Assembly: GCF_900156885.1 (NCBI RefSeq)
Contig: NZ_FTOY01000010.1
Coordinates: forward strand, 62,001 to 126,000
DNA length: 64,000 nucleotides
Origin: Limosilactobacillus caccae
GTDB lineage: Bacteria > Bacillota > Bacilli > Lactobacillales > Lactobacillaceae
Direction of reading: 5' to 3'
The notes beneath the pieces were generated by a model. It searched no databases. It was not told the DNA's origin and saw only the letters and a list, made by a program, of their open reading frames with translations. Both the position numbers and the translations under genes were made by a program. Shown here one piece after another: positions 1 through 64,000 of the stretch (position 1 is the stretch's first letter; every line of letters begins with the position of its first letter).

Positions 1-1
1 C

Positions 2-583
2 CTCGTCCTCACTGGAATGGTGAAGTACACAAAGCTCGACGTTGCGAACCCAGTGGCCTTCGCCTTACAGATGGTTCACCAGGATTGGCTCGCCGAACTA
101 CTTTCAATCGGGGCATTGATCGGGATGTTCACCATGATGGTGTCGATGATTTACTCCAGTTCCCGCCTAATCTATGCCATTGGTCGTGACGGCCTTCTCC
201 CATCCTTCTTAGGAAAGCTCGACAAGAAGAGCCACTCACCACAGATTGCCCTGTGGATTGTTGCTGTTATCATCGCCATCATGGGCGGACTAGTATCCTT
301 AGATCAGCTTACCAGCCTGGTTAACATCGGAACGCTGTTTGCCTTCATGCTTGTTTCGTTTGGGATCATTCCGCTGCGCCGGCGGCAAGACATCGGTAAC
401 CGCGGTGGCTTCAAAGTACCACTCTACCCTGTCTTGCCGATCATCTCTGGACTAGCGTGTTTGGCAATGATGACCCAGTTGGAAAAAGAGACCTACATCG
501 GTGCCGCCATCTGGTTTGGAATCGGAATTATCATCTACTTTACTTATGGTTACCACCACAGTAAATTAGCAGGAAATGACTAA
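2..583 (+). CDS. APC-family amino acid permease, C-terminal part (cut by window edge)
   Basis: The reading frame is open from base 2, so the gene begins before the window and only about 193 C-terminal codons are seen. The protein shows four to five hydrophobic helices and the segment SSSRLIYAIGRDGLLP, typical of the cationic amino acid transporter branch of the APC superfamily (YfnA/CAT type). A charged loop (LRRRQD) and a P-rich turn precede the last helices, as in that family. It would import amino acids by proton symport. A hairpin terminator follows directly, so it ends its transcript. The substrate cannot be decided from this fragment. Confidence 0.85.
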   Translation, partial: LVLTGMVKYTKLDVANPVAFALQMVHQDWLAELLSIGALIGMFTMMVSMIYSSSRLIYAIGRDGLLPSFLGKLDKKSHSPQIALWIVAVIIAIMGGLVSLDQLTSLVNIGTLFAFMLVSFGIIPLRRRQDIGNRGGFKVPLYPVLPIISGLACLAMMTQLEKETYIGAAIWFGIGIIIYFTYGYHHSKLAGND

Positions 584-592
584 TAACTTATT

Positions 593-624
593 AAGGACGC
601 AGATTTTTTCTGGTCCTTTTTTAT
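593..624 (+). terminator. Rho-independent terminator after the permease
   Basis: AGGAC and GTCCT arms with an inner CAG/CTG pairing are followed by six T residues, ten bases after the permease stop codon. Confidence 0.8.
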
Positions 625-782
625 TTCCGAACATTAAACAATCATTACCATAAATCACTTATTTTCTACCATTTACTATCAATTAGTAAGATGAAATATA
701 ATTTTATTTTCACAAGACGATTTGCAAGTTACCGACTGTTTTGTTAAGGTTAAAATATTGTTTCAACTTAAAATTTCACAAT

Positions 783-819
783 AAGGAGGAATCTTATAGG
801 CGAACATTGCCTAGCTCAT
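783..819 (+). promoter_or_regulatory. Distant Shine-Dalgarno with intervening hairpin
   Basis: AAGGAGG (783-789) is 30 bases before the ATG at 820, too far for normal initiation. Between them TAGGC (797-801) can pair with GCCTA (809-813). Folding that hairpin would bring the two to about 13 bases apart. No ATG, GTG or TTG lies in frame at normal spacing; the in-frame codon at 796 is ATA. Confidence 0.45.
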
Positions 820-2127
820 ATGAAAAAAGACTATAAAAAAGCACCTTTATCAAGTATCCATTTAAGAATTTATCTTGCATTAATTTTAGGACAGATTGCC
901 TGTGGTTATGCCCTGGGAATCAGTGGGACAGGACTTTCCGAAGCAGGCGACTACATCAATATCAGTGACTTCTGGGTCGGCCTGATCGGGGCAGGGAGCC
1001 TAATCGGCCTTGCCGGTAGTGCCTTGATGGGCCGGATTGCTGACCAGTTTGGCCGCCGGGGGATGTTAATGGTTAACATGTACTTATTCTCACTCGCATC
1101 CCTACTCCAGCTCTTCACGACCAACTTATTCTTATTACTCCTCGACCGGCTAATCATCGGACTGATGATCGCAGTTGATTATACGGTTGGTAACGCGCTG
1201 TTAGTTGAATGGTTACCGGAAAAAGCCAGTGGTAAATTTCAAAGCCAGCTAATTATCTACTGGACCTTTGGCTTTATTGCCTCATATATCGCCGGTTCAT
1301 CAATTAGTGGTTTTGGTAGCCACAACTGGCAAGTCATCCTGGCCTCTTCCATCGTGCCAGGCTTAATTGCTGCCCTTTACCGGTCAGTCTTCCGGATTCC
1401 AGCCTCACCTAGCTGGCTCGCTAGCCAGGGCCAAAACAAGACAGCCCAAAAGGTGATCCAAAAACACCTTGGTAAGAAGTGGGGATTGTCACTAAAGTTA
1501 ATCAAGGCGAAGCCCGCTGATAACATTTCCTGGAAAACACTGTTTAACAAACAATATCGGCGGCGGACACTTGTCGGGGGACTTTTTTATGCCTGCCAGG
1601 CCTTTGCCTTTTTCGGGATCAGTATCTTCTTACCAATCCTTCTCGAAAGTATGAAGCTTGATCAGAGTAACATTTCAGGGATTATCTACAACGGCTGTAT
1701 CCTAATCGGGGTACTCCTGGGGAGTTTCTTATTCAAGCTAATCAGCCGCCGGGCCTTTTTGATTGGAACCTTCTTCCTTTCCGCGGCCTTACTGGTTGCC
1801 TTGATCTTGAGTAGCAACAGCTCGTCCACTTTACAAATCACTATTTTTGCATTCTTTGCCGTTATCCTTTCGGCCGGATTAGTCCTGGACTACCCCTACC
1901 CGACCGAACTCTTCGATGTCAAAGTACGGGCCAGTGGTGTTGGTACTTGTATCACCATCAGCCGAATTGGCGCTGCCAGCGGGACCTTCTTGCTCCCCAT
2001 CTTTACCCATCTTGGGGGGGCGAACCTGTCGATGATTGTCTGTACCGCTGTCCTCTTAATTGGGGGAATCATCTGCCTTATCTGGGCACCAGAAACTTCA
2101 CCACGGTACGTAAAGAAAGCTAACTAA
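820..2127 (+). CDS. MFS transporter (metabolite:H+ symporter type)
   Basis: A 435-residue protein with about twelve hydrophobic helices. The loop between helices 2 and 3 carries the MFS motif A-like GRIADQFGRRG (about residues 68-78), and a second, weaker copy (KLISRRAF) follows in the C-terminal half. This is the layout of the sugar porter/metabolite:H+ symporter branch, working at the cytoplasmic membrane. The substrate cannot be read from the sequence. The gene stands alone between terminators. Its ribosome binding site is unusually far upstream, with a hairpin between. Confidence 0.85.
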   Translation: MKKDYKKAPLSSIHLRIYLALILGQIACGYALGISGTGLSEAGDYINISDFWVGLIGAGSLIGLAGSALMGRIADQFGRRGMLMVNMYLFSLASLLQLFTTNLFLLLLDRLIIGLMIAVDYTVGNALLVEWLPEKASGKFQSQLIIYWTFGFIASYIAGSSISGFGSHNWQVILASSIVPGLIAALYRSVFRIPASPSWLASQGQNKTAQKVIQKHLGKKWGLSLKLIKAKPADNISWKTLFNKQYRRRTLVGGLFYACQAFAFFGISIFLPILLESMKLDQSNISGIIYNGCILIGVLLGSFLFKLISRRAFLIGTFFLSAALLVALILSSNSSSTLQITIFAFFAVILSAGLVLDYPYPTELFDVKVRASGVGTCITISRIGAASGTFLLPIFTHLGGANLSMIVCTAVLLIGGIICLIWAPETSPRYVKKAN

Positions 2128-2146
2128 GTTTAGAGAATCACCCAAC

Positions 2147-2194
2147 AAAAGACCGCCAGCGTTCGGATTTCCGAATACTGGCGGTCTTTTGTTG
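2147..2194. terminator. Bidirectional terminator between MFS gene and potD
   Basis: GACCGCCAG pairs with CTGGCGGTC and an inner CGGA/TCCG extends the stem. The hairpin is flanked by AACAAAA on one side and TTTTGTT on the other, so it can stop transcription from both convergent genes. Confidence 0.85.
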
Positions 2195-2234
2195 CTTATC
2201 GAGTGTGGCCGCAATGGTTGCACGCTTTTAATCA

Positions 2235-3308
2235 CTACTTGGCAAACATCTTAAACTCAAGGAAAAGGTCATTATATTCACCAAGGACCCGTAGTGGCAG
2301 GTCACGGTAGGTCTGTAAGTGTTTCATCGTGTTGGCCGGTGGGTAGAAGGCCTTATCAGCGGTAATCTTCTTTGGCAACTGCTTTTTTGCGGCAGCATTT
2401 GGCGTTGCGTAGCCAACATATTTAGCATTTTGGGCAGCGTTTCCTGGTTCGAGCATAAAGTTGATGAACTGGTAGGCGGCAGTTTTATTCCGGGCAGCCT
2501 TGGGGATCACCATGTTATCAAACCAAATATTGCTCCCTTCACTGGGAACAACGTAATGCAGGTGGTGGTTGATATTCATCATCTCACGCGCATCCCCTGA
2601 ATACGTTACCCCGACGGCCGCCTCATCTTGCTCCATGTACATCTTCATCTCATCAGCAATGATTGCTTTGACATTTGGCGTTAGCTGTTTGAGATGGTGC
2701 TGGGCAAGTTTTAACTGCTGGTAGTCAGTCGTGTTGACCGAATCATGCTGGGTAATTAACGCCACTGCAAAGACGTCCCGCGCACTATCAATTAACATCA
2801 GATTGTTTTTCAGCCGTGGATTCCACAGTTGCTCCCAGTGCTGGACATCTTTTCCTGTGACTTTTTGGTCGTTATAAATTATCCCCAGCGTTCCCCAAAA
2901 ATAAGGAACGGAATAACGGTTACCACGATCGAAGGCTTGGTTTAAAAATTGCGGATCAATATAGCGCAGGTTAGGCAATTGCCGGTGGTCCAGCGGGGCA
3001 ATTAAGTGTTCTTTTTTCATCCGTTGGACAGTGTATTCACTCGGGATTACCACGTCATAATTTGTGCCCCCCTGACGGATCTTCGTCAGCATCGACTCAT
3101 TACTGTCAAAGGTCTCATAATCCACCCGGTAGCCGGTTTGCTGCTCAAACTTGCTGATTAAGGCGGGGTCGATATAATCCCCCCAGTTGTAAATCGTCAG
3201 CGTTTTGCCACTGCCACCTGTACTCTGGTGGTTTAGCGCTAGGTCGCCCAGGGCAAGGAGAATACAGATCAGGACAACCGCAAAAAAGGCAGAGAATAGT
3301 TTTTTCAT
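2235..3308 (-). CDS. potD: Spermidine/putrescine ABC transporter substrate-binding protein
   Basis: A 357-residue extracytoplasmic polyamine-binding protein of the PotD family. An N-terminal hydrophobic stretch (residues 4-24) anchors or exports it. It is followed by the family signature TIYNWGDYIDPALISKFEQQ, and further on by VPYFWGTLGI and SGDAREMM, segments that line the polyamine pocket in PotD proteins. I see no lipobox cysteine at a convincing position: the only N-terminal cysteine lies inside the hydrophobic core (LICILL). It is the last gene of potABCD and overlaps potC by 4 bases. Confidence 0.93.
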   Translation of the reverse strand: MKKLFSAFFAVVLICILLALGDLALNHQSTGGSGKTLTIYNWGDYIDPALISKFEQQTGYRVDYETFDSNESMLTKIRQGGTNYDVVIPSEYTVQRMKKEHLIAPLDHRQLPNLRYIDPQFLNQAFDRGNRYSVPYFWGTLGIIYNDQKVTGKDVQHWEQLWNPRLKNNLMLIDSARDVFAVALITQHDSVNTTDYQQLKLAQHHLKQLTPNVKAIIADEMKMYMEQDEAAVGVTYSGDAREMMNINHHLHYVVPSEGSNIWFDNMVIPKAARNKTAAYQFINFMLEPGNAAQNAKYVGYATPNAAAKKQLPKKITADKAFYPPANTMKHLQTYRDLPLRVLGEYNDLFLEFKMFAK

Positions 3309-4123
3309 TGGGCATCACCTTCCCGGACAACCACAATCCGGTGACGACGGCCACCATGCTTGCTGATAATGTAATAACCGATTACTAAGAGCAGTGAGGC
3401 AATAAACATCAACGTTGACAGCGCGTTGATCTCCAGGTCGATCCCTTGCCGGGCACGGGAATATATTTCAACAGACAAGGTCGAAAAACCATTCCCGGTT
3501 ACGAAAAAGGTCACCGCAAAGTCGTCTAGCGAATAGGTGAACGCCATGAAGTATCCCGCCAAGATGCCGGGGGCAATCGCTGGCAATATTACCCGGGTTA
3601 AGGCTTGCCAGCGGGTCGCCCCTAAATCATAAGCAGCATCCACTAGTGTCGGGGACAGCTCGTTTAACTTGGGTAAAACCATCAAAACCACGATGGGAAT
3701 ACAAAAGGCAACGTGGCTAAGTAACACCGAGACAAAGCCTAAGCGGACGCCGAGCATCGTAAAGAAGATCAAAAAACTTGCCCCGATAATAACATCTGGT
3801 GAAACCATCAAAACATTATTTAATGATAACAGGCTGTTCTTCCAGGGACGGCGGGCATCCTTAATGGCTAAGGCCCCGAGAGTCCCGATAATCGTCGCCA
3901 ACAACGAAGCTAAAAAGGCCACCAGCAGGGTATTGATCACGATTGTAATCATCCGGCTATCCGCAAATAAGTCCGCATAGTGTTGCAAGGAAAAGCCCCG
4001 GTAGCGTTCCATCGTTTTCCCACTACTAAAGGAAAAGACAACTAAGTACACGATCGGCGCATATAAAATAATAAAGACAAAGGTCAGATAAATGGCGCTC
4101 CATGACCAATGGTGCTTCTTCAT
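3305..4123 (-). CDS. potC: Spermidine/putrescine ABC transporter permease PotC
   Basis: A 272-residue inner-membrane permease with six predicted helices and the binding-protein-dependent permease EAA loop, here AAYDLGATRWQALTRVILP (about residues 163-181), which contacts the PotA ATPase. With PotB it forms the polyamine channel. Its start overlaps the potB stop by one base (TAATG) and its end overlaps potD by four, so the four genes are translationally coupled. Confidence 0.93.
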   Translation of the reverse strand: MKKHHWSWSAIYLTFVFIILYAPIVYLVVFSFSSGKTMERYRGFSLQHYADLFADSRMITIVINTLLVAFLASLLATIIGTLGALAIKDARRPWKNSLLSLNNVLMVSPDVIIGASFLIFFTMLGVRLGFVSVLLSHVAFCIPIVVLMVLPKLNELSPTLVDAAYDLGATRWQALTRVILPAIAPGILAGYFMAFTYSLDDFAVTFFVTGNGFSTLSVEIYSRARQGIDLEINALSTLMFIASLLLVIGYYIISKHGGRRHRIVVVREGDAQ

Positions 4124-4929
4124 TAGCTTCGTCCTCCCTTCTGTTTCTTATCACCCGTCATGAACATGATGATAAACATCGCGATGATTAAGACGACCCC
4201 AATTGTTGAACCCATCCCCCAGTTTTGGGTGGTTAAGAAGTGTTCTTCAATGGCCGTCCCAAGAGTGATTACCCGGTTACCACCGATCAGGCGGGTGATC
4301 ATAAATAGTGATAGCGATGGGATAAAGACTGCTTGAATTCCCGCCTTTACTCCCGGCATTGACAAGGGCCAAATGACCTTTCTAAAGGTCTGCCACTGGG
4401 TCGCGCCCAGGTCATAACTAGCGTTGATCAACGACGGGTTAATTTCTGCCAGACTATTGAAAATTGGCAAGACCATAAACGGAATTTCAATATAGGCCGC
4501 CACAAACATGAAACTAGCATCCGTAAACAACAGCTGGTGGCTGCCAAGCCCCGTAAACTGGAGAAACTGATTGATTGTCCCGGTCCGGCTGAAGAGACCA
4601 ATGAAAGCGTAAGTCTTCAGCAAGAGGTTGATCCAGGTGGGCAAAATCACCAGCAGCAACCAGAACTGCTTGTTAGGCAAGTGGTTTAAGACATATGCTG
4701 TAGGATAGCTAATCACCAGGGTCACCAGGGTAATCAAGAGAGCGTACCAAACGGAATTAAGCGTCATCTTGAGGTAGACACTAGAGGTAAGGTAGTTGGC
4801 ATAGTTACCAAGAGTCGCGTGCCCGTTAATGTCAAAAAATGACTGGTAGAGGATCAATACCAACGGCGCCACCACGAAAAGAACGATCCATAAAGCATAT
4901 GGCACAATAAACATTGCTTTTTGGCGCAT
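4123..4929 (-). CDS. potB: Spermidine/putrescine ABC transporter permease PotB
   Basis: A 268-residue permease with six helices and its own EAA loop (ASYDLGATQWQTFRKVIWP). It pairs with PotC in the polyamine ABC importer. The start is the ATG at 4929, which shares one base with the potA stop codon (TAATG). Length and domain layout are normal for PotB. Confidence 0.93.
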   Translation of the reverse strand: MRQKAMFIVPYALWIVLFVVAPLVLILYQSFFDINGHATLGNYANYLTSSVYLKMTLNSVWYALLITLVTLVISYPTAYVLNHLPNKQFWLLLVILPTWINLLLKTYAFIGLFSRTGTINQFLQFTGLGSHQLLFTDASFMFVAAYIEIPFMVLPIFNSLAEINPSLINASYDLGATQWQTFRKVIWPLSMPGVKAGIQAVFIPSLSLFMITRLIGGNRVITLGTAIEEHFLTTQNWGMGSTIGVVLIIAMFIIMFMTGDKKQKGGRS

Positions 4930-6020
4930 TAGTCTTCCTCCTCATAACCATCGAGCCGGGCGTCAAAGTCTTCTTCACTCTCGTTATAGCGCATGACGTG
5001 GATATCTTCAGGGTCAAAACTAATGCCGACCTGTGCCCCCACCTGTGTCTTGTGGATTGAGTTGATCTTCCACTGGTGGTTACGCTGGTCAATTACGGTA
5101 ATTTGGTAATCCACTCCCCGGAAAAGTTGAGTTGCGACAGTTCCGATTAGTTTACCCTTCTCCACCGTTGTAATATCAAGGTCCTCGGGCCGGATAACTA
5201 CCTCAACCTTCTCATCTGGCCGCATCCCGGCATCGACACATTCAAAGTCCTGCCCGTTAATTGCGACAAGGTAGTCCTCCTTCATCACCCCAGGAATGAT
5301 GTTGCTTTCGCCGATAAAGTCCGCAACAAAGTGGTTTAGCGGCTCATCATAAATATCAACGGGGGTCCCACTTTGCTGGATCTTCCCATCGTTGATAATC
5401 ATTATCTGGTCACTCATCGCTAACGCTTCTTCCTGGTCATGCGTCACAAAGATAAAGGTAATGCCTAACTGGCGTTGCAACTGGCGTAACTCTGTCTGCA
5501 TCTGGACCCGTAACTTGTGATCGAGGGCCGAAAGAGCTTCGTCAAGCAATAGGACTTTCGGTTCATTGGCAATTGCCCGGGCAATTGCGACCCGCTGGCG
5601 TTGCCCACCAGACATCGCCGTAATTTCCCGGTCGCCATAGCCATCGAGCTGGACCAGGTGGAGGGCATTTTTAACCCGCTGGTCGATCTGCTTTTTTGCC
5701 ACGCCCTTGATTTGGAGACCAAAGGCCACATTTTCGGCGACATTCATGTGTGGAAATAGTGCGTAGTCCTGGAAGACCGTGTTGACCTGGCGGCGGTTTG
5801 CTGGGACGTCATTGATCCGGTTGCCATCAAAGTAGATGTCTCCCTCGGTTGCTTGGTCAAAGCCAGCAATCAACCGGAGAATGGTCGTTTTCCCTGAACC
5901 AGACGGCCCCAAAAGGGTATAAAATTTTCCTGCTTCAATCGTAAAACTTATATCACGCAGCACTACATTATCGTCATAGCTTTTGCTGACGTGATGGAAT
6001 TCCATAATATTTTTAGCCAT
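4929..6020 (-). CDS. potA: Spermidine/putrescine ABC transporter ATP-binding protein PotA
   Basis: An ABC ATPase with Walker [10 protein letters not shown]-loop [11 protein letters not shown], signature [14 protein letters not shown], Walker [13 protein letters not shown] and the switch histidine in [11 protein letters not shown]-terminal TOBE domain follows (about residues 270-350). I chose the ATG at 6020 (MAKNIMEF), giving 363 residues, because GGGGA precedes it; the upstream ATGs at 6041 and 6038 have no purine-rich site. It powers polyamine uptake through PotBC and is the first gene of the operon, divergent from pepX. Confidence 0.92.
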
Positions 6021-6153
6021 TGGCGTTTCCCCAATCATCATTTTTTCTGATTAATCTGCTTTAAATTATACGCTTTCATCATGGTTAATTTTAAGCAAAT
6101 AATTGTAAAAGTGCGATAATTAATATAGCAAATTTTACCCAGAGGTGTTTTAA

Positions 6154-8556
6154 ATGAAAATCAACCAATTCAGTCTCGCCCCGATAACGCCTGTCCAACG
6201 ACGGCAAGAACTTATCAAGATTCATTTACTCCAAGAAAACGAGGAAGCAACCCTCTCGCCCACCGCGATGTGGAAAACATTTCTTTCCCGGATCCACCTG
6301 GCAAGCCAGCAAGCAGCCGCTAGCCAGCAATGGCTCAATGACCTCCTTGCTACACCAACCCTTTCAATTGCTGAGTGGTTGGCGAAGGGCCGCCCAATGA
6401 CGGACGACGTCTTCTACCTGGTGGCGCTCCAACTTCTTGAGTTTGAACCAGCTGTGGACTTCGCCATCACTGACCCACTGGCGACAGTTAACCAGGTCGG
6501 TCTCCCTCACGAATCGCACCAGCAGTGGACTACGGCAGACATTATCGACGCCTTTTACCGCTTACTCAATACCCACGGAAAAAATGGTCAGTCCCTTATC
6601 GACGCCTTGACAGCGAACGGGCTAATGGCCTGGTCGTATCAGCTTCCGGCCAGTCAAAAGCCCCTTTACTTCAACGGCAAGCCCCTTGCCAGCTTTGATC
6701 CGGCACAGTTTATCCGCGAAGTAGTCTACATCGAAACCGACATGGACACTGACTTTGATGGGCGTGCCGACTTAGTCAAGGCAGAAGTTATGCGCCCCGT
6801 TGATTCGAATGCGGGTTTAAAGGTCCCGGCTGTCTTTACCGCGAGTCCTTACAACCAGGGCACTAACGATAAGTGGGGCGACCAGGCGACCCATAATGTA
6901 AACTACCCCCTCAAACACAAGGCCAAAGACTTCCAGGCCCCTCAGGAAATGACCTTCCCCACAGACTTTTCTCGCCAGCAGGTTACTGCTAAGAGCAAAT
7001 TTGCGACGGAAAGTTTCAGTACGACCCCTAGCTACACCCTAAATAACTATCTGGCAGCACGGGGCTACGCAGTTGTCTATGCCGCCGGGATCGGAACACG
7101 GGACTCAGACGGCCTGCAAACTTGTGGGTCTCCTGAACAGACTGATTCAATGAAGGCCGTCGTCGAATGGCTCCATGGTGACCGGCGGGCCTTTACTGAC
7201 CGGACAAGTGGCGTTGAAATTGCTGCCTGGTGGTGCAACGGTAACGTTGCCATGACGGGACGGTCTTACCTGGGAACCCTGGCGACTGCTGTTGCAACAA
7301 CTGGGGTTCCCGGCCTCAAGGCGATTATCAGTGAAGCGGCAATTTCTAGTTGGTACGACTACTACCGGGAAAATGGCCTTGTCCGGGCAGCGGGTGGTTT
7401 CCAGGGCGAAGATGCTGATACCCTCGCTGATGAAACATTTAGTCGGACCAAACGGCCCGCAGACTACCGCCGGATTGAAAAAACGAACGCACGGTATGTT
7501 GCACAAATGGCAAAGGCAATGGACCGGGAGACTGGTAATTACAATGCCTTCTGGGATGCGCGGAACTACCGGAAAGACTTTGCTGGGATCAAGGCGGCCG
7601 TTATGATGGTCCACGGGCTGAACGATACTAATGTCCGGCCAAGCAACGTCAAGGCCTTAGCCGATGCCCTCCAGGACTTGCCAGTCACCAGTAAATTAGT
7701 CCTCCACCAGGGGCAACATATTTATATTAATGCCTTTAGGTCAATTGACTTTACCGACATGGTCAACCTCTGGTTAGCCAACAAGCTTTGGGGCTACCAA
7801 AACAATGCTGACAAGGTCCTGCCAACGGTAATCGTCCAGGACAATGTCACTCCCGAAACGTGGAACAGCTATGACCAATGGACAAACGGCAATGAGCAAA
7901 CCTACTTCTTAAATGGTCAGCAACTCGCCCCTACTGCGGGAGAAGGAATCCAGCAATTTAGCGACCAGCAGCCAGTAGCGACTTATCAAGAATGGTGCAA
8001 GGAGCCGCAAGAGTGGGCCCAGGCCCTCATTAAAGACGACGGCCAGTTCAGCTGCCACTTTCTTACCGCACCAGCAAAGGAAGACTACCTGCTGCGGGGG
8101 ACACCCATCGTTACCCTAAAAGTCGCTGCCAGTAAGAATTACGGAATGGTTAGCGCCCGGCTGGTCGACTTCGGCAAAGCTAACCGGCTAACAACTGCCC
8201 CCGTCCTCTTTAACCATGGCGGTCTCCAGCTCGGCTTCCACTGGCAAAGCGATGATCTCCGGGAATTTAAGCAACAGAAAGGGACAACGGATAGTAAGGT
8301 GATCGCTAGTGGCCACATCAACCTGCAAAACCGCCACGATCCTGCCCACGTCGATGACCTTCAAGCTAACCAGTTCGTCACTGTCCGCTTCGCCCTCCAA
8401 CCAATCTTCCACCACCTAGTCGCCGGCCACCAGTTGGGCCTTATCATTTACAGCACCGACTATGAGTTCACCCTCCGTGCTAACGATGATCTTTCCTACC
8501 AGCTTGACCTCGCTGGCTGTCAGCTAGTGATTCCCGGCGTAACACGGCTAAACTAG
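6154..8556 (+). CDS. pepX: Xaa-Pro dipeptidyl-peptidase (X-prolyl dipeptidyl aminopeptidase)
   Basis: An 800-residue S15-family serine peptidase that removes X-Pro dipeptides from casein and other proline-rich peptides in the cytoplasm. The nucleophile is Ser371 in GRSYLGT; the acid and base are probably in HGLNDTNVRP and HQGQHIY. The helical N-terminal domain (to about residue 160), the alpha/beta hydrolase core and the C-terminal jelly-roll are all present, and length is normal. AGAGGTG precedes the ATG. It is followed by a second proline-specific peptidase, so the pair probably completes breakdown of proline peptides. Confidence 0.95.
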   Translation: MKINQFSLAPITPVQRRQELIKIHLLQENEEATLSPTAMWKTFLSRIHLASQQAAASQQWLNDLLATPTLSIAEWLAKGRPMTDDVFYLVALQLLEFEPAVDFAITDPLATVNQVGLPHESHQQWTTADIIDAFYRLLNTHGKNGQSLIDALTANGLMAWSYQLPASQKPLYFNGKPLASFDPAQFIREVVYIETDMDTDFDGRADLVKAEVMRPVDSNAGLKVPAVFTASPYNQGTNDKWGDQATHNVNYPLKHKAKDFQAPQEMTFPTDFSRQQVTAKSKFATESFSTTPSYTLNNYLAARGYAVVYAAGIGTRDSDGLQTCGSPEQTDSMKAVVEWLHGDRRAFTDRTSGVEIAAWWCNGNVAMTGRSYLGTLATAVATTGVPGLKAIISEAAISSWYDYYRENGLVRAAGGFQGEDADTLADETFSRTKRPADYRRIEKTNARYVAQMAKAMDRETGNYNAFWDARNYRKDFAGIKAAVMMVHGLNDTNVRPSNVKALADALQDLPVTSKLVLHQGQHIYINAFRSIDFTDMVNLWLANKLWGYQNNADKVLPTVIVQDNVTPETWNSYDQWTNGNEQTYFLNGQQLAPTAGEGIQQFSDQQPVATYQEWCKEPQEWAQALIKDDGQFSCHFLTAPAKEDYLLRGTPIVTLKVAASKNYGMVSARLVDFGKANRLTTAPVLFNHGGLQLGFHWQSDDLREFKQQKGTTDSKVIASGHINLQNRHDPAHVDDLQANQFVTVRFALQPIFHHLVAGHQLGLIIYSTDYEFTLRANDDLSYQLDLAGCQLVIPGVTRLN

Positions 8557-8559
8557 TGG

Positions 8560-8575
8560 TGTTTCACATGAAACG
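8560..8575. other. parS-like 16-mer
   Basis: TGTTTCACATGAAACG matches 14 of 16 positions of the ParB-binding consensus TGTTTCACGTGAAACA. It lies four bases after the pepX stop codon. It is an inverted repeat apart from the centre and end, and could also be chance. Confidence 0.35.
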
Positions 8576-8642
8576 GCAATTTCTAGCAGATCAACAGTAA
8601 ATGAGTTAAAATATAAGTTATATGTCTAAAGGAGAGATGAGA

Positions 8643-9554
8643 ATGAAGCAAGGAACAAAGATCATTACCCTTGATAACGGCTATCACCTATGGACTAACA
8701 CGCAAGGTGAAGGTGACATCCACCTGCTTGCCCTCCACGGGGGTCCCGGTGGTAACCACGAATACTGGGAAGACGCTGCTGAGCAGTTGAAAAAGCAGGG
8801 ACTAAACGTCCAGGTTACCATGTATGACCAACTGGGGTCGCTTTATTCCGACCAACCAGATTATTCTGACCCCGCGATTGCCAAGAAGTACCTCACTTAT
8901 GAATACTTCCTTGATGAAGTCGATGAAGTACGGCAAAAGCTAGGCCTTGATAACATCTACTTAATTGGGCAAAGCTGGGGCGGTCTCCTCGTCCAAGAAT
9001 ACGCAGTTAAGTACGGGCAACACCTAAAAGGGGCGATCATTTCGTCAATGGTTGACGAGATTGATGAGTATGTTGAGCACGTCAATGCTTTGCGTGATAA
9101 GACCCTTTCGCCAGAAGCTGTTGCCTTCATGAAAGAATGTGAGACGAAAAATGACTACTCCAACCCGAAGTATCAAGAATACGTTCAAGTAATGAACGAG
9201 CAATATATTGACCGGAAACAGCCTTCCAAGCTGTACCACCTGAAGGATCTCGGCGGTGACGCAGTCTACAATGCCTTCCAGGGAGACAACGAATTCGTCA
9301 TTACTGGTAAGCTTAAGGATTGGCATTTCCGTGACCAATTAAAGAACATCAAGGTGCCAACCCTCTTGACATTCGGTGAACACGAGTCAATGCCGGTTGA
9401 AACAGCAAAGATAATGGCTAGTCTTATTCCAAACGCAAAGCTTGTTACTACGCCAAATGGTGGTCACCACCACATGGTTGACAACCCCGCCGTATATTAC
9501 AAGCACCTCGCTGACTTTATCCGTGAAGTTGAAAACGGCACATTCAACAAGTAA
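8643..9554 (+). CDS. pip: Prolyl iminopeptidase (proline-specific alpha/beta hydrolase)
   Basis: A 303-residue alpha/beta hydrolase of peptidase family S33. HGGPGG (oxyanion region) and GQSWGG with Ser111 mark the family; the C-terminal NGGHHHM holds the catalytic histidine. It releases N-terminal proline from peptides. I start at 8643 because AAAGGAGA sits eight bases before it; the ATG at 8622 lies upstream of that site and has none of its own. It follows pepX by 86 bases and probably shares its role in proline-peptide use. Confidence 0.9.
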   Translation: MKQGTKIITLDNGYHLWTNTQGEGDIHLLALHGGPGGNHEYWEDAAEQLKKQGLNVQVTMYDQLGSLYSDQPDYSDPAIAKKYLTYEYFLDEVDEVRQKLGLDNIYLIGQSWGGLLVQEYAVKYGQHLKGAIISSMVDEIDEYVEHVNALRDKTLSPEAVAFMKECETKNDYSNPKYQEYVQVMNEQYIDRKQPSKLYHLKDLGGDAVYNAFQGDNEFVITGKLKDWHFRDQLKNIKVPTLLTFGEHESMPVETAKIMASLIPNAKLVTTPNGGHHHMVDNPAVYYKHLADFIREVENGTFNK

Positions 9555-9559
9555 ATCAC

Positions 9560-9612
9560 CACAAGGGGTGGGATAACGAAGTTACAAACGACTTCCGTCC
9601 CCCCTTTTTATT
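9560..9612 (+). terminator. Rho-independent terminator after pip
   Basis: AAGGGGTGGG and an imperfect complementary arm CCGTCCCCCC are followed by five T residues. Confidence 0.65.
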
Positions 9613-9751
9613 TCATGAATTATTTATGAACAAGATTTTAAAAGATGGATAAGTATTGCTAAAAAGAAAGTGAATTATGGTACGATATTTATACGAAATA
9701 TACGAAGGAATGGTCAAAGCAAAAACATAATCTGGTTTCACTAACGTTGTT

Positions 9752-9779
9752 ATTCAGAGGGTTTGGGAACCCTTCGAAT
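9752..9779 (+). promoter_or_regulatory. Hairpin in the leader of the P-type ATPase gene
   Basis: ATTC and AGGGTT pair with AACCCT and GAAT around a TGGG loop, about 40 bases before the ATPase start. No T run follows, so it is not a terminator. I could not match it to a known riboswitch. Confidence 0.45.
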
Positions 9780-9816
9780 CAAGTACCTTACAAGAAAATA
9801 TTTAAAGGGGAACTAA

Positions 9817-12477
9817 ATGAAAGAAAAATACCAACTGACTTCTACTGAAGTAAAACAGGAGTACCACTTAACTGATTTTACGCACGGGTTAAGTGAAAGC
9901 GATGCACAAACTCGCCTGCAACAAGACGGGCCAAACATGATTGAAGTTAAGCCGACGCCGAAGTGGAAAATGTTTCTCCGCCAGTTTAACAACATCGTCA
10001 TCTATATCCTGCTTGTTGCTACCTTACTGACAATCTTAATTGGTCACTACACCGATGCCATCGTGATTGGGGCCGTTGTTTTCCTTAACTCTTTAATTGG
10101 CTACTTCCAAGAATCAAGTGCAGCCAATGCCCTTGCTAAGATTAAGGAAATGATGGCCCAACACGCAACGGTCTACCGTGATGGTAAGCGGCAAGACATT
10201 GATGCGGCTGACCTTGTTTGCGGTGACGTTGTCTTCCTCGAAGCCGGGGATAACGTTCCCGCCGACCTCCGGATTGTCTCCGCTGACAACCTGCGGATTG
10301 AAGAATCGGCCCTCACCGGGGAGACCAATTCTGTGATTAAGACCGACGAAGCAATCACTGATAGTGACGTCCCGCTGGCCGACCGGGTTGACATGGCCTA
10401 CGCCTCTACTTCCGTAACAAGTGGTAGTGGTCTCGGGGTTGTTGTTGCCACTGCCGAAGATACGGAAATTGGTAAGATCTCAACTGAAGTAGCCCAGATC
10501 AAGCCAAAGAAGACGCCATTAACCAAGGAAATCGACCATGTCGGAAAAGTTGTTTCCTACATTACAATTGTCGCTTCCATAATTGTCTTCGTTGTCGGTT
10601 TTCTCCTGAAGATTTACTCCTTGCCAGCCCTCGCCCTCGCCGTCGTAGCAATGCTTGTGGGGGCCATTCCTGAAGGTTTACCAGCTATCACCTCTGTAAT
10701 TTTAGCCTTCGGGATCAGTAAGATGGCCAAGGAGCACCAGACAATTATCAAATCAATGCCCGCCGTGGAAACCCTCGGTTCAGTCGACGTAATTGCAACC
10801 GATAAGACCGGGACGCTGACCCGCAACGAAATGTCGACCATCGAAATGTGGATTGGTGACGACCATTACGATGTTACCGGGACCGGTTATGCGCCGACTG
10901 GTGAAATCCTTCTTAATAACAAGCCGGCAGCGTTAACCGAGAAGGTAAAGCTCTTTCTTGAAGCCGGTTTTCAAGCCAACGATACCGTGTTAACCGATGA
11001 AGGTGGAACCTGGCACATCAACGGTGAACCGACTGACGGGGCGTTTTTAACCCTTTACCATAAGGCATTTGGGGCTAACTACCAGTCCAAGTACAAGTCA
11101 ATTGACCTCCTGCCATTTGACTCTGACTACCGCTATATTGCAAAGCTGACCCAAGCACCAGACAGTGACCAGCAAGTCATCTTTGTTAAGGGTTCGCCAG
11201 ACAAGCTATTTGAAATGGCCGCTAAGGAAGATCCGCAGTTTGACACCGCTAAGTGGCAAAAACGGGTTGACGAATGGTCAAGTGCTGGGAAGCGGGTCAT
11301 CGCGGTCGGTTACCAGCCAGTTGAGGGGCAAACGTTAACGGAAGTCGAACATGACCACCTTTACCAAGGGATCCATTTACTTGGGCTAGCCGCCCTCCAG
11401 GATGCTCCACGGGAAGAAGTAATCGTTGCCCTAAAGCAAATGAACCGGGCCGGGGTTGCCGTTAAGATGATTACCGGGGACGATCCGCAGACTGCGCGCG
11501 CAATTGGTAAGCAACTTGGCTTGACTGATGGTCCGATCCACGCCATTACGGGTGCTGAATGGGACAAGCTGTCCGATAAGGAACGAGAAACAGTTGCCCT
11601 AAATACCCAGGTCTTTGCCCGGACAACTCCACAAAACAAGCTAGAAATCGTTGATGCCCTGCAAAAGCAGCAAAAGATTACCGCGATGGTCGGTGACGGG
11701 GTCAACGATGCCCCTGCCCTTAAGAAAGCAGATATCGGAATTTCGATGGGGATCAAGGGAACTGACGTCGCCAAGGACGCTGCTGATATGATCCTTGGTA
11801 ATGATAATTTTGCAACGATGGCCGCTGTCATTAAGGAAGGGCGGCGGATTTATGACAACATTAAAAAGAGTATCCTCTTCCTGTTGCCGACTTCCTTTGC
11901 CGAAGGATTAGTTGTTGCCTTCTCCATTTTAACCGGCCAACAAGTACCCCTTCAACCTGCACAGTTGCTCTGGATCAACTTAATTGCGGCCATTACCATC
12001 CAGTTTGCCTTCGTCTTTGAAAAGGCAGAAGACGGGATTATGGACCGGAAGCCACGCCCAGTCACCCAACGGTTGATGGGTAAGCATGACCTGATTCAAA
12101 TGGGCTACGTATCAGCCTTAATGGCAATTTTCGCCTTGATCGGTTATGAATGGTTCATTAATGCCGGTGCTGACGTTGTTAACGCCACAACGATGATGGT
12201 TAACACGATCGTCATTAGTAAGGCCTTCTACTTCTTCAGTATTCGGACTGCCCAGTACGGTCTTCCAGAAATCAAAACGATTGGCACAAAAGCGTGGGGA
12301 GTGATTGCCTTAATGGTAGTCTTCCAACTGATCCTCACCTATACCCCATTCATGCAGGTTGCCTTCCACGTTACTGGAATTAGCCTTGGCGAATGGTTGT
12401 TAGTTGTCGTCTTCTCCTGTTTAATCTTCCTCTGTGCAGAAGCAGACAAGTTTATTCGTTTTCGGAAAAATAACTAA
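9817..12477 (+). CDS. Cation-transporting P-type ATPase (P2A-like)
   Basis: An 886-residue P-type ATPase. It has the actuator TGET (SALTGETNSV), the phosphorylated Asp329 in DKTGTLT, the KGSPD nucleotide motif, and GDGVNDAPALKKADIGISMG. The N-terminal region aligns with Ca2+/Na+ type ATPases and helix 4 carries PEGLPA. Helix 6, however, reads NLIAAIT, so the aspartate found in the NxxTD site of SERCA-type calcium pumps is missing and the ion is uncertain. AAAGGGG precedes the ATG. It appears to be a single-gene unit. Confidence 0.88.
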   Translation: MKEKYQLTSTEVKQEYHLTDFTHGLSESDAQTRLQQDGPNMIEVKPTPKWKMFLRQFNNIVIYILLVATLLTILIGHYTDAIVIGAVVFLNSLIGYFQESSAANALAKIKEMMAQHATVYRDGKRQDIDAADLVCGDVVFLEAGDNVPADLRIVSADNLRIEESALTGETNSVIKTDEAITDSDVPLADRVDMAYASTSVTSGSGLGVVVATAEDTEIGKISTEVAQIKPKKTPLTKEIDHVGKVVSYITIVASIIVFVVGFLLKIYSLPALALAVVAMLVGAIPEGLPAITSVILAFGISKMAKEHQTIIKSMPAVETLGSVDVIATDKTGTLTRNEMSTIEMWIGDDHYDVTGTGYAPTGEILLNNKPAALTEKVKLFLEAGFQANDTVLTDEGGTWHINGEPTDGAFLTLYHKAFGANYQSKYKSIDLLPFDSDYRYIAKLTQAPDSDQQVIFVKGSPDKLFEMAAKEDPQFDTAKWQKRVDEWSSAGKRVIAVGYQPVEGQTLTEVEHDHLYQGIHLLGLAALQDAPREEVIVALKQMNRAGVAVKMITGDDPQTARAIGKQLGLTDGPIHAITGAEWDKLSDKERETVALNTQVFARTTPQNKLEIVDALQKQQKITAMVGDGVNDAPALKKADIGISMGIKGTDVAKDAADMILGNDNFATMAAVIKEGRRIYDNIKKSILFLLPTSFAEGLVVAFSILTGQQVPLQPAQLLWINLIAAITIQFAFVFEKAEDGIMDRKPRPVTQRLMGKHDLIQMGYVSALMAIFALIGYEWFINAGADVVNATTMMVNTIVISKAFYFFSIRTAQYGLPEIKTIGTKAWGVIALMVVFQLILTYTPFMQVAFHVTGISLGEWLLVVVFSCLIFLCAEADKFIRFRKNN

Positions 12478-12483
12478 TTAAAC

Positions 12484-12574
12484 AAAAAATCCCCTAATGG
12501 CTAAGCAAGGACAGCGCGTGGTTAAACCTAACCAGTTAGCTGATCTTCGTTCGCCGCTAGGGGGCTTTTTATTC
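12484..12574 (+). terminator. Branched terminator after the P-type ATPase
   Basis: CCCCTAATGGC pairs imperfectly with GCCGCTAGGGG followed by TTTTT. The 50-base loop carries a second hairpin, TGGTTA/TAACCA around AACC. It works as a terminator but is more elaborate than the others here. Confidence 0.6.
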
Positions 12575-12662
12575 GCGAATCGGCTGAATTGTAAACGGAC
12601 AATCTACCAGAAATGGTATACAATTAGATAGACATAATTAAACTAAAGGAATGAGCAACAAA

Positions 12663-13310
12663 ATGGCACACCAAATTAATAACTTCATTTTCGATATTGA
12701 CGGCACCCTAATTGATACCCTCGACATGTATATGCCGGCAATGATCGAAATTCTCGACAAGTATGGCTACCCCGTGGCCCCTGATAAAGTCGAACAGACG
12801 AAACACGACCTCTTTGGAATTACCGGGGTCGATGCACTGCGGCTTGCGGGAATCCCTGAAGAAAAAATTCCGGCGATGCGTGACGACTGGTTTAAGCTCG
12901 CTTACGAACGGGCTGACCGGACCAAGGTCATTGACGGGATACCGGAAATGTTACAGGCACTCGCTGACCGGGATGGTGCGGAAATTGCCATTGCAACTTC
13001 TAAGATTCCCGAAGAATTTGATAAGTACTTTGTCAATAAGTATGACTTCGCCAAGCTCTTTAACGTTGCCATCACTTCCGCTGATACCGAAAAGCACAAG
13101 CCTGCTCCGGACCCAATTCTCGCTGCGATGGAGCGAATGGGAGCCGATCCGGCAACAACCGTGTACGTTGGTGACACCATTAACGACTTGAAGGCTGCCC
13201 ATGCTGCCGGCGTCAAATTTGCTGGGGCCCTCTATGGTTCAGCTAAGCCAGAAAGCATTGCCGACGCTGACTTCCCACTGGAGAAGCCAAGTGATTTATT
13301 GAAGATTTAA
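12663..13310 (+). CDS. HAD-superfamily hydrolase, phosphoglycolate-phosphatase-like
   Basis: A 215-residue HAD subfamily IA phosphatase. Motif I is FDIDGTLIDT with nucleophile and acid Asp, motif II is IATSKIP, the motif III lysine is in KHKPAPDP, and motif IV is YVGDTINDL. The helical cap lies between motifs I and II. The start is uncertain: the ATG at 12651 touches its AAAGGA site, so I prefer the ATG at 12663, which puts motif I near the N terminus as usual. The substrate is a small phosphomonoester that I cannot specify. Confidence 0.85.
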   Translation: MAHQINNFIFDIDGTLIDTLDMYMPAMIEILDKYGYPVAPDKVEQTKHDLFGITGVDALRLAGIPEEKIPAMRDDWFKLAYERADRTKVIDGIPEMLQALADRDGAEIAIATSKIPEEFDKYFVNKYDFAKLFNVAITSADTEKHKPAPDPILAAMERMGADPATTVYVGDTINDLKAAHAAGVKFAGALYGSAKPESIADADFPLEKPSDLLKI

Positions 13311-13315
13311 AATAG

Positions 13316-13349
13316 CAACGAGGCCGAGCTAACTTCCGGCCTCGTTATT
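13316..13349 (+). terminator. Terminator after the HAD gene
   Basis: AACGAGGCCG pairs with CGGCCTCGTT, followed by a T-rich stretch. It lies between convergent genes. Confidence 0.7.
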
Positions 13350-13392
13350 CATTTTAAATATATTACGGTCTAATCGCCTAGCTGCGAGGATG

Positions 13393-14475
13393 TTAATCCT
13401 TCTTGCCAAACAAAGCGGCCATCTTTGCTGCTACTTCAGGGTCGAGACTATCCGCCAGGGTACTCTCGTCCTTTTTTTGTTCACTTTGCTGGTTCTCAAT
13501 GGTTTGCTTCAATTCGTCGGCAACTGCCTGTTCCCCGACTTCAATCGGGTTGACCGTCAAGCGACCACCAGCAGCATCTGCATGCCCACCGCCGTTAAAG
13601 TACTTTTCGGCAAATTTGGCAACGTCTAGCTTGCCGTTACTCCGGAGCGATACACTCACCGGGCTGATAACCAGCGCCGCATCAACTTCTGGGTTCTGTT
13701 CTAATAGCTCGTGAGCAATCTCTGACTTATAATCACTCGCATACACGATGCCAAACTTGTGGCCAGCGAGTGTCGTTACTAGCACATCCTTTAGGTGACT
13801 CTTTAAATACTTTGCCCGCCGTTCATTAAGGGTCCTGATTAACAGGCGGTTTGCGGCTTGGTACTCTTGCCAGCTGGTTGCAAAAACATTTTGGACAAAT
13901 TCTTCTGAATCCTGAAGGGGGTAAAACCAGAAAAGCTGGTCGAAGTCATCTGCATCGATCCGCTCTTGTTCTGCCATGTCAGGATCGTTTTGCCAGTCCC
14001 AGGTATCATATGCCCGAATCAGCTCAACCAAGTATGCCAACTCGCGCCGCCGCTGTTCAGCAAGTTCATTAAAGTGGGGCTGCCCGGTAAGCCAGTCCCA
14101 TACCAAACTAGTCGCGCTTGGATTTATCTTCTCGTCAGCAGGGCCGATGCTGTTGGCAGCATACTTTTGCCGTAGTTCCGCTTCACTTTCGTGGTGGTCA
14201 AATACCAGCCAGTGGTTAGCAAATTTATCATTTAACTGTTTAAACGAATAATCGCTATCAGGCGTCATGTCCATGATGTACACGTCGGTGAACCGGCCAA
14301 CCTCGGCACTTTGCATCCACTGGCCCAGTTCTTCGTCAATCCGACCAGCGCCACAATTTGTCATGTCAAATTCAACATCTGGAAACATTACCGGTTGAAC
14401 CGTCTTTAATAATAGTGGGGCCCCGAACCCGTCTAAGTCGTTATGGGAAAATAATTTAATTAACCGCTTTGCCAT
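13393..14475 (-). CDS. DHH-family phosphoesterase, probable nanoRNase (NrnB/YngD-like)
   Basis: A 360-residue DHH/DHHA1 phosphoesterase. SHNDLDG near the N terminus and FDHHES (about residues 92-97) bind metal; the DHHA1 domain ends with GGGHADAAGG. The block YDTWDW and the Y-x-S-E-I segment (YASDYKSEIAHELL) match what I recall of Bacillus NrnB, which degrades short oligoribonucleotides to mononucleotides. The C-terminal 45 residues are charged and low in complexity. An alternative role is pAp or cyclic dinucleotide cleavage. Confidence 0.8.
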   Translation of the reverse strand: MAKRLIKLFSHNDLDGFGAPLLLKTVQPVMFPDVEFDMTNCGAGRIDEELGQWMQSAEVGRFTDVYIMDMTPDSDYSFKQLNDKFANHWLVFDHHESEAELRQKYAANSIGPADEKINPSATSLVWDWLTGQPHFNELAEQRRRELAYLVELIRAYDTWDWQNDPDMAEQERIDADDFDQLFWFYPLQDSEEFVQNVFATSWQEYQAANRLLIRTLNERRAKYLKSHLKDVLVTTLAGHKFGIVYASDYKSEIAHELLEQNPEVDAALVISPVSVSLRSNGKLDVAKFAEKYFNGGGHADAAGGRLTVNPIEVGEQAVADELKQTIENQQSEQKKDESTLADSLDPEVAAKMAALFGKKD

Positions 14476-14591
14476 TTTGATCCCCTCACAATTTTTAGTC
14501 TGCTCATATTATACCCTACATTCGTATTAACTGACAGAATCGCCGGTAACTGCTATCATTGATACCAGTAGTTTACAAAGGAGAAATGATC

Positions 14592-15845
14592 ATGCAAATT
14601 TACGATTATCGTCAAGAATTAATCGAACTGCTTGAAAACACAGCAGCAGATCCAACAAGTTTAAAGCAAACCCAACGTAGTCTCACCATCATCCTCAATA
14701 TTTTAAACCACTATGATGGTGCCAAAAGTGACGCGGAACCTGCTCCCCGGTTTATCCAACGGCAAACCCGTCCCGCGTTTTCAGGTAACCAGCAAGAGAT
14801 GCCAACGAAGGCACGGAAAGTGTTAAAGTCGCTGTTAACTGGTCCTACCGAAAAGCCAGTAAAGGCCCCCGTTGCGACCCCCGCGTCAGCGGTTAATACA
14901 GCGCCAGAAGCGCCTAAAGAAATCAGTGAAGAAGAACGGCTCGCTGCTGATGACCGCTACCTCGTTCACCGTAAGCTCAGCGGTGCAGAAATAAACCACC
15001 GCTACTACCCAGAAGCAGTCCTCCACGCCCTGCACTTTCCAATTGAAGATGGCGATATTGTTGAGCTAGACCGCGAGCAAAAAGTCCGCGGTTTGCCAGC
15101 TATCCGCCGGGTCACTGGTGACCACCTCCTGGCATATGAACCAACCAAGATTAACGTTATCGAGTATGGGGGATTGAAGCAAGTACCCGGCTCTGACGTT
15201 CTCCAAATCAGCAGCACCCTAAAGGGGAACTCAATCATTGATGAAAATTCCGCCAATACAGTTGTCGTCGACCCATTCAAGTACCCTGGCCGCAACCTTA
15301 AAGCAGGAATGGTTGTCGACTTTGCTTACTATGACAAGGGAAACGGCCTGGCTGATGCTAAGGATGGTGCCATCCGGTGGATCCACGAGAAGCAAGACTA
15401 CGACACCACCAAGCAGCCCAAGAAGGTTAAGGTGGTCAAGAAGGTCAGCCATCCCCGCCATGACTACGAAAAGAAGTTAGACTATGACCTTCACCAGCGG
15501 ACAGTGCTTGTTATCACTGGTGTCCGTGATAAGGTCAAGGGACTTAAACCAGTCATCGACAAACACCACGGGATTTTCCACGGGCTTGATGCTTCTGCCG
15601 AAGAAAAGGTTTCAAGCAGCAAGTTAAAACGGGAAATTCGTGACGCCGACTTCGTAATTGTCTGCATCGATGCCATTCACCACCGGATTAGCCAGCTCGC
15701 CAACCACCATGCTAAGCGGTATGAAAAGCCGTTAGCAATCGCTAATGTGACCTCCAACATGGGGGTTGAACGCGCAGTTGCCCGGGCATTAAACGGTGAT
15801 CCCGCCTATGCGGAAAGTAGTGAAAAAATCGTAACTTCAAAGTAA
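14592..15845 (+). CDS. DUF2325 domain protein
   Basis: A 417-residue protein whose C-terminal 100 residues form a DUF2325 fold (VLVITGVRDKVKG, then DFVIVCIDAIHHRISQLA), a Rossmann-like domain of unknown role. The N terminus starts with a short helical segment, then a variable linker rich in Ala, Pro and Lys, then a central beta-rich region (about residues 115-300). I start at 14592, eight bases after AAAGGAG. I do not assign a function. Confidence 0.75.
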   Translation: MQIYDYRQELIELLENTAADPTSLKQTQRSLTIILNILNHYDGAKSDAEPAPRFIQRQTRPAFSGNQQEMPTKARKVLKSLLTGPTEKPVKAPVATPASAVNTAPEAPKEISEEERLAADDRYLVHRKLSGAEINHRYYPEAVLHALHFPIEDGDIVELDREQKVRGLPAIRRVTGDHLLAYEPTKINVIEYGGLKQVPGSDVLQISSTLKGNSIIDENSANTVVVDPFKYPGRNLKAGMVVDFAYYDKGNGLADAKDGAIRWIHEKQDYDTTKQPKKVKVVKKVSHPRHDYEKKLDYDLHQRTVLVITGVRDKVKGLKPVIDKHHGIFHGLDASAEEKVSSSKLKREIRDADFVIVCIDAIHHRISQLANHHAKRYEKPLAIANVTSNMGVERAVARALNGDPAYAESSEKIVTSK

Positions 15846-15859
15846 TTTGAAAATTGTTG

Positions 15860-15887
15860 TTGACATTTATTAAAATTAGATTAGAAT
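15860..15887 (+). promoter_or_regulatory. Promoter of the brnQ T-box transcript
   Basis: TTGACA at 15860 and TAGAAT at 15882 with 16 bases between them, just ahead of the T-box leader. Confidence 0.7.
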
Positions 15888-15899
15888 AATTAACAACAA

Positions 15900-16185
15900 T
15901 TTAATTATTCGATCGCAATGAGAAAGAAGAGTAAGTTAAAGGAAAGCTTCAGCGAGTCTCGTAATGGTGTGAGGAGACAGCCTAACCCTTTAAGTGAAAA
16001 TCACTTTCGAGTCTAAAGCTTAAGTTTTCCAGTAAGCCTTAGTGGTAACACCCATTATCGTGTCAGCGTATCGCCGGTTAACGGCCGTACGTGTGAGGTA
16101 TTGCTAGTAATAGCAGTGCAAAGATAGGGTGGTACCACGCTCAGCGTCCCTTAGCCAACTTGGTTTGGCTAAGGGACTTTTTTGT
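15900..16185 (+). promoter_or_regulatory. T-box leader, isoleucine specifier
   Basis: Stem I contains the AGTA loop-E strand and GGTGTGAGGAGAC. The specifier loop reads GAAAATCA with ATC (Ile) at 16000-16002. The antiterminator has the canonical AGGGTGGTACCACG (16126-16139). The terminator (16146-16184) pairs GTCCCTTAGCCA with TGGCTAAGGGAC before T7. Uncharged tRNA-Ile would favour readthrough into brnQ. Confidence 0.92.
16146..16184 (+). terminator. T-box intrinsic terminator
   Basis: A perfect 12-base-pair stem with a nine-base loop and T7, the regulated terminator of the T-box. Confidence 0.9.
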
Positions 16186-16208
16186 TGGGATCAGTTTGGA
16201 GGAATAAC

Positions 16209-17594
16209 ATGCCAGATTTAACATCACGCAAGTTAACATTTAAAAATTACTTAGTTGTTGCATCCCTATTGTTCGGCCTATTTTTCGGTGCCGGTAACCT
16301 TATTTTCCCCCTTCACCTGGGTCAACTTGCCGGGAGTCACTGGGGAATGGCCGCAAGCGGTTTTCTTATCACCGGGGTATTACTTCCCCTCCTGTCTGTC
16401 CTTGCCGTCGCTGTTACCCGGGCAGAGGGAGTCTTTGATATCGGTCGCCCCCTCGGTGTTGGTTTTGCCCTGGTCTTCATGGTCCTAATTCACGCCACCA
16501 TCGGCCCACTCTTTGGTACGCCACGGACAGCGACGGTCTCCTTTACCGTTGGCCTGGCGCCCTTCGTTGATAAGCAATACCACTCACTGGCCCTGCTCTT
16601 ATTTTCCGCCTTATTCTTTACCGCGGCCTTCTTCTTCTCCTACCGGGAAAATAATATTCTTGCAAACATCGGGAAGGTTCTTAATCCTGTCTTTTTAGCA
16701 CTCTTATTCCTAGTATTTGTCGTTGCTTTTGCAAAACCACTTGGTAACCCGGCAACCGCTCCGACTACCAGCGCCTATGTCCATGGCGCTTTGACTAACG
16801 GTTTTCTCGAAGGCTATAACACAATGGATGCCCTGGCCGGCTTAGCATTCGGGGTAACAGTAGTGACCGCCATTCGCTCAATGGGGCAACGATCCGCAAA
16901 GGCTGTTTCCAAAGTCGTTGCGAAGGCCGGGCTCCTGTCAATGAGTGCTGTTGCTTTCATCTACTTACTTTTGATCCTTCTTGGAGCAATGTCTCTGGGG
17001 CGTTTCAAGGTTTCTCCTGACGGTGGGGTTGCGTTTAACCAGTTAGTTAATGCCTATGCCGGTGCCTTTGGCCAGGTTGTCTTAGCATTCTTATTAACTG
17101 TTACTTGTCTAACCACCGCTGTCGGACTAGTTGCTGCTTTTGCCCAGGATTTTCACAAGCACTTCCCGAAAGTTTCCTACCATACCTGGCTAGGCCTCTC
17201 ATGCTTAGCATCATTTCTCACCGCTAATTTTGGTTTGGATACCATCATCGCCTGGTCAACCCCAATGTTGATGTTCCTTTACCCCCTCGCAATGGTCCTT
17301 ATCCTCTTATCCGTTAGCTCACCGCTATTTAACCGTGACGGGGTTGTCTACTTCTTCGTCGTTCTCTTCACTGTCATGCCAGCATTAGGTGACATGGTCG
17401 TTGCCTTCCCGGCAGTCGTAAGCCACAGTAGTTTGGGCCTGGCCGTTGCCGGTTGGCGGGCTGCCCTTCCCCTTGCAAGCATGGGCCTTTCCTGGCTAGT
17501 TCCAGCGCTAGTCGGCCTCGGCGTCGGATTATTAGTCCACTGGTACCGGCGACAACAAGTAACCGCTACTAACATGCAAAGCGAAGCAAAATAA
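16209..17594 (+). CDS. brnQ: Branched-chain amino acid:cation symporter
   Basis: A 461-residue LIVCS-family carrier with about twelve helices. The family signature FGLFFGAGNLIFPLHLGQ lies at about residues 22-39. It imports Leu, Ile and Val with Na+ or H+. The start at 16209 follows TTTGGAGG by seven bases; an upstream in-frame ATG at 16182 lies inside the terminator. The Ile T-box in front ties its expression to isoleucine supply. Confidence 0.95.
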   Translation: MPDLTSRKLTFKNYLVVASLLFGLFFGAGNLIFPLHLGQLAGSHWGMAASGFLITGVLLPLLSVLAVAVTRAEGVFDIGRPLGVGFALVFMVLIHATIGPLFGTPRTATVSFTVGLAPFVDKQYHSLALLLFSALFFTAAFFFSYRENNILANIGKVLNPVFLALLFLVFVVAFAKPLGNPATAPTTSAYVHGALTNGFLEGYNTMDALAGLAFGVTVVTAIRSMGQRSAKAVSKVVAKAGLLSMSAVAFIYLLLILLGAMSLGRFKVSPDGGVAFNQLVNAYAGAFGQVVLAFLLTVTCLTTAVGLVAAFAQDFHKHFPKVSYHTWLGLSCLASFLTANFGLDTIIAWSTPMLMFLYPLAMVLILLSVSSPLFNRDGVVYFFVVLFTVMPALGDMVVAFPAVVSHSSLGLAVAGWRAALPLASMGLSWLVPALVGLGVGLLVHWYRRQQVTATNMQSEAK

Positions 17595-17613
17595 GCGCCT
17601 AGTATTATGATGA

Positions 17614-17660
17614 GTAAAAGGGTTAGCCAGTATTTGTCCCCGGCTAACCCTTTTACTGTT
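17614..17660 (+). terminator. Terminator after brnQ
   Basis: AGTAAAAGGGTTAGCC pairs with GGCTAACCCTTTTACT around a short loop. Confidence 0.8.
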
Positions 17661-17697
17661 GCAGCTTCTTTTTATCTGTTTTAATATTGGAGCTATT

Positions 17698-18477
17698 ATG
17701 AAAACTTCGCAACTTGATCAACATGAAATTACCCAATTAACCACTACTTATTCTGGTAGCGTCATTGTCTACGATTCAATCACCTCGACCCAAACGCGGG
17801 CGAAAGAACTCTTGCAGGCCGGCCTTTCAACTCCCTTCGCCGTCGCTGCTAACGCGCAAACTGCGGGCTATGGGCAGCAGGGGCGGCACTTCTTTTCACC
17901 TGCCAATACCGGTCTTTACTTTTCCCTGGTCTTTCCCCTCTCAACGGGAACATTCCCCCAAAACATTGGTTTACTAACAACCGGGATGACCGTTGTTGTG
18001 GGTACCGCCTTAACGGACTTTTACCCCCAAAGCAATCTCGCGTACAAGTGGGTCAATGATATTTACCTCGATGGTAAAAAAGTCTGTGGAATTATTACCG
18101 AACTTAAAAAGGTGGAAGACCAGTTTGTGGGAATCATTGGTGTGGGGATCAACCTCGCAACCGCCACTTTCCCTACAGGACTTATAAATAAAGCACAGGC
18201 GATGGACCCCCAAAGAGCCATCAACCGTAACCACCTACTAGCGGCAATATTAAATGCAGCAGCAACTTTTCTGCCACATTACCAATCAGGAACTTTCCTG
18301 CCAGAATACCGCCAACGTTCACTTGTATTAGGAAAAAAGATCACTATTCACTGTGGTCAGCAGTTAATCAGTGGTAAGGCAACCGCGATTGATTCTTACG
18401 GGCAGCTGGTTCTCGAAGACCAAGCTGGCCACCTGCACAGCTTTGCTAGCGGTGAAGTGACAAAGGTTGAGATATAA
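17698..18477 (+). CDS. birA: Biotin--[acetyl-CoA-carboxylase] ligase, monofunctional
   Basis: A 259-residue biotin protein ligase. GYGQQGRHFFSP is the family's biotinyl-AMP binding loop, and KWVNDIYLDGKKVCGIITE contains the conserved lysine and glycine-rich strand. A C-terminal SH3-like domain follows (about residues 210-259). There is no N-terminal helix-turn-helix domain, so this is the non-repressor form. TTGGAG precedes the ATG at 17698. It attaches biotin to carboxyl carrier proteins. Confidence 0.93.
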   Translation: MKTSQLDQHEITQLTTTYSGSVIVYDSITSTQTRAKELLQAGLSTPFAVAANAQTAGYGQQGRHFFSPANTGLYFSLVFPLSTGTFPQNIGLLTTGMTVVVGTALTDFYPQSNLAYKWVNDIYLDGKKVCGIITELKKVEDQFVGIIGVGINLATATFPTGLINKAQAMDPQRAINRNHLLAAILNAAATFLPHYQSGTFLPEYRQRSLVLGKKITIHCGQQLISGKATAIDSYGQLVLEDQAGHLHSFASGEVTKVEI

Positions 18478-18481
18478 ATAG

Positions 18482-18531
18482 CTAAAAAAGAGTAGGCGAC
18501 ATTCTTTTTCAACGTCGCCTACTCTTTTTAT
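18482..18531. terminator. Bidirectional terminator between birA and the GH73 gene
   Basis: AAAAGAGTAGGCGAC and GTCGCCTACTCTTTTT form a long stem with T or A tracts on both sides, between convergent genes. Confidence 0.85.
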
Positions 18532-18543
18532 TCCCCGGGAAAT
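18530..18543. other. Noc-binding-site-like 14-mer
   Basis: ATTCCCCGGGAAAT differs at one position from the Bacillus Noc site ATTTCCCGGGAAAT. A second one-mismatch match is at 35818-35831. Both could be chance. Confidence 0.25.
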
Positions 18544-18552
18544 ATTTACCGG

Positions 18553-19146
18553 TTATTTCACATCATACTGGGTTAAGTTAAATTTCTTAATTGCATAAAT
18601 CAACTCATTCGCATAATTAGGGTCAGTCGCATAGCCATTTTTCTGCAACTCATTTGCTGCTGTTTGGTAATCATTTGTCTGAACCCCTCTAAAGCGGTGG
18701 TGGTTATCAGCAGTTCCGTTTACGATTAACTTGGTATGTGCATCAATGGAGTCTGCCCAGCGGTAATAGCTGGCAAAGTCCTGCTTAACATACTTCTTTT
18801 TCCCGTTAATATACTCGGTCGTGTACATCCGGACCTTGGGATCGTCCTTCGTTGCCTTAATTCCAAACAAGTTATTGTACTTATAAGCAAGCTTGCTGCG
18901 GCCCCAGTTTGATTCCGTTCCCGCCTGCGCAATCGTAATACTAGCAGGAATATGATAACGCCGCTGTTCCTGCTGGGCTGCTGGCGCAATCGTCTTAATA
19001 AATTGAGTGACTGTTATATCCTTCGGGTGCGTTTCCCGAGTAGTCTTGACCTGGGGTGATTCGTGAATCACTAATGCCACCATCCCAAACAAAACAATTA
19101 AGAATGCAAGCACACTTATAGCAATCACACGGTTTTCTTTTTGCAA
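18553..19146 (-). CDS. Membrane-anchored GH73 N-acetylglucosaminidase-type hydrolase
   Basis: A 197-residue protein with one N-terminal transmembrane helix (about residues 7-30) and an extracytoplasmic glucosaminidase domain. The family residues AQAGTESNWGRSKLA contain the catalytic Glu; NLFGIKA and the Tyr-rich FASYYRW segment follow, as in LytG/FlgJ-type enzymes. It would cut the glycan strands of peptidoglycan. I choose the TTG at 19146, eight bases after AAGAAGGA; the TTG at 19155 abuts that site. Confidence 0.85.
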   Translation of the reverse strand: MQKENRVIAISVLAFLIVLFGMVALVIHESPQVKTTRETHPKDITVTQFIKTIAPAAQQEQRRYHIPASITIAQAGTESNWGRSKLAYKYNNLFGIKATKDDPKVRMYTTEYINGKKKYVKQDFASYYRWADSIDAHTKLIVNGTADNHHRFRGVQTNDYQTAANELQKNGYATDPNYANELIYAIKKFNLTQYDVK

Positions 19147-19242
19147 AACTATCAATCCTTCTTTAGCAATATCGTCGCTAATTATAACCAGATAATCTTT
19201 AGAAAGCGAGGATCACGACCGCGGTTCACAAAAGTTTCATAA

Positions 19243-20022
19243 TTACTTGTTTAGCAGGTCTTTCTTAAATTCATCAAAGTACTTACTATCAATCATTTTC
19301 ATCTTCGGGAAGCTCTTCATCAGCCGCCGTTGGTTCCAGCTCAGCCGCCGCTGGTCAAGCTGCTTATCTAAGCGGGCAACAAAAGACCGGTGCCAGTTTT
19401 CCAGGTGGTAACGCAACTCTGGCTTTTCTTCTGGAAGTGCTTGTTCGAACCGTTGCCGGAGCTTTCGCCGGTAGGCCGCCACCCGTTCATCCCATTGCTG
19501 GGTAGTTGTGTGGAACTTTTCTACACTAATAATTGTTAAGACTGTGTCTGTCCCCATCACCACGAAAATGATCAGGGCCAACATGCCGTGGGTAAGCCCC
19601 TCTTCCCAGTTGATTATGCGCTGCACAAATGGCTGGATAAAGCGGACCAATAAGACAACCCCAATCCCCCAAAAAAGGGAAATTGCCGGGGCGACCCGTC
19701 CCTGGATATTACCCTTGAGGTGTGAATAATCCCATAGTTTCATGTGGAAGGTCTTTTCTAAAAACAAACTTGCCACGTACTCGAAAATCGAGGCGACAAT
19801 AAAGCCAACGATAAATAATAACAACAGATTATGCTGAACCGGCTGGGTGGTGATCAGGATTGTCGTCACCGCAAAACCATACACCGGACAATAAGGGCCA
19901 AACAAAAAGCCCCGGTATGCCAACTGGTGGTCCTTAATTGAGCAGTAAAACGTCTCCCAAAGCCAGCCAATAAACGAATATGTAAAAAATAAGACAATGA
20001 TTTCTGAAAGTGAATAGGCCAC
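19243..20022 (-). CDS. CmpB-type putative ABC transporter permease (PF06541-like)
   Basis: A 259-residue membrane protein with about six helices in the first 150 residues and a charged, cytoplasmic C-terminal tail rich in Arg and Gln. SFIGWLWETFYCSI and YRGFLFGPYCPVYGFG-like segments are hallmarks of the family called putative ABC-transporter type IV. No ATPase partner is adjacent apart from the soluble ABC-F gene upstream, so transport is not shown. The biochemical role is unknown. Confidence 0.75.
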   Translation of the reverse strand: MAYSLSEIIVLFFTYSFIGWLWETFYCSIKDHQLAYRGFLFGPYCPVYGFAVTTILITTQPVQHNLLLLFIVGFIVASIFEYVASLFLEKTFHMKLWDYSHLKGNIQGRVAPAISLFWGIGVVLLVRFIQPFVQRIINWEEGLTHGMLALIIFVVMGTDTVLTIISVEKFHTTTQQWDERVAAYRRKLRQRFEQALPEEKPELRYHLENWHRSFVARLDKQLDQRRLSWNQRRLMKSFPKMKMIDSKYFDEFKKDLLNK

Positions 20023-20064
20023 GTGAGTCCCTCCTTTGAAACCATTGTCTCATAACTGTCTTTA

Positions 20065-21609
20065 TTATTTCAAACTAAGCTTTTCGACATTCAAAACCTT
20101 ATCAAGCCAGCCGCGGTAGAAACTCTGCTCGTGGCTAACCAGGATCAAGTTGCCCGGAAATTCCTGCAGGGCCTTCTTGAGTCCCTCTTTCGTCTCGTCG
20201 TCAAGGTGGTTGGTTGGCTCGTCCATGATTAAGAAGTTGCATGGTGTTAGCTCCAGGATTGCCAGCTTAACCTTGGTCTGCTCACCACCAGACAGGAGGT
20301 TCATCTCCTTCATTGTGTTGGCGGCGTTGATTCCTGCCCGCGCTAATTTAGTCCGGATCGTCTTCGGTTGCATCGTCGGGAACAGATTTTGAATCGTCTG
20401 CAGGGGCGTCAAAGTTGGGTCATCCCACTCGAGGTCCTGGTCGAAGTAGTTGATCTTCGCTGACGGGGAAAAGGAGGAGGTCCCACCAAGTGACGGAATC
20501 TTCTTCAAGATTGACTTGATCAATGTTGACTTCCCCACCCCGTTAAAACCAGTGAAGAGGAGTTTCTCCCCCATCGTCATTGAAAAAGTAACTGGGGCAA
20601 GCAACGGCCGCTTTCCATACCCAACAGATAATTTTTCAACCCGCAAGGCATTCGCCGACCCGGTATTTTCATACGGGAAGTGGAAGGTTGCTTTTAAGTT
20701 GTCCTCTGGTGGGTCAATCTTTTTCATCCGCGCAAGCATCTTCTCCCGGGACTTCGCCATCGTTGACTTTGACCCGGCCTTGTTCTTACGGATGAACCGC
20801 TGGGCCTTTTCAATTACTACCTGTTGCTTTTCGTATTCCCGCTCCTGGGCCTCTTTTCGTTCTTCTTTTTGCCGCATCGCCTGCTGGAAACTTCCCCGGT
20901 ACTTGGTGATTTTACCAAACGATACGTCACAGATAGTGTTGGTTACCTGTTCCAAGAAGTCATAGTCGTGGGAAATAATCATTGCCGCCCCAGCAAAGTC
21001 ATTTAAGTACTCAATCAGCCATTCAATGTGGGCGGTATCAAGGTAGTTTGTCGGTTCATCAAGCAAGATTACGTCTGGCTTTTCCAGCAGCATCTTGGCG
21101 AGGATAATTTTCGAACGTTGTCCCCCACTCATTTCGGAGACAACGTGGTCCTTGCCGATATCAGCCAATCCTAGCCCGTTCATTACCCGTTCTACTTCGG
21201 TCTCGATCTCGTAGAAGTTATGTGCATCAAGCGTTTCCTGGATTCTTCCCGCTTTTGCCAGCAACTCATCGTCCATCTTTTCCGCATAGTCGGCGTAGAG
21301 CTGGTTCATCTGATCATTAAGCTGGTAAAGGTCAGTAAACGCAGTGTGCAGGAACTCAATCAAGGTCATCCCCTTTGGAATATCAACATACTGGTCAAGG
21401 TAGCCAATCTTGGCCCCCTTTTGCCATTTGACACTCCCTTCGACCGGTAGCACCTTGCCAATTAAAATTTTAATCAGGGTACTCTTTCCTGCCCCATTTT
21501 GGCCAACGATCCCCATGTGCTCGTGCTTTTCTAGTTGAAAGCTAGCATCTTCGTAGAGCTTTTTATCCGCATAGCTCATCGTCAGGCCTTCAACATCTAG
21601 TACTGCCAT
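20065..21609 (-). CDS. ABC-F family ATPase (YkpA/YbiT-like translation factor)
   Basis: A 514-residue soluble protein with two ABC domains and no membrane helices. First domain: GQNGAGKST, MSGGQRSKIILA and VILLDEPTNYLD. Second domain: GFNGVGKST, LSGGEQTKVKLA and FLIMDEPTNHLD. A charged linker between them (about residues 240-310) is the ABC-F P-site tRNA interaction motif region. The family acts on ribosomes rather than in transport; whether this one relieves stalling or antibiotic action is not shown. GGAGAGAGAT precedes the ATG. Confidence 0.9.
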   Translation of the reverse strand: MAVLDVEGLTMSYADKKLYEDASFQLEKHEHMGIVGQNGAGKSTLIKILIGKVLPVEGSVKWQKGAKIGYLDQYVDIPKGMTLIEFLHTAFTDLYQLNDQMNQLYADYAEKMDDELLAKAGRIQETLDAHNFYEIETEVERVMNGLGLADIGKDHVVSEMSGGQRSKIILAKMLLEKPDVILLDEPTNYLDTAHIEWLIEYLNDFAGAAMIISHDYDFLEQVTNTICDVSFGKITKYRGSFQQAMRQKEERKEAQEREYEKQQVVIEKAQRFIRKNKAGSKSTMAKSREKMLARMKKIDPPEDNLKATFHFPYENTGSANALRVEKLSVGYGKRPLLAPVTFSMTMGEKLLFTGFNGVGKSTLIKSILKKIPSLGGTSSFSPSAKINYFDQDLEWDDPTLTPLQTIQNLFPTMQPKTIRTKLARAGINAANTMKEMNLLSGGEQTKVKLAILELTPCNFLIMDEPTNHLDDETKEGLKKALQEFPGNLILVSHEQSFYRGWLDKVLNVEKLSLK

Positions 21610-21813
21610 CTATCTCTCTCCTTACTATTTGTTACGAATTAAAACTGGTGTCCATACTATCACACTTTTGGCACCGCCTTCAATTTATTACAATTGTGTA
21701 ACATTGAGCAGTTTAAGGTATTTTTCACATCTTCTTCACAATATCATCATATAGTAGATAATGCACTGAGTTGCATTTATTGATAAATACTAGAATTATA
21801 AAATCAGGAGTGA

Positions 21814-22860
21814 ATGATTATCGCTAAGAAGAAAGTTATGTCAAAAGTTCTCGCTGCCGCGCTAGGTGCTGCTGGTGCCCTTGCTGTTACCAACACCGCT
21901 AGTGCTGACACCCAAGTGCAAGTTCAATCTGGAGATACCGTTTGGAATTTTGCCCAACAATACTCAACGACAATTGATTCCATCTCCACTACTAACCAAT
22001 TAGCTGACCCTAACTTGATCTACGTTGGTCAACAATTAGTTATCCCAACGTCTGCCATCAGTACTGCTTCAGCTGCTGCCAGTGTTGCTGTCCCAACGGC
22101 AACTGACAACACTACTGCCAGCCAAGTAGCAGAACAAACAACAACCCCAAACCAAGCAACAACGATTGCGGCGGCTACTTCTGCATCTGCAGTTTCCCAA
22201 ACCAACGCATACAACATTGCTGACCAAGCACAACCACAAACTGTTGCCACTACTGACAACACTGTTGCCCAGTCTAGTGCTGCAAACCAAAGCACCACTG
22301 CGCAAGTAAGCGCAGTTGCTTACAACGTCAACACTAACCAAAACAGTGGCTACGCCAACGCTAAGATTACATTAGCTGCTACCCCAAGTACCACTGCCAC
22401 TGCAGCTTCTACTGCTAACAGTGCTACCCCAGCAAGTGCTACCACTGTGCAAAGCACCGCTGCCGTTTCAGCAACCCCTGCAACGCAAGCTGCTGCCGGT
22501 CAAGGTAACGGCTCAACTGCTTCAGCTGTCGCTACTGCCCAATCAATGGTTGGTGTCCCTTACGTTTGGGGCGGTAACACCCCAAGTGGTTTTGACTGCT
22601 CTGGCTTAGTTCAATACTCATACGGCCTAGGCTCAAACTACCGGACTACTTACCAACAAACTAACCTCGGTGCCCACAAGTACGACGTTCAAAACGCCCA
22701 AAGTGGTGACCTCTACTTCTGGGGCCCTGACAGTGCTCCTTACCACGTTGCAATCGCAGAAGGTAATGGGCAATACGTTCAAGCACCAGCACCAGGACAA
22801 AATGTTCAACAAGGAAACATTAAGTACTACACTCCTAGCTTCTACATTAGCATGAACTAG
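21814..22860 (+). CDS. Secreted LysM and NlpC/P60 peptidoglycan hydrolase
   Basis: A 348-residue secreted protein. A signal peptide ends near ASA-DT (about residue 31). One LysM domain (about 34-78) binds peptidoglycan. A 150-residue Ala/Thr/Ser/Gln-rich linker follows, then an NlpC/P60 endopeptidase domain (about 240-348) with Cys262 in FDCSGL and His311 in YHVAIAEG. It probably cuts stem peptides. Codon choice is strongly biased toward CCA, CAA and AAC, suggesting high expression. The ATG at 21814 is only three bases after AGGAG; an ATG at 21838 is the alternative. Confidence 0.9.
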   Translation: MIIAKKKVMSKVLAAALGAAGALAVTNTASADTQVQVQSGDTVWNFAQQYSTTIDSISTTNQLADPNLIYVGQQLVIPTSAISTASAAASVAVPTATDNTTASQVAEQTTTPNQATTIAAATSASAVSQTNAYNIADQAQPQTVATTDNTVAQSSAANQSTTAQVSAVAYNVNTNQNSGYANAKITLAATPSTTATAASTANSATPASATTVQSTAAVSATPATQAAAGQGNGSTASAVATAQSMVGVPYVWGGNTPSGFDCSGLVQYSYGLGSNYRTTYQQTNLGAHKYDVQNAQSGDLYFWGPDSAPYHVAIAEGNGQYVQAPAPGQNVQQGNIKYYTPSFYISMN

Positions 22861-22872
22861 GATATGTCCTGC

Positions 22873-22916
22873 TAAAAGGCAACGGCTGAATCGCCGTTGC
22901 CTTTTCTTATTAAATT
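22873..22916 (+). terminator. Terminator after the LysM-NlpC gene
   Basis: AAAAGGCAACGGC pairs with GCCGTTGCCTTTT and a T-rich tail follows. Confidence 0.85.
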
Positions 22917-22928
22917 TTAATAATCCAG

Positions 22929-22957
22929 TTGACACTAGATATAACATTCGCTATACT
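22929..22957 (+). promoter_or_regulatory. Promoter of the Trp importer leader
   Basis: TTGACA at 22929 and TATACT at 22952 with a 17-base spacer. Confidence 0.8.
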
Positions 22958-22987
22958 AATGACAATCAAACACGAGGAGTAAAGATT

Positions 22988-23035
22988 ATGAATTACCAAA
23001 GCATTAACGTTAATATTCGTTGGCAAAGCCGGTAG
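22988..23035 (+). CDS. Leader peptide with a Trp codon, upstream of the Trp importer
   Basis: A 15-codon open frame, MNYQSINVNIRWQSR, starting eight bases after GAGGAG (22974-22979). The Trp codon (TGG) is at 23021-23023, four codons before the stop. Right after it AGCCGG (23027-23032) can pair with CCGGCT (23087-23092), and a terminator stands at 23112. This is the layout of transcription attenuation by ribosome stalling at a Trp codon. Only one Trp codon is present, fewer than in classical trp leaders. Confidence 0.7.
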   Translation: MNYQSINVNIRWQSR

Positions 23036-23111
23036 ACTGGGTTGTTCCGTCATGGATGCGACCTGGATAGACAGATTGCATCTGTGCCGGCTGAGTTTGG
23101 TATTCATTTTC

Positions 23112-23145
23112 AGTCCGCATGGATCCACATGCGGACTTTTTATTT
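23112..23145 (+). terminator. First leader terminator (attenuator)
   Basis: AGTCCGCATG pairs with CATGCGGACT, followed by T5. It lies between the leader peptide and trpX. Confidence 0.85.
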
Positions 23146-23154
23146 TGCTTTGTC

Positions 23155-23190
23155 AAAAACGAGGGTCCCATGTGGGCGCTCGTTTTTTTG
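23155..23190 (+). terminator. Second leader terminator
   Basis: AAAAACGAG pairs with CTCGTTTTT, with inner TCCCA/TGGG pairing, ending in T7. It lies 30 bases before the trpX start, in tandem with the first. Confidence 0.75.
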
Positions 23191-23219
23191 TATCATTATT
23201 CAAATGAGGTGAGTTTATT

Positions 23220-24212
23220 ATGAAGAGAATGTATGGTCTAATTGCGATCCTAGTCGCCTTTCTCTGCTTTGCATTTTTCAGGGAAAATAACGGCTTCACA
23301 CAAAGGCAAAAAGTTCCGACCGTCGGGGTGCTAACCTTAATGCACCACCCCGCCCTCGACGAGATTTATAAGGGCTATGTCGATGAGTTAGCCCGCGAAG
23401 GTTATCACGACGGGAAAAACATTAAGATTGAGTACCAAAACGCGAATGGTGACCAAAGTAACCTGAAGACAATGGCTTCAAAGCTCGTCGATGACAATTC
23501 CACTGTCTTATTTGGAATCACCACCCCGGCGGCCCAAGCACTAGCCAATTCAACCACGAAGACCCCAATTGTCCTTGGGGCCGTTACTGATCCGAAGAGT
23601 GCCGGCCTGGTTAAAAATAACCAACATCCCGGAGCAAACATCACTGGGATTTCCGACCAAGCGCCAATTCACGAACAACTAGGCTTGATTAAGCAATTCC
23701 TGCCGAAGATGAAGACCCTGGGGGTAATCTACACATCTAGTGATGCCTCAGCAGTCGCTGGTTTCCACCAAATTAAGCAGGAATGTAAGAAGATGGGGAT
23801 CAACCTCAAGTCTTACTCAATCGCCAACAGCAACGACTTAAACCAGGTATCCGAACAGATGCTTAGTCAAGTAGACGCCGTAATCGTCCCTACCGACAAT
23901 ACAATTGCTGGTGCCATGCAGACCCTGGTCAAAAACGCGAATGCCGCAAACAAACCGGTCTTCCCCGCTACCGATACAATGGTTAAGCAGGGCGGGGTTG
24001 CCACGTACAGTGTTAACCAACGCGAACTAGGGGTGCAAGGCGCCAAGATGACCGTCCAGGTGCTCAAGGGCAAGAAACCAGCGAATATGCCAATCGAATA
24101 CATCAAGCACGGGACACCGGTCTTAAACCTAAAGCAAGCACAAAAGCTGAACTTAAACATCCCCCCACAATTTGAAAAAGCAGCCACCACGAAAGGAGAG
24201 GTTTACAAATGA
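23220..24212 (+). CDS. trpX: ABC transporter substrate-binding protein, tryptophan type
   Basis: A 330-residue extracytoplasmic binding protein of the ABC_sub_bind (DUF534) family, with an N-terminal membrane anchor (residues 5-20) and no lipobox. VGVLTLMHHPALDEIYKG opens the mature domain, and GAVTDPKSAGLV with ITGISDQ form the hinge region typical of the family. The family in lactobacilli and streptococci is predicted to carry tryptophan; the Trp leader peptide in front supports that here. GAGGTGAG precedes the ATG. It overlaps the permease gene by four bases. Confidence 0.85.
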   Translation: MKRMYGLIAILVAFLCFAFFRENNGFTQRQKVPTVGVLTLMHHPALDEIYKGYVDELAREGYHDGKNIKIEYQNANGDQSNLKTMASKLVDDNSTVLFGITTPAAQALANSTTKTPIVLGAVTDPKSAGLVKNNQHPGANITGISDQAPIHEQLGLIKQFLPKMKTLGVIYTSSDASAVAGFHQIKQECKKMGINLKSYSIANSNDLNQVSEQMLSQVDAVIVPTDNTIAGAMQTLVKNANAANKPVFPATDTMVKQGGVATYSVNQRELGVQGAKMTVQVLKGKKPANMPIEYIKHGTPVLNLKQAQKLNLNIPPQFEKAATTKGEVYK

Positions 24213-25108
24213 GTCTAATCGTATCATCAATCGGGCAAGGATTATTATGGGCACTACTTGGGCTCGGCCTTTACCTGACATTTAGGATCTTAGACTTTGC
24301 GGATATGACCGTTGAAGGAACCTTCCCCCTGGGAGCTGCCACTGCTGTCGCCGCAATCACCCACGGCGTTAATCCCTTCGGGGCGACACTATTGGCCATC
24401 GGGGCAGGGATGCTCGCCGGCCTGATCACCGGGCTCCTCTATACCAAGGGAAAGATTCCGAGCCTGCTTGCCGGAATCCTGACGATGACCGCCGCATATT
24501 CAGTCAACCTCCGGATCATGGGGAAGTCAAACGTGTCCCTCCTCGGCCAAAAGACACTCTTTAGTGGTGACTTTATGCAAAGTCTCCCCCAGTACTTCGA
24601 CAGTGTCTTCTTAGGGGTCGCCGTTATTGCAATCGTCACCGTCCTCCTGGTATTCTTCTTAGCTACCGACTACGGTCAAGCTTTTATTGCCACGGGTGAC
24701 AACCCCACGATGGCGAAGTCCCTGGGAATTCACACTGATACAATGGTAATCGTCGGACTGATGGTTTCCAACGGGATGGTTGGCCTTTGCGGTGCTTTAA
24801 TTGCCCAAAACAATGGTTATGCCGACATTAACATGGGGATTGGGACCATCGTGATCGCCCTCGCCTCAATCATTATCGGGGAAGTGGCCTTTGGGGAGTT
24901 AACCTTAAACCAACGGCTAGTCGCGGTCACTCTCGGAAGTATTATCTACCGGATCATCTTACTCGCCGTTCTCCAACTCGGTTTCTCCGCAAACGACCTC
25001 AACTTGATTTCATCAGTCGTCCTCGCTATCTGCATGATGTTGCCGCAACTAGAAGAACACGTTCACCTCAAAAAGCCAATCTTAAAGGGGGTCCAGCCAC
25101 ATGACTAA
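24209..25108 (+). CDS. trpY: ABC transporter permease, tryptophan type
   Basis: A 299-residue permease of the branched-chain-type (BPD_transp_2) fold with about nine helices. GLYLTFRILDFADMTVEGTF at the N terminus and the later QNNGYADINMGIGTIVIALA are characteristic of the partners of ABC_sub_bind proteins. It overlaps trpX by four bases (ATGA) and the ATPase gene by eight, so the three are translated together. Substrate is inferred from the leader. Confidence 0.87.
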   Translation: MSLIVSSIGQGLLWALLGLGLYLTFRILDFADMTVEGTFPLGAATAVAAITHGVNPFGATLLAIGAGMLAGLITGLLYTKGKIPSLLAGILTMTAAYSVNLRIMGKSNVSLLGQKTLFSGDFMQSLPQYFDSVFLGVAVIAIVTVLLVFFLATDYGQAFIATGDNPTMAKSLGIHTDTMVIVGLMVSNGMVGLCGALIAQNNGYADINMGIGTIVIALASIIIGEVAFGELTLNQRLVAVTLGSIIYRIILLAVLQLGFSANDLNLISSVVLAICMMLPQLEEHVHLKKPILKGVQPHD

Positions 25109-25865
25109 GCCAATCTTAGAATTACAAGATGTTAAAACCATTGTTAATAAAGGAACTTCAAATGAAACCATGATTCTCAAGGGGATTAACCTTAAAATTA
25201 ACGCCGGTGACTTCATTACTATTGTGGGGACAAACGGGGCCGGAAAGTCCACCCTCTTCAACGTCATCGGTGGCAACCTCCGGGCTGACGAAGGAAAAAT
25301 TCTCCACGACGGCAAGGACATCACCCGGACCACCGAAGAACAGCGGACAGCCTTCCTCGCCCGGGTCTTTCAGGATCCTAAATTAGGAACCGCTCCCCGG
25401 ATGACCGTTGCGGAAAATATGCTGCTGGCAACAAAACGGGGTGAACACCGTTACCTCATCCCCCGCAAGTTAAAACCCAACATGGACCGTTTTACAACCC
25501 TTGCCGCCACAATGAATAATGGTTTAGAAAACCGGATGACCACCGCCACCGGGGCCCTCTCCGGCGGGCAACGACAAGCATTAAGTTTCTTAATGGCAAC
25601 ACTAAAGCGGCCAGATGTCCTGCTGCTTGATGAACACACTGCCGCTCTGGACCCTCACACCAGTTTCAACCTCCTCCACGCCACTAACGAGCGGATTACC
25701 AAGGACCATCTTACTGCATTAATGATCACCCACCACTTAGAAGATGCCTTGACTTACGGTAACCGCCTAATTGTCCTTAAAGACGGGCAAATCAAAGCAG
25801 ACTTCCGCGGTGCAGAAAAGCAGCAGCTAACGGTCAAAAAACTTTACCAATACTTTGAAGATTAG
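25101..25865 (+). CDS. trpZ: ABC transporter ATP-binding protein, tryptophan type
   Basis: A 254-residue ABC ATPase with Walker A GTNGAGKST, Q-loop RVFQDPKLGT, signature LSGGQRQALSFLMA, Walker B VLLLDEHTAALD and switch histidine in ITHHLEDA. Walker B is followed by HTAALD where most importers have PTSALD, usual in this subfamily. It energises the TrpX-TrpY importer and is the last gene of the operon. Confidence 0.88.
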   Translation: MTKPILELQDVKTIVNKGTSNETMILKGINLKINAGDFITIVGTNGAGKSTLFNVIGGNLRADEGKILHDGKDITRTTEEQRTAFLARVFQDPKLGTAPRMTVAENMLLATKRGEHRYLIPRKLKPNMDRFTTLAATMNNGLENRMTTATGALSGGQRQALSFLMATLKRPDVLLLDEHTAALDPHTSFNLLHATNERITKDHLTALMITHHLEDALTYGNRLIVLKDGQIKADFRGAEKQQLTVKKLYQYFED

Positions 25866-25886
25866 CGTTGTCAATATATCAATTAA

Positions 25887-25934
25887 AAAGCAAAGCCGGA
25901 AAAAATGGTTACTTCTCCGGCTTTGCTTTTTTAC
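25887..25934 (+). terminator. Terminator after the Trp importer operon
   Basis: AAAAAGCAAAGCCGG pairs with CCGGCTTTGCTTTTTT. Confidence 0.88.
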
Positions 25935-26014
25935 GGCACTTAAGAATTACCCCTTAGCGCTCCACACTAATTTGGCGTAAAATAATTATCAGTTTGTTAT
26001 AAGGAAGAATCAAA

Positions 26015-27350
26015 ATGAACGAATTATTTGAACATACTTCAATCAAGCGTGCCTACTTTACCCTGGCAATGCCAGTAGTCTTGAGCATGGCAGTTACCTT
26101 AGTTTATAACATGGTCGACACTTTTTTCGTTGCCAAAACTGGTAACCCGAACCTAGTTGCTGGGGTTTCACAAGGTGCCCCGATTTTCACCCTGATGATT
26201 GCGATTGGCGATATCTTTGGCCTCGGTGGAAGTTCCGTTATTTCCCGACTCTTTGGTGAACGGAAGGATAAACTAGCCCGGTTTGTCAGTGGCTATTGTT
26301 TTTACGCCCCCATCATCTGCGGGATCCTCGTAACCATCATTATGGTCGTCTTCCAGACCCCGATCCTGCACATGCTCGGTGCCTCCCCAGCAACCTGGAA
26401 ATACGCCCGCGAATACTACCTTGTCATGGCCTGGGGGGGCAGCCTTCGTAATCTTCGGCCTCTCACCGACGAACATCTTACGAACGGAAGGACTCGCCCT
26501 CCAGTCGATGATTGCTAGCATGGTGGGGACCGGGATTAACATTGTCTTAAACCCGATCTTCATCTTCACCTGCGGCCTGGGAGCTGCTGGTTCCGCCCTA
26601 GCAACGGTGACTAGCAACGTTATCGGTGATATCTTGATGATCTATTTCTTACGGGTAAAAAGTAAAAAACTATCGACGTCCATCCATGAAACCAAGATTA
26701 GTCGGAAACTCCAACTGGAAATCTACGCCATCGGGATTCCCGCTTCCATCACCAACATCATGGCGACCTTTGCGATGGCAATGACGAACCGCTTCTTAAT
26801 TGCCTACGGAGCTGATAGTGTCGCCGCAATGGGAATTGCCCTCAAGGCAAACATGATTATCAACATGGTGATGGTCGGTTTTGCTTTCGGGGCGCAACCA
26901 TTAATTGGTTATGTCTATGGTGCAAAAGATGAAGCCCGTTTTAACAAGGTCGTCAAGTTTGACATCCAGGTTGTCGCTAGCCTCGCAATCGTCCTGACGG
27001 TCCTCCTCTTTATTTTCGCCCCGCACGTTATCCGTTTCTTCATGAATGATCCACAAATTGTTAGTGAAGGGGCAATGATGTTGCGCTGGTTGTCAGTTTC
27101 CACCACCCTCGCCGGAACCGTCCTGGTCTTTACCACCATGTTCCAGTCAATGGGGAAGGCTAATCCGGCATTCTGGCTATCATTCTGCCGGCAAGGGCTT
27201 ATCTTTGGCATTGCGATCACCATTCTGACCAAGCTCTTTGGCTACACCGGGATCCTGGCTGCCCAAGCGCTGGCCGATGTCTTGACCTTTATCCTTGCTC
27301 TCATCTTTTACCACTTCTACCGGCCGCATTTTAAAAATAATAATCATTAA
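26015..27350 (+). pseudogene. MATE-family efflux transporter, interrupted by a one-base frameshift
   Basis: Two overlapping frames together make one MATE (NorM-type) exporter of about 445 codons. The first (26015-26518) holds helices 1 to 4, with MVDTFFVAKTGNPNLVAGVS. The second continues with AAFVIFGLSPTNILRTEG and the rest to 27350. The join falls at a run of seven G (26433-26439): with six G the text would read continuously as AWGAAFVIFG. So one extra G breaks it. It may be a true loss, a slippage switch, or an assembly error. The intact protein would expel drugs or cations with Na+ or H+. AAGGAAG precedes the start. Confidence 0.85.
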
Positions 27351-27352
27351 AG

Positions 27353-27400
27353 AAAAGCCGCACCCCGCTTACTGGGATGCGGCTTTTGCCGTCGTTATTC
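27353..27400. repeat. 48-bp direct repeat, copy 1 (terminator)
   Basis: Identical at 47 of 48 bases to 33721-33768. It contains the terminator hairpin AGCCGCAC/GATGCGGCT and ends in TTATTC, which reads on the minus strand as the last two codons of trxA (GAA TAA). Here it sits two bases beyond the adhesin stop codon and 2 bases after the MATE stop codon. Confidence 0.92.
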
Positions 27401-27402
27401 AA

Positions 27403-30400
27403 TTAACTTTTGCGTTTGCGCTTACTAAGACCAAAGAGGGCTGCAAATGCTGTTACCAATCCTAATCCAGCAATTGCTACTGTATCCTGACTACCGGTCT
27501 GTGGAAGCACGGTATTTTCTACCTTTTTATCTGCGACCACTGAAGCTGCTGGTTGATTAGCCGTTTCCACCGGAGTGACTTCGGTTGGCTTCGGCGCAAC
27601 AACCGGTGCGCTTGGCACTACTGGTTCTTCCGGTGCTGGCGCAACTGGCTCAGTCGGTGTTGGCTTACTTGGCACCACTGGCTTTTCTGGCGCAGGAGTT
27701 TCCGGTGCTGGTGTTTCAACATTCTTGTCATACTTCACAACGTAGTTAAGGTCTTTACTTGTATGAGAAATTGTCATTTCTGGAATTGTTTCATGATCAG
27801 GGTGGAAGCCGTCAATCTCTGGACTAGGCACTGCTGGAATGACCTTGTCAGGACTCCACTTGTCTTCAATTATTTCACCCGTCCACGGATTAGTGACTAC
27901 CGTGTGAGTAAAATCAACCGTGATCGTGTTATTTTCTGGTAATGATGGGCGGTCGACTGTCACACCATCACTGTACTCATACTTAATGTTTTGTGTTACC
28001 TTTTCAGTTTCCGTTGTAACCGTCGGTGCAGCGTATTTTACAACGTAATGAAGATCTTGACTTGTATTGGAAACAGTTACTTCAGGAATTAGTTCCCGAT
28101 CAGCGTAAAAGCCATCAATTGTTGGGCTCGCAATGGACGGAATAATTTGATCAGGACTCCACGTATCCTGAATCACTTCCCCTGTCCATGGATTAGTGAT
28201 TACCGTGTGAACAAAGTCAACGGAAGTCACATTGTCACTTGGTAATGTCGGCCGTCCCGCTGTCACGCCATCATTGTATTCGTACTTAATCGTTTGCGTT
28301 ACTTCCTTAGTTTCGGTGGTAACCGTCGGTGCAGCATACTTTACAACGTATTCCGTATCAGAACTCTCGTGAGTAACTTGTGCTGTACTGCCGGCTTGGG
28401 CCTGGTCGTAGTAATAACCATCAATTGTTGGTGTATCTACAAGGGTAAAGCTTTGCGCCGGACTCCACGTTGTCGATACTACTTCTCCAGTGAATGGATT
28501 AGTTGCGGTTGTTTGCGTAAACGTTAATGTCTGAACCACGTTCTGTGGTAGCATTGGCCGACCTGTTGTAACCCCATCTGCATATTCATAGCGAATTGTT
28601 TGATTTACTACTTTATCAGTCGTTGTTACATTTGCTGGCGCATAGTTTACAACGTATTCCGTATTGCTACTTTCGTGAGTAACATTGGTCGTACTGCCGG
28701 CTTGGGCTAAGTCAAAGTAAAAGCCGGTAACTGGTGGGGTATTAACTAAAGTAAAGTTTTGCGCTGGACTCCATGTAGCAGAAATCACTTCCCCAGTAAA
28801 TGGGTTGCGGGCAACTGTCTGGGTAAAGGTCAGTGCCTGTACTTCATTTGCTGGCAAGGCCGGGCGACCGTTTGTAATCCCATCAGCATATTGGTACTTA
28901 ACAGTTTGGGTAACTGTCTTATCTGTTGTCTGAATGTCAGCAGGACTGTACTTGACTACGTATTCGGTATCTGCACTATCATGGGTCACTTGTGCTGTAC
29001 TACCAGCCTGAGCATGGTTATAGTAGTAACCATCAATTGTCGGTGTGTTAACGATACTAAACTGTTGTGCTGGACTCCATGTGCTAGAAATTACTTCATC
29101 AGTAAATGGGTTCAGCGTTGTCGTGTGAGTAAAGTTTACCGTCTGCACATCGCTTTGTGGTAGCGCTGGACGGTCGTTTACCTGGCCATCGGCATATTCA
29201 TAACGAACAGTCTGCGTTACTTGCTTGTCCTCAGTAATGATCTTTGCTGGCGCATATTTTACAACATACTCAGTATTTGCACTGTCATGGGTCACTAGCT
29301 GATTGCTCCCAGCGGTTGCCAAGTCATAGTAGTAGCCGTCAATCCTTGGCGTCTTAATTACGTTAAAGCTTTGTGGATCAGTCCAGGTAATTGACTCAAT
29401 TTCTCCCGTAATTGGGTTGCGGACGATTGTTTGGGTAAAGCTCAACGTCTGAAGATTTGTTTGTGGTAACGCTGGGCGATCAGCTGTTATTCCATCTGCA
29501 TATTCATAGCGAATTGTTTGGGTAATTGTTTTTTCTTCGCTCGTTGTTGTTGGTGCTAAGTAGTAAATGTTATAAACAGTATCCGGACTGTTATGGTTTA
29601 CCGTGACCGTGCTACCAGCTTGGGCTTGGTCGTAGTAATAGCCATCGATTTGTGGTGTCACAACAACTGTAAAGTTTTGACCAGGGCTCCACGTGTCACT
29701 AATCACTTCCCCCGTCCACGGATTTGTCAACGTGGTCCGTGTAAAGTCAACACTTTGAACGTTCGTTGCTGGTAGCAATGCCGGGTTACCGTTCACCCCA
29801 CTTGCATAGTGGTAGTAAATCGTTTGGGTAACTGTCTTATTTTCAGTAGTTACATTTACCGGTGCATATTTAACAAGGTATTCTGTATTACCGCTCTCGT
29901 AAGTAACGGCAGCATTACTACCGGCCTGTGCTTGATCATAGTAGAAGCCCTCGACTACCGGCGTGTTAACAACCGTAAAACTTTGTGCCGGACTCCATGT
30001 ATCACTAATCACTTCCTTTGTCCATGGGTTCGTTGTTACCGTATGGATAAAGCTAAGATTTTGAACATTCGTTGCTGGTAAACTTGGCCGCTCAGCTGTC
30101 ACCCCATCAGCGTACTCGTAACGAATCGTCTGGCTAACATTTTTTTCTTCACTCATAATGCTTGCTGGCGCATACTTAACGACGTATTCCGTACTAGCAT
30201 CATCATGAGTTACCATCTTATCGCTACCAGCTTGGGCTTGATCATAATAGAATCCGGCAAGCTGTTGACTACTTACAATCCCAAACTTTTGCGGTTCAGT
30301 CCACTCGTCAGCGATAATCGCCCCGGTAATTGGATCCCGTTTAATTGTTTGGAAGAATGTCAGCGTCTGCACGTTTGTCTGCGGTAACGCTGGCCGCCCA

Positions 30401-32316
30401 GTTGTTATCCCATCGGCATATTCATAGCGAATCGTTTGGGTAATTTCTTTTTTTGTCTCGGTAGTTTCAGGTGCAAGATAGTAGACATCGTAAACGCTGT
30501 CTGCACTTTCATGGGTTACTGAAGCAGCGCTACCAGCTTGTGATTGGTCAAAGAAGTAGCCGTCAATTCGTGGTGTATCAATCACTGCAAAGTTTTGTGC
30601 TGGACTCCACGTATTAGTAATCACTTCTCCCGTCCATGGGTTCGTTAAGACCGTGTTAGTAAATGTTAAGCTCTGGACATTATCCGTTGGTAATAACGCC
30701 GGATCACCATTTACTCCTTCTGCGTAGTGATATTTAATCGTCTGGGTAACTGTTTTATCACTCGTTTGGACATTGGCAGGGGCATACTTCACAATGTACT
30801 CGCTATCAGCACTTTGATAAGTTACCGCTGCGTTACTCCCTGCCTGAGCTAAGTTGTAGTAGTAGCCATCAATTGTTGGGGTCGCTAAAACCGTAAAGTT
30901 CTGGGCCGGGCTCCAGGTGTCACTGATTACTTCATTCGTCCACGGATTGGTCACCACCGTCCGGTCAAAGACTAAGCTTTGGGTATCCGTTTGTGGTAAC
31001 GCTGGCCGGTCTGTTGTTACCCCATCCGCATATTCGTACCGGATCGTCTGGTTGACCCGCTTCGATTCGGTCACGGTACTTACGGGGGCGGCGTAGTTTA
31101 CAACGTAGTAAGTATCCAGGTCTTCGTGCACCATTATCTTATCACTACCAGCGTGGGCCAAATCAGCGTAGAAGCCGTTAATCGTTGGCGTTTGGACGAT
31201 TGAGAACTTATTGTAGTCTGGGGTCCAGCCAAAGGAAACGACGTGCCCGGTAAACGGGTTGGTGTGGAGAGTTTCCGTAAAGGTAATGGTCTGGACATCA
31301 TCCTTTGGTAGTGGTGGCCGCCCCTGGGTTTCACCATCTGCGTATTGGTAATGGATGGTTTGGGTAATGGTCTTGTCCTGGCTAGTGACTGTTGGCGGTG
31401 CATAGTAAACAGTGTACTCTGTATCGGCACTTTCATGGGTCACCTTGTCAGTGCTTCCCTCCTGTGCCTTATTGTAGTAGTAACCATCAACTTCGGGAGT
31501 AAGCACGATGGTGAAGTTTTGCGGTCCAGACCAGGTCGTGCTGATAACTTCATCAGTTTCCGGATTACGATGAGTCGTTGCGGTAAACGTTAGGGTTTGG
31601 ACGTTTGATGATGGCAACGGCGGCCGCCCTGCCGTGATGCCATCACTGTAGACGTAGTTAACTGTCTGGGTAACTTTCGTTTCACTTATTTCTTCGTTTG
31701 GTCCACTATACTTGACGACGAATGTTAAACTAGGCGTATCTTGGGTGACTTCAGCATTACCCCCAACTTCCTTTTGATCCGCCCAGAAGCCGGCAATCGT
31801 TGGCGACGTTTCAGCGGTAAACTGTTGGGCCGGGGTCCAAGTATCTGAGATTACCTGCCCGGTAACTGGGTTCGTAATCACGGTATGGATAAAAGTGGCT
31901 TTCTGAACCTTGTCGCCCGGTAGCGCTGGCCGCCCTGCCGTAATTCCATCGGCATATTGGTACTTGACCGTTTGGGTAACCGTCTTTTCCACTGTATTCG
32001 TTACAACCCGGACATAAACTACCTTGGTATCTTCACCTGGGTTACTAGGAATAATTGTTGCATCTGATGGTGTCTGCAACACCCATCCCTGGGCAGTCAA
32101 GTCCGGTGCCGCCGTTGCCCCTGCCTTATGAGGGTTACTTGGGTCATTGTTGTAGACCGGCTGCAGGTCGGAAATAACGTTCCCATTTTCATCAACCGGA
32201 ATGATCTTTCCTAAGTCCGCGTAGACGAGCTGGACTGAGTTAGCGCCAGGGACAAAGGGGTTCCGGACTAAGGTACCGTTACTAAATACCTTATGCTCCC
32301 CAACCGGAACTGTCAC
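27403..32316 (-). CDS. LPxTG mucin-binding-type repeat adhesin, 3' fragment
   Basis: A 1,637-codon frame, the larger part of a surface adhesin whose 5' part is 32313-33611. It contains 14 repeats of about 100 residues (roughly residues 112-1530) resembling Mub B2-like domains: each has QTIRYEYADG, RPALP, TNPWTGEVISDTWSPAQ and IDGYYYDQAQAGS. A Pro/Glu-rich wall-spanning stretch follows, then the sortase signal LPQTG, a hydrophobic helix and KRKRKS. The only start is a GTG with no ribosome site, so it is probably not translated alone. It would bind mucus or host glycans from the cell wall. Confidence 0.85.
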   Translation of the reverse strand: MTVPVGEHKVFSNGTLVRNPFVPGANSVQLVYADLGKIIPVDENGNVISDLQPVYNNDPSNPHKAGATAAPDLTAQGWVLQTPSDATIIPSNPGEDTKVVYVRVVTNTVEKTVTQTVKYQYADGITAGRPALPGDKVQKATFIHTVITNPVTGQVISDTWTPAQQFTAETSPTIAGFWADQKEVGGNAEVTQDTPSLTFVVKYSGPNEEISETKVTQTVNYVYSDGITAGRPPLPSSNVQTLTFTATTHRNPETDEVISTTWSGPQNFTIVLTPEVDGYYYNKAQEGSTDKVTHESADTEYTVYYAPPTVTSQDKTITQTIHYQYADGETQGRPPLPKDDVQTITFTETLHTNPFTGHVVSFGWTPDYNKFSIVQTPTINGFYADLAHAGSDKIMVHEDLDTYYVVNYAAPVSTVTESKRVNQTIRYEYADGVTTDRPALPQTDTQSLVFDRTVVTNPWTNEVISDTWSPAQNFTVLATPTIDGYYYNLAQAGSNAAVTYQSADSEYIVKYAPANVQTSDKTVTQTIKYHYAEGVNGDPALLPTDNVQSLTFTNTVLTNPWTGEVITNTWSPAQNFAVIDTPRIDGYFFDQSQAGSAASVTHESADSVYDVYYLAPETTETKKEITQTIRYEYADGITTGRPALPQTNVQTLTFFQTIKRDPITGAIIADEWTEPQKFGIVSSQQLAGFYYDQAQAGSDKMVTHDDASTEYVVKYAPASIMSEEKNVSQTIRYEYADGVTAERPSLPATNVQNLSFIHTVTTNPWTKEVISDTWSPAQSFTVVNTPVVEGFYYDQAQAGSNAAVTYESGNTEYLVKYAPVNVTTENKTVTQTIYYHYASGVNGNPALLPATNVQSVDFTRTTLTNPWTGEVISDTWSPGQNFTVVVTPQIDGYYYDQAQAGSTVTVNHNSPDTVYNIYYLAPTTTSEEKTITQTIRYEYADGITADRPALPQTNLQTLSFTQTIVRNPITGEIESITWTDPQSFNVIKTPRIDGYYYDLATAGSNQLVTHDSANTEYVVKYAPAKIITEDKQVTQTVRYEYADGQVNDRPALPQSDVQTVNFTHTTTLNPFTDEVISSTWSPAQQFSIVNTPTIDGYYYNHAQAGSTAQVTHDSADTEYVVKYSPADIQTTDKTVTQTVKYQYADGITNGRPALPANEVQALTFTQTVARNPFTGEVISATWSPAQNFTLVNTPPVTGFYFDLAQAGSTTNVTHESSNTEYVVNYAPANVTTTDKVVNQTIRYEYADGVTTGRPMLPQNVVQTLTFTQTTATNPFTGEVVSTTWSPAQSFTLVDTPTIDGYYYDQAQAGSTAQVTHESSDTEYVVKYAAPTVTTETKEVTQTIKYEYNDGVTAGRPTLPSDNVTSVDFVHTVITNPWTGEVIQDTWSPDQIIPSIASPTIDGFYADRELIPEVTVSNTSQDLHYVVKYAAPTVTTETEKVTQNIKYEYSDGVTVDRPSLPENNTITVDFTHTVVTNPWTGEIIEDKWSPDKVIPAVPSPEIDGFHPDHETIPEMTISHTSKDLNYVVKYDKNVETPAPETPAPEKPVVPSKPTPTEPVAPAPEEPVVPSAPVVAPKPTEVTPVETANQPAASVVADKKVENTVLPQTGSQDTVAIAGLGLVTAFAALFGLSKRKRKS
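27725..31990 (-). repeat. Tandem array of 14 Mub B2-like repeats
   Basis: Fourteen coding repeats of about 300 bases each. Repeats 4-6 and 7-9 (from the N terminus) form a higher-order duplicate of about 915 bases: the middle member of each trio has the unusual HYA-GVNG-PALLP in place of EYADG-RPALP. The last two repeats diverge (IIPSIASP, VIPAVPSP). Confidence 0.85.
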
Positions 32317-33611
32317 GGTTTCGGTTTTTTATTTGGCCGAAGCAAGGAAATTTCCATCGTTCCTTGAGGATCGATTAACTTATAAATTAACGTTTGGGAA
32401 ACTGTTCGATCCCAGTTGTATAGCGTCTTTTCGTAGTACTGGCCGATTTGGAACTGGGAAATTGTCCCCTTGTATGAACCATCCGCTGAATTAGCCAGGC
32501 TCCCCTGCTGGTTAGTCAGGTAAAGGCCATTGAGGACCTGTTTGTATTCATCAACATTGGTGATGGTAAACTGTTGCCCCGTAATCCCGTTCACTGGCAC
32601 ATTAGCAGGCAATTTATTACTGCTAGTGTAGTTACCATCCTTGTCTAAGTAGATATATTCAATGGCCGGTGCTTTGTTTTCTGGAGAAATATCAACCTTA
32701 TCAGAGTACGAAATATTATTTTGGTTTCCTAAACCATAAACTGGACTAACTCCCCGTCCATTTCCGCTACCAACACTCTTGATTGACAGTGACGCTGGCA
32801 CCGTTATCTTCTTACCATTAAAATCCAAGGTAAATGGGCCGGTATTAGAAACCCGGTAAATTTGGTTTCTTGTCGGATTTTTAATTGCCCCACCGGTCGA
32901 ACTAACGGAAATGTCCTTATACTCGCCTGAATTAATAGTGATTGTTTGGTAGGCTTTCTTATACTTCTCATCAGTAACGTAGGCGTAGTTAGCTCCCTGG
33001 GGATTACGCGGGTCAACCGATAAGATTAACCGTGCTTGGAGGCCATTAATCTTAGCCCCATCTAGGTTAACGATCTGATAAATGTAGTAAGACTCGCTAA
33101 ATTGATTTTTACCAACTAACTTGGCTGCATCGGTTGGGTAATTACTAGGATTGTTAACCGTGATGGTTGAATTCACCTGTGGCTGGGTAAATGTCGCCAC
33201 TTCTTGCTCCGCTTCGGTCCGCGTCACCGGCGTGGCTACCGCTTGACTAGGTTGCCTCGCTGGGTCACTGCTAACTGCATTATTCGCTGCGCTAGCCACC
33301 GGTTGGTTTGCAGAAGATTGGCCGTCATCAATGTTGCCAAGACCAGATGTTATTTTTTCTACTTGTGCATTTGCTGGCGGTGCAGTGGTTTGAGCCGCAC
33401 TGCTGTGGGTCACTGGAACTTCAACTGCTAGATTACCCGAATTACTCGCGTCGGAAGTTACAATGCTGGTATCCGTGGAGGTAGGCGTACTCGCTTGCTC
33501 AGCAGTATCAGCGTAAGCCACGTTGGCTACCGCAAGGACACCCACAGAAATCATTGCCGTCATCCACAGTTTGCCCGATTTGTATAACTTGTAGTGTTTC
33601 TTTGTCTCCAT
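32313..33611 (-). CDS. KxYKxGKxW-signal adhesin, 5' fragment
   Basis: A 432-codon frame starting with the signal peptide KHYKLYKSGKLW, the KxYKxGKxW class linked to large serine-rich or mucin-binding adhesins, with cleavage near AYA-DT. A Ser/Thr/Ala-rich segment and a non-repeat domain (about residues 150-400) follow. It ends at a stop in the first degenerate repeat (RTVSQTLIYKLIDP). At 32325-32330 an A6 run (minus strand) with one more A would join this frame to the 3' fragment as KKTETVTVPVG. So the two frames are one gene with a one-base deletion. AAAGGAGA precedes the ATG. Confidence 0.87.
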   Translation of the reverse strand: METKKHYKLYKSGKLWMTAMISVGVLAVANVAYADTAEQASTPTSTDTSIVTSDASNSGNLAVEVPVTHSSAAQTTAPPANAQVEKITSGLGNIDDGQSSANQPVASAANNAVSSDPARQPSQAVATPVTRTEAEQEVATFTQPQVNSTITVNNPSNYPTDAAKLVGKNQFSESYYIYQIVNLDGAKINGLQARLILSVDPRNPQGANYAYVTDEKYKKAYQTITINSGEYKDISVSSTGGAIKNPTRNQIYRVSNTGPFTLDFNGKKITVPASLSIKSVGSGNGRGVSPVYGLGNQNNISYSDKVDISPENKAPAIEYIYLDKDGNYTSSNKLPANVPVNGITGQQFTITNVDEYKQVLNGLYLTNQQGSLANSADGSYKGTISQFQIGQYYEKTLYNWDRTVSQTLIYKLIDPQGTMEISLLRPNKKPKP

Positions 33612-33720
33612 GAATTATCTCCTTTGTCGTTAAATATAATTTGTATAATAATTATATATTATGCGATTTTAGAAAAGGTGTTTAAACTTGGGAGAAAAGA
33701 TTAAGTTTTTCTAGCATCAA

Positions 33721-33768
33721 AAAAGCCGCACCCCACTTACTGGGATGCGGCTTTTGCCGTCGTTATTC
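33721..33768. repeat. 48-bp direct repeat, copy 2 (trxA 3' end and terminator)
   Basis: The native copy: it covers the last two codons of trxA and the terminator after it. With copy 1 it brackets the adhesin locus exactly. Confidence 0.92.
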
Positions 33769-34080
33769 GGCTACTTTACGGCTAAAGTAATGGGCGAGTT
33801 TTTCTTCCGGATAATAACCGGTCACCTTTTCCTTTGCCTCCCCGTTACGGAATAAGACGAGGCTGGGCACACTCATTACCTTATACTGCTGGGCAATCTC
33901 TTGGTTGCCGTCAACGTTTAGTTTTACAAATTTGATCTCTTTTCCAAACCGTTCTTCAAGCTTTGCCATTGCCGGTTCCATCATCTTACATGGGCCACAC
34001 CATGGTGCCCAGAAGTCGACTACCGTCAATGGTCCTTGGACTTGCGCCTTAAAGTCTTGTGTACTTGCTTCAATTGCCAT
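33763..34080 (-). CDS. trxA: Thioredoxin
   Basis: A 105-residue thioredoxin with the active site WCGPCK (Cys28 and Cys31) and the cis-proline segment VMSVPSLVLF. It reduces protein disulfides in the cytoplasm using thioredoxin reductase. It begins one base after the TerC stop codon and is the last gene of a three-gene run (RluD-like, TerC, trxA). AGAAGG precedes the ATG. The terminator after it is the native copy of the 48-bp repeat. Confidence 0.95.
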   Translation of the reverse strand: MAIEASTQDFKAQVQGPLTVVDFWAPWCGPCKMMEPAMAKLEERFGKEIKFVKLNVDGNQEIAQQYKVMSVPSLVLFRNGEAKEKVTGYYPEEKLAHYFSRKVAE

Positions 34081-34081
34081 C

Positions 34082-34834
34082 TTATCTTGCCTTCTTTTTT
34101 GAATTTCTTACGAAGTGGATGATAATCGTAATCACAAATACCGCAAGGATAAAGATCCCGAAGATCCCCGATGGAATCTCAACGTCAATTGCCGGAATCG
34201 TTAAGAACAGTTTGATTGCGATTACGAAAATCAAGATATATGCCATCGGCTCTAATTCCGGAACCTTCCGCATCAGCTTCATAATTACTTCAGCAATTCC
34301 CCGCATACATGCAATCCCGATCAAGCCACCGATCAAGACGATCACCGGGTTGGTGGAGATTGCTAGCGAGGCCAACACTGAATCGACCGAGAAGATGATA
34401 TCCATCAACTCAATCTGGGCAACTACTGACCAGAATAGCTTCCGCCCCTTGAGCCTTGACCTATTCTCATGGCCCTTGCGCATTGCCTTTTTACCGAAAA
34501 ATTTAGTACGGAAGTACCGGTAAACAAGGTAAATTAGGTAAGCAGCACCGATCACCTTGATTTCCCAAAAGTTGATCAGGTAGACACCTAAACCGATTAT
34601 TAAGAACCGGAACACATAGGAACCCCAAATTCCGTAGAATAGTGACTCTTCTTGTTCCTTTAATGTGGGTAATACACGTGTCTGGGCTGCTAAGACAACA
34701 GCGTTATCGACAGAAAGTAAACACTCAATCATAACTAACGAAAAAATAATCAGCCAATCCTCACCGGATGTAACAACTGTTGCCCAGTTATGTGGATCAA
34801 AAAATGGTCCATACAACTTCTCTAAAAGTGACAA
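34082..34834 (-). CDS. TerC-family integral membrane protein
   Basis: A 250-residue protein with about seven helices. The family residues IECLLSVDNAVVLAA (about 36-50) and MDIIFSVDSVLASLA hold paired acidic residues in the membrane. The family was named for tellurium resistance; in Firmicutes, TerC proteins are linked to manganese export and metal loading of exported proteins. Which applies here is not shown. Confidence 0.88.
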   Translation of the reverse strand: MSLLEKLYGPFFDPHNWATVVTSGEDWLIIFSLVMIECLLSVDNAVVLAAQTRVLPTLKEQEESLFYGIWGSYVFRFLIIGLGVYLINFWEIKVIGAAYLIYLVYRYFRTKFFGKKAMRKGHENRSRLKGRKLFWSVVAQIELMDIIFSVDSVLASLAISTNPVIVLIGGLIGIACMRGIAEVIMKLMRKVPELEPMAYILIFVIAIKLFLTIPAIDVEIPSGIFGIFILAVFVITIIIHFVRNSKKKAR

Positions 34835-34863
34835 TTAATGTCCTCCCTTATTCAAATTTGCTC

Positions 34864-35775
34864 CTAAGCTAATTTATATTTTACCAAATAATTTAAAAAA
34901 TAGGGTGGAAGTGGCGCCTTAATATTTAAAGTTTTCATGGTAAAAGGTATCACTAATCGCTGCGCCTGCCCATGCAGTAACATTCCCTCATTAGATGACG
35001 GATTATACAGGGGATCGCCCACAATCGGGTGGCCGCTGTGTGCCAGATGGACCCGCAACTGGTGAGTCCGCCCCGTTGCTAGTTTCAATGCTACTAGGGA
35101 ACGATCCTCGTTGGCCGCACAACTGTGGTAGTAGGTCACCGCTGGCTGGGCATTAATTCCCGCAACCTTATGCAAGTGAAAGTTAGCGGGATCCTTACCG
35201 ATTGGCCATGCCCACCTACCGTCGTCAACAAGTTTTCCCTCAACAACTGCAAGGTATTGGCGGTGAATTGCCCCCGTGCTAATCAGCCGGTTCAAGACCG
35301 GCACCACGATGGGATTCTTTGCCACGATCACCGCCCCACTTGTCTGCAAGTCGATCCGGTGGACCATGTATGCTCCGTCGCTGGTTCCCGCTAAATAACC
35401 CGCGACATCATTCATTAGGGTCCCTGTTTCTCCCCGATAGTTTGGGTGAGTTTTTTGCCCTCGCGGCTTATTCACCACCAGCAAGTCACGGTTCTCATAT
35501 AAAACTGCTAAGTCAGGCTTGTTGGTTGGAACATAGTCGTTAGCGGCGGGCGTTCGGACCTCATCCCCAACGAAAAACATCTCAACCTGGTCCCCCGCAC
35601 TGACTGGTTCATTCATCGAGATATAATGGCCATTAACCAGTACTTGCCGCCGGGTACGCAAATAATGGATCAACCGGTTGGGAAGGAGCCACTGCTGGTG
35701 CAAAAGGGTGCGGAGGGAACATTCCTCCTGCTGCTTTGCTAGCTGCTCTGTTAAGTGCCATCGGTAATTTATCAT
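34864..35775 (-). CDS. RluD-type 23S rRNA/tRNA pseudouridine synthase
   Basis: A 303-residue RluA-family enzyme. An N-terminal S4-like part (to about residue 75) precedes the catalytic domain with HRIDLQTSGAVIVAK, where the Asp is the nucleophile, and GRTHQLRVHLAHSGHPIVGD. It converts specific uridines in RNA to pseudouridine; the exact target cannot be told. It is the first gene of the run that continues with TerC and trxA. Confidence 0.9.
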   Translation of the reverse strand: MINYRWHLTEQLAKQQEECSLRTLLHQQWLLPNRLIHYLRTRRQVLVNGHYISMNEPVSAGDQVEMFFVGDEVRTPAANDYVPTNKPDLAVLYENRDLLVVNKPRGQKTHPNYRGETGTLMNDVAGYLAGTSDGAYMVHRIDLQTSGAVIVAKNPIVVPVLNRLISTGAIHRQYLAVVEGKLVDDGRWAWPIGKDPANFHLHKVAGINAQPAVTYYHSCAANEDRSLVALKLATGRTHQLRVHLAHSGHPIVGDPLYNPSSNEGMLLHGQAQRLVIPFTMKTLNIKAPLPPYFLNYLVKYKLA

Positions 35776-35921
35776 TTTTCCACCACCATCATTAAACTAA
35801 TAGCACTATTTTACGTTATTTCCCAGGAAATATTCACTTTAATTTACTGTTAGGGCGGTTTACTTTTCCAGGATAATAGAGTTGAATAGAGATATGAACA
35901 ATATTAAGGGGATGAGTAACC

Positions 35922-36839
35922 ATGTTAACAACCGATCAGATTAATGAACATAGTAAGTGGATAAGTGTCTTTGAACCCCTTCCCCATGAACGACTTGACC
36001 TGATTGAAAAATACGAAGTTACTCAAGAATTGCTCGACTACGCAATCGACCCCTACGAAAAAGCGCGGGTTGAAGTTGATCCAGACGCAGGAGTAACTCT
36101 TTTAATCTTTGACGTCTACGTCCCGACACACGCGGTTACGGCCCCCCAGACGGCCCCTATCGGGATCATGCTTACAGCAAACAACATCATCACCTTTACT
36201 AATGCAAAGACCAACTTTGTCAACGGGATTATCGCTAACCAGCTCCGCCTCTTACAAAAGCGGGGAGGGACTGATGATAAACTTAACCTGGTTTTTCCCG
36301 TTCTCTATCGGCTATCCACGGATTACTTTGGCCCCTTGCGGCGGGTCGACCAGCAGCGCCAGCAGATCCAGCAAAATTTGCAAAAGCGGACTGGCAGAAA
36401 AGCAATCACCGAGTTCATGGAAATTGAAACCGGCCTGGTCTACATGCTCACCTCATTAAAGGGAAATGTTTCCTTGCTCGAAGAATTCAAGCGCCGCTTT
36501 GGCAGCCGCATCACTAGCAAGCAGTTTAACGACCTAGACGACGTGATTGTCGAAGCACAGCAAGGACTAGAGATGGCCCAGATGACTTCTGATGTCTCTG
36601 CCAGGGTTTCCAACGCCTATAGCAAGGTTCTCGATAGTGACTTGAACCAGACGATGAAGTACCTTACCATTTATTCGATCGTTCTTTCAATTCCAACGAT
36701 CGTTTCCGGATTCTATGGTGAAAACGTCAAGCTGCCACTAGCAAACTGGTCATTTTCCTGGGTGATCACCATTTTAATTACGCTCGCCCTGATGGCGGCC
36801 TGCGTGATTTTCTTAATCAACCGCCATTGGTGGAAATAA
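35922..36839 (+). CDS. CorA-family divalent cation transporter
   Basis: A 305-residue CorA-type channel with a large cytoplasmic N-terminal domain and two C-terminal helices. The signature loop after helix 1 is GFYGENVKLP, so the usual GMN is GEN here. The gene has AGGGGATGAG before the ATG. It would take up Mg2+ or another divalent ion as a pentamer. The altered motif makes selectivity uncertain. Confidence 0.87.
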   Translation: MLTTDQINEHSKWISVFEPLPHERLDLIEKYEVTQELLDYAIDPYEKARVEVDPDAGVTLLIFDVYVPTHAVTAPQTAPIGIMLTANNIITFTNAKTNFVNGIIANQLRLLQKRGGTDDKLNLVFPVLYRLSTDYFGPLRRVDQQRQQIQQNLQKRTGRKAITEFMEIETGLVYMLTSLKGNVSLLEEFKRRFGSRITSKQFNDLDDVIVEAQQGLEMAQMTSDVSARVSNAYSKVLDSDLNQTMKYLTIYSIVLSIPTIVSGFYGENVKLPLANWSFSWVITILITLALMAACVIFLINRHWWK

Positions 36840-36863
36840 TATGTTATACTAAAACTAAATTAA

Positions 36864-36953
36864 ACAGCGGGGAGCTTGTAAACAGGCTGAGAGGAAGGTG
36901 CGACCTTCGACCCATTTAACCTGATGTGGATAATCCCACCGTAGGAAATAATA
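36864..36953 (+). promoter_or_regulatory. TPP riboswitch (THI element) for cytX
   Basis: GGGGAGC, GGCTGAGAGG, ACCCATTTAACCTGAT, GGATAATCCC and CGTAGGAA occur in the TPP aptamer order. A terminator follows at 36975. Confidence 0.95.
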
Positions 36954-36974
36954 CTTTTATTTATGCTACACACG

Positions 36975-37010
36975 CGAGACTAGGGATTAATTTTCTAGTC
37001 TCCTTTTTAT
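36975..37010 (+). terminator. Expression-platform terminator of the cytX riboswitch
   Basis: GAGACTAG pairs with CTAGTCTC, followed by CTTTTT. Confidence 0.85.
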
Positions 37011-37059
37011 TTGCAACCGTTAAATTCCCGCTGTAATCAACAACAAGGGAGTTTTACTC

Positions 37060-38220
37060 ATGAAGAAAGAAACATCCGTCTTTGCAAATGGTCTCATTTG
37101 GTTTGGGGCAGCAATCTCAATCGCTGAAATCATAACGGGAACATACATTGCCCCGCTCGGCTTCACAAAGGGGCTATTAGCGATTCTCATCGGCCACTTA
37201 ATTGGTGCCGCCCTCTTATTCTTTGCCGGCTATATCGGTGCATCCAGTCGGCAAAGTGCAATGGAAACTGTCAAAATGAGCTTTGGTCACAATGGCAGTA
37301 AGTTTTTTGCCGGCCTTAACGTCGCCCAACTCTGCGGATGGACCAGTATTATGATCTTTGACGGGGCAATCGCTGCTAAAAGCATTTTTCAACTCGCCCA
37401 CTGGCAATGGTGTCTGATCATCGCTGCCCTAATTTCGCTCTGGATCCTAGTTGGCCTCACCCACCTAGAAAAGATTAACCTAGTCGCAATCGCCTTGCTT
37501 TTGCTCCTCACTATTTGGCTTTCAACAATCATTTTCACCGGGCACAACCCTCAAGCTACACCATCGCCCAGTCTTACGTTTGGCGAAGCAGTGGAGCTGG
37601 CAATTGCAATGCCCCTTTCTTGGTTACCATTGATTAGCGATTACACCAGCAAGGCCGCCGCACCACGCCTAACCACCTTCACAAGTGTCGCCGCTTATAC
37701 GATCGGTAGTTGCTGGATGTATATCATTGGCATGGGCGCCACCCTCCTTACTGGTCAGGACAACATTGCCACTGTTATGCGCCACGCTGGAATGGGTGTT
37801 GCTGGACTATTAATAATCGTTTTTTCCACGGTCACTACTACTTTTATGGACGCGTACTCTGCGGGAGTCTCCAGTTTGACTGTTTGGCGAAAGTTAAATA
37901 AAACCCACGTTGCTCTTGTAGCGACGATCATCGGTTTCATCACGGCTAGCCTCTTTCCAATGGATAATATCTCACCATTTCTTTATATCATTGACTCAGT
38001 CTTCACCCCGATGATTGCAATCCAGCTTACCGACTTTTTTATTCTCCGCAAAACACCTGCCCACCACCAGGTCGAGTGGCTAAATATGGCTATCTGGCTA
38101 ATTGGCTTTATCGTCTACCGTCTATTAATGCTTGTCGATACCCCCATCGGCAACACCATCCCCGATATCATCATCGTAATCATCATTACACTAATCTGTC
38201 ATAAAATTAAGCAAAAATAA
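37060..38220 (+). CDS. cytX: Hydroxymethylpyrimidine transporter CytX (NCS1 family)
   Basis: A 386-residue membrane protein with about ten to twelve helices. FGAAISIAEIITGTYIAPLG near the N terminus matches the NCS1/CytX group, which imports the thiamine precursor hydroxymethylpyrimidine. The TPP riboswitch directly upstream supports the substrate: the gene is shut when TPP is plentiful. CAAGGGAG precedes the ATG. Confidence 0.9.
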   Translation: MKKETSVFANGLIWFGAAISIAEIITGTYIAPLGFTKGLLAILIGHLIGAALLFFAGYIGASSRQSAMETVKMSFGHNGSKFFAGLNVAQLCGWTSIMIFDGAIAAKSIFQLAHWQWCLIIAALISLWILVGLTHLEKINLVAIALLLLLTIWLSTIIFTGHNPQATPSPSLTFGEAVELAIAMPLSWLPLISDYTSKAAAPRLTTFTSVAAYTIGSCWMYIIGMGATLLTGQDNIATVMRHAGMGVAGLLIIVFSTVTTTFMDAYSAGVSSLTVWRKLNKTHVALVATIIGFITASLFPMDNISPFLYIIDSVFTPMIAIQLTDFFILRKTPAHHQVEWLNMAIWLIGFIVYRLLMLVDTPIGNTIPDIIIVIIITLICHKIKQK

Positions 38221-38260
38221 ATCGCGTGACTGGGAAATTTTACCCGGTCACGCGATTCAT
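38221..38260. terminator. Bidirectional terminator between cytX and the dipeptidase
   Basis: ATCGCGTGACTGGG pairs with CCCGGTCACGCGAT between convergent genes. Confidence 0.8.
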
Positions 38261-38273
38261 TAATAATTAGCTT

Positions 38274-39707
38274 TTATAGATTATCGCCACGTTCAAACTG
38301 GAATTTCGAATTCAATAACGCTTGGTGAAGTAAGCTGTTGATCAACTTATGTGTTTCTGCATTGACGTGGTTAGCAGTCTTCATGTTTTGCTCGGTCAAA
38401 TAATTTACTAAGTTAGCAGAGTTTTGGATCTTGGCTACTTCCGTGATTTTATCAACCCGGCTAACACCATAGCTCTGGCAGCGGTCGCGGAAGTCATTAA
38501 CTTCGTTGATAAATTCATGGTAGCGCGGTTCAACGATTACCTCGAGCAACTTATGCATCCAGTAAGCACTCTTGTCCGGTTGGGCATCATCGCTGGCCAG
38601 CTTGTAGTTGGCGGGCGTGTCAGTGATGTTGGTAAAGAATGGGACGTATGGGCTGTAACAGTAAAAGCCGAAGTTGATCCACTGAATAGCAGCGTACTCT
38701 GCCGGCACATCATTCCGGATTTGCAAGATGCAGGAGCTCTGGTTCCGGTCTAAGGCAATCGAACGGAACTTCTTTTGCTCCGCTGGCGTACCAGAAGCAT
38801 AGGTTCCCATCGGGTCATATGGCGTGCCATTATAGTGTGATGATAGGAAGTATTCAACGTCTTCAATTGCGATCTTCTTTTCCGCGTGTTGGATAAAAGG
38901 AATCTTTTGGCTCGTCGGCTCCTGTTCAAGGGACGGGGTAAAGAGCTTTTGTCCATACCATGACCGCGGCGTGTTATAGTAGGCATCTGCTTCATCCTGG
39001 GTTCCAAAGATGTTACGGAAGTTAAATGTTTCCGGGTTAGGATTTAAGTGGTACTTGTTAACGAAGTCGCGAATTCCGGCAGCTGTCAGGTAGTTGTCTT
39101 CATCAGCAAAGTCAATTTCCTCGATACACATAATATTGGGGGCAATCGCGTACGCGTCATCAGGAATCCGCTGGGCAACCCACTGGTGACCACCACCGGT
39201 TTCAAAGTACCACACTTCATCCTTATCGCTAAAGGCAATCCCGTTACTTTCACCCGTCCCATACTTTTCGATTAAACTACCGAGACGCTTGACCCCTTCC
39301 CGGGCAGACTTGATAAATGGCAAAACCAGGTAGAGCATTGAATCCTCATTTACCCCGTTTTCAACTAACGGATCGTGACCTAGCACCCGGGCATTGGTCA
39401 TTTCAGTCTCCGTTGAGCTCATGGCAACGTTATACTCGTTAATCCCTTGTTCATCCCAACGACCAATGTCAGGGACACCATTTGGCGTTGCGGTAAAGCG
39501 GCACCCTTTCCCTACCATATCAACAGTTAAGCCATTATACTTGGAAACATAGTGTTCACCAGTATAGTCCTTCGCCGGAAATACCCGGAAGGTCTTAGGA
39601 TTAACCCCGTCTTCACCATCTTCGTCACGGGCAATGATGGTCGAACCGTCAATTGTCGCATTTTTACCAACCAGCATTGCTGTACAGCTACTCATTAATT
39701 TCTTCAT
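38274..39707 (-). CDS. pepD: C69-family dipeptidase (PepD-type)
   Basis: A 477-residue N-terminal-nucleophile dipeptidase. Cys8 in MSSCTAMLVGK is the predicted nucleophile, exposed after removal of a short propeptide; DGSTIIARDEDG follows as in the family. It cleaves a broad range of dipeptides in the cytoplasm. Length is normal for lactobacillar PepD (about 470). It forms its own transcript and fits the peptide-using physiology suggested by PepX and Pip. Confidence 0.9.
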   Translation of the reverse strand: MKKLMSSCTAMLVGKNATIDGSTIIARDEDGEDGVNPKTFRVFPAKDYTGEHYVSKYNGLTVDMVGKGCRFTATPNGVPDIGRWDEQGINEYNVAMSSTETEMTNARVLGHDPLVENGVNEDSMLYLVLPFIKSAREGVKRLGSLIEKYGTGESNGIAFSDKDEVWYFETGGGHQWVAQRIPDDAYAIAPNIMCIEEIDFADEDNYLTAAGIRDFVNKYHLNPNPETFNFRNIFGTQDEADAYYNTPRSWYGQKLFTPSLEQEPTSQKIPFIQHAEKKIAIEDVEYFLSSHYNGTPYDPMGTYASGTPAEQKKFRSIALDRNQSSCILQIRNDVPAEYAAIQWINFGFYCYSPYVPFFTNITDTPANYKLASDDAQPDKSAYWMHKLLEVIVEPRYHEFINEVNDFRDRCQSYGVSRVDKITEVAKIQNSANLVNYLTEQNMKTANHVNAETHKLINSLLHQALLNSKFQFERGDNL

Positions 39708-39850
39708 CTTGTGCGCTTCCTCTCTGCAAAGATAACAGTATCATTTTAATTATACTACTTTTTCTGTGCTTAATTATTTTTCTTAGAAGCCGAACAATGG
39801 TGTTGAAAGTAATCAATGAGCGTGCTAGAATAGCAACATTAAATCAACCA

Positions 39851-39924
39851 AGAGCCTATATAATACCGAAATAAGGTCGGTTAGTTTCTACCTAAAGCCG
39901 TAAACTTTAGACTATAAGCACGAA
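39851..39924 (+). promoter_or_regulatory. Purine riboswitch, guanine class
   Basis: TATAATACC, GTTTCTACC and CCGTAAA followed by GACTATA match the purine aptamer core. The C in GACTATA corresponds to the guanine/hypoxanthine-specific position (adenine riboswitches have GATTATG). A terminator follows at 39960. Confidence 0.92.
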
Positions 39925-39959
39925 TCGGATTTTCCGCTTTAATATTCGCTTATATTTTT

Positions 39960-39996
39960 TAGGAGACGAGGCGCTTGCCAGTCTCCTTTTTTATTG
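39960..39996 (+). terminator. Expression-platform terminator of the purine riboswitch
   Basis: AGGAGAC pairs with GTCTCCT around an inner GGCGCTTGCC hairpin, followed by T6. Confidence 0.85.
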
Positions 39997-40023
39997 GCTC
40001 CACGATTTTCGAGGAGGATTACT

Positions 40024-41352
40024 TTGAAAGAACCACTTTCAACTACTGCAATTAACCAGCACACGCATAAATTTGTTTTTTCTACCCAGTGGCAGAACTT
40101 TATCTTAGGATTTCAGCACCTACTAGCGATGTATTCCGGGGACGTTTTAGTGCCCCTCTTAATCGGCCATTACTTACACTTTTCAACCCTGCAGATGACT
40201 TACCTGGTATCAATCGACATCTTCATGTGTGGCGTGGCAACCCTTTTACAGCTGAAGCGAACCCCGCTCACGGGGATTGGGCTCCCCGTCGTCCTCGGTT
40301 GTGCTGTCCAGGCAGTAACCCCCTTAGAGACGATTGGGAGTAAACTCGGGATCACCTACATGTACGGAGCAATTATTGCGGCAGGAATATTTGTTTTCCT
40401 AATTGCCGGCTACTTTGCCAAGTTAAAGCGGTTCTTTCCACCGGTCGTAACTGGCTCCCTGATTACCATCATCGGGTTCACCTTAGTGCCAGTCGGTTTC
40501 CAAGACCTGGGCGGCGGGAATCCAACTGCCGCCTCGTTTGGTGCCCCCGCTAATTTGTTTATTGGCTTCTTGACCATCGCCATTATCCTCGTCTTCAATG
40601 CCTTTGCCCGCGGATTCATGAAGTCCATCGCAATCCTGTTGGGAATCTTGCTCGCCTCTTTTATTGCAGGGGCAATGGGTTTTATCTCGCTTAAGCCTGT
40701 CAGTGAAGCAGCATGGTTCCATACTCCCCAGCTCTTTTTCTTTGGTGTTCCCCACTTTAATACTAGTGCAATCATCACAATGATTTTGGTCTCACTAACC
40801 ACCATGATTGAGTCCACCGGGGTCTTCTTTGCGTTAAGTGACATCACCGGACGACAATTAACCACCGCGGACCTAAAGCGCGGGTACCGGGCCGAAGGAA
40901 TTGCGGCAGTTCTTGGCGGTCTCTTCAATACCTTCCCCTACTCCACCTTTTCTGAAAACGTTGGCGTCCTCAAAATGTCCGGGGTGAAGAGTCGCCAACC
41001 AGTTTACTACGCCGCCTTCCTGCTCCTCTTGCTTGGCCTGTTACCAAAGGTCGGCGCCCTTGCAACAGTCATCCCTGCCCCGGTCCTCGGTGGCGCGATG
41101 ATTGTCATGTTTGGGATGGTCGGCGTCCAGGGGGTGCAAATCCTGCACAAGGTTGATTTCAACAAAAACGCCAATCTGCTTACCGCATCAATCTCCATCG
41201 GCCTGGGACTCGGGATCACCATGTATCCCCAACTGTTCCAGCACATGCCGACGGAATTTCAAATCATCCTTGGCAATGGTATTGTCGTCACCAGCATCTC
41301 GGCAGTCCTGCTCAACCTTCTTTTTAACCACCGCTGGGCAAACCATGATTAA
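40024..41352 (+). CDS. pbuX: Xanthine/guanine-type permease (NCS2 family)
   Basis: A 443-residue NCS2 nucleobase:cation symporter with about twelve to fourteen helices. LGFQHLLAMYSGDVLVPLLI (about residues 28-47) and the later TMIESTGVFFALSDITGRQL with TFPYSTFSENVGVLKMSGV are family hallmarks. The start is a TTG at 40024 with GAGGAGG six bases upstream; a TTG at 39994 lies inside the terminator and is rejected. Control by a guanine-class riboswitch favours xanthine or guanine over uracil. Confidence 0.9.
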   Translation: MKEPLSTTAINQHTHKFVFSTQWQNFILGFQHLLAMYSGDVLVPLLIGHYLHFSTLQMTYLVSIDIFMCGVATLLQLKRTPLTGIGLPVVLGCAVQAVTPLETIGSKLGITYMYGAIIAAGIFVFLIAGYFAKLKRFFPPVVTGSLITIIGFTLVPVGFQDLGGGNPTAASFGAPANLFIGFLTIAIILVFNAFARGFMKSIAILLGILLASFIAGAMGFISLKPVSEAAWFHTPQLFFFGVPHFNTSAIITMILVSLTTMIESTGVFFALSDITGRQLTTADLKRGYRAEGIAAVLGGLFNTFPYSTFSENVGVLKMSGVKSRQPVYYAAFLLLLLGLLPKVGALATVIPAPVLGGAMIVMFGMVGVQGVQILHKVDFNKNANLLTASISIGLGLGITMYPQLFQHMPTEFQIILGNGIVVTSISAVLLNLLFNHRWANHD

Positions 41353-41381
41353 GCGGTTCTCATGACTTTTTAATTTTATTG

Positions 41382-41413
41382 TTGACAATTTAAATTTTGC
41401 ACGATATTATAAT
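41382..41413 (+). promoter_or_regulatory. Promoter of the NhaC T-box transcript
   Basis: TTGACA at 41382 and TATTAT at 41405 (17-base spacer), overlapping TATAAT at 41408. Confidence 0.7.
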
Positions 41414-41414
41414 T

Positions 41415-41642
41415 GCAACAATTATCGTTTCAGTAGGTCCTTTGTTGGGTGTAAGAGAGCCGGTGGTGAGGTGCGAACCGGTCAGGCAAAGCGATACGAA
41501 TTATCACGAGTGAATGATTGCTCGGCCATGATCAGTGCCGTTACCACCTGATAAGAGTGCACACGATAGCGTGTGTAAGTGGGTGGTACCGCGGTTTAAA
41601 TCCAATCGTCCCGTTGATGAAAACATCAACGGGACTTTTTTA
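41415..41642 (+). promoter_or_regulatory. T-box leader, probable tyrosine specifier
   Basis: AGTA in stem I, the conserved GTGGGTGGTACCGCGG (41579-41594) and a terminator (41608-41641) identify a T-box. The specifier loop reads CGAATTATCAC. Placing the triplet one base after the loop-E GAA, as in the brnQ T-box, gives TAT (Tyr); shifting one base gives ATC (Ile). TAT fits the prediction that NhaC-like YheL carriers move tyrosine. Confidence 0.85.
41608..41641 (+). terminator. T-box intrinsic terminator
   Basis: GTCCCGTTGATG pairs with CATCAACGGGAC, followed by T6. Confidence 0.9.
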
Positions 41643-41659
41643 TTGAGGAGGAATTAGAA

Positions 41660-43033
41660 ATGAAGAAAGTACGGTTTAGTGAAGCAATCGCCTTGCTTTT
41701 GCTCATGTTAATTATTTTAGGAACGGCCGTCATTAAGTTCGGCCTGTCGCCACAGATCCCCGTCCTGTTTGTCATTGCCATTTTAATTTTCTGGGCAAAG
41801 CTACGTGGTGCCAGTTGGGATGATATTCATAAGGGTATTCAAGAAGGGATCGGGACGGCGATCATCCCCATCTTCATCTTTATTTTGATTGGGGCCTTGA
41901 TTGCAGTCTGGATTAAGGCCGGGGTCATCCCCGCCATCATGGTCGTTGGGTTTAAACTTATCAGCAGCCAGTTCTTTGTCCCATCAACCTTTGTCGTTTG
42001 TTCATTAGTTGGCCTATCCATTGGGAGTGGTTTCACGACGATTTCGACCATCGGGATTGCGCTTTTCGGGATGGGGGTTGCCATGAACGTCAACCCCGCC
42101 CTTGTCGGTGGTGCTATCGTCTCCGGGGCGGTCTTTGGTGATAAGATGTCCCCATTGTCGGACTCTACTAACCTCTCTTCAGCAATCGCGGGAAGTGACC
42201 TTTTTGCCCACATTAAAAATATGATGTGGTCAACGATCCCCTCCTTTATTGTTTCCCTGATCCTTTTCTGGATTCTCGGCAACACCCATTCACAAGTCAG
42301 TCCTACCAAGATTCTCCGGACCACCGCCGTCCTCCAGCAAAACTTCGCCATCAGCTGGTGGGCATTACTCCCCATTGTGCTGATGTTTGCCTGTGCTTGG
42401 CGGCACATTCCGGCGATTCCAACCCTCTTTATCAATATTATCGTGACTGTCATCATGATTTTCTGCCAAAACCCACATGAGTCGCTCAACTCATTGACTA
42501 GCTTAATTAGTGAAGGTTACGTTGCCCACACCAGTGACGCATCAGTAAATGCCCTTCTCTCTAGGGGTGGGATCAGCAGCATGATGGCAACTGTTTCCTT
42601 AATTATCGTGACCCTGTCACTAGGGGGCATCTTGATGAAGTTTAACGTCGTCCAGTCCGCGATGGATCCGCTCGTTAAACACTTGCAAAAGCCAGGGCGG
42701 TTAATTACCGTCACGATCCTTTCTGGAATCGGCATCAACCTCTTCGTTGGTGAACAGTACTTGTCAGTTATCCTTCCGGGGAAGGCCTTCAAGGCAGCCT
42801 TCAATAAGCTTGGTCTTGCCCCCCTTGCCCTCAGTCGGGTACTTGAAGATGGGGGGAGTGTTATCAACTACCTTATCCCCTGGGGAGTGGCCGGATCATT
42901 TGCTGCCTCAACGTTAGGCGTTCCAGTCCTGCACTTCCTGCCATTCGCCTTCTTCAGTCTTTTCTCGCCCGTTTTCTCCATCCTTAGTGGGATTACCGGC
43001 ATCGGCTTGAAATGGCAAAAGAACCGTCAGTAA
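41660..43033 (+). CDS. NhaC-family antiporter, candidate tyrosine transporter
   Basis: A 457-residue membrane protein with about eleven helices, typical length for NhaC. The block GAVFGDKMSPLSDSTNLSSA (about residues 155-174) is the NhaC signature. Members are annotated as Na+/H+ antiporters, but some, such as MleN and YheL types, move organic or amino acids. The T-box in front points to an amino acid substrate. GAGGAGG precedes the ATG by nine bases. Confidence 0.85.
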   Translation: MKKVRFSEAIALLLLMLIILGTAVIKFGLSPQIPVLFVIAILIFWAKLRGASWDDIHKGIQEGIGTAIIPIFIFILIGALIAVWIKAGVIPAIMVVGFKLISSQFFVPSTFVVCSLVGLSIGSGFTTISTIGIALFGMGVAMNVNPALVGGAIVSGAVFGDKMSPLSDSTNLSSAIAGSDLFAHIKNMMWSTIPSFIVSLILFWILGNTHSQVSPTKILRTTAVLQQNFAISWWALLPIVLMFACAWRHIPAIPTLFINIIVTVIMIFCQNPHESLNSLTSLISEGYVAHTSDASVNALLSRGGISSMMATVSLIIVTLSLGGILMKFNVVQSAMDPLVKHLQKPGRLITVTILSGIGINLFVGEQYLSVILPGKAFKAAFNKLGLAPLALSRVLEDGGSVINYLIPWGVAGSFAASTLGVPVLHFLPFAFFSLFSPVFSILSGITGIGLKWQKNRQ

Positions 43034-43074
43034 TAAAAAAGCTCCGCATCTGATGCGGAGTTTTTTTATTACTT
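43034..43074. terminator. Terminator between the NhaC gene and the phosphatase gene
   Basis: AAAAAAGCTCCGCATC pairs with GATGCGGAGTTTTTTT between convergent genes. Confidence 0.85.
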
Positions 43075-43722
43075 ATTATATTCAACAATTTCCATATCAT
43101 CATCGGTCAACAGGGCCGTGGTCAAGCTGCCGTTAGCCGGCCGGACGGTCACATCGTATTTACCATGGCCGAAGCGTTCGACCAAGCTCAGCAAGGTGTT
43201 ACCATGGCTGACCCATAAGACATTCGCGTTATCCGGCAAGTCAGCATTCCGGATTAGTGCTAGTCCTTTATCCATCCGTTGCCAGTATTCTTCATTATTT
43301 TCAGCATCATGAAATGGATCAGCATCCTTTAGCCAGTCCTTGGCCTGCCCGATTGAGTACTTAGTAACAATATCGTGGAAGTTCTTAAAACCGTGAGGGG
43401 CACCGGCATTATACCAGGCGATGTCCATGTTTGACCCTTCATATGAACCATAAAATTCTTCACGGAAGTATGGGGCAGTCACTGCCTGTTTGACGGAACC
43501 GGCTACGTTCATGTCAAGGATCGTCTGCATCGTCTCCATTGCCCGGGTCGTGTCACTACAAAATGCACCATCAAAGTGAATTTCTTTCAGCTTCTCACCA
43601 GCTTTTTTTGCGTCCTCTTTTCCCTTAGCGGTCAGCGGTGAGTTGCTCCACCCTTGCAATTTATTATAGATATTAAAATAGGTCTGCCCATGCCGGACTA
43701 AAAAGATATTCAACTTTGTCAT
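43069..43722 (-). CDS. Histidine phosphatase family protein
   Basis: A 217-residue phosphoglycerate-mutase-like enzyme. FLVRHGQTYFN holds the phosphorylated histidine (His11); a second histidine is in VSHGNTL. The helical insert and length fit broad-specificity phosphatases more than glycolytic mutase. The substrate is unknown. It overlaps the flanking terminator at its 3' end. Confidence 0.88.
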   Translation of the reverse strand: MTKLNIFLVRHGQTYFNIYNKLQGWSNSPLTAKGKEDAKKAGEKLKEIHFDGAFCSDTTRAMETMQTILDMNVAGSVKQAVTAPYFREEFYGSYEGSNMDIAWYNAGAPHGFKNFHDIVTKYSIGQAKDWLKDADPFHDAENNEEYWQRMDKGLALIRNADLPDNANVLWVSHGNTLLSLVERFGHGKYDVTVRPANGSLTTALLTDDDMEIVEYNK

Positions 43723-43862
43723 TTCTACTCATCTCCATTTACGCTTTCTCCTTCAATTGTACCGCTTTCATTTTCAGAAAACTATCGAAGCTTAGGAGTT
43801 TAAACATTCTTTCTTCATATTCACCCCGTAAACTTACTAGTTATAGAAAGAAGGAAATACTG

Positions 43863-44132
43863 ATGAAACTCACCGATACTAACCAACCAAACATTGTGGC
43901 TGCCCGGATTACCCGGGTTGGGCGCAAAAGCATTCTGGTAGTAACAGAAAAGGGACGCCTATTAAGGATCCCCCTCACCAAGGAGTACCAACAAGACCAG
44001 CTAATGCAGGCCTCGCTAAAAGATATCCTCAAAGCCGGTATCTGGATCCCGGTCAATGAAAAACTAAAGAAGTTGTTTAGCTACGACTGGCTTACTAGTC
44101 CAAGCCTAGCAGTCGCGCCGGCAAAGAATTAA
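43863..44132 (+). CDS. Hypothetical 89-residue protein
   Basis: A small cytoplasmic protein I do not recognise, with no membrane segment or signal. The N-terminal half looks like beta strands (RITRVGRKSILVVTEKGRLL), the rest is basic and helical. The ATG at 43863 follows GAAGGA by about nine bases. It sits alone between a minus-strand phosphatase and the LTA synthase gene. No function is offered. Confidence 0.6.
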   Translation: MKLTDTNQPNIVAARITRVGRKSILVVTEKGRLLRIPLTKEYQQDQLMQASLKDILKAGIWIPVNEKLKKLFSYDWLTSPSLAVAPAKN

Positions 44133-44256
44133 GTTTCTCCTACGGTTTTCTTTAATGAATAAAGTTCCACCATAATCTGTGATAAAATACTTTTGACTTG
44201 TCGAAAATTTCGGCAAAGCAGAATAAACATAATTTTGATTGTGAGGAATATTCCTA

Positions 44257-46386
44257 ATGAAAAAACTAAGCAAATTTGTGGATACTAGGATTGGCTTTTT
44301 CACCCTCCTAGTTGTCCTTTTTTGGTTAAAGACCCTGTTTGCTTACTTTACAGACTTCAAACTCGGGGCTGAAGGAATTTTTCAGAATATCATTCTGTTA
44401 TTCAACCCCCTGGCAACCACTGCCTTAATTTATAGTCTGGCATTTTACTTTAAACGGTCACGGTTTTTCTACCCGGTGCTGATGGGCCTGGATGTTGCGA
44501 ACACCCTGTTGCTTTACCTTAACGTTATCTATTACCGGGAATTTACCGACTTCATGACGATTGCGACGATGACTGGCTATTCGAAGGTTAACCAGGGATT
44601 AAGCGGTAGCTCACTCGCCCTGACTAATTTTCATGACGTCTTTTACTGGTTAGATATCGTCATTATCTTAATCCTAATGGCCTTCAAGCTGATTAAGTTT
44701 GACCCGCGCGCGCTGGGGACACGGCTAGCATTTGCCTTTACCTCCGTCGCCCTCGTTTTGTTCGGGGTAAACCTCTCCTTTGCGGAGATGAGTCGTCCCC
44801 AGTTATTGACACGGACCTTTGACCGGGCCTACATCGTTAAATACCTGGGAATTGATACTTTTACTGGCTATGACCTAGTCAAGTCACAGCATATCAACGA
44901 AATGCGGCAAAGCGCCACTAAGTCGGAACTAGAAAAGGTCAAGAAGTTTACCGATAAGCACTACGCTAAGGCTAACCCGAAAATGTTTGGAATTGCGAAG
45001 GACCGGAACGTGATTATCATCCACCTCGAAAGTTTCCAGCAGTTCCTAATCGATAAGAAGATCAATGGCCAAGAAGTTACGCCCTTCCTAAATTCGCTGT
45101 ATCACGGGCAAGATACTTATGCCTTCGATAATTTCTTCCACCAGGTTGGTCAAGGAAAGACCAGTGATGCGGAAAATATGCTCGAAACTAGTACCTTTGG
45201 TCTTCCCCAGGGGTCGCTTTTCGCCACCCTCGGCAGTGATAATACCTTCCAGGGAGCTCCGGCCATCCTTAACCAACGGGCGGGCTACACCAGTGCTGTC
45301 TTCCACGGTAACGTCGCTAGTTTTTGGAACCGGAATAACGTCTACAAGAACCTCGGTTACCAGTACTTCTTTGACGCCAGTTACTACGATACCTCTGGTG
45401 ATAAGGCGACCGGTTATGGCCTTAAGGATAAGCTGCTCTTTAAGGACTCGGTAAAGTACCTACAAACGCTACAACAGCCGTTTTATGCGAAGTACATTAC
45501 CGTTACCAACCATTTCCCTTACACCCTCGATGATGAGGACAAGGATCCAAACTTCCAGACGACTAATACTGGTGACACTAACGTTGATAACTACTTCATC
45601 ACTGCCCATTACTTAGACCAGTCATTGCGGGAATTCTTTGACTACCTTCATAAGACCGGCCTGGATAAAAAGTCAATGGTCATGATCTACGGTGACCATT
45701 ACGGAATTTCCAATAGTGAAAATCCGGCCTTAGCAAGCGTCCTAGGTAAGAACGCTGATGAATGGAACGACTTTGATAATACTCAATTACAACGGGTACC
45801 GTTAATGTTTGTTATCCCCGGCACCGGCAAGGGCCAGATCTACCATACCTATGGTGGGGAAATCGACGTCTTGCCAACCCTGCTCCACTTACTGGGGATC
45901 AGTAGTAAACGCTACATCCAGTTTGGAACTGACCTCTTCTCAAGTCAGCATAGCCAGGTAGTTGCTTTCCGTAACCGTGACTTTATAACGCCACGGTATA
46001 CCAGCATTAGCGGAACAATTTATGATAACAAGACCGGCAAGCCCGCTAAATTGACCGCCAAACAAAAGGAGCGGTTGAAAAAGGCAAATGAGCTTGTCAA
46101 TACCGAGCTAAGTCTCTCTGATTCACTAAACGAAAAGAACCTGCTGCGTTTCTACCATCCAAAAGGCTTTAAGCCAGTTAACCCGGCTGATTACAACTAC
46201 TCAAACGGGCTGAAACGCGCTGAACAGATTGAAAAGAAGAAGGGGAATAAGTCAACCAGCATCTTCTCTGAAAACAATGACCAGTCCACGGTTGATGATT
46301 ACAGTACCGATGCACCAGAACAAAACCACTCTTCAACTGATTCAAACCGGATTAAGATTACTAACCCGGATGCAAATAATAAGTAA
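44257..46386 (+). CDS. ltaS: Lipoteichoic acid synthase family protein
   Basis: A 709-residue phosphoglycerol transferase with five N-terminal membrane helices (to about residue 180) and an extracellular sulfatase-like domain. Thr302 in GQGKTSDAE is the expected nucleophile; the metal site includes Glu in IHLESFQQ and YGDHYGIS. It builds the polyglycerophosphate chain of LTA from phosphatidylglycerol. The last 110 residues are charged, Ser/Asn-rich and variable. It may be one of several paralogues, for example an LTA primase. Confidence 0.9.
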   Translation: MKKLSKFVDTRIGFFTLLVVLFWLKTLFAYFTDFKLGAEGIFQNIILLFNPLATTALIYSLAFYFKRSRFFYPVLMGLDVANTLLLYLNVIYYREFTDFMTIATMTGYSKVNQGLSGSSLALTNFHDVFYWLDIVIILILMAFKLIKFDPRALGTRLAFAFTSVALVLFGVNLSFAEMSRPQLLTRTFDRAYIVKYLGIDTFTGYDLVKSQHINEMRQSATKSELEKVKKFTDKHYAKANPKMFGIAKDRNVIIIHLESFQQFLIDKKINGQEVTPFLNSLYHGQDTYAFDNFFHQVGQGKTSDAENMLETSTFGLPQGSLFATLGSDNTFQGAPAILNQRAGYTSAVFHGNVASFWNRNNVYKNLGYQYFFDASYYDTSGDKATGYGLKDKLLFKDSVKYLQTLQQPFYAKYITVTNHFPYTLDDEDKDPNFQTTNTGDTNVDNYFITAHYLDQSLREFFDYLHKTGLDKKSMVMIYGDHYGISNSENPALASVLGKNADEWNDFDNTQLQRVPLMFVIPGTGKGQIYHTYGGEIDVLPTLLHLLGISSKRYIQFGTDLFSSQHSQVVAFRNRDFITPRYTSISGTIYDNKTGKPAKLTAKQKERLKKANELVNTELSLSDSLNEKNLLRFYHPKGFKPVNPADYNYSNGLKRAEQIEKKKGNKSTSIFSENNDQSTVDDYSTDAPEQNHSSTDSNRIKITNPDANNK

Positions 46387-46389
46387 CTA

Positions 46390-46425
46390 AAAAGCTGGAA
46401 GGCCCGATCCTTCCAGCTTTTCTAA
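46390..46425 (+). terminator. Terminator after the LTA synthase gene
   Basis: AAAAGCTGGAAGG pairs with CCTTCCAGCTTTT. Confidence 0.85.
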
Positions 46426-46527
46426 TTTATTAAGCAAAGTTAACGTTTTGCCCAAACCTCTTAACCGCTTTCAGCAAAAATGCTATTGTTAATTCGTACA
46501 CAAAGTACAAAATTGGAGGGATTTTAT

Positions 46528-47652
46528 ATGGTTGAAGAATTCGGCTCACCATCGTCTTATATTCAAGGCAAGGGTGTCCTATTTGAAAGTGATAAGTATC
46601 TACAAAACTTCGGCAAGAAGCCGCTCCTGTTAGCAGGTGACACGGTCTACAAGATTGTCGGCCAAAAGTTTGAACAATACTTACAAGATAATGGCTACGA
46701 TGTCACTCGCGTTCAGTTCAACGGTGAATCATCAACCAACGAAGTCGACCGGGTAACGGCAATCGGTAAGGAAAAAGCAGTTTCCGTTATCTATGGTCTC
46801 GGTGGCGGAAAGACCGTCGACACTGCCAAGGCTATTGCAGATAACTTAAACTTGCCAGTTGTCATCATGCCAACATTAGCTTCTAACGATGCCCCCTGCT
46901 CACGGTTATCCGTTATCTACACCGATGATGGTAGTTTTGATCATTACCGTTTTTACAACCAAAACCCTGACTTGGTCCTTGTCGATAGCCAGGTAATTGC
47001 TAACGGCCCAGTGCGGATGCTGATTTCAGGGATTGCCGACGCATTAGCAACCAACGTCGAAGCAGTCGCCGTTGCCCAGGCCAATGCCGATACAATGCTG
47101 AATGAAAAGCAAACCCTTGTTGGGAGCGCAATCGGTCACAAGTGTGAAGAGACCCTCTTTGAGTACTCCCACCTTGCAGTTGCCGACGGGAAGGCGCACG
47201 TTGTCACTAAGGCCCTGGAAAACATTATCGAGGCAAACACCTTGATGAGTGGGCTTGGCTTTGAAAGTGGTGGTCTATCTGGTGCACACGCGATCCATGA
47301 TGGCTTGACCACGCTTGAAGAGACCCATGACTTAACTCACGGGGAAAAGGTCGCTTACGGGACACTTACCCAGTTGATGCTTGAAGGAGCCGACAAGGAC
47401 CGCTACAACAAGTACTTTGAATTTATCCTGTCGCTTGGTTTACCAACGACCCTTGCGGACTTGCACCTTGAAAACGCAACTGACGAAGAGTTGCTTAAGG
47501 CTGGTGAAGCTGCTTGTTCTGAAAATGACACGATTGACCGGCTGCCATTTAAGGTAACACCAGACGATGTTGCACAAGCATTCCGGGCGGTTGATGCTTA
47601 CACGAAGCAATACCTCGGAAGCCACCATCACTGCAAGCACGCTAAAAAGTAA
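46528..47652 (+). CDS. gldA: Glycerol dehydrogenase
   Basis: A 374-residue iron/zinc alcohol dehydrogenase of the GldA type, which oxidises glycerol to dihydroxyacetone with NAD+ (or runs in reverse). GGGKTVDTAKA (NAD binding) and the metal ligands in SGAHAIHDGL and LTHGEKVAYG are visible. The C terminus is unusually His/Cys-rich (GSHHHCKHAKK). I start at 46528, after TTGGAGGG. A partial cre-like site (46460-46474) lies upstream. Confidence 0.92.
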   Translation: MVEEFGSPSSYIQGKGVLFESDKYLQNFGKKPLLLAGDTVYKIVGQKFEQYLQDNGYDVTRVQFNGESSTNEVDRVTAIGKEKAVSVIYGLGGGKTVDTAKAIADNLNLPVVIMPTLASNDAPCSRLSVIYTDDGSFDHYRFYNQNPDLVLVDSQVIANGPVRMLISGIADALATNVEAVAVAQANADTMLNEKQTLVGSAIGHKCEETLFEYSHLAVADGKAHVVTKALENIIEANTLMSGLGFESGGLSGAHAIHDGLTTLEETHDLTHGEKVAYGTLTQLMLEGADKDRYNKYFEFILSLGLPTTLADLHLENATDEELLKAGEAACSENDTIDRLPFKVTPDDVAQAFRAVDAYTKQYLGSHHHCKHAKK

Positions 47653-47677
47653 AGACTAAAATAATAGTGAAATACAC

Positions 47678-47711
47678 AAATGGTCGGGGATTTTTCGCCG
47701 ACCATTTTTAT
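47678..47711. terminator. Bidirectional terminator between gldA and the hydrolase
   Basis: AAATGGTCGG pairs with CCGACCATTTT between convergent genes. Confidence 0.8.
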
Positions 47712-48562
47712 TTCCCCCACAAAAACTGAATCAATGCCCGGTCTACCTGGGCGTTACTATGAAGCTTTGAATGTTGGGCATCCTTCCCCTTAATTGTAAC
47801 GACCTGGTAGGACTTTGCCCGGGGTTCAACTAAGTATTTTAACGATAACGACGAAACGTTCGGCACCGTCCCGTCGGTGTGTCCACCAATATCACCGATA
47901 ATGTTTAAGACCGCGACCTGCCTTTTAGGATAAGCTTGCCGGGCAGCGGTCATTTGCTGATAGCTGGCGTTCATCTTGGTTGGTTTACCATCGCTAGCTA
48001 ATGCTAACCCAGCAGGCTGCCGAATCGCCGCTGGCATCCCCTTAAAGTTTAATCCCGCAAAGTGCCCGGCAATATTAACTTGCTTTTGCAACTGGGGCAT
48101 TTTTTTGTCCTGCCCATTTTGCAGCATATAGTAAATAATCGAAATATTTCCCAGGGAATGACCGACCATGTTGACCTTGCTGATTTTATACCGCGCTTGC
48201 AATGTCTTCACCACATTGGTTGCGTATTCACCATGCTTAGCAAAGTTTAACTGCCGGTTATTGTCATAGTTCACTTCAACGATGGGGTTAATTGCGCCCC
48301 GGTGCATTGACCCGTGCAAGGTCACTTTTCCATCATCACTAACGTTGGCCCGCAAAACCGTACTGGTAACGCCGGCCTTTTTTGCAGCATTGACCATGTG
48401 CTCTTCGGCATGATAGCTGCTGCCACCACCATGGAAAAACAGGGTGGGCGTGGTTGACTGAACATACTTACTTGTTTTACGCTGGTGCCAAACTGCCCCA
48501 CCGACGATGGCGATAATTACCACGAAGATAGCCGTTGCGATTGTAACCTGACGCTTTTTCAT
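47708..48562 (-). CDS. Alpha/beta hydrolase of the DUF915 family, membrane anchored
   Basis: A 284-residue protein with an N-terminal transmembrane helix (about residues 5-22), probably facing outside. FFHGGGSSYHAEEH (oxyanion region) and GHSLGN with the nucleophile Ser mark the DUF915 hydrolases; the His is probably in DAQHSKLH. The substrate is unknown, perhaps a lipid or ester. I start at the ATG at 48562, which follows TAGGTG; the GTG at 48571 is part of that site. Confidence 0.85.
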   Translation of the reverse strand: MKKRQVTIATAIFVVIIAIVGGAVWHQRKTSKYVQSTTPTLFFHGGGSSYHAEEHMVNAAKKAGVTSTVLRANVSDDGKVTLHGSMHRGAINPIVEVNYDNNRQLNFAKHGEYATNVVKTLQARYKISKVNMVGHSLGNISIIYYMLQNGQDKKMPQLQKQVNIAGHFAGLNFKGMPAAIRQPAGLALASDGKPTKMNASYQQMTAARQAYPKRQVAVLNIIGDIGGHTDGTVPNVSSLSLKYLVEPRAKSYQVVTIKGKDAQHSKLHSNAQVDRALIQFLWGK

Positions 48563-48610
48563 TAAATTCACCTACTTTTAGTTACTAATCTACCGGAGGC
48601 GCTTCCAATA

Positions 48611-49063
48611 ATGCAAATAAAAACACTTACGACCCTAACAGCAGCCCACTGGCAACTCTTACTACGGGCTGATCCCAGTGAAGAAGTCATTACCCAATAC
48701 CTGCCCGCCTGTCAGGGATTTACTATTACTTGCCAGGGCCAGCTAGCAGGAATCATCCTCCTGCTTCCTCATTCGTCAGACATCCTAGAAATAAAAAACC
48801 TTGCCGTGGATGCTGACTTTGAAAATCACCATCTCGCAACAAGGTTAATTGAATTTGCTAAAAAATATGCCGTCACTCACCACTATCGTGAACTTCAGAT
48901 TGGTACAGGCTCAACTAGCTTCAAGCAGCTTTACCTCTACCAGAAATGCGGCTTCCGGATGAAGAAAATCATCCCCGACTTTTTTATTGATAACTACCAA
49001 CAGCCAATTTATGAGAACAACTTACGCCTCTATGACCTCGTCGTCCTTATACAGCCCTGTTAG
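48611..49063 (+). CDS. GNAT-family N-acetyltransferase
   Basis: A 150-residue GNAT fold protein. EIKNLAVDADFENHHLATRL spans strand 4 and the acetyl-CoA loop; the usual Q/RxxGxG/A signature is weak (ENHHLA). YLYQKCGFRMKKI is the typical C-terminal segment. The acetyl acceptor is unknown. Its 3' end overlaps the end of the carboxypeptidase gene by 4 bases, tail to tail. ACCGGAGG precedes the ATG. Confidence 0.8.
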   Translation: MQIKTLTTLTAAHWQLLLRADPSEEVITQYLPACQGFTITCQGQLAGIILLLPHSSDILEIKNLAVDADFENHHLATRLIEFAKKYAVTHHYRELQIGTGSTSFKQLYLYQKCGFRMKKIIPDFFIDNYQQPIYENNLRLYDLVVLIQPC

Positions 49064-50289
49064 TGCCACAGCCGTTGCCAGAAGTTGCCGCGTTGAATAT
49101 CATGGCTGTTATATAGCGGGTAAGTCAGTGGCTCATCATTCAGGGTCTTAATCTGGTCACTAGCAATCCGCAATTGTCCGACCTGTTTTCCCTTCCAAAT
49201 TGGCGCTTCAAAGTGGCCGTTCTTATTCATCAACGACTTGCGATACTGGGTACCAATTGTGTAGTCAATCTTAGTGTCATACGGGTTCCAGAAGGCGACT
49301 TCACGTGGCCGCAGGTTCATCGTCCTTTCTGCCCCATTGGAAACCTTCTTGGTTGTTGCGGATGCTGGCACCTTGATCGTCTGCAGGTGTTCCTCATTTT
49401 TCAAAATATTATACAGTTCCTGGGTAGCGACAAAGCGTTTATCTTTATCTTTACCATTAGCGTGCAGGACAACGGTAATGATCCGGTGGTGGTGATAGGT
49501 CCCGGTACTAACAAAGCAGGCCCCGGCTTCATCAGAGGTCCCGGTCTTTAGACCATCGATTTTAACCCCCTTAACTGTGTACTTCCCACCAGGGAGCATC
49601 TTATTTAGGTTTTCACCGGTCTTTACCTGCCCCTTGGTAAGCTGGTACTTGGTTTGCTTTTGCGCAGTTATCTGTAGAATCTCCGGATAATTTTTGACTA
49701 AGTACTGGGAGATGATGGCGACATCCCGAGCACTCATCGTGTTGGCCGCAGTGGTTGGCAGGTCAGCAAGTTTGAGGTCTTTCATGTCCCCGTTGTTCAA
49801 GCCGACCGCATTGACAATCGTAATATCATGAATGCCAAGCTTGTTTGCCTTATTAACCATTTTAAGGTTAAACTCATCCGTTCCATCGCCAGTAGCGGAG
49901 GCAAGAGCGGCGGCGGCACCATCGCCTGAACTTACCAGCATTGCGTTTATCAACATCCGCACCGAATATGATTGTCCCTCTTTTAGCCCGATGGCAGAAT
50001 ATGCTGGATCATTGGAAATTGCCGCAACTTCAGGCGTAATCTTCACCTGACTATTCCAGGAAAGCTGCTTTTGCTGGATTTCATCCTCAATTACCAGCAT
50101 CGTCAGTAACTTAGTGATCGACGCTACCGGTAGTTTTTTATTGGCATTTTGCTCGTAAATCACCTGACCGGTTTCAGCATCAACCATCATCGCTGCGGCC
50201 GCATCAATCCGGCTACTTGCTGTTGCGGATGGTCCCCCCAGCAGCAACACCGTTAACAGGGTCACAACAAAAAGTTTAATTTTTTTCAT
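49060..50289 (-). CDS. dacA: D-alanyl-D-alanine carboxypeptidase (PBP5-type)
   Basis: A 409-residue exported penicillin-binding protein. A signal peptide ends near TAS (about residue 25). The active-site Ser57 and Lys60 are in ASITK; KTG is in GLKTGTSDE; the C-terminal PBP5 beta domain follows from about residue 290. The SxN motif reads SSGDG, with Asp where Asn is usual. It trims the terminal D-Ala of pentapeptides, producing the tetrapeptide donors used by L,D-transpeptidases encoded next door. Confidence 0.9.
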   Translation of the reverse strand: MKKIKLFVVTLLTVLLLGGPSATASSRIDAAAAMMVDAETGQVIYEQNANKKLPVASITKLLTMLVIEDEIQQKQLSWNSQVKITPEVAAISNDPAYSAIGLKEGQSYSVRMLINAMLVSSGDGAAAALASATGDGTDEFNLKMVNKANKLGIHDITIVNAVGLNNGDMKDLKLADLPTTAANTMSARDVAIISQYLVKNYPEILQITAQKQTKYQLTKGQVKTGENLNKMLPGGKYTVKGVKIDGLKTGTSDEAGACFVSTGTYHHHRIITVVLHANGKDKDKRFVATQELYNILKNEEHLQTIKVPASATTKKVSNGAERTMNLRPREVAFWNPYDTKIDYTIGTQYRKSLMNKNGHFEAPIWKGKQVGQLRIASDQIKTLNDEPLTYPLYNSHDIQRGNFWQRLWH

Positions 50290-50358
50290 GAAATCTATTC
50301 TCCTAATTTGTTTAAGTACGGTAAGATGAACTTAGAACCAAAAATAAAGGAATTCATT

Positions 50359-50946
50359 ATGAATAAAGAACTAAAACACCTTTTGCAATTATCAATTGGA
50401 TTATTCCTCATTCTGATTTTATTTTTTAATATTTATTACTATTTTCGCGCTGATAACTTCATCACTGGCAGTTCCAAGGCTAGCCAAGTCATCACTAGCA
50501 ACCGCCTGCGCGCTCCCAATATCAACCGGCCCTCTGAAAAATGGTCATACCCCAAGCTGACCACCAAGGACCCGCTAGAATTAGTTGCCCTTAAACAACA
50601 AAATAAAATTATTGTGGTGAATACCGCCACTCACAAGGCAATCTACACCATCAATGCCCAAATAAATATTGAACCACAAGCAAAGCCGTTGCACGTTCTC
50701 AAGGCGCGTGGGCAAGAGATTTACCACATTGTCGGCGCTAAACACACCACTGCGAAAAACTGGCTTGGCATCAGCAAGGGGCACTATATTGAAGCACCAG
50801 TTACGGGCTTGGACGGTCAACGAGTTCCCCACCGCCTAACCAAAATCAATGCAACTAAAAATACCATCCTCGTCTCTAAACCGGATGCAAAGTGGTTGCA
50901 AAGTATCCCCCAAAGCACCCAATTAGTAATCAAGGAGGGTAAATAA
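50359..50946 (+). CDS. Catalytically degenerate YkuD (L,D-transpeptidase)-like protein
   Basis: A 195-residue protein with one N-terminal helix (about residues 8-28). The C-terminal part resembles the YkuD domain of the neighbour at 51143: NKIIVVNTATHKAIYTI against WIKVDLKKNRTYLYDGSKVI, AKNWLGISKGHYIEAPVT against ANYYVSWKNHGEYLFHSVPT, and ILVSKPDAKWL against IRLSIPDAQWM. The catalytic His is replaced and SHGC is absent (ATKNT). So this appears to be a dead enzyme, perhaps a regulator or binder. AAAGGA precedes the ATG at 50359. The match is by eye only. Confidence 0.6.
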   Translation: MNKELKHLLQLSIGLFLILILFFNIYYYFRADNFITGSSKASQVITSNRLRAPNINRPSEKWSYPKLTTKDPLELVALKQQNKIIVVNTATHKAIYTINAQINIEPQAKPLHVLKARGQEIYHIVGAKHTTAKNWLGISKGHYIEAPVTGLDGQRVPHRLTKINATKNTILVSKPDAKWLQSIPQSTQLVIKEGK

Positions 50947-51165
50947 ATGCTCACTCAACTATTTCACGGTAAATTCTTTAAGCACCTGCTCGGCAGCAGT
51001 TTAATCTTGGTCATTGTGATGGTTGCTTATGACTTACTGACTTTTTTTATCCCGTTAGTTAAGCTATCGTTTACTTGTGGGCTAATTTTTCTTGCCGTGA
51101 TCGACATTATCCTGATTGTCCTCAAGTTATTGACGATCCGTACTAACCAACAATTTCGACCTTAG
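50947..51165 (+). CDS. Small membrane protein beside the L,D-transpeptidase genes
   Basis: A 72-residue protein with two predicted helices and a basic C terminus. It starts directly after the stop of the YkuD-like gene, with AAGGAGGG as ribosome site, so the two are co-translated. The stretch VAYDLLTFFIPLVKLS resembles VIIYDLFHFSLKVIS in the 83-residue protein at 51987, suggesting a shared family. Its end overlaps the convergent gene by 23 bases. I know no function. Confidence 0.65.
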   Translation: MLTQLFHGKFFKHLLGSSLILVIVMVAYDLLTFFIPLVKLSFTCGLIFLAVIDIILIVLKLLTIRTNQQFRP

Positions 51166-51799
51166 TCCCGACTGGAAGATTATGCTCCATCCACTGGGCA
51201 TCAGGGATTGATAACCGGATACAGCCATGCGATCCTTGTGTCTTTCCTAGCTTAGCAGCTTCTTCCTCATTGTATTTACCACCCGCTTCGGTTGGCACAC
51301 TATGGAAGAGGTACTCACCATGGTTCTTCCAAGAAACATAGTAGTTTGCCCCTTCGTTTAGGGACTGGTTGAAGAAACTGTCCCCCCGTTCTTGTTCAAT
51401 ATAGAACGTACCGGTCGGCGTAGCACTCTTCATTTGCCCGGTTGCTTTATCCTTTTTGTAGATGCCACCCGTACTATACATTGTGTAGATTACCTTCGAA
51501 CCGTCGTATAAGTATGTCCGGTTCTTTTTCAAATCTACCTTAATCCAAAAATTCTTCACCTTACTCAAATCTGGGTAAGGAATTGTTTCTGACGACTTAT
51601 GCCAATCAATCGGCGTCCGCATGTGATCATTAGTGGTAGTCGTTTTTGTCTGTGGTTTGTTATTAACTTGCGATTTAACAGCTACTTTTTCACTTTGGGG
51701 ATGCGAATTAGATGCAGCGTGCAATTCTGGTCCAATGGCAATAATTACCACTAAAAGGCAAAATATCACGTAGATCCAGTGTTTAATTCGTAAGCTCAA
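51143..51799 (-). CDS. L,D-transpeptidase (YkuD domain)
   Basis: A 218-residue protein with an N-terminal membrane helix and a linker, then a YkuD domain (about residues 85-218). The catalytic Cys is in GSHGCIRLS and the His in YLFHSVP, both intact. It would form 3-3 crosslinks in peptidoglycan or attach other groups to it. It faces the degenerate homologue and a second intact one. AAAGGAGAAATT precedes the ATG. Confidence 0.9.
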   Translation of the reverse strand: MSLRIKHWIYVIFCLLVVIIAIGPELHAASNSHPQSEKVAVKSQVNNKPQTKTTTTNDHMRTPIDWHKSSETIPYPDLSKVKNFWIKVDLKKNRTYLYDGSKVIYTMYSTGGIYKKDKATGQMKSATPTGTFYIEQERGDSFFNQSLNEGANYYVSWKNHGEYLFHSVPTEAGGKYNEEEAAKLGKTQGSHGCIRLSIPDAQWMEHNLPVGTKVEIVG

Positions 51800-51887
51800 A
51801 TCAATTTCTCCTTTACAGATAATTCAAAATATCACTATTATATTATAGAGAGGTTTCATTCAATCTTCACTAGGAAAGGTGATTAAA

Positions 51888-51968
51888 TTGAGAGATAATT
51901 TAAAGGTTTCATATTTGACGGCCCTCTTTTTCTTCATTGTTGCAATTATTTACGCTAATTTCACTTAG
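51888..51968 (+). CDS. 26-residue membrane peptide (TTG start)
   Basis: A short frame starting with TTG, seven bases after GGTGA-type sequence AAAGGTG. The product has a charged N terminus (MRDNLK) and a single hydrophobic helix (ALFFFIVAIIYA). It precedes the 83-residue membrane protein gene by 18 bases. It is too short to be sure of, but the ribosome site and hydrophobic profile suggest it is real. Confidence 0.4.
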   Translation: MRDNLKVSYLTALFFFIVAIIYANFT

Positions 51969-51986
51969 CTAATTTGAGGGGTCATC

Positions 51987-52238
51987 ATGAGCAGATTTTT
52001 TAATATTTTATCTAATACTTGGTACTATATCATTAATCATAAATGGTCTAAAGACATTTTACGAGCTAATTTATTCTTTATTTTGCTAGTCATTATCTAT
52101 GACCTATTCCATTTCTCACTAAAAGTAATTAGTTGGCATGTCTTTTTTAAGACCTTCTTATTAATGAACTTATGCTTATTTTTCAAGTTTCTCTTGGATG
52201 GCATCGACCGGTATTTAAAGGCACGACAACAATCATAA
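51987..52238 (+). CDS. Small membrane protein upstream of an L,D-transpeptidase
   Basis: An 83-residue protein with two hydrophobic segments (about 28-48 and 53-70) and basic ends. It shares the IIYDLFHFSLKV type stretch with the 72-residue protein at 50947. GAGGGG precedes the ATG by 6 bases. It lies about 100 bases before the L,D-transpeptidase at 52339. The function is unknown; pairing with such enzymes twice suggests a partner or anchor. Confidence 0.65.
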   Translation: MSRFFNILSNTWYYIINHKWSKDILRANLFFILLVIIYDLFHFSLKVISWHVFFKTFLLMNLCLFFKFLLDGIDRYLKARQQS

Positions 52239-52338
52239 TTAATTTTACTTATTTTTTCATTGTGTTATTAGGTTTCCGTGCTAAGATAAAAGCATAATTA
52301 TTTCAAAATAAATATTTTTCGATTTGAGGAAGGTACAA

Positions 52339-53727
52339 ATGCGTTTAAATATTAAATACTGGCTTGGGGGCATAATCGCAATTTTGGTTATCCTCCTTGC
52401 CGGCATGTATATTCATCAAAAGAATCATTTTAATAAGAATACAACGATCAATAACGTGGCTGTCGGGGGGCTTACTGCTAAACAAGCTTACGACAAAGTA
52501 AGTAAGCAGTCACAAACGACCAAGGTATATGTTAACCATGACTTGGTTTACCAGGCCCAACAGCCAACAAAGGAGCACTTTACAAGCAGTGACGAAGCAA
52601 AGTTTACTAAGGCATTAAGTGAGCAATTCACCTTTTTCCCTAGTCACAAGGCGGTCAATGTTGCAGTTAAGCCAAGCAACTTTGATAATCGCTCCTTAGA
52701 CCCTGCCCGGACAGCAGTAACAAAAAAGATCAACCAGCTCAATGTTGGACGCAAGGCACCGGTTGATGCTTATGCTGTTTACAAGAAAGACAAGGTAAGC
52801 GTTGTTCCCGCTGTTAACGGGACCAAGTACAACTTACAAAAGGCCTTAAAGCAAGTAGACAATCAGGCCGGTAATGGTACGATCAAGGTAACTCCTCACT
52901 ACCAAAAGCCATTGGCTGCAGATAGCAACACGGTTAAAAATGAACAAAAGCAGCTAGAAAAGTTAACCGGCAAGTCAGTCACCTACCAGGTTGAAAATGA
53001 AAAGTATCACTTTACAAGTGCACAAATCATTACCAAGGCGACATACAAGGATGGCAAGTATAATTTTGTCACTACCGGCCTTGATAACGAAGTAAAGAAG
53101 ATTAACAAAAAGCAAGGCACCCTTGGCAAAGCCTTTAAGTTTAAGACCCACGCTGGCAACGAAATTACTACTGCTGCTGGCGGTTCCTACGGTTGGAAGA
53201 TCAGTAACACTAAGGCGGCCAACACCCTTACCCAGGCAATCTTAAAGGGGAAGAGCGATGTTAACGGTGCCCAAGATATTTACGGAACTGGTTATAATAC
53301 CGGTGGTACTGGTTATAACGTCACTGCCAACGACGGAATCGGTAACACCTACGCGGAAGTTTCGCTTGCTGACCAACACGCTTGGTTCTACAAGGACGGT
53401 AAGTGTGTCCTGAGCACTGATATTGTTAGTGGGACTAACAATGAAGGTAACCGGACGCCAAAAGGTGTTTGGTATATCATGTACCAGCAAACGCCATCAG
53501 TTCTGCGGGGACAAAATGACGATGGTTCCCCTTATGCAAGTAAGGTTAACTACTGGTCACCATTTACTGATACCGGTTGTGGTTTCCATGACGCAAGCTG
53601 GCGTCACAACTGGTCAAAGACCGCTTACCTTAGCGATGGTTCCCACGGTTGCATCAACATGCACCCAAGCGTTGCGGGACAAGCATTCCACTACTTACAA
53701 AAGAACGAACCAGTAATTATTTACTAA
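52339..53727 (+). CDS. L,D-transpeptidase with peptidoglycan-binding-like domains
   Basis: A 462-residue protein with one N-terminal helix, a long extracytoplasmic region resembling PG_binding_4 domains (about residues 40-310), and a C-terminal YkuD domain (about 335-462). The catalytic Cys is in GSHGCINMHP; His residues stand in GCGFHDASWRHN. It probably crosslinks peptidoglycan outside the membrane. I start at 52339, after GAGGAAGG; the TTG at 52324 lies in that site. A terminator follows. Confidence 0.9.
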   Translation: MRLNIKYWLGGIIAILVILLAGMYIHQKNHFNKNTTINNVAVGGLTAKQAYDKVSKQSQTTKVYVNHDLVYQAQQPTKEHFTSSDEAKFTKALSEQFTFFPSHKAVNVAVKPSNFDNRSLDPARTAVTKKINQLNVGRKAPVDAYAVYKKDKVSVVPAVNGTKYNLQKALKQVDNQAGNGTIKVTPHYQKPLAADSNTVKNEQKQLEKLTGKSVTYQVENEKYHFTSAQIITKATYKDGKYNFVTTGLDNEVKKINKKQGTLGKAFKFKTHAGNEITTAAGGSYGWKISNTKAANTLTQAILKGKSDVNGAQDIYGTGYNTGGTGYNVTANDGIGNTYAEVSLADQHAWFYKDGKCVLSTDIVSGTNNEGNRTPKGVWYIMYQQTPSVLRGQNDDGSPYASKVNYWSPFTDTGCGFHDASWRHNWSKTAYLSDGSHGCINMHPSVAGQAFHYLQKNEPVIIY

Positions 53728-53735
53728 TAAATAAA

Positions 53736-53782
53736 TGACCGTGCGCATTCAACGATTACCGAATGCGCACGGTCATTTTTAC
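53736..53782. terminator. Bidirectional terminator
   Basis: AATGACCGTGCGCATTC pairs with GAATGCGCACGGTCATT between convergent genes. Confidence 0.88.
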
Positions 53783-54777
53783 TTACTAATTCCCATCGAT
53801 GAGCTATGCATCGCCATCCGCTTATCTGGATAGAGTTTCTTCGCCAGTGCTGTCACTGCTACTGGTGCTTCTCCAAAGCCGGTTGCAATCAAGGCAACCT
53901 TACCAGGATAAGTAACCCCATCCCCAATCGCATAAACGTTATCGACGTTGGTCTCCATCATCGAATCAACCTTAATCAAATTCCGTTCTTCAGCGAGATC
54001 CAATGACCATTCATTAAGGGCGGCATTATTGGAAGTAAAGCCATAATTGACAACCAACTGGTCAACATTTAACTCTGCCTCATCCTCGCTCCGCATCTTC
54101 TTAAGCGCTAAGGTCACTGACTGGTCATCTTCAAGCTTTAGTGCCCGCGGAAGGTACGGGGTATCGAGCTTAACTGTCGACTGTTTCAACTGGGTAACAG
54201 TATGCTCAAGGCCCCTGAACTGGTCCCGCCGGTGCACCAGGTGGACTTCCTTGGCAACTGGTTCAAGCATTAAGGCGATGTCAATTGCCGAATCACCACC
54301 ACCTAAAACCGCAACCCGTTGGCCAGCATAGTCAGCCTTGCGTTTTACAAAGTAAGACAGTTGTGCCCCTTCAAGTTCTTCTGCCCCGTCAACTGCAAGC
54401 TTTCGGGGAGTAAACGCCCCGTTACCTAGAGCAATAATGACCGCCCGGCTATGAGAAGTCCGTTTTTCTGACGTAATCGTAAATGTCCCGTCATCTTCTT
54501 TAACAACGTTCTTAACGGTCTCACCGAGAAAGGTATCAACTGGTGCGACAGCCATCTGCTCTTTCAAGCTAGCGACTAACTCCCGCCCCGTTGCCCCTGG
54601 CATCCCGGCGACATCCCACACCTGTTTTTCCGGATAAAGGGCACCGACTTGTCCGCCTAGCCGGGGAAGACTTTCGATTAATTGCGCGTTTAGTTCATGA
54701 AGGCCACAGTAAAACGCAGCAAACATCCCCGCTGGGCCACCACCGATAATCGTTACATCATAGATTTGATCTGTCAT
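53779..54777 (-). CDS. Ferredoxin/flavodoxin--NADP+ reductase (thioredoxin-reductase-like)
   Basis: A 332-residue FAD and NADPH flavoprotein of the YumC type. GGGPAGMFAA binds FAD near the N terminus, VLGGGDSAIDIAL binds NADPH, and YAIGDGVTYPGK closes the FAD site. The CxxC redox motif of true thioredoxin reductase is missing, which marks ferredoxin-NADP reductase. I start at 54777, after GAAAGGAATC; the upstream start at 54813 has no site. Confidence 0.9.
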   Translation of the reverse strand: MTDQIYDVTIIGGGPAGMFAAFYCGLHELNAQLIESLPRLGGQVGALYPEKQVWDVAGMPGATGRELVASLKEQMAVAPVDTFLGETVKNVVKEDDGTFTITSEKRTSHSRAVIIALGNGAFTPRKLAVDGAEELEGAQLSYFVKRKADYAGQRVAVLGGGDSAIDIALMLEPVAKEVHLVHRRDQFRGLEHTVTQLKQSTVKLDTPYLPRALKLEDDQSVTLALKKMRSEDEAELNVDQLVVNYGFTSNNAALNEWSLDLAEERNLIKVDSMMETNVDNVYAIGDGVTYPGKVALIATGFGEAPVAVTALAKKLYPDKRMAMHSSSMGISK

Positions 54778-54852
54778 ATTTTTGATTCCTTTCACTTCAG
54801 CTTGTGAATTCATTATATCATCTTATAAGATTTTCTAAATTCGGTTCTTTTT

Positions 54853-54867
54853 GTGGAAACGGTATCA
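54853..54867 (+). promoter_or_regulatory. Candidate cre (CcpA) site
   Basis: GTGGAAACGGTATCA matches the cre consensus WTGNAANCGNWNNCW except the first base. It is 82 bases before the nucleoside hydrolase start. Confidence 0.45.
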
Positions 54868-54949
54868 AATTTTGTTTGTATTTATAGCTGAATTAAATTA
54901 ACATATAGGTAAAGGTAGTAAATTTACTTGAATTGGAGGAACTACTATT

Positions 54950-55915
54950 ATGGCAAAAAAGAAAATGATTCTTGATTTAGATACTGGTGTTGATGACGCT
55001 TTAGCAATTGCTTATGCGCTTGCTGACCCAGAAGTTGATCTGATTGGGATCGTCAGCTCATACGGTAACAACACGTTGGACGTTTGTGCTGAAAACAGCC
55101 TTAAGTTACTCGAATTATTAGGACACACTGATATTCCAGTATTTAAGGGCTTGCCACACTCTTGCACATCCGACCACTTTGATGTTATGCAAGTATCTAA
55201 GGACATCCACGGTAACAATGGTATCGGGGAAGTTGAATTACCTGCACCAAAACGTGCAATCGAAGAAGAATCCGGGGTAGACTTCTTCATCGATGCCGCG
55301 CACAAGTATGGTAAGGACTTAATCATCATCCCTACTGGTCCAATGACCAACCTTGCCGCTGCCCTCAAGAAGGATCCAGAAATTGCCAGCTTGATTGGTA
55401 ACGTTACATTCATGGGTGGTGCCTTAACAGTTGATGGTAATGTTACCCCAGCTGCTGAAGCCAACATCAACCAAGATGCAAAGGCTACTGATGAAGTATT
55501 TAAGTCAGGTCTTCCACTGACGATGGTTGGCCTTGATGTTACTTTACGGACACTCTTGACCAAGAAGGAAACTCAACAATGGCGTGAACTCGGCACTACG
55601 GCTGGTAAGGCGTACGCTGACATCACTGACTTCTACATCGACGCTTACTACAACCTCGACATTGATAAGCGTGGTTGTGCCCTTCACGACCCACTAGCAG
55701 TTGGTGTTGGTATCGACCCATCATTCGTGTCAATGATCAGTCTCTTCATGCGTTGTGAATACGATCCAGATAGCCCATTCTACGGCCGGACAGTTGGTGA
55801 CAACGCTAAGTTAAATGACCCTAACCCGAATGTTAAGGTTGCGGTTAACGTGGATAAGGAACGTTACCTTAAGGTCTTCATGGACCACTTGACCAACTTA
55901 TTCAAGGAAAACTAA
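54950..55915 (+). CDS. Inosine/uridine-type nucleoside hydrolase
   Basis: A 321-residue IU-nucleoside hydrolase that splits ribonucleosides into base and ribose. DLDTGVDDALAIAYAL near the N terminus is the Ca2+-binding signature. HDPLAV near residue 245 holds another conserved ligand. The exact base preference cannot be told. TTGGAGGA precedes the ATG. A candidate cre site suggests control by carbon source. Confidence 0.92.
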   Translation: MAKKKMILDLDTGVDDALAIAYALADPEVDLIGIVSSYGNNTLDVCAENSLKLLELLGHTDIPVFKGLPHSCTSDHFDVMQVSKDIHGNNGIGEVELPAPKRAIEEESGVDFFIDAAHKYGKDLIIIPTGPMTNLAAALKKDPEIASLIGNVTFMGGALTVDGNVTPAAEANINQDAKATDEVFKSGLPLTMVGLDVTLRTLLTKKETQQWRELGTTAGKAYADITDFYIDAYYNLDIDKRGCALHDPLAVGVGIDPSFVSMISLFMRCEYDPDSPFYGRTVGDNAKLNDPNPNVKVAVNVDKERYLKVFMDHLTNLFKEN

Positions 55916-55924
55916 CATTACTCA

Positions 55925-55964
55925 CTAAAAGAAGCTGGCAAAATTGTCAGCTTCTTTTAGTTTA
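55925..55964 (+). terminator. Terminator after the nucleoside hydrolase
   Basis: AAAAGAAGCTGGCAA pairs with TTGTCAGCTTCTTTT. Confidence 0.85.
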
Positions 55965-56062
55965 AAGCAATTATCCTGCAGCGCATTAAACAATCACCTA
56001 AATTGCAAAAACTTTCGTGCATTTTGCATCTTTTTACGTATATATCTATTAGGAGGTGCAAA

Positions 56063-57022
56063 ATGCCAAATTCAAAATTATTAGCACAGGCGCGTCGCAG
56101 CTGGGAAGAAGCGGGACTAGCCAACGACTTTGTTTTCAATAAGGTGATGTTGGATAAGCGAATCACCTTGGAAGTCCTGCGTCGGGTCCTGCCAGCCTTG
56201 CATCTTAAACGAGTTAAGCAAGTGGTTAGCCAGCAGGAGTTCACCAGTAGTCATGACGCTAAGGGAGTGCGGCTGGATATCTACGTTGAGGATGACCAGC
56301 ATAATCGCTTTGACATTGAGATGCAAGTAGTAGATAAGCATAATTTGCCGCAGCGGATCCGTTTTTACCATGCGAACCTTGCGATGGACTGTTATGAAAA
56401 GGGGCAAAATTACGCAACGGCGGATAATTCTTACGTGATCTTTTTCTGTTGTTTCGATCCGTTCGGCTTCGGGGAGCAAGAGTACCAGATTGAGCGGTCG
56501 ATTAAAGGCCATCCTGAGGCCACATACGCAGACGGGGAGCAAACCCTGGTATTTGACGTGACAAGCCTTTGCCGGGAAGTGAACCCTAAGTTGCAACAAT
56601 TTCTCGACGTGATTGCGAACCGCCAGGTTGGTGACGACGACGATTTTATCGTACAATTAGAGAAGAGAATCACCTTCGTTAAGCAAAACCGGAAATGGAG
56701 GAGAGAGTATATGCAACGGTCATTGTACGAGATGGATATTGAGAATAGCATTGCGTTGGCTAAGGAGCAAGGGTTAAGCCAAGGATTAGAAAAGGGGCTG
56801 AGTCAAGGTAAGGCTGCTGGAATTAAAGAAGGTCGAGCAGCCGGGATCAAAGAAGGTTTGAGCCAAGGTAAAGCAGCAGCGGAATATGAAGAACGAGTAG
56901 CGATGGTGCGTGGCCTGCTTAATATGGGGCAGCAACACGACCAGATAATCAATTTCCTTGTTAAGACTCGTAACCTTACAACTAAACAAGCAGAAGGTTA
57001 TTATCAAGCTGCAATAAAGTAA
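56063..57022 (+). CDS. Rpn-family PD-(D/E)XK nuclease (recombination-promoting nuclease/putative transposase)
   Basis: A 319-residue protein with an N-terminal PD-(D/E)XK nuclease-like domain (PDDEXK_2 type): FVFNKVM, then VRLDIYVEDDQ with FDIEMQ carrying the acidic catalytic residues. A C-terminal tail has G-x-x-x-G-type repeats (GLSQGLEKGLSQGKAAG). The start at 56063 follows AGGAGGTG. Rpn proteins are DNA endonucleases linked to phage defence and recombination, held in check in Enterobacteria by a small protein made from an internal start. A strong internal start is visible here too (56711). It is not a transposase of an insertion sequence. Confidence 0.88.
   Translation: MPNSKLLAQARRSWEEAGLANDFVFNKVMLDKRITLEVLRRVLPALHLKRVKQVVSQQEFTSSHDAKGVRLDIYVEDDQHNRFDIEMQVVDKHNLPQRIRFYHANLAMDCYEKGQNYATADNSYVIFFCCFDPFGFGEQEYQIERSIKGHPEATYADGEQTLVFDVTSLCREVNPKLQQFLDVIANRQVGDDDDFIVQLEKRITFVKQNRKWRREYMQRSLYEMDIENSIALAKEQGLSQGLEKGLSQGKAAGIKEGRAAGIKEGLSQGKAAAEYEERVAMVRGLLNMGQQHDQIINFLVKTRNLTTKQAEGYYQAAIK
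56692..56832 (+). repeat. Direct repeat A (internal start and tail of the Rpn gene)
   Basis: A 141-base segment about 95% identical to 57031-57171; it includes the ribosome site and internal ATG. Confidence 0.92.
56711..57022 (+). CDS. Candidate intragenic small protein from the Rpn gene (RpnS-like)
   Basis: An in-frame ATG at residue 217 of the Rpn protein is preceded by GGAGGAG (56697-56703) at a spacing of seven, an ideal ribosome site inside a coding region. It would give a 103-residue C-terminal protein, MQRSLYEMDIENSIALAKEQ onward. In Enterobacteria such a product acts as the antitoxin of the full-length nuclease. That the same start and ribosome site are kept in a separate downstream copy (57050) supports its use here. 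Translation is inferred, not shown. Confidence 0.6.
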   Translation: MQRSLYEMDIENSIALAKEQGLSQGLEKGLSQGKAAGIKEGRAAGIKEGLSQGKAAAEYEERVAMVRGLLNMGQQHDQIINFLVKTRNLTTKQAEGYYQAAIK

Positions 57023-57030
57023 CCTCTTCA

Positions 57031-57171
57031 GAAATGGAGGAGCGAGTATATGCAACGATCATTGTACGAGATGGATATTGAGAACAGTATTGCGTTGGCT
57101 AAGGAGCAAGGGTTAAGCCAAGGATTAGAAAAGGGGCTGAGTCAAGGTAAGGCTGCCGGGATTAAGGAAGG
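57031..57171 (+). repeat. Direct repeat B (duplicated Rpn tail)
   Basis: Second copy of the 141-base segment, starting 9 bases after the Rpn stop codon. Confidence 0.92.
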
Positions 57172-57325
57172 CTTGAGCCAAGGCAAAACTAAGGCTGAAC
57201 GACAAATAATTCAAAAGCTAATCAATGGCGGAAAGTCCCGCGAAGAAGTAATTAACTTTATGGAACAAATCCTCGAGCTTTCACCAGCCCAAGCTGAGAA
57301 ATACTATCAAGAATTAACCCAATAA
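57050..57325 (+). CDS. Free-standing Rpn tail protein (RpnS-like paralogue)
   Basis: A 91-residue protein whose first 40 residues are the same as the Rpn tail from its internal start, with its own TGGAGGAG site. After SQGK the sequence differs (TKAERQIIQKLINGGKSREE against AAEYEERVAMVRGLLNMGQQ) but the final helix is still alike (QAEKYYQ against QAEGYYQ). No nuclease domain. It may be a second antitoxin, a modified inhibitor, or the remains of a second Rpn gene. Confidence 0.7.
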   Translation: MQRSLYEMDIENSIALAKEQGLSQGLEKGLSQGKAAGIKEGLSQGKTKAERQIIQKLINGGKSREEVINFMEQILELSPAQAEKYYQELTQ

Positions 57326-57359
57326 CAATCCACGTACTACACCTAACACATTTAGCGTC

Positions 57360-57397
57360 TAAAAAAGGGACGGGCAATTTGCCAGTCCCTTTACTAT
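57360..57397. terminator. Terminator between the Rpn locus and the Asp23 operon
   Basis: AAAGGGACGGGCAA pairs with TTGCCAGTCCCTTT between convergent units. Confidence 0.8.
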
Positions 57398-57886
57398 TTA
57401 TTGAACACGGGCCGCATCGTCTGACTTGTCAGATGTCAATGCTTCCTTGGTCGATTCGGCAACGCCGCCGACCCGATCTTGTAAACTAACCGATGCCTTT
57501 TCATGCTCAGCCTTGCTCCGAACATCGACGACGTTTACATTCACTTCGATAACATCTAATCCCGTCATCTCCTTAACGGACTTAACGATGCTCCGCTTGA
57601 TCTCTTCGTATAACTTTGTGATATCCACCTTATATTCGGCAACGATATCCAAGTCAACTGCAACTTGCTCCTGACCGACTTCTACGTCAATTCCCGTTGT
57701 CACGTCAGAAGTGTTAACGATCTTTTCTGCAATATTAGAAAAGAAACCACCGTCAACAGTTAGGAGACCTTTTACATCTTGAAGTGACATACCGATAATT
57801 TCTTGAATAACTTTATCCTCAAAAGTTAAAGTACCTTTTACTCCTTCAACCTTCGGACTGCTTTGACTTTTACTTTGTGTTGCCAT
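57398..57886 (-). CDS. asp23: Asp23/Gls24 family envelope stress protein
   Basis: A 162-residue protein with an Asp23 domain (about residues 15-125): GTLTFEDKVIQEIIGMSLQDV, then the repeated beta-alpha unit ending in VNVVDVRSK. These abundant proteins coat the membrane through AmaP and respond to alkaline or general stress. I start at 57886, after CTGGAGG. It is the last gene of the operon csbD-amaP-DUF2273-asp23. Confidence 0.9.
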   Translation of the reverse strand: MATQSKSQSSPKVEGVKGTLTFEDKVIQEIIGMSLQDVKGLLTVDGGFFSNIAEKIVNTSDVTTGIDVEVGQEQVAVDLDIVAEYKVDITKLYEEIKRSIVKSVKEMTGLDVIEVNVNVVDVRSKAEHEKASVSLQDRVGGVAESTKEALTSDKSDDAARVQ

Positions 57887-58082
57887 TCTTCTTCCTCCAG
57901 ACACGTTTTATCTTCATATTCCATCCTTGGTAATCCCACACAAATCCAAGAATAGCGCCAATCACGACCACAATAATCAATAAAATAGTCTTCCATAAGC
58001 CAACAATTAAGAATAATAACGCTAATAGAAACGCAACACTTGCGCCAATTGCGGGTGCTAAATACCAGCGATCTGAATTCAT
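57870..58082 (-). CDS. DUF2273 small membrane protein
   Basis: A 70-residue protein with two helices (about residues 8-26 and 29-47) and a basic C terminus (MKIKRVWRKK). DUF2273 proteins are found between amaP and asp23 genes in many Firmicutes. It overlaps the asp23 start by 17 bases. It may help anchor the Asp23 coat. Confidence 0.87.
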   Translation of the reverse strand: MNSDRWYLAPAIGASVAFLLALLFLIVGLWKTILLIIVVVIGAILGFVWDYQGWNMKIKRVWRKKNGNTK

Positions 58083-58095
58083 TGGTTACGCCTCC

Positions 58096-58650
58096 TCACT
58101 TGACGCGGTGTGCGCCCTTTTTTTGTGGCTGATAACCCTTTAGCTGGACAGAAATCTTACTTTGCTGGGATACTCCTAGGCAGTCAACCAGATCCTGGCG
58201 AACCTGTTCTATAAACCGCTGCCCCTGAGCTGCCGCATCTTTATTCTTAGTAAGCTGTCCTTTAACCGTTATCTTGATTTTCTTGCGCCGCATCTCCACT
58301 TTTACTTTCGCATTTTTGATAAACGGTTCACGGGCCACCGCACTCGCCACAAAGTTAGTTACGGCCTGGCGGTTAATTGTTAATTCACCCAGTTTTTGTT
58401 GAAACAGGTAAGTCGCCTGCCGCCTTGGCCAAGCCAAGAGGACAATCCAACTAACAAGCAAAACCATCATCAGACCCAAGCTCACCCAAAACAGGTACAG
58501 GTGAATTCCAGTTACTGTCAGCAACTGGGAACTAACTTGTGGTAAATGGACAACTTTTTGGTAGGGTGCTTGCTGGACTACTTCAATTACCAGGATTGAC
58601 ATACCAAGCAAAAGAAGTAAACTGCCGAGTAGCTTTTTTAAACTCGTCAT
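58096..58650 (-). CDS. amaP: Alkaline shock response membrane anchor protein AmaP
   Basis: A 184-residue protein with two membrane helices (about 7-25 and 51-72) and a cytoplasmic Asp23-like domain that ends VSQQSKISVQLKGYQP. AmaP anchors Asp23 to the membrane. It lies 13 bases upstream of the DUF2273 gene. AGGAGGGAGG precedes the ATG. Confidence 0.9.
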   Translation of the reverse strand: MTSLKKLLGSLLLLLGMSILVIEVVQQAPYQKVVHLPQVSSQLLTVTGIHLYLFWVSLGLMMVLLVSWIVLLAWPRRQATYLFQQKLGELTINRQAVTNFVASAVAREPFIKNAKVKVEMRRKKIKITVKGQLTKNKDAAAQGQRFIEQVRQDLVDCLGVSQQSKISVQLKGYQPQKKGAHRVK

Positions 58651-58695
58651 CGCCTACCTCCCTCCTCGCTTAGTCCGCGCGACTTGCGGTCGATG

Positions 58696-58722
58696 GCGAA
58701 ATGCTGTCCCCCTGCATTTCGC
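58696..58722. promoter_or_regulatory. Hairpin between csbD and amaP
   Basis: GCGAAATGC pairs with GCATTTCGC around a nine-base loop. No T run follows on the minus strand. It may be an RNA processing or stability element separating the csbD and amaP parts of the transcript. Confidence 0.5.
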
Positions 58723-58743
58723 TGTGTTCGCCGGAAGCGTGCT

Positions 58744-58932
58744 TTATTTTTGTTCGTCGTCACCAAGCACCTTATCTTTTACTTCATCAATTTTTTCTTT
58801 CGCCTTGCCGATCAGGTTTTCTGCTTTACCTTGTAGTTCACGGCCCTTATCGTTGGTAAGTTTGCCTTCAGTCTCTTTCGCCTTGCCAGTTACTTTATCT
58901 TTCATACTGTCAATTTTTCCATCTAAACTCAT
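58744..58932 (-). CDS. CsbD family stress protein
   Basis: A 62-residue, highly charged, helical protein: DGKIDSMKDKVTGKAKETEG and GKAENLIGKAKEKIDEVKDK are the two CsbD repeats. Members are general stress proteins of unknown mechanism. AAGGAGGCAATGTC gives the ribosome site. First gene of the stress operon. Confidence 0.9.
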   Translation of the reverse strand: MSLDGKIDSMKDKVTGKAKETEGKLTNDKGRELQGKAENLIGKAKEKIDEVKDKVLGDDEQK

Positions 58933-59029
58933 GACATTGCCTCCTTACCTATCGATATCCTACGCTCTCATTTTAGCAATTTTGTCTTATTCAGGCAAAA
59001 ATTTATCTTTTTGTATTATTGCGAAATAA

Positions 59030-59066
59030 AGAAAGCGCCAAGAGATTTTCTCTCCGGCGCTTCATT
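59030..59066 (-). terminator. Terminator after the TauE/SafE gene
   Basis: GAAGCGCCGGAGAGA pairs with TCTCTTGGCGCTTTC on the minus strand, followed by TTTATTT. Confidence 0.75.
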
Positions 59067-59089
59067 AACAATAAATTTGTAAGTAAGCA

Positions 59090-59875
59090 TTATTGCATAT
59101 TTTTAATCACTAGTGATATGGCCAGAATTAATGAACCGATCCCGACTAAGACCTGCATTAACCGGCCTGGTAAGTGCCGGACAATGATTGGCCCGAGATA
59201 GCCACCGATGATATTACCAATCATCAACGGCAAGACATAGTTCCAGTAAACCGTTGTTTCAATCGCAAAGACGATCCAGGTAGTCGTGTTCGTAACGGTC
59301 ATTGCGACATTTTTGAGGGCATTATTTACCGCAAAACTCTTCTGCCGGTTGATAATTGTCAGTAAGGTTAACATCATCACCCCCGCTCCAGCATTGAAAA
59401 AGCCAGCATAGACACCGACCAAAAAGATTGCTAACAAGTCGATGAACTGACTTATCCGGGACTTACCAAACAACTTACTGTTGGCGGCCATTGTCGCTTG
59501 GCCTTGCTTAGGATGGTGAGGAAACAGGAGGATAATCCCCGCAGCTGCAATACACAGTGGTACAAGATCCGCAAAAACCTTACTGGGAACCGCAAATAAG
59601 AGGAAGGCCCCCAAGATTGAGCCGACCAGGACCAGGGGCAAGATGCTCCATAATTGTTGCCGGTTATCTTTCAGTTCCTTAAATGACGCGAAAACTGAAC
59701 TATAGTTACCAGTAATTGTCGAAAACGCACTGGTGACGTTGGCCATTACCGGTGGCAATCCGAGCACGAGCAGCGACGGGTACGTGACCAGGGAGGCAAG
59801 TCCCGCAGCAGCACTGATAATTCCCGCGATGATTCCGATTGCAATAAGTAGCATACTAAAGGTTATTCCTGACAT
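59090..59875 (-). CDS. TauE/SafE family membrane transporter
   Basis: A 261-residue protein with about eight helices. The N-terminal GIIAGIISAAAGLASLVTYP and the internal FLVGVYAGFFNAGAGVMMLT are the duplicated family halves. Members export sulfite, sulfoacetate or other organic anions; the substrate here is unknown. It stands alone. Confidence 0.88.
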   Translation of the reverse strand: MSGITFSMLLIAIGIIAGIISAAAGLASLVTYPSLLVLGLPPVMANVTSAFSTITGNYSSVFASFKELKDNRQQLWSILPLVLVGSILGAFLLFAVPSKVFADLVPLCIAAAGIILLFPHHPKQGQATMAANSKLFGKSRISQFIDLLAIFLVGVYAGFFNAGAGVMMLTLLTIINRQKSFAVNNALKNVAMTVTNTTTWIVFAIETTVYWNYVLPLMIGNIIGGYLGPIIVRHLPGRLMQVLVGIGSLILAISLVIKNMQ

Positions 59876-60011
59876 TTTTAACCATCCTGTAATTTAATAA
59901 TGCCCTTATTTTAATCCTCTTTCTCACAAAAGAAAAAGGAATTTACTTATTTTTTCTCCATTGCAGTTGCTTTTCCCCTCGTTCTTCGTTATGATGATGG
60001 GGAAATAAACT

Positions 60012-60084
60012 ATCTGGGGTGCCCATGCGGCTGAGATAATACCCATTGAACCTGCTCTGGTTAATACCAGCGAAGGGAGATTCA
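60012..60084 (+). promoter_or_regulatory. TPP riboswitch for ykoEDC
   Basis: GGGGTGCCC, GGCTGAGATAATACCC, GAACCTGCTCTGG, TTAATACCAGCG and AAGGGAG match the TPP aptamer in order. A terminator follows at 60108. Confidence 0.96.
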
Positions 60085-60107
60085 GTGCTATTAACTTAAT
60101 TAAACTT

Positions 60108-60142
60108 TTAACTCCATGATACTTTGTCGTGGAGTTTTTATT
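60108..60142 (+). terminator. Expression-platform terminator of the ykoE riboswitch
   Basis: AACTCCATG pairs with CGTGGAGTT, followed by T-rich sequence. Confidence 0.82.
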
Positions 60143-60171
60143 TTATCCTCGGAAAAATAAGGAGTTTTATT

Positions 60172-60732
60172 ATGGCTAAACATCAACTACACTTACGCGA
60201 TATTATTCTACTGGCCCTCATCGGGATTGTCTTTGGGGTCGTCTACTTTGCGGCTGGCTTTGTTTATAACGGTCTGACCGTCCTCTTATCACCAATCGGC
60301 TACGGACCAATGGCAAATGACATTACGATCGGAATTTGGTGCATGGCCGGGCCACTTGCCGGCTTTCTCTTCCGCCTTCCCGGGTCTGCCTTTCTCGGTG
60401 AATTTCTCGGGGCAACTGTTGAAATGTTTCTCGGTGACCAGTGGGGCGCTGCGACCCTGATCTCTGGCTTTGTCCAGGGGATTGGGACCGAGCTTGGTTT
60501 CACCGTCACTTTCTACAAAATTTACAACTGGCTGACGATTGTGATGACGACGGTGATGACTACCCTCGTAACATTTGCTTGGGACTGGTTCAAAAATGGT
60601 TATAGTCACTTTAGCGGCCAGATGATCATTATCCTCCTTATCGTCCGTTTTATCTCCGTCTTTATCTTTTCGGGGATCCTCGTTAAACTAATTGCAAACC
60701 TTCTCCAACGGGCCCACGTCATTAAAGGATAG
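60172..60732 (+). CDS. ykoE: ECF transporter substrate-binding (S) component YkoE
   Basis: A 186-residue membrane protein with five to six helices of the YkoE family, the thiamine-precursor (hydroxymethylpyrimidine-type) S component. GEFLGATVEMFLGDQWGAA and GFVQGIGTELGFT are the conserved segments. AAGGAG precedes the ATG at 60172. It starts the TPP-controlled operon ykoEDC. Confidence 0.92.
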   Translation: MAKHQLHLRDIILLALIGIVFGVVYFAAGFVYNGLTVLLSPIGYGPMANDITIGIWCMAGPLAGFLFRLPGSAFLGEFLGATVEMFLGDQWGAATLISGFVQGIGTELGFTVTFYKIYNWLTIVMTTVMTTLVTFAWDWFKNGYSHFSGQMIIILLIVRFISVFIFSGILVKLIANLLQRAHVIKG

Positions 60733-60737
60733 GCATA

Positions 60738-62120
60738 ATGAAAGAATTCAGCTTTAACCACCTTTCATTTAGTTTCACAACTGGTGAGCCAGTTCTCACA
60801 GACCTTACTGCCAGTTTTGCTCCGAGAGCCGTTCACCTCTTAACCGGCCCTTCTGGTAGTGGGAAATCAACTATCCTTAAATTAATTGCGGGTTTACTGC
60901 CAAAATATGGTGGGCAGATTACCGCCGGAAATTTGACTGTTCCAGAGGGGAGCCGTAGCGGAATGCTATTTCAGGATCCCGTAATGCAATTTGCCCTTGA
61001 TACTCCCCGCCATGAGCTGGAATTCACTCTGGAAAACTGCCAAGTTCCCCGCGGGCAAATGAAAGGCCAAATTGCAACGGCCCTCAGCTTTGCGCGAGTA
61101 ACGCCGCTAGCTGACCGTAAAATTACTACGCTCTCCGGTGGGCAGCAACAACGCGTTGCCTTAGCAGCTGTCGTTGCCATGAAGCCCACGATCCTGTTAC
61201 TAGACGAACCATTTGCGAACGTCGACAGTGCTAACCGCCAGCTTATCCTCAACCAGTTAGCCCAGCTCAACCGCAAGAACAAAACGACAATTATTATCAC
61301 CGATCATGAATGCTTTGGCTACCAGGAGCTTCATCCCCAGGTATGGCAACTCCGTGACCACCACCTCCACGCGCTAACGCCTAAAGAAGGCAACGAATTA
61401 CTTCGCCACGCCGACCAGCAGGAGGCCGCGCCAATCCGGGTCACGATGCCAAGTAAAGATGAGCAAGCAATTGTCGATTTTACTGATTTAACAATTCGCC
61501 AGGGTGATTCTGTCCTGCTGACCCCAACAAATCTCCACCTGGTCAAAAATAAGACCACCCTGCTTACTGGCGCTAATGGGGTCGGTAAATCAACCCTCCT
61601 CAAGGCACTAGCCCGCCTGCTTCCCTACGACGGGCAAATCAACTTTCAGGGCACTGATATCCAAAAAATATCACCCGGGAAATATTTCCGCGATGTCGGC
61701 CTTATCTTCCAACACGCCAACGACCAGTTTTTAAACGTCACAGTTGGGGAAGAGCTTGCTCTCAGTCGCCAACACGGTCACAACCCCTTCTTTACACGTG
61801 CCCGTCTTCAACAGGCCTTGAGCGATCTTCAGCTCAACGGTCGTGAAGACCAGGTCGTCTATTCATTAAGTGGTGGCCAAAAGAAAAAGCTCCAACTCTT
61901 ATTGATGCTAATGATGGGGCAGCAGCTTCTTTTATTAGATGAGCCCTTCACCGGACTCGATTCTCAATCACTGGCGACAATTCTCCAGTTAATCCGGGAG
62001 AGTCGTCAGGTCCTCCCGTTAACAATTGTCGTTGTCAGCCATCAACTCAGCGGCATTGAAGACTTTGTTGACTACCATCTCGTAATGCAAAATCAGCAGC
62101 TTTCTTACCAGAGGAATTAA
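60738..62120 (+). CDS. ykoD: ECF transporter ATPase, two fused ABC domains (YkoD)
   Basis: A 460-residue protein with two ATPase domains in one chain. The first: GPSGSGKST, LSGGQQQRVALA and LLLDEPFANVD. The second (from about residue 240): GANGVGKST, LSGGQKKKLQLL and LLLDEPFTGLD. It energises YkoE together with YkoC. It starts five bases after the ykoE stop. Confidence 0.93.
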   Translation: MKEFSFNHLSFSFTTGEPVLTDLTASFAPRAVHLLTGPSGSGKSTILKLIAGLLPKYGGQITAGNLTVPEGSRSGMLFQDPVMQFALDTPRHELEFTLENCQVPRGQMKGQIATALSFARVTPLADRKITTLSGGQQQRVALAAVVAMKPTILLLDEPFANVDSANRQLILNQLAQLNRKNKTTIIITDHECFGYQELHPQVWQLRDHHLHALTPKEGNELLRHADQQEAAPIRVTMPSKDEQAIVDFTDLTIRQGDSVLLTPTNLHLVKNKTTLLTGANGVGKSTLLKALARLLPYDGQINFQGTDIQKISPGKYFRDVGLIFQHANDQFLNVTVGEELALSRQHGHNPFFTRARLQQALSDLQLNGREDQVVYSLSGGQKKKLQLLLMLMMGQQLLLLDEPFTGLDSQSLATILQLIRESRQVLPLTIVVVSHQLSGIEDFVDYHLVMQNQQLSYQRN

Positions 62121-62122
62121 CC

Positions 62123-62776
62123 ATGAACCCAAGTTTAAAACTATTTTTAATCCTATTCATCTCCCTGGAGATCACCTTTACTAGCAAACTCTGGGCCAAC
62201 ATCATTATTATCCTTGTTGCCCTGGCCTTGCTAGCAGTTCACCACTTCTCCTGGCGGCAATTTTGCTGGCTAATCGCCATCCCGTTTCTTCCTGCGATGG
62301 CCTTGTTTATCACCATCAGTTTTTTCAGTCCCGACCGCGATTGGTTTTACGGGTGGGTGTTGGTATCACGGATATACGGCTACGTTTCACTCGGTACCCT
62401 CTTCACCGCCACCACCAGTCAGCTGGCCCTGGCCCGTTCGCTTGAACAAAACTGCCACCTGCCAAGTAAGTATGCTTATGGTGTCCTTGCTGCCTTTAAC
62501 CTCGTGCCACGAATAAGACAATCCATCAACACTATCTACATGGCCGCCCGGATGCGGGGCGTCACCCTTCACTGGTGGTCACCAACCCTTTATTTCAAGG
62601 CAATCTTAGCCGCCATTCAGTGGTCAGACCAGCTTGCCCAGGCAATGGAATCCCACGGCTTCGTCGAGGGACAGGTGCGGAGTTTTGCGACCGTCATTAC
62701 CATTAGTAAAAAAGACTGGCTGTTGCTAGGCGGAATTATTTTGGCTGTCCAGTTCTTAGTGATTGCACTACCTTAA
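62123..62776 (+). CDS. ykoC: ECF transporter transmembrane (T) component YkoC
   Basis: A 217-residue membrane protein of the CbiQ/EcfT family. The two short coupling motifs with A-R-G are seen as MAARMRGVTLHWW (about residues 140-152). It begins two bases after the ykoD stop, with AGAGGAAT as ribosome site, and completes the thiamine-precursor importer. Confidence 0.92.
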   Translation: MNPSLKLFLILFISLEITFTSKLWANIIIILVALALLAVHHFSWRQFCWLIAIPFLPAMALFITISFFSPDRDWFYGWVLVSRIYGYVSLGTLFTATTSQLALARSLEQNCHLPSKYAYGVLAAFNLVPRIRQSINTIYMAARMRGVTLHWWSPTLYFKAILAAIQWSDQLAQAMESHGFVEGQVRSFATVITISKKDWLLLGGIILAVQFLVIALP

Positions 62777-62817
62777 CTAATCATGTAATAATAAAACAAA
62801 AAGAAAGGATCACGAGA

Positions 62818-63165
62818 TTGAACAATAATAACCTAAGTGAGCGACTTATCAATGCACTATCCTATTTAAGCATCCTTTTTTTGCCGGTAATCTTCCCTTT
62901 GATCGTGTGGATTGTCGCCAAAAATACCGCAACTGCCCAGCCAAGCATCGCTAAAAATGCCTGCTATGCTTTCTGGAGTCAGATCTTCCCCGCCCTATAT
63001 GTCCTTGCCGCCGTTCTCGCATTTAGCGTCCTCTCGCTTGATGTCGCCAACTTCCATGGTGGGGCCTTATTCGGGATCTTTTTAACATTTGCACTCCTCA
63101 TCGCCCTGTTACTTTTTATTTTTAATATTGCAATGGCAGTTAAAATGCTAATTGGCAGAGACTAA
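62818..63165 (+). CDS. DUF4870/Tic20-like small membrane protein
   Basis: A 115-residue protein with three to four helices. ALSYLSILFLPVIFPLIVWI and a following conserved KNA-x-x-AFWSQI fit the DUF4870 family, of unknown role. It starts with TTG at 62818, eight bases after AAAGGA; no ATG is near. It stands between ykoC and the antiporter. Confidence 0.75.
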   Translation: MNNNNLSERLINALSYLSILFLPVIFPLIVWIVAKNTATAQPSIAKNACYAFWSQIFPALYVLAAVLAFSVLSLDVANFHGGALFGIFLTFALLIALLLFIFNIAMAVKMLIGRD

Positions 63166-63171
63166 ACACCA

Positions 63172-63208
63172 ACCGGGCGGGGAAAGCTTCCCAACCCGGT
63201 TTTTAATT
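63172..63208 (+). terminator. Terminator after the DUF4870-like gene
   Basis: AACCGGG pairs with CCCGGTT, with an inner GGGAAGCTTCCC-like stem, before TTTT. Confidence 0.75.
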
Positions 63209-63231
63209 CTAATAATGAGGTGATCTATCCG

Positions 63232-64000
63232 ATGGGAATGATATTAGGGATTATCCTTCTCTTAACAGCCGTGGTAACAGCTAACGTTGTCCACTTGATT
63301 TATCCCAAGATTCCGCTCTCGATTTACCAAATCATCGCCGGAATCTTGCTTGCCTCCCTTCCGACAGAGGCGACCAACTTTACGATGCACTCCGAACTAT
63401 TCATGATGGTGATCATTGCCCCACTGATGTTTAACGACGGGCAAAACCAATCTTTCCGTTACCTCTCGAGTAACGCTAAGTCAATTCTATCGATCACGGT
63501 CGGGCTGGCAGTCGTCACCGTCTTGATTATCGGTGAATTTCTCCACTTAACGCTACCGGGGACTTTCTCGCTTGCTCTGGCATTCATGCTGGCAGCAATC
63601 ATCACCCCAACAGATGCGGTGGCGGTCAAGTCCATCACCACCAACATGAAGGTGCCCGAAAACGTCAACGGGGCGCTAGAATACGAATCGCTATTCAACG
63701 ATGCTTCCGGAATCGTGTTGCTCGAACTTGCCCTGGCAACTTTCCGGTCCGGTGAATTTTCCCTTAGCCATGGTATCTGGATCTTCTTGTACGTCTTTTT
63801 TGGTGGGATTATCTTCGGGGCCATTCTCGGTAGCCTCTTGATCAGCTTGCGGATGAGCCTGATGCGGACACACGTTGATATCGGGTCAATTGTCATCCCC
63901 ATCAACGTCATGACCCCCATCGTCATTTATTGGCTGGCCGAAGAACTCCACCTTTCTGGAATCCTGGCCGTCGTTGCTGCCGGCGTTGTCCACAGTATCC
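63232..64000 (+). CDS. CPA1 (NhaP-type) Na+/H+ antiporter, N-terminal part (cut by window edge)
   Basis: An open frame from the ATG at 63232, eight bases after GAGGTGA, to the window end (256 codons seen). The residues AAIITPTDAVAVKSI (helix 5) and ESLFNDASGIVLLELA (helix 6 with the key Asp) are CPA1 signatures. It would exchange cytoplasmic Na+ for H+. The last third of the gene is outside the window. Confidence 0.9.
   Translation, partial: MGMILGIILLLTAVVTANVVHLIYPKIPLSIYQIIAGILLASLPTEATNFTMHSELFMMVIIAPLMFNDGQNQSFRYLSSNAKSILSITVGLAVVTVLIIGEFLHLTLPGTFSLALAFMLAAIITPTDAVAVKSITTNMKVPENVNGALEYESLFNDASGIVLLELALATFRSGEFSLSHGIWIFLYVFFGGIIFGAILGSLLISLRMSLMRTHVDIGSIVIPINVMTPIVIYWLAEELHLSGILAVVAAGVVHSI

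Follow-up and report, generated by a model that had tools for sequence, protein, structure and literature searches.

Why should an Rpn nuclease gene be followed at once by a small gene that begins like the tail of the nuclease? This question is raised by a locus of Limosilactobacillus caccae lying in a 64,000-nt stretch of contig NZ_FTOY01000010.1 (positions 62,001 to 126,000; called the window here, and all four- and five-digit coordinates without a contig prefix are counted from its first letter). According to the ORF list, profile matches and an AF2 model, rpnL at 56063..57022 (+ strand) encodes an Rpn nuclease with a V-type tail; the reading frame ending at 57022 gives 319 aa from the ATG at 56063, or 339 aa if an upstream TTG is used. 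Profile match, alignment and model assign a probable PD-(D/E)XK nuclease domain to 56063..56710 (+). Just behind the domain, an in-frame ATG at 56711 is preceded with 7-nt spacing by the Shine-Dalgarno sequence GGAGGAG (56697..56703, +), and sequence and tail comparison point to an internal rpnS of V-type, 103 aa, at 56711..57022 (+). A free-standing tail gene of K-type follows at 57050..57325 (+; ORF list and tail comparison). It encodes 91 aa, and its own GGAGGAG (57036..57042, +) again lies 7 nt before the ATG at 57050. Repeat comparison shows that the two starts lie in a direct repeat of 141 nt, 95% identical, with copy 1 at 56692..56832 (+) inside rpnL and copy 2 at 57031..57171 (+) at the front of the free tail. 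We call this repeat the start block and propose copy 1 as a recombination site. A previous sequence-only reading had pointed out the internal ATG with its ribosome site, the repeated block and the separate 91-residue frame, and all three hold. We give a probability of about 0.6 to the view that an RpnL/RpnS toxin-antitoxin built from tail cassettes is present here, the free tails being alternative cassettes that are swapped via the start block.

The assignment to the Rpn family is clear from profiles. The window protein scores 51.4 bits against PF12784 (cut-off 27.4) and 86.2 bits against TIGR01784 (cut-off 52.1), and residues D72, E86 and Q88 are invariant across an alignment of 58 sequences. 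In the AF2 model (mean pLDDT 87.5) an alpha/beta domain is followed by one long helix and two short ones, predicted at residues 210-287, 292-301 and 307-318. The internal start, residue 217, is placed near the head of the long helix, which by tail alignment and model also contains eight four-residue repeats (56774..56869, +). A long first helix with variable four-residue repeats followed by two short helices is what characterizes RpnL/RpnS tails, and the model predicts just this. The best PDB structure matches of the model are two restriction enzymes, EcoT38I (E 0.022) and EcoO109I (E 0.07), both weak and none at or below 0.001. A PDB sequence search with the single Rpn sequence gave nothing, and one with the alignment gave only one weak unrelated match (E 0.47). 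The AF2 model of the free tail alone is poor (pLDDT 63.9) and too weak for use. Matches of the tails to FliH stay far under the cut-offs and are put down to charged helical repeats.

Gene-within-gene RpnL/RpnS toxin-antitoxins of E. coli, namely RpnA-E and RpnP2, have been described in a preprint (Zhong et al. 2023, PMC10327210); an older paper on E. coli Rpn exists as well (PMC5350276). Translation of rpnS from the internal start has been demonstrated in E. coli, where RpnS was also produced from an introduced C. difficile gene (PMC10327210). Separate rpnS genes, ypaA/rpnES and rpnCS, have been described as well, and YpaA/RpnES is made as a protein (PMC10327210). The window locus and its relatives resemble these systems in the in-gene tail start, which with its ribosome site is present at the window rpn tail as sequence, in the four-residue repeats of the first tail helix and, at times, in a separate tail gene downstream. 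They differ in three respects. In the E. coli paper each downstream copy groups with the tail that lies upstream of it, whereas here the end type differs from that of the adjacent tail in seven of eight free tails, which do not look derived from it. Moreover, up to three free tails stand in a row here, with three end types distributed over seven nuclease copies, and a change of tail at an orthologous locus can be mapped to around the start block.

The putative internal start recurs in the genus. We drew rpn genes from 105 stretches, seven from the genome under study and 98 among the matches listed in 49 other Limosilactobacillus genomes, with one genome per species, so that strain-level change was seen in E. 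coli only. The nuclease profile matched 129 ORFs; only genes with a full domain plus a tail of 40 aa or more were kept, which left 82. As a raw count among the matches listed, all 82 full genes have an in-frame ATG no more than 8 residues from the aligned domain end, together with a Shine-Dalgarno-like core. The core is GGAGG in 52 genes, AGGAG in 18 and a 4-nt match only in 12, and these last may be chance. In genes with the pattern W-R-x-x-x-M at this place the arginine codon is AGG in 45 of 45, while AGG makes up 3.5% of arginine codons in 41 window genes. Since rpn genes are related, 82/82 and 45/45 are not independent events. AGG is the codon that an internal ribosome site would call for here.

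Further rpn copies are present in the same genome. Contig C2, to which the window belongs, carries seven intact copies, whose 648-nt nuclease domains are 85.8-94.9% identical, and one broken copy, together with nine free tails that have a start, eight of them intact. The seven intact copies and the eight intact free tails all carry MQRSLYEMDIENSIALA, with GGAGG before the ATG. After this common front and 1-13 four-residue repeats, the tails finish in one of three types, V, K or R, with end identity of 86-100% within a type and 14-32% between types. The window has a fused V tail and a free K tail. The other arrangements are fused V with free K and R (L021), fused R with free K (L022), fused V with free R (L024b), fused K with free R, V and K (L025), and tandem fused R and K with no free tails (L024a). 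In L024c a broken rpn has a fused R tail and a truncated tail behind it. This broken copy (C2:328236-329077) stands in tandem with an intact one, and its truncated tail is K-like. Two distant rpn genes are present in the same genome, L026 (C11:36458) and L027 (C4:611767), with 29% identity, and no free tail was found behind either.

Tail types appear to have been exchanged among these copies. Identity of nuclease domains barely tracks the tail type, being 90.2% for copies of the same type (5 pairs) and 88.9% for different types (16 pairs); in the two closest domain pairs, L021/L024a (94.8%) and L024b/L025 (94.9%), the tails differ. At the same time, the V end that is fused in L024b is found free in L025 without a single difference over 120 nt, and the K end that is fused in L025 is found free in L021 with one difference over 120 nt. 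From the start block on, the free K and R tails of L021 are collinear with the fused K and free R tails of L025 (87.1% over 788 columns). The window tails show the same pattern. Identity between K and V ends is 25-32% in the final 44 aa, and the free K end aligns locally with its neighbour's V end at 37% over 35 aa; with the fused end of another rpn copy of this genome it is 92.7% identical over 55 aa. The earlier suggestion was that the internal antitoxin had been duplicated as a separate gene, the C terminus of which diverged later. Copying followed by divergence in place does not explain ends that are nearly identical when fused at one locus and free at another, and this suggestion is not supported. 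The evidence favours another option raised at the time, namely that the free tail is a donor for tail switching. We regard the start block, the cassettes and the three end types as shown at the level of sequence, and exchange of tails between fused and free positions as well supported.

Homology of the window copy to the other copies starts 46-66 nt before the ATG and stops at the last tail or no more than about 30 nt from it; the upstream part corresponds to a leader common to the rpn copies of this genome (55997..56062, +, from homology between copies). L024c and L025 have about 140 nt upstream in common. The rpn of L025 is preceded by a hairpin-like sequence that is found elsewhere after an R tail. 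A nucleoside hydrolase gene lies 5' of the window locus (54950-55915, + strand) and an Asp23-family gene 3' of it (57398-57904, - strand). A plasmid search with the window locus in near mode gave zero matches.

The surroundings of the free tail were also scanned and folded. A scan of the + strand found no terminator between the rpn stop and the free tail, although the same scan missed the hairpin 3' of the free tail (57364..57392, +), which by folding (-18 kcal/mol, z -4.2) is a probable terminator. The scan gave two sigma-70-like sites, at 56316-56344 and, just 5' of the free tail, at 56975-57004; as 2.2 are expected in shuffled sequences, neither counts as evidence for a promoter. We assume that free tails are transcribed by read-through from upstream. 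By sequence and folding, the 27-nt spacer between the rpn stop and the free-tail start (57023..57049, +) contains CCTCTTC, which can pair with the Shine-Dalgarno of the free tail, and folding of the spacer onto the ribosome site is predicted at -10.5 kcal/mol (z -2.0). TAACC(T/C)CTTC or a close variant is present in four out of four cases in this genome where a V-type tail has another tail next. Judging from the bases involved (57020-57042), such pairing could couple translation of the next tail to termination at the V stop.

Do free tails serve the nuclease next to which they stand? In this genome seven of eight, the window's included, have an end type other than that of the adjacent nuclease, and the number of repeats differs in all eight; at the window it is eight in the fused V tail and six in the free K tail. 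It is important to note that the type mismatch is within random assortment (mean 5.6, P 0.25) and that in this genome chance would also give the repeat mismatch (P 0.61). The idea that free tails avoid the type of their neighbour was therefore rejected, and the mismatches count only against a dedicated antitoxin. For RpnC of E. coli, the addition of a single repeat was enough to abolish neutralisation (PMC10327210). Together with the difference between K with six and V with eight repeats, this makes the free K tail an unlikely antitoxin of the adjacent nuclease. The proposal of a Gram-positive Rpn system with an internal tail antitoxin stands as to the nuclease, the probable internal start and the free tail gene, whereas the role of that gene as a dedicated antitoxin is doubtful.

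Among the matches listed in the genus, 19 of the 82 rpn genes have at least one free tail downstream, 25 free tails in all. L096 and L103 represent the same locus in two genomes (99.2% identical), so that 24 of the 25 are separate; the 45-aa truncated free tail behind the broken rpn of L024 was left out, and L073, L126, L137 and L153 qualify only weakly as free tails. Compared with the neighbour's tail, ten ends are alike (at least 60% identity over at least 34 aa), 11 unlike (at most 54%) and four intermediate or too short in alignment (L091, L093, L126 and L153), among the matches listed. With ten of 25 free tails being of the same type as their neighbour, reservoirs of other types are not universal in the genus. 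Length differs from the neighbour's tail in 25/25 of the free tails listed, by only 2 residues in L088 and L137. A 5-nt Shine-Dalgarno core with a start is found in 15 of the 25 listed (8/8 in the window's genome), and none at the L073 free tail. L142 (G044:C1), of a distant Rpn subfamily, has three same-type free tails in a row, all unlike the fused tail in length.

One pair of orthologous loci shows a tail in both positions. L088 (genome G022) has a nuclease with tail Y followed by a free X, and L085 (G041) has the nuclease with tail X and nothing behind. Identity is 93.6% in the nuclease (598/639) and 94.7% in the 3' flank (856/904). The fused tail of L085 is 91.0% identical to the free tail of L088 (202/222, no gaps), compared with 81.4% of 194 aligned nt and 62 gap columns for the fused tail of L088; the two tails of L088 are themselves related to each other. 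Of the informative sites, those up to -23 from the ATG and that at +5 resemble the in-gene copy, those at +26 and +29 are mixed, and those from +38 onward resemble the free tail. The changeover would thus lie around the start block, but it is not sharp, with mixed sites between +5 and +29. A second case is L096/L103 (nuclease with Z, free X) against L093 (nuclease with X, free W), where the outer flanks are unlike.

A corresponding difference is found between strains of E. coli. We read nine strains, K-12 and eight of 60 listed records (5371 matched), none labelled O157, O145, STEC or ETEC. In six of them an E-type end is fused and a Y-type end is free, with different repeat numbers in 6/6; in K-12 free YpaA and the tail of RpnE itself are one four-residue repeat apart and the ends differ. 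The RefSeq record of K-12 labels RpnE as inactive. In the other three the Y-type end is fused to RpnE and there is no free tail. The gene 5' of rpnE is glpC in 9/9 strains; 3' of the locus lies yfaU in six strains and, where the free tail is missing (three strains), a fragment with the annotation aldolase/citrate lyase family protein. In a collection of 5426 E. coli genomes (71-base queries, E 1e-8) 5363 genomes gave a match to the Y end and 3101 to the E end, so at least 2262 genomes show Y alone, with fusion of Y checked in three. A search of E. coli with the Y-type fused end as query could not tell the arrangements apart. The preprint mentions that rpnS can be lost, either through deletion or because its region becomes fused to the N-domain (PMC10327210), and this type of event is thus partly known. 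Open-literature searches brought up a single study of RpnL/RpnS, and alone they do not allow us to claim priority for tail switching, subscription papers being outside their scope.

If the cassette interpretation is right, the following course of events can be proposed. One nuclease domain would carry the first of several tail cassettes in a row, while the rest follow as small genes; in this genome all cassettes have in common their Shine-Dalgarno, the ATG and the first 21 or so codons. The start block would play three roles, as the internal start of the antitoxin, as the beginning of the long helix and as homology for recombination between cassettes. A crossover between the in-gene block and a block downstream or at a distant locus would give the nuclease another tail, and the antitoxin encoded by the tail would change along with it. 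By analogy with E. coli, RpnL would be a toxic nuclease that RpnS silences in a complex containing two RpnL and two RpnS, and the fit between the two proteins would be set by tail type and repeat number. The cassette at 57050 would be mainly an alternative tail; its protein, if made, would fit the nuclease only once a switch had taken place. From the E. coli systems we infer that the window locus may likewise have toxicity, antitoxin action and a part in phage defence. We further infer that the locus is translated and that switching is selected rather than incidental. It is important to note that insertion of a cassette gives the same picture as deletion, the direction of change being unpolarised. 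Decayed cassettes demonstrate that loss does happen: degenerate remnants of more tail cassettes lie behind the last tail of the L021, L024 and L025 arrays, and from the sequences tail arrays seem to grow and shrink. Metagenome variants P0002 and P0127 (longest contig 167529 bases in both) suggest repeat changes at the window locus, if they are neighbours. The orphan C-terminal modules of Rhs and CDI toxins (PMC3967940, PMC3150448) are comparable in the way they work. They are displaced modules behind a gene and can be fused to its main body by recombination. Rhs and CDI toxins are contact-delivered and have separate immunity genes, whereas here the tail itself would encode the antitoxin.

A more specific form of the cassette interpretation is tentative. 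It holds that this is a switching system in which one crossover changes both tail and antidote, while the free proteins are ready antidotes with the exact end and repeat number. Improbable, we think, is an immunity repertoire, in which free tails are antitoxins acting in trans against Rpn nucleases of the same end type, either resident or arriving by transfer. Every end type that stands free at some locus does occur fused at others in the same genome, and all eight counted free tails keep GGAGG and ATG. Constraint at the protein level points the same way: in nine free-free pairs of the same type changes are mostly silent (dN 0-0.043, dS 0.19-0.59), and purifying selection on free tails would fit an antitoxin function equally well as a cassette. 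One free tail, L025_o2 (V, eight repeats), even fits the window's nuclease in both type and repeat number. This is however the only such match to any resident nuclease among the eight free tails, a one-repeat difference was enough to prevent neutralisation in E. coli RpnC (PMC10327210), and in the genus no more than 15 of the 25 free tails listed have the 5-nt core, with none at L073.

Also improbable, and slightly more so, is that free tails are leftovers of tandem rpn duplications cut down by recombination, whether translated or not, with no role of their own. Complete tandem rpn genes do exist in the genome (C2:318218 and 319296), as do a broken rpn and the degenerate tail remnants behind arrays, and several free tails retain a few codons of the nuclease 3' end. 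As to origin, these codons partly bear out the earlier alternative of a decayed second Rpn gene; decay does not fit the eight of nine free tails that are intact small genes in this genome. The excess of silent over amino-acid changes in free-free pairs speaks against leftovers too, though exchange with fused copies could import constraint. Least probable is the original suggestion of an extra antitoxin gene copy for the adjacent nuclease: the shared start block 27 nt past the stop, the scan without an intervening terminator and the production of YpaA/RpnES in E. coli (PMC10327210) favour it, and against it stand the differing end type and repeat number at the window, the unequal tail length in all 25 free tails listed and the unequal repeat number in all six E. 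coli strains with a free tail, K-12 included.

If the cassette interpretation is true, a nested toxin-antitoxin pair can change its specificity without passing through an unprotected intermediate. It would also account for the large variation of Rpn tails within species, and for the existence of separate rpnS genes despite the mismatch in repeat number with the neighbours examined.
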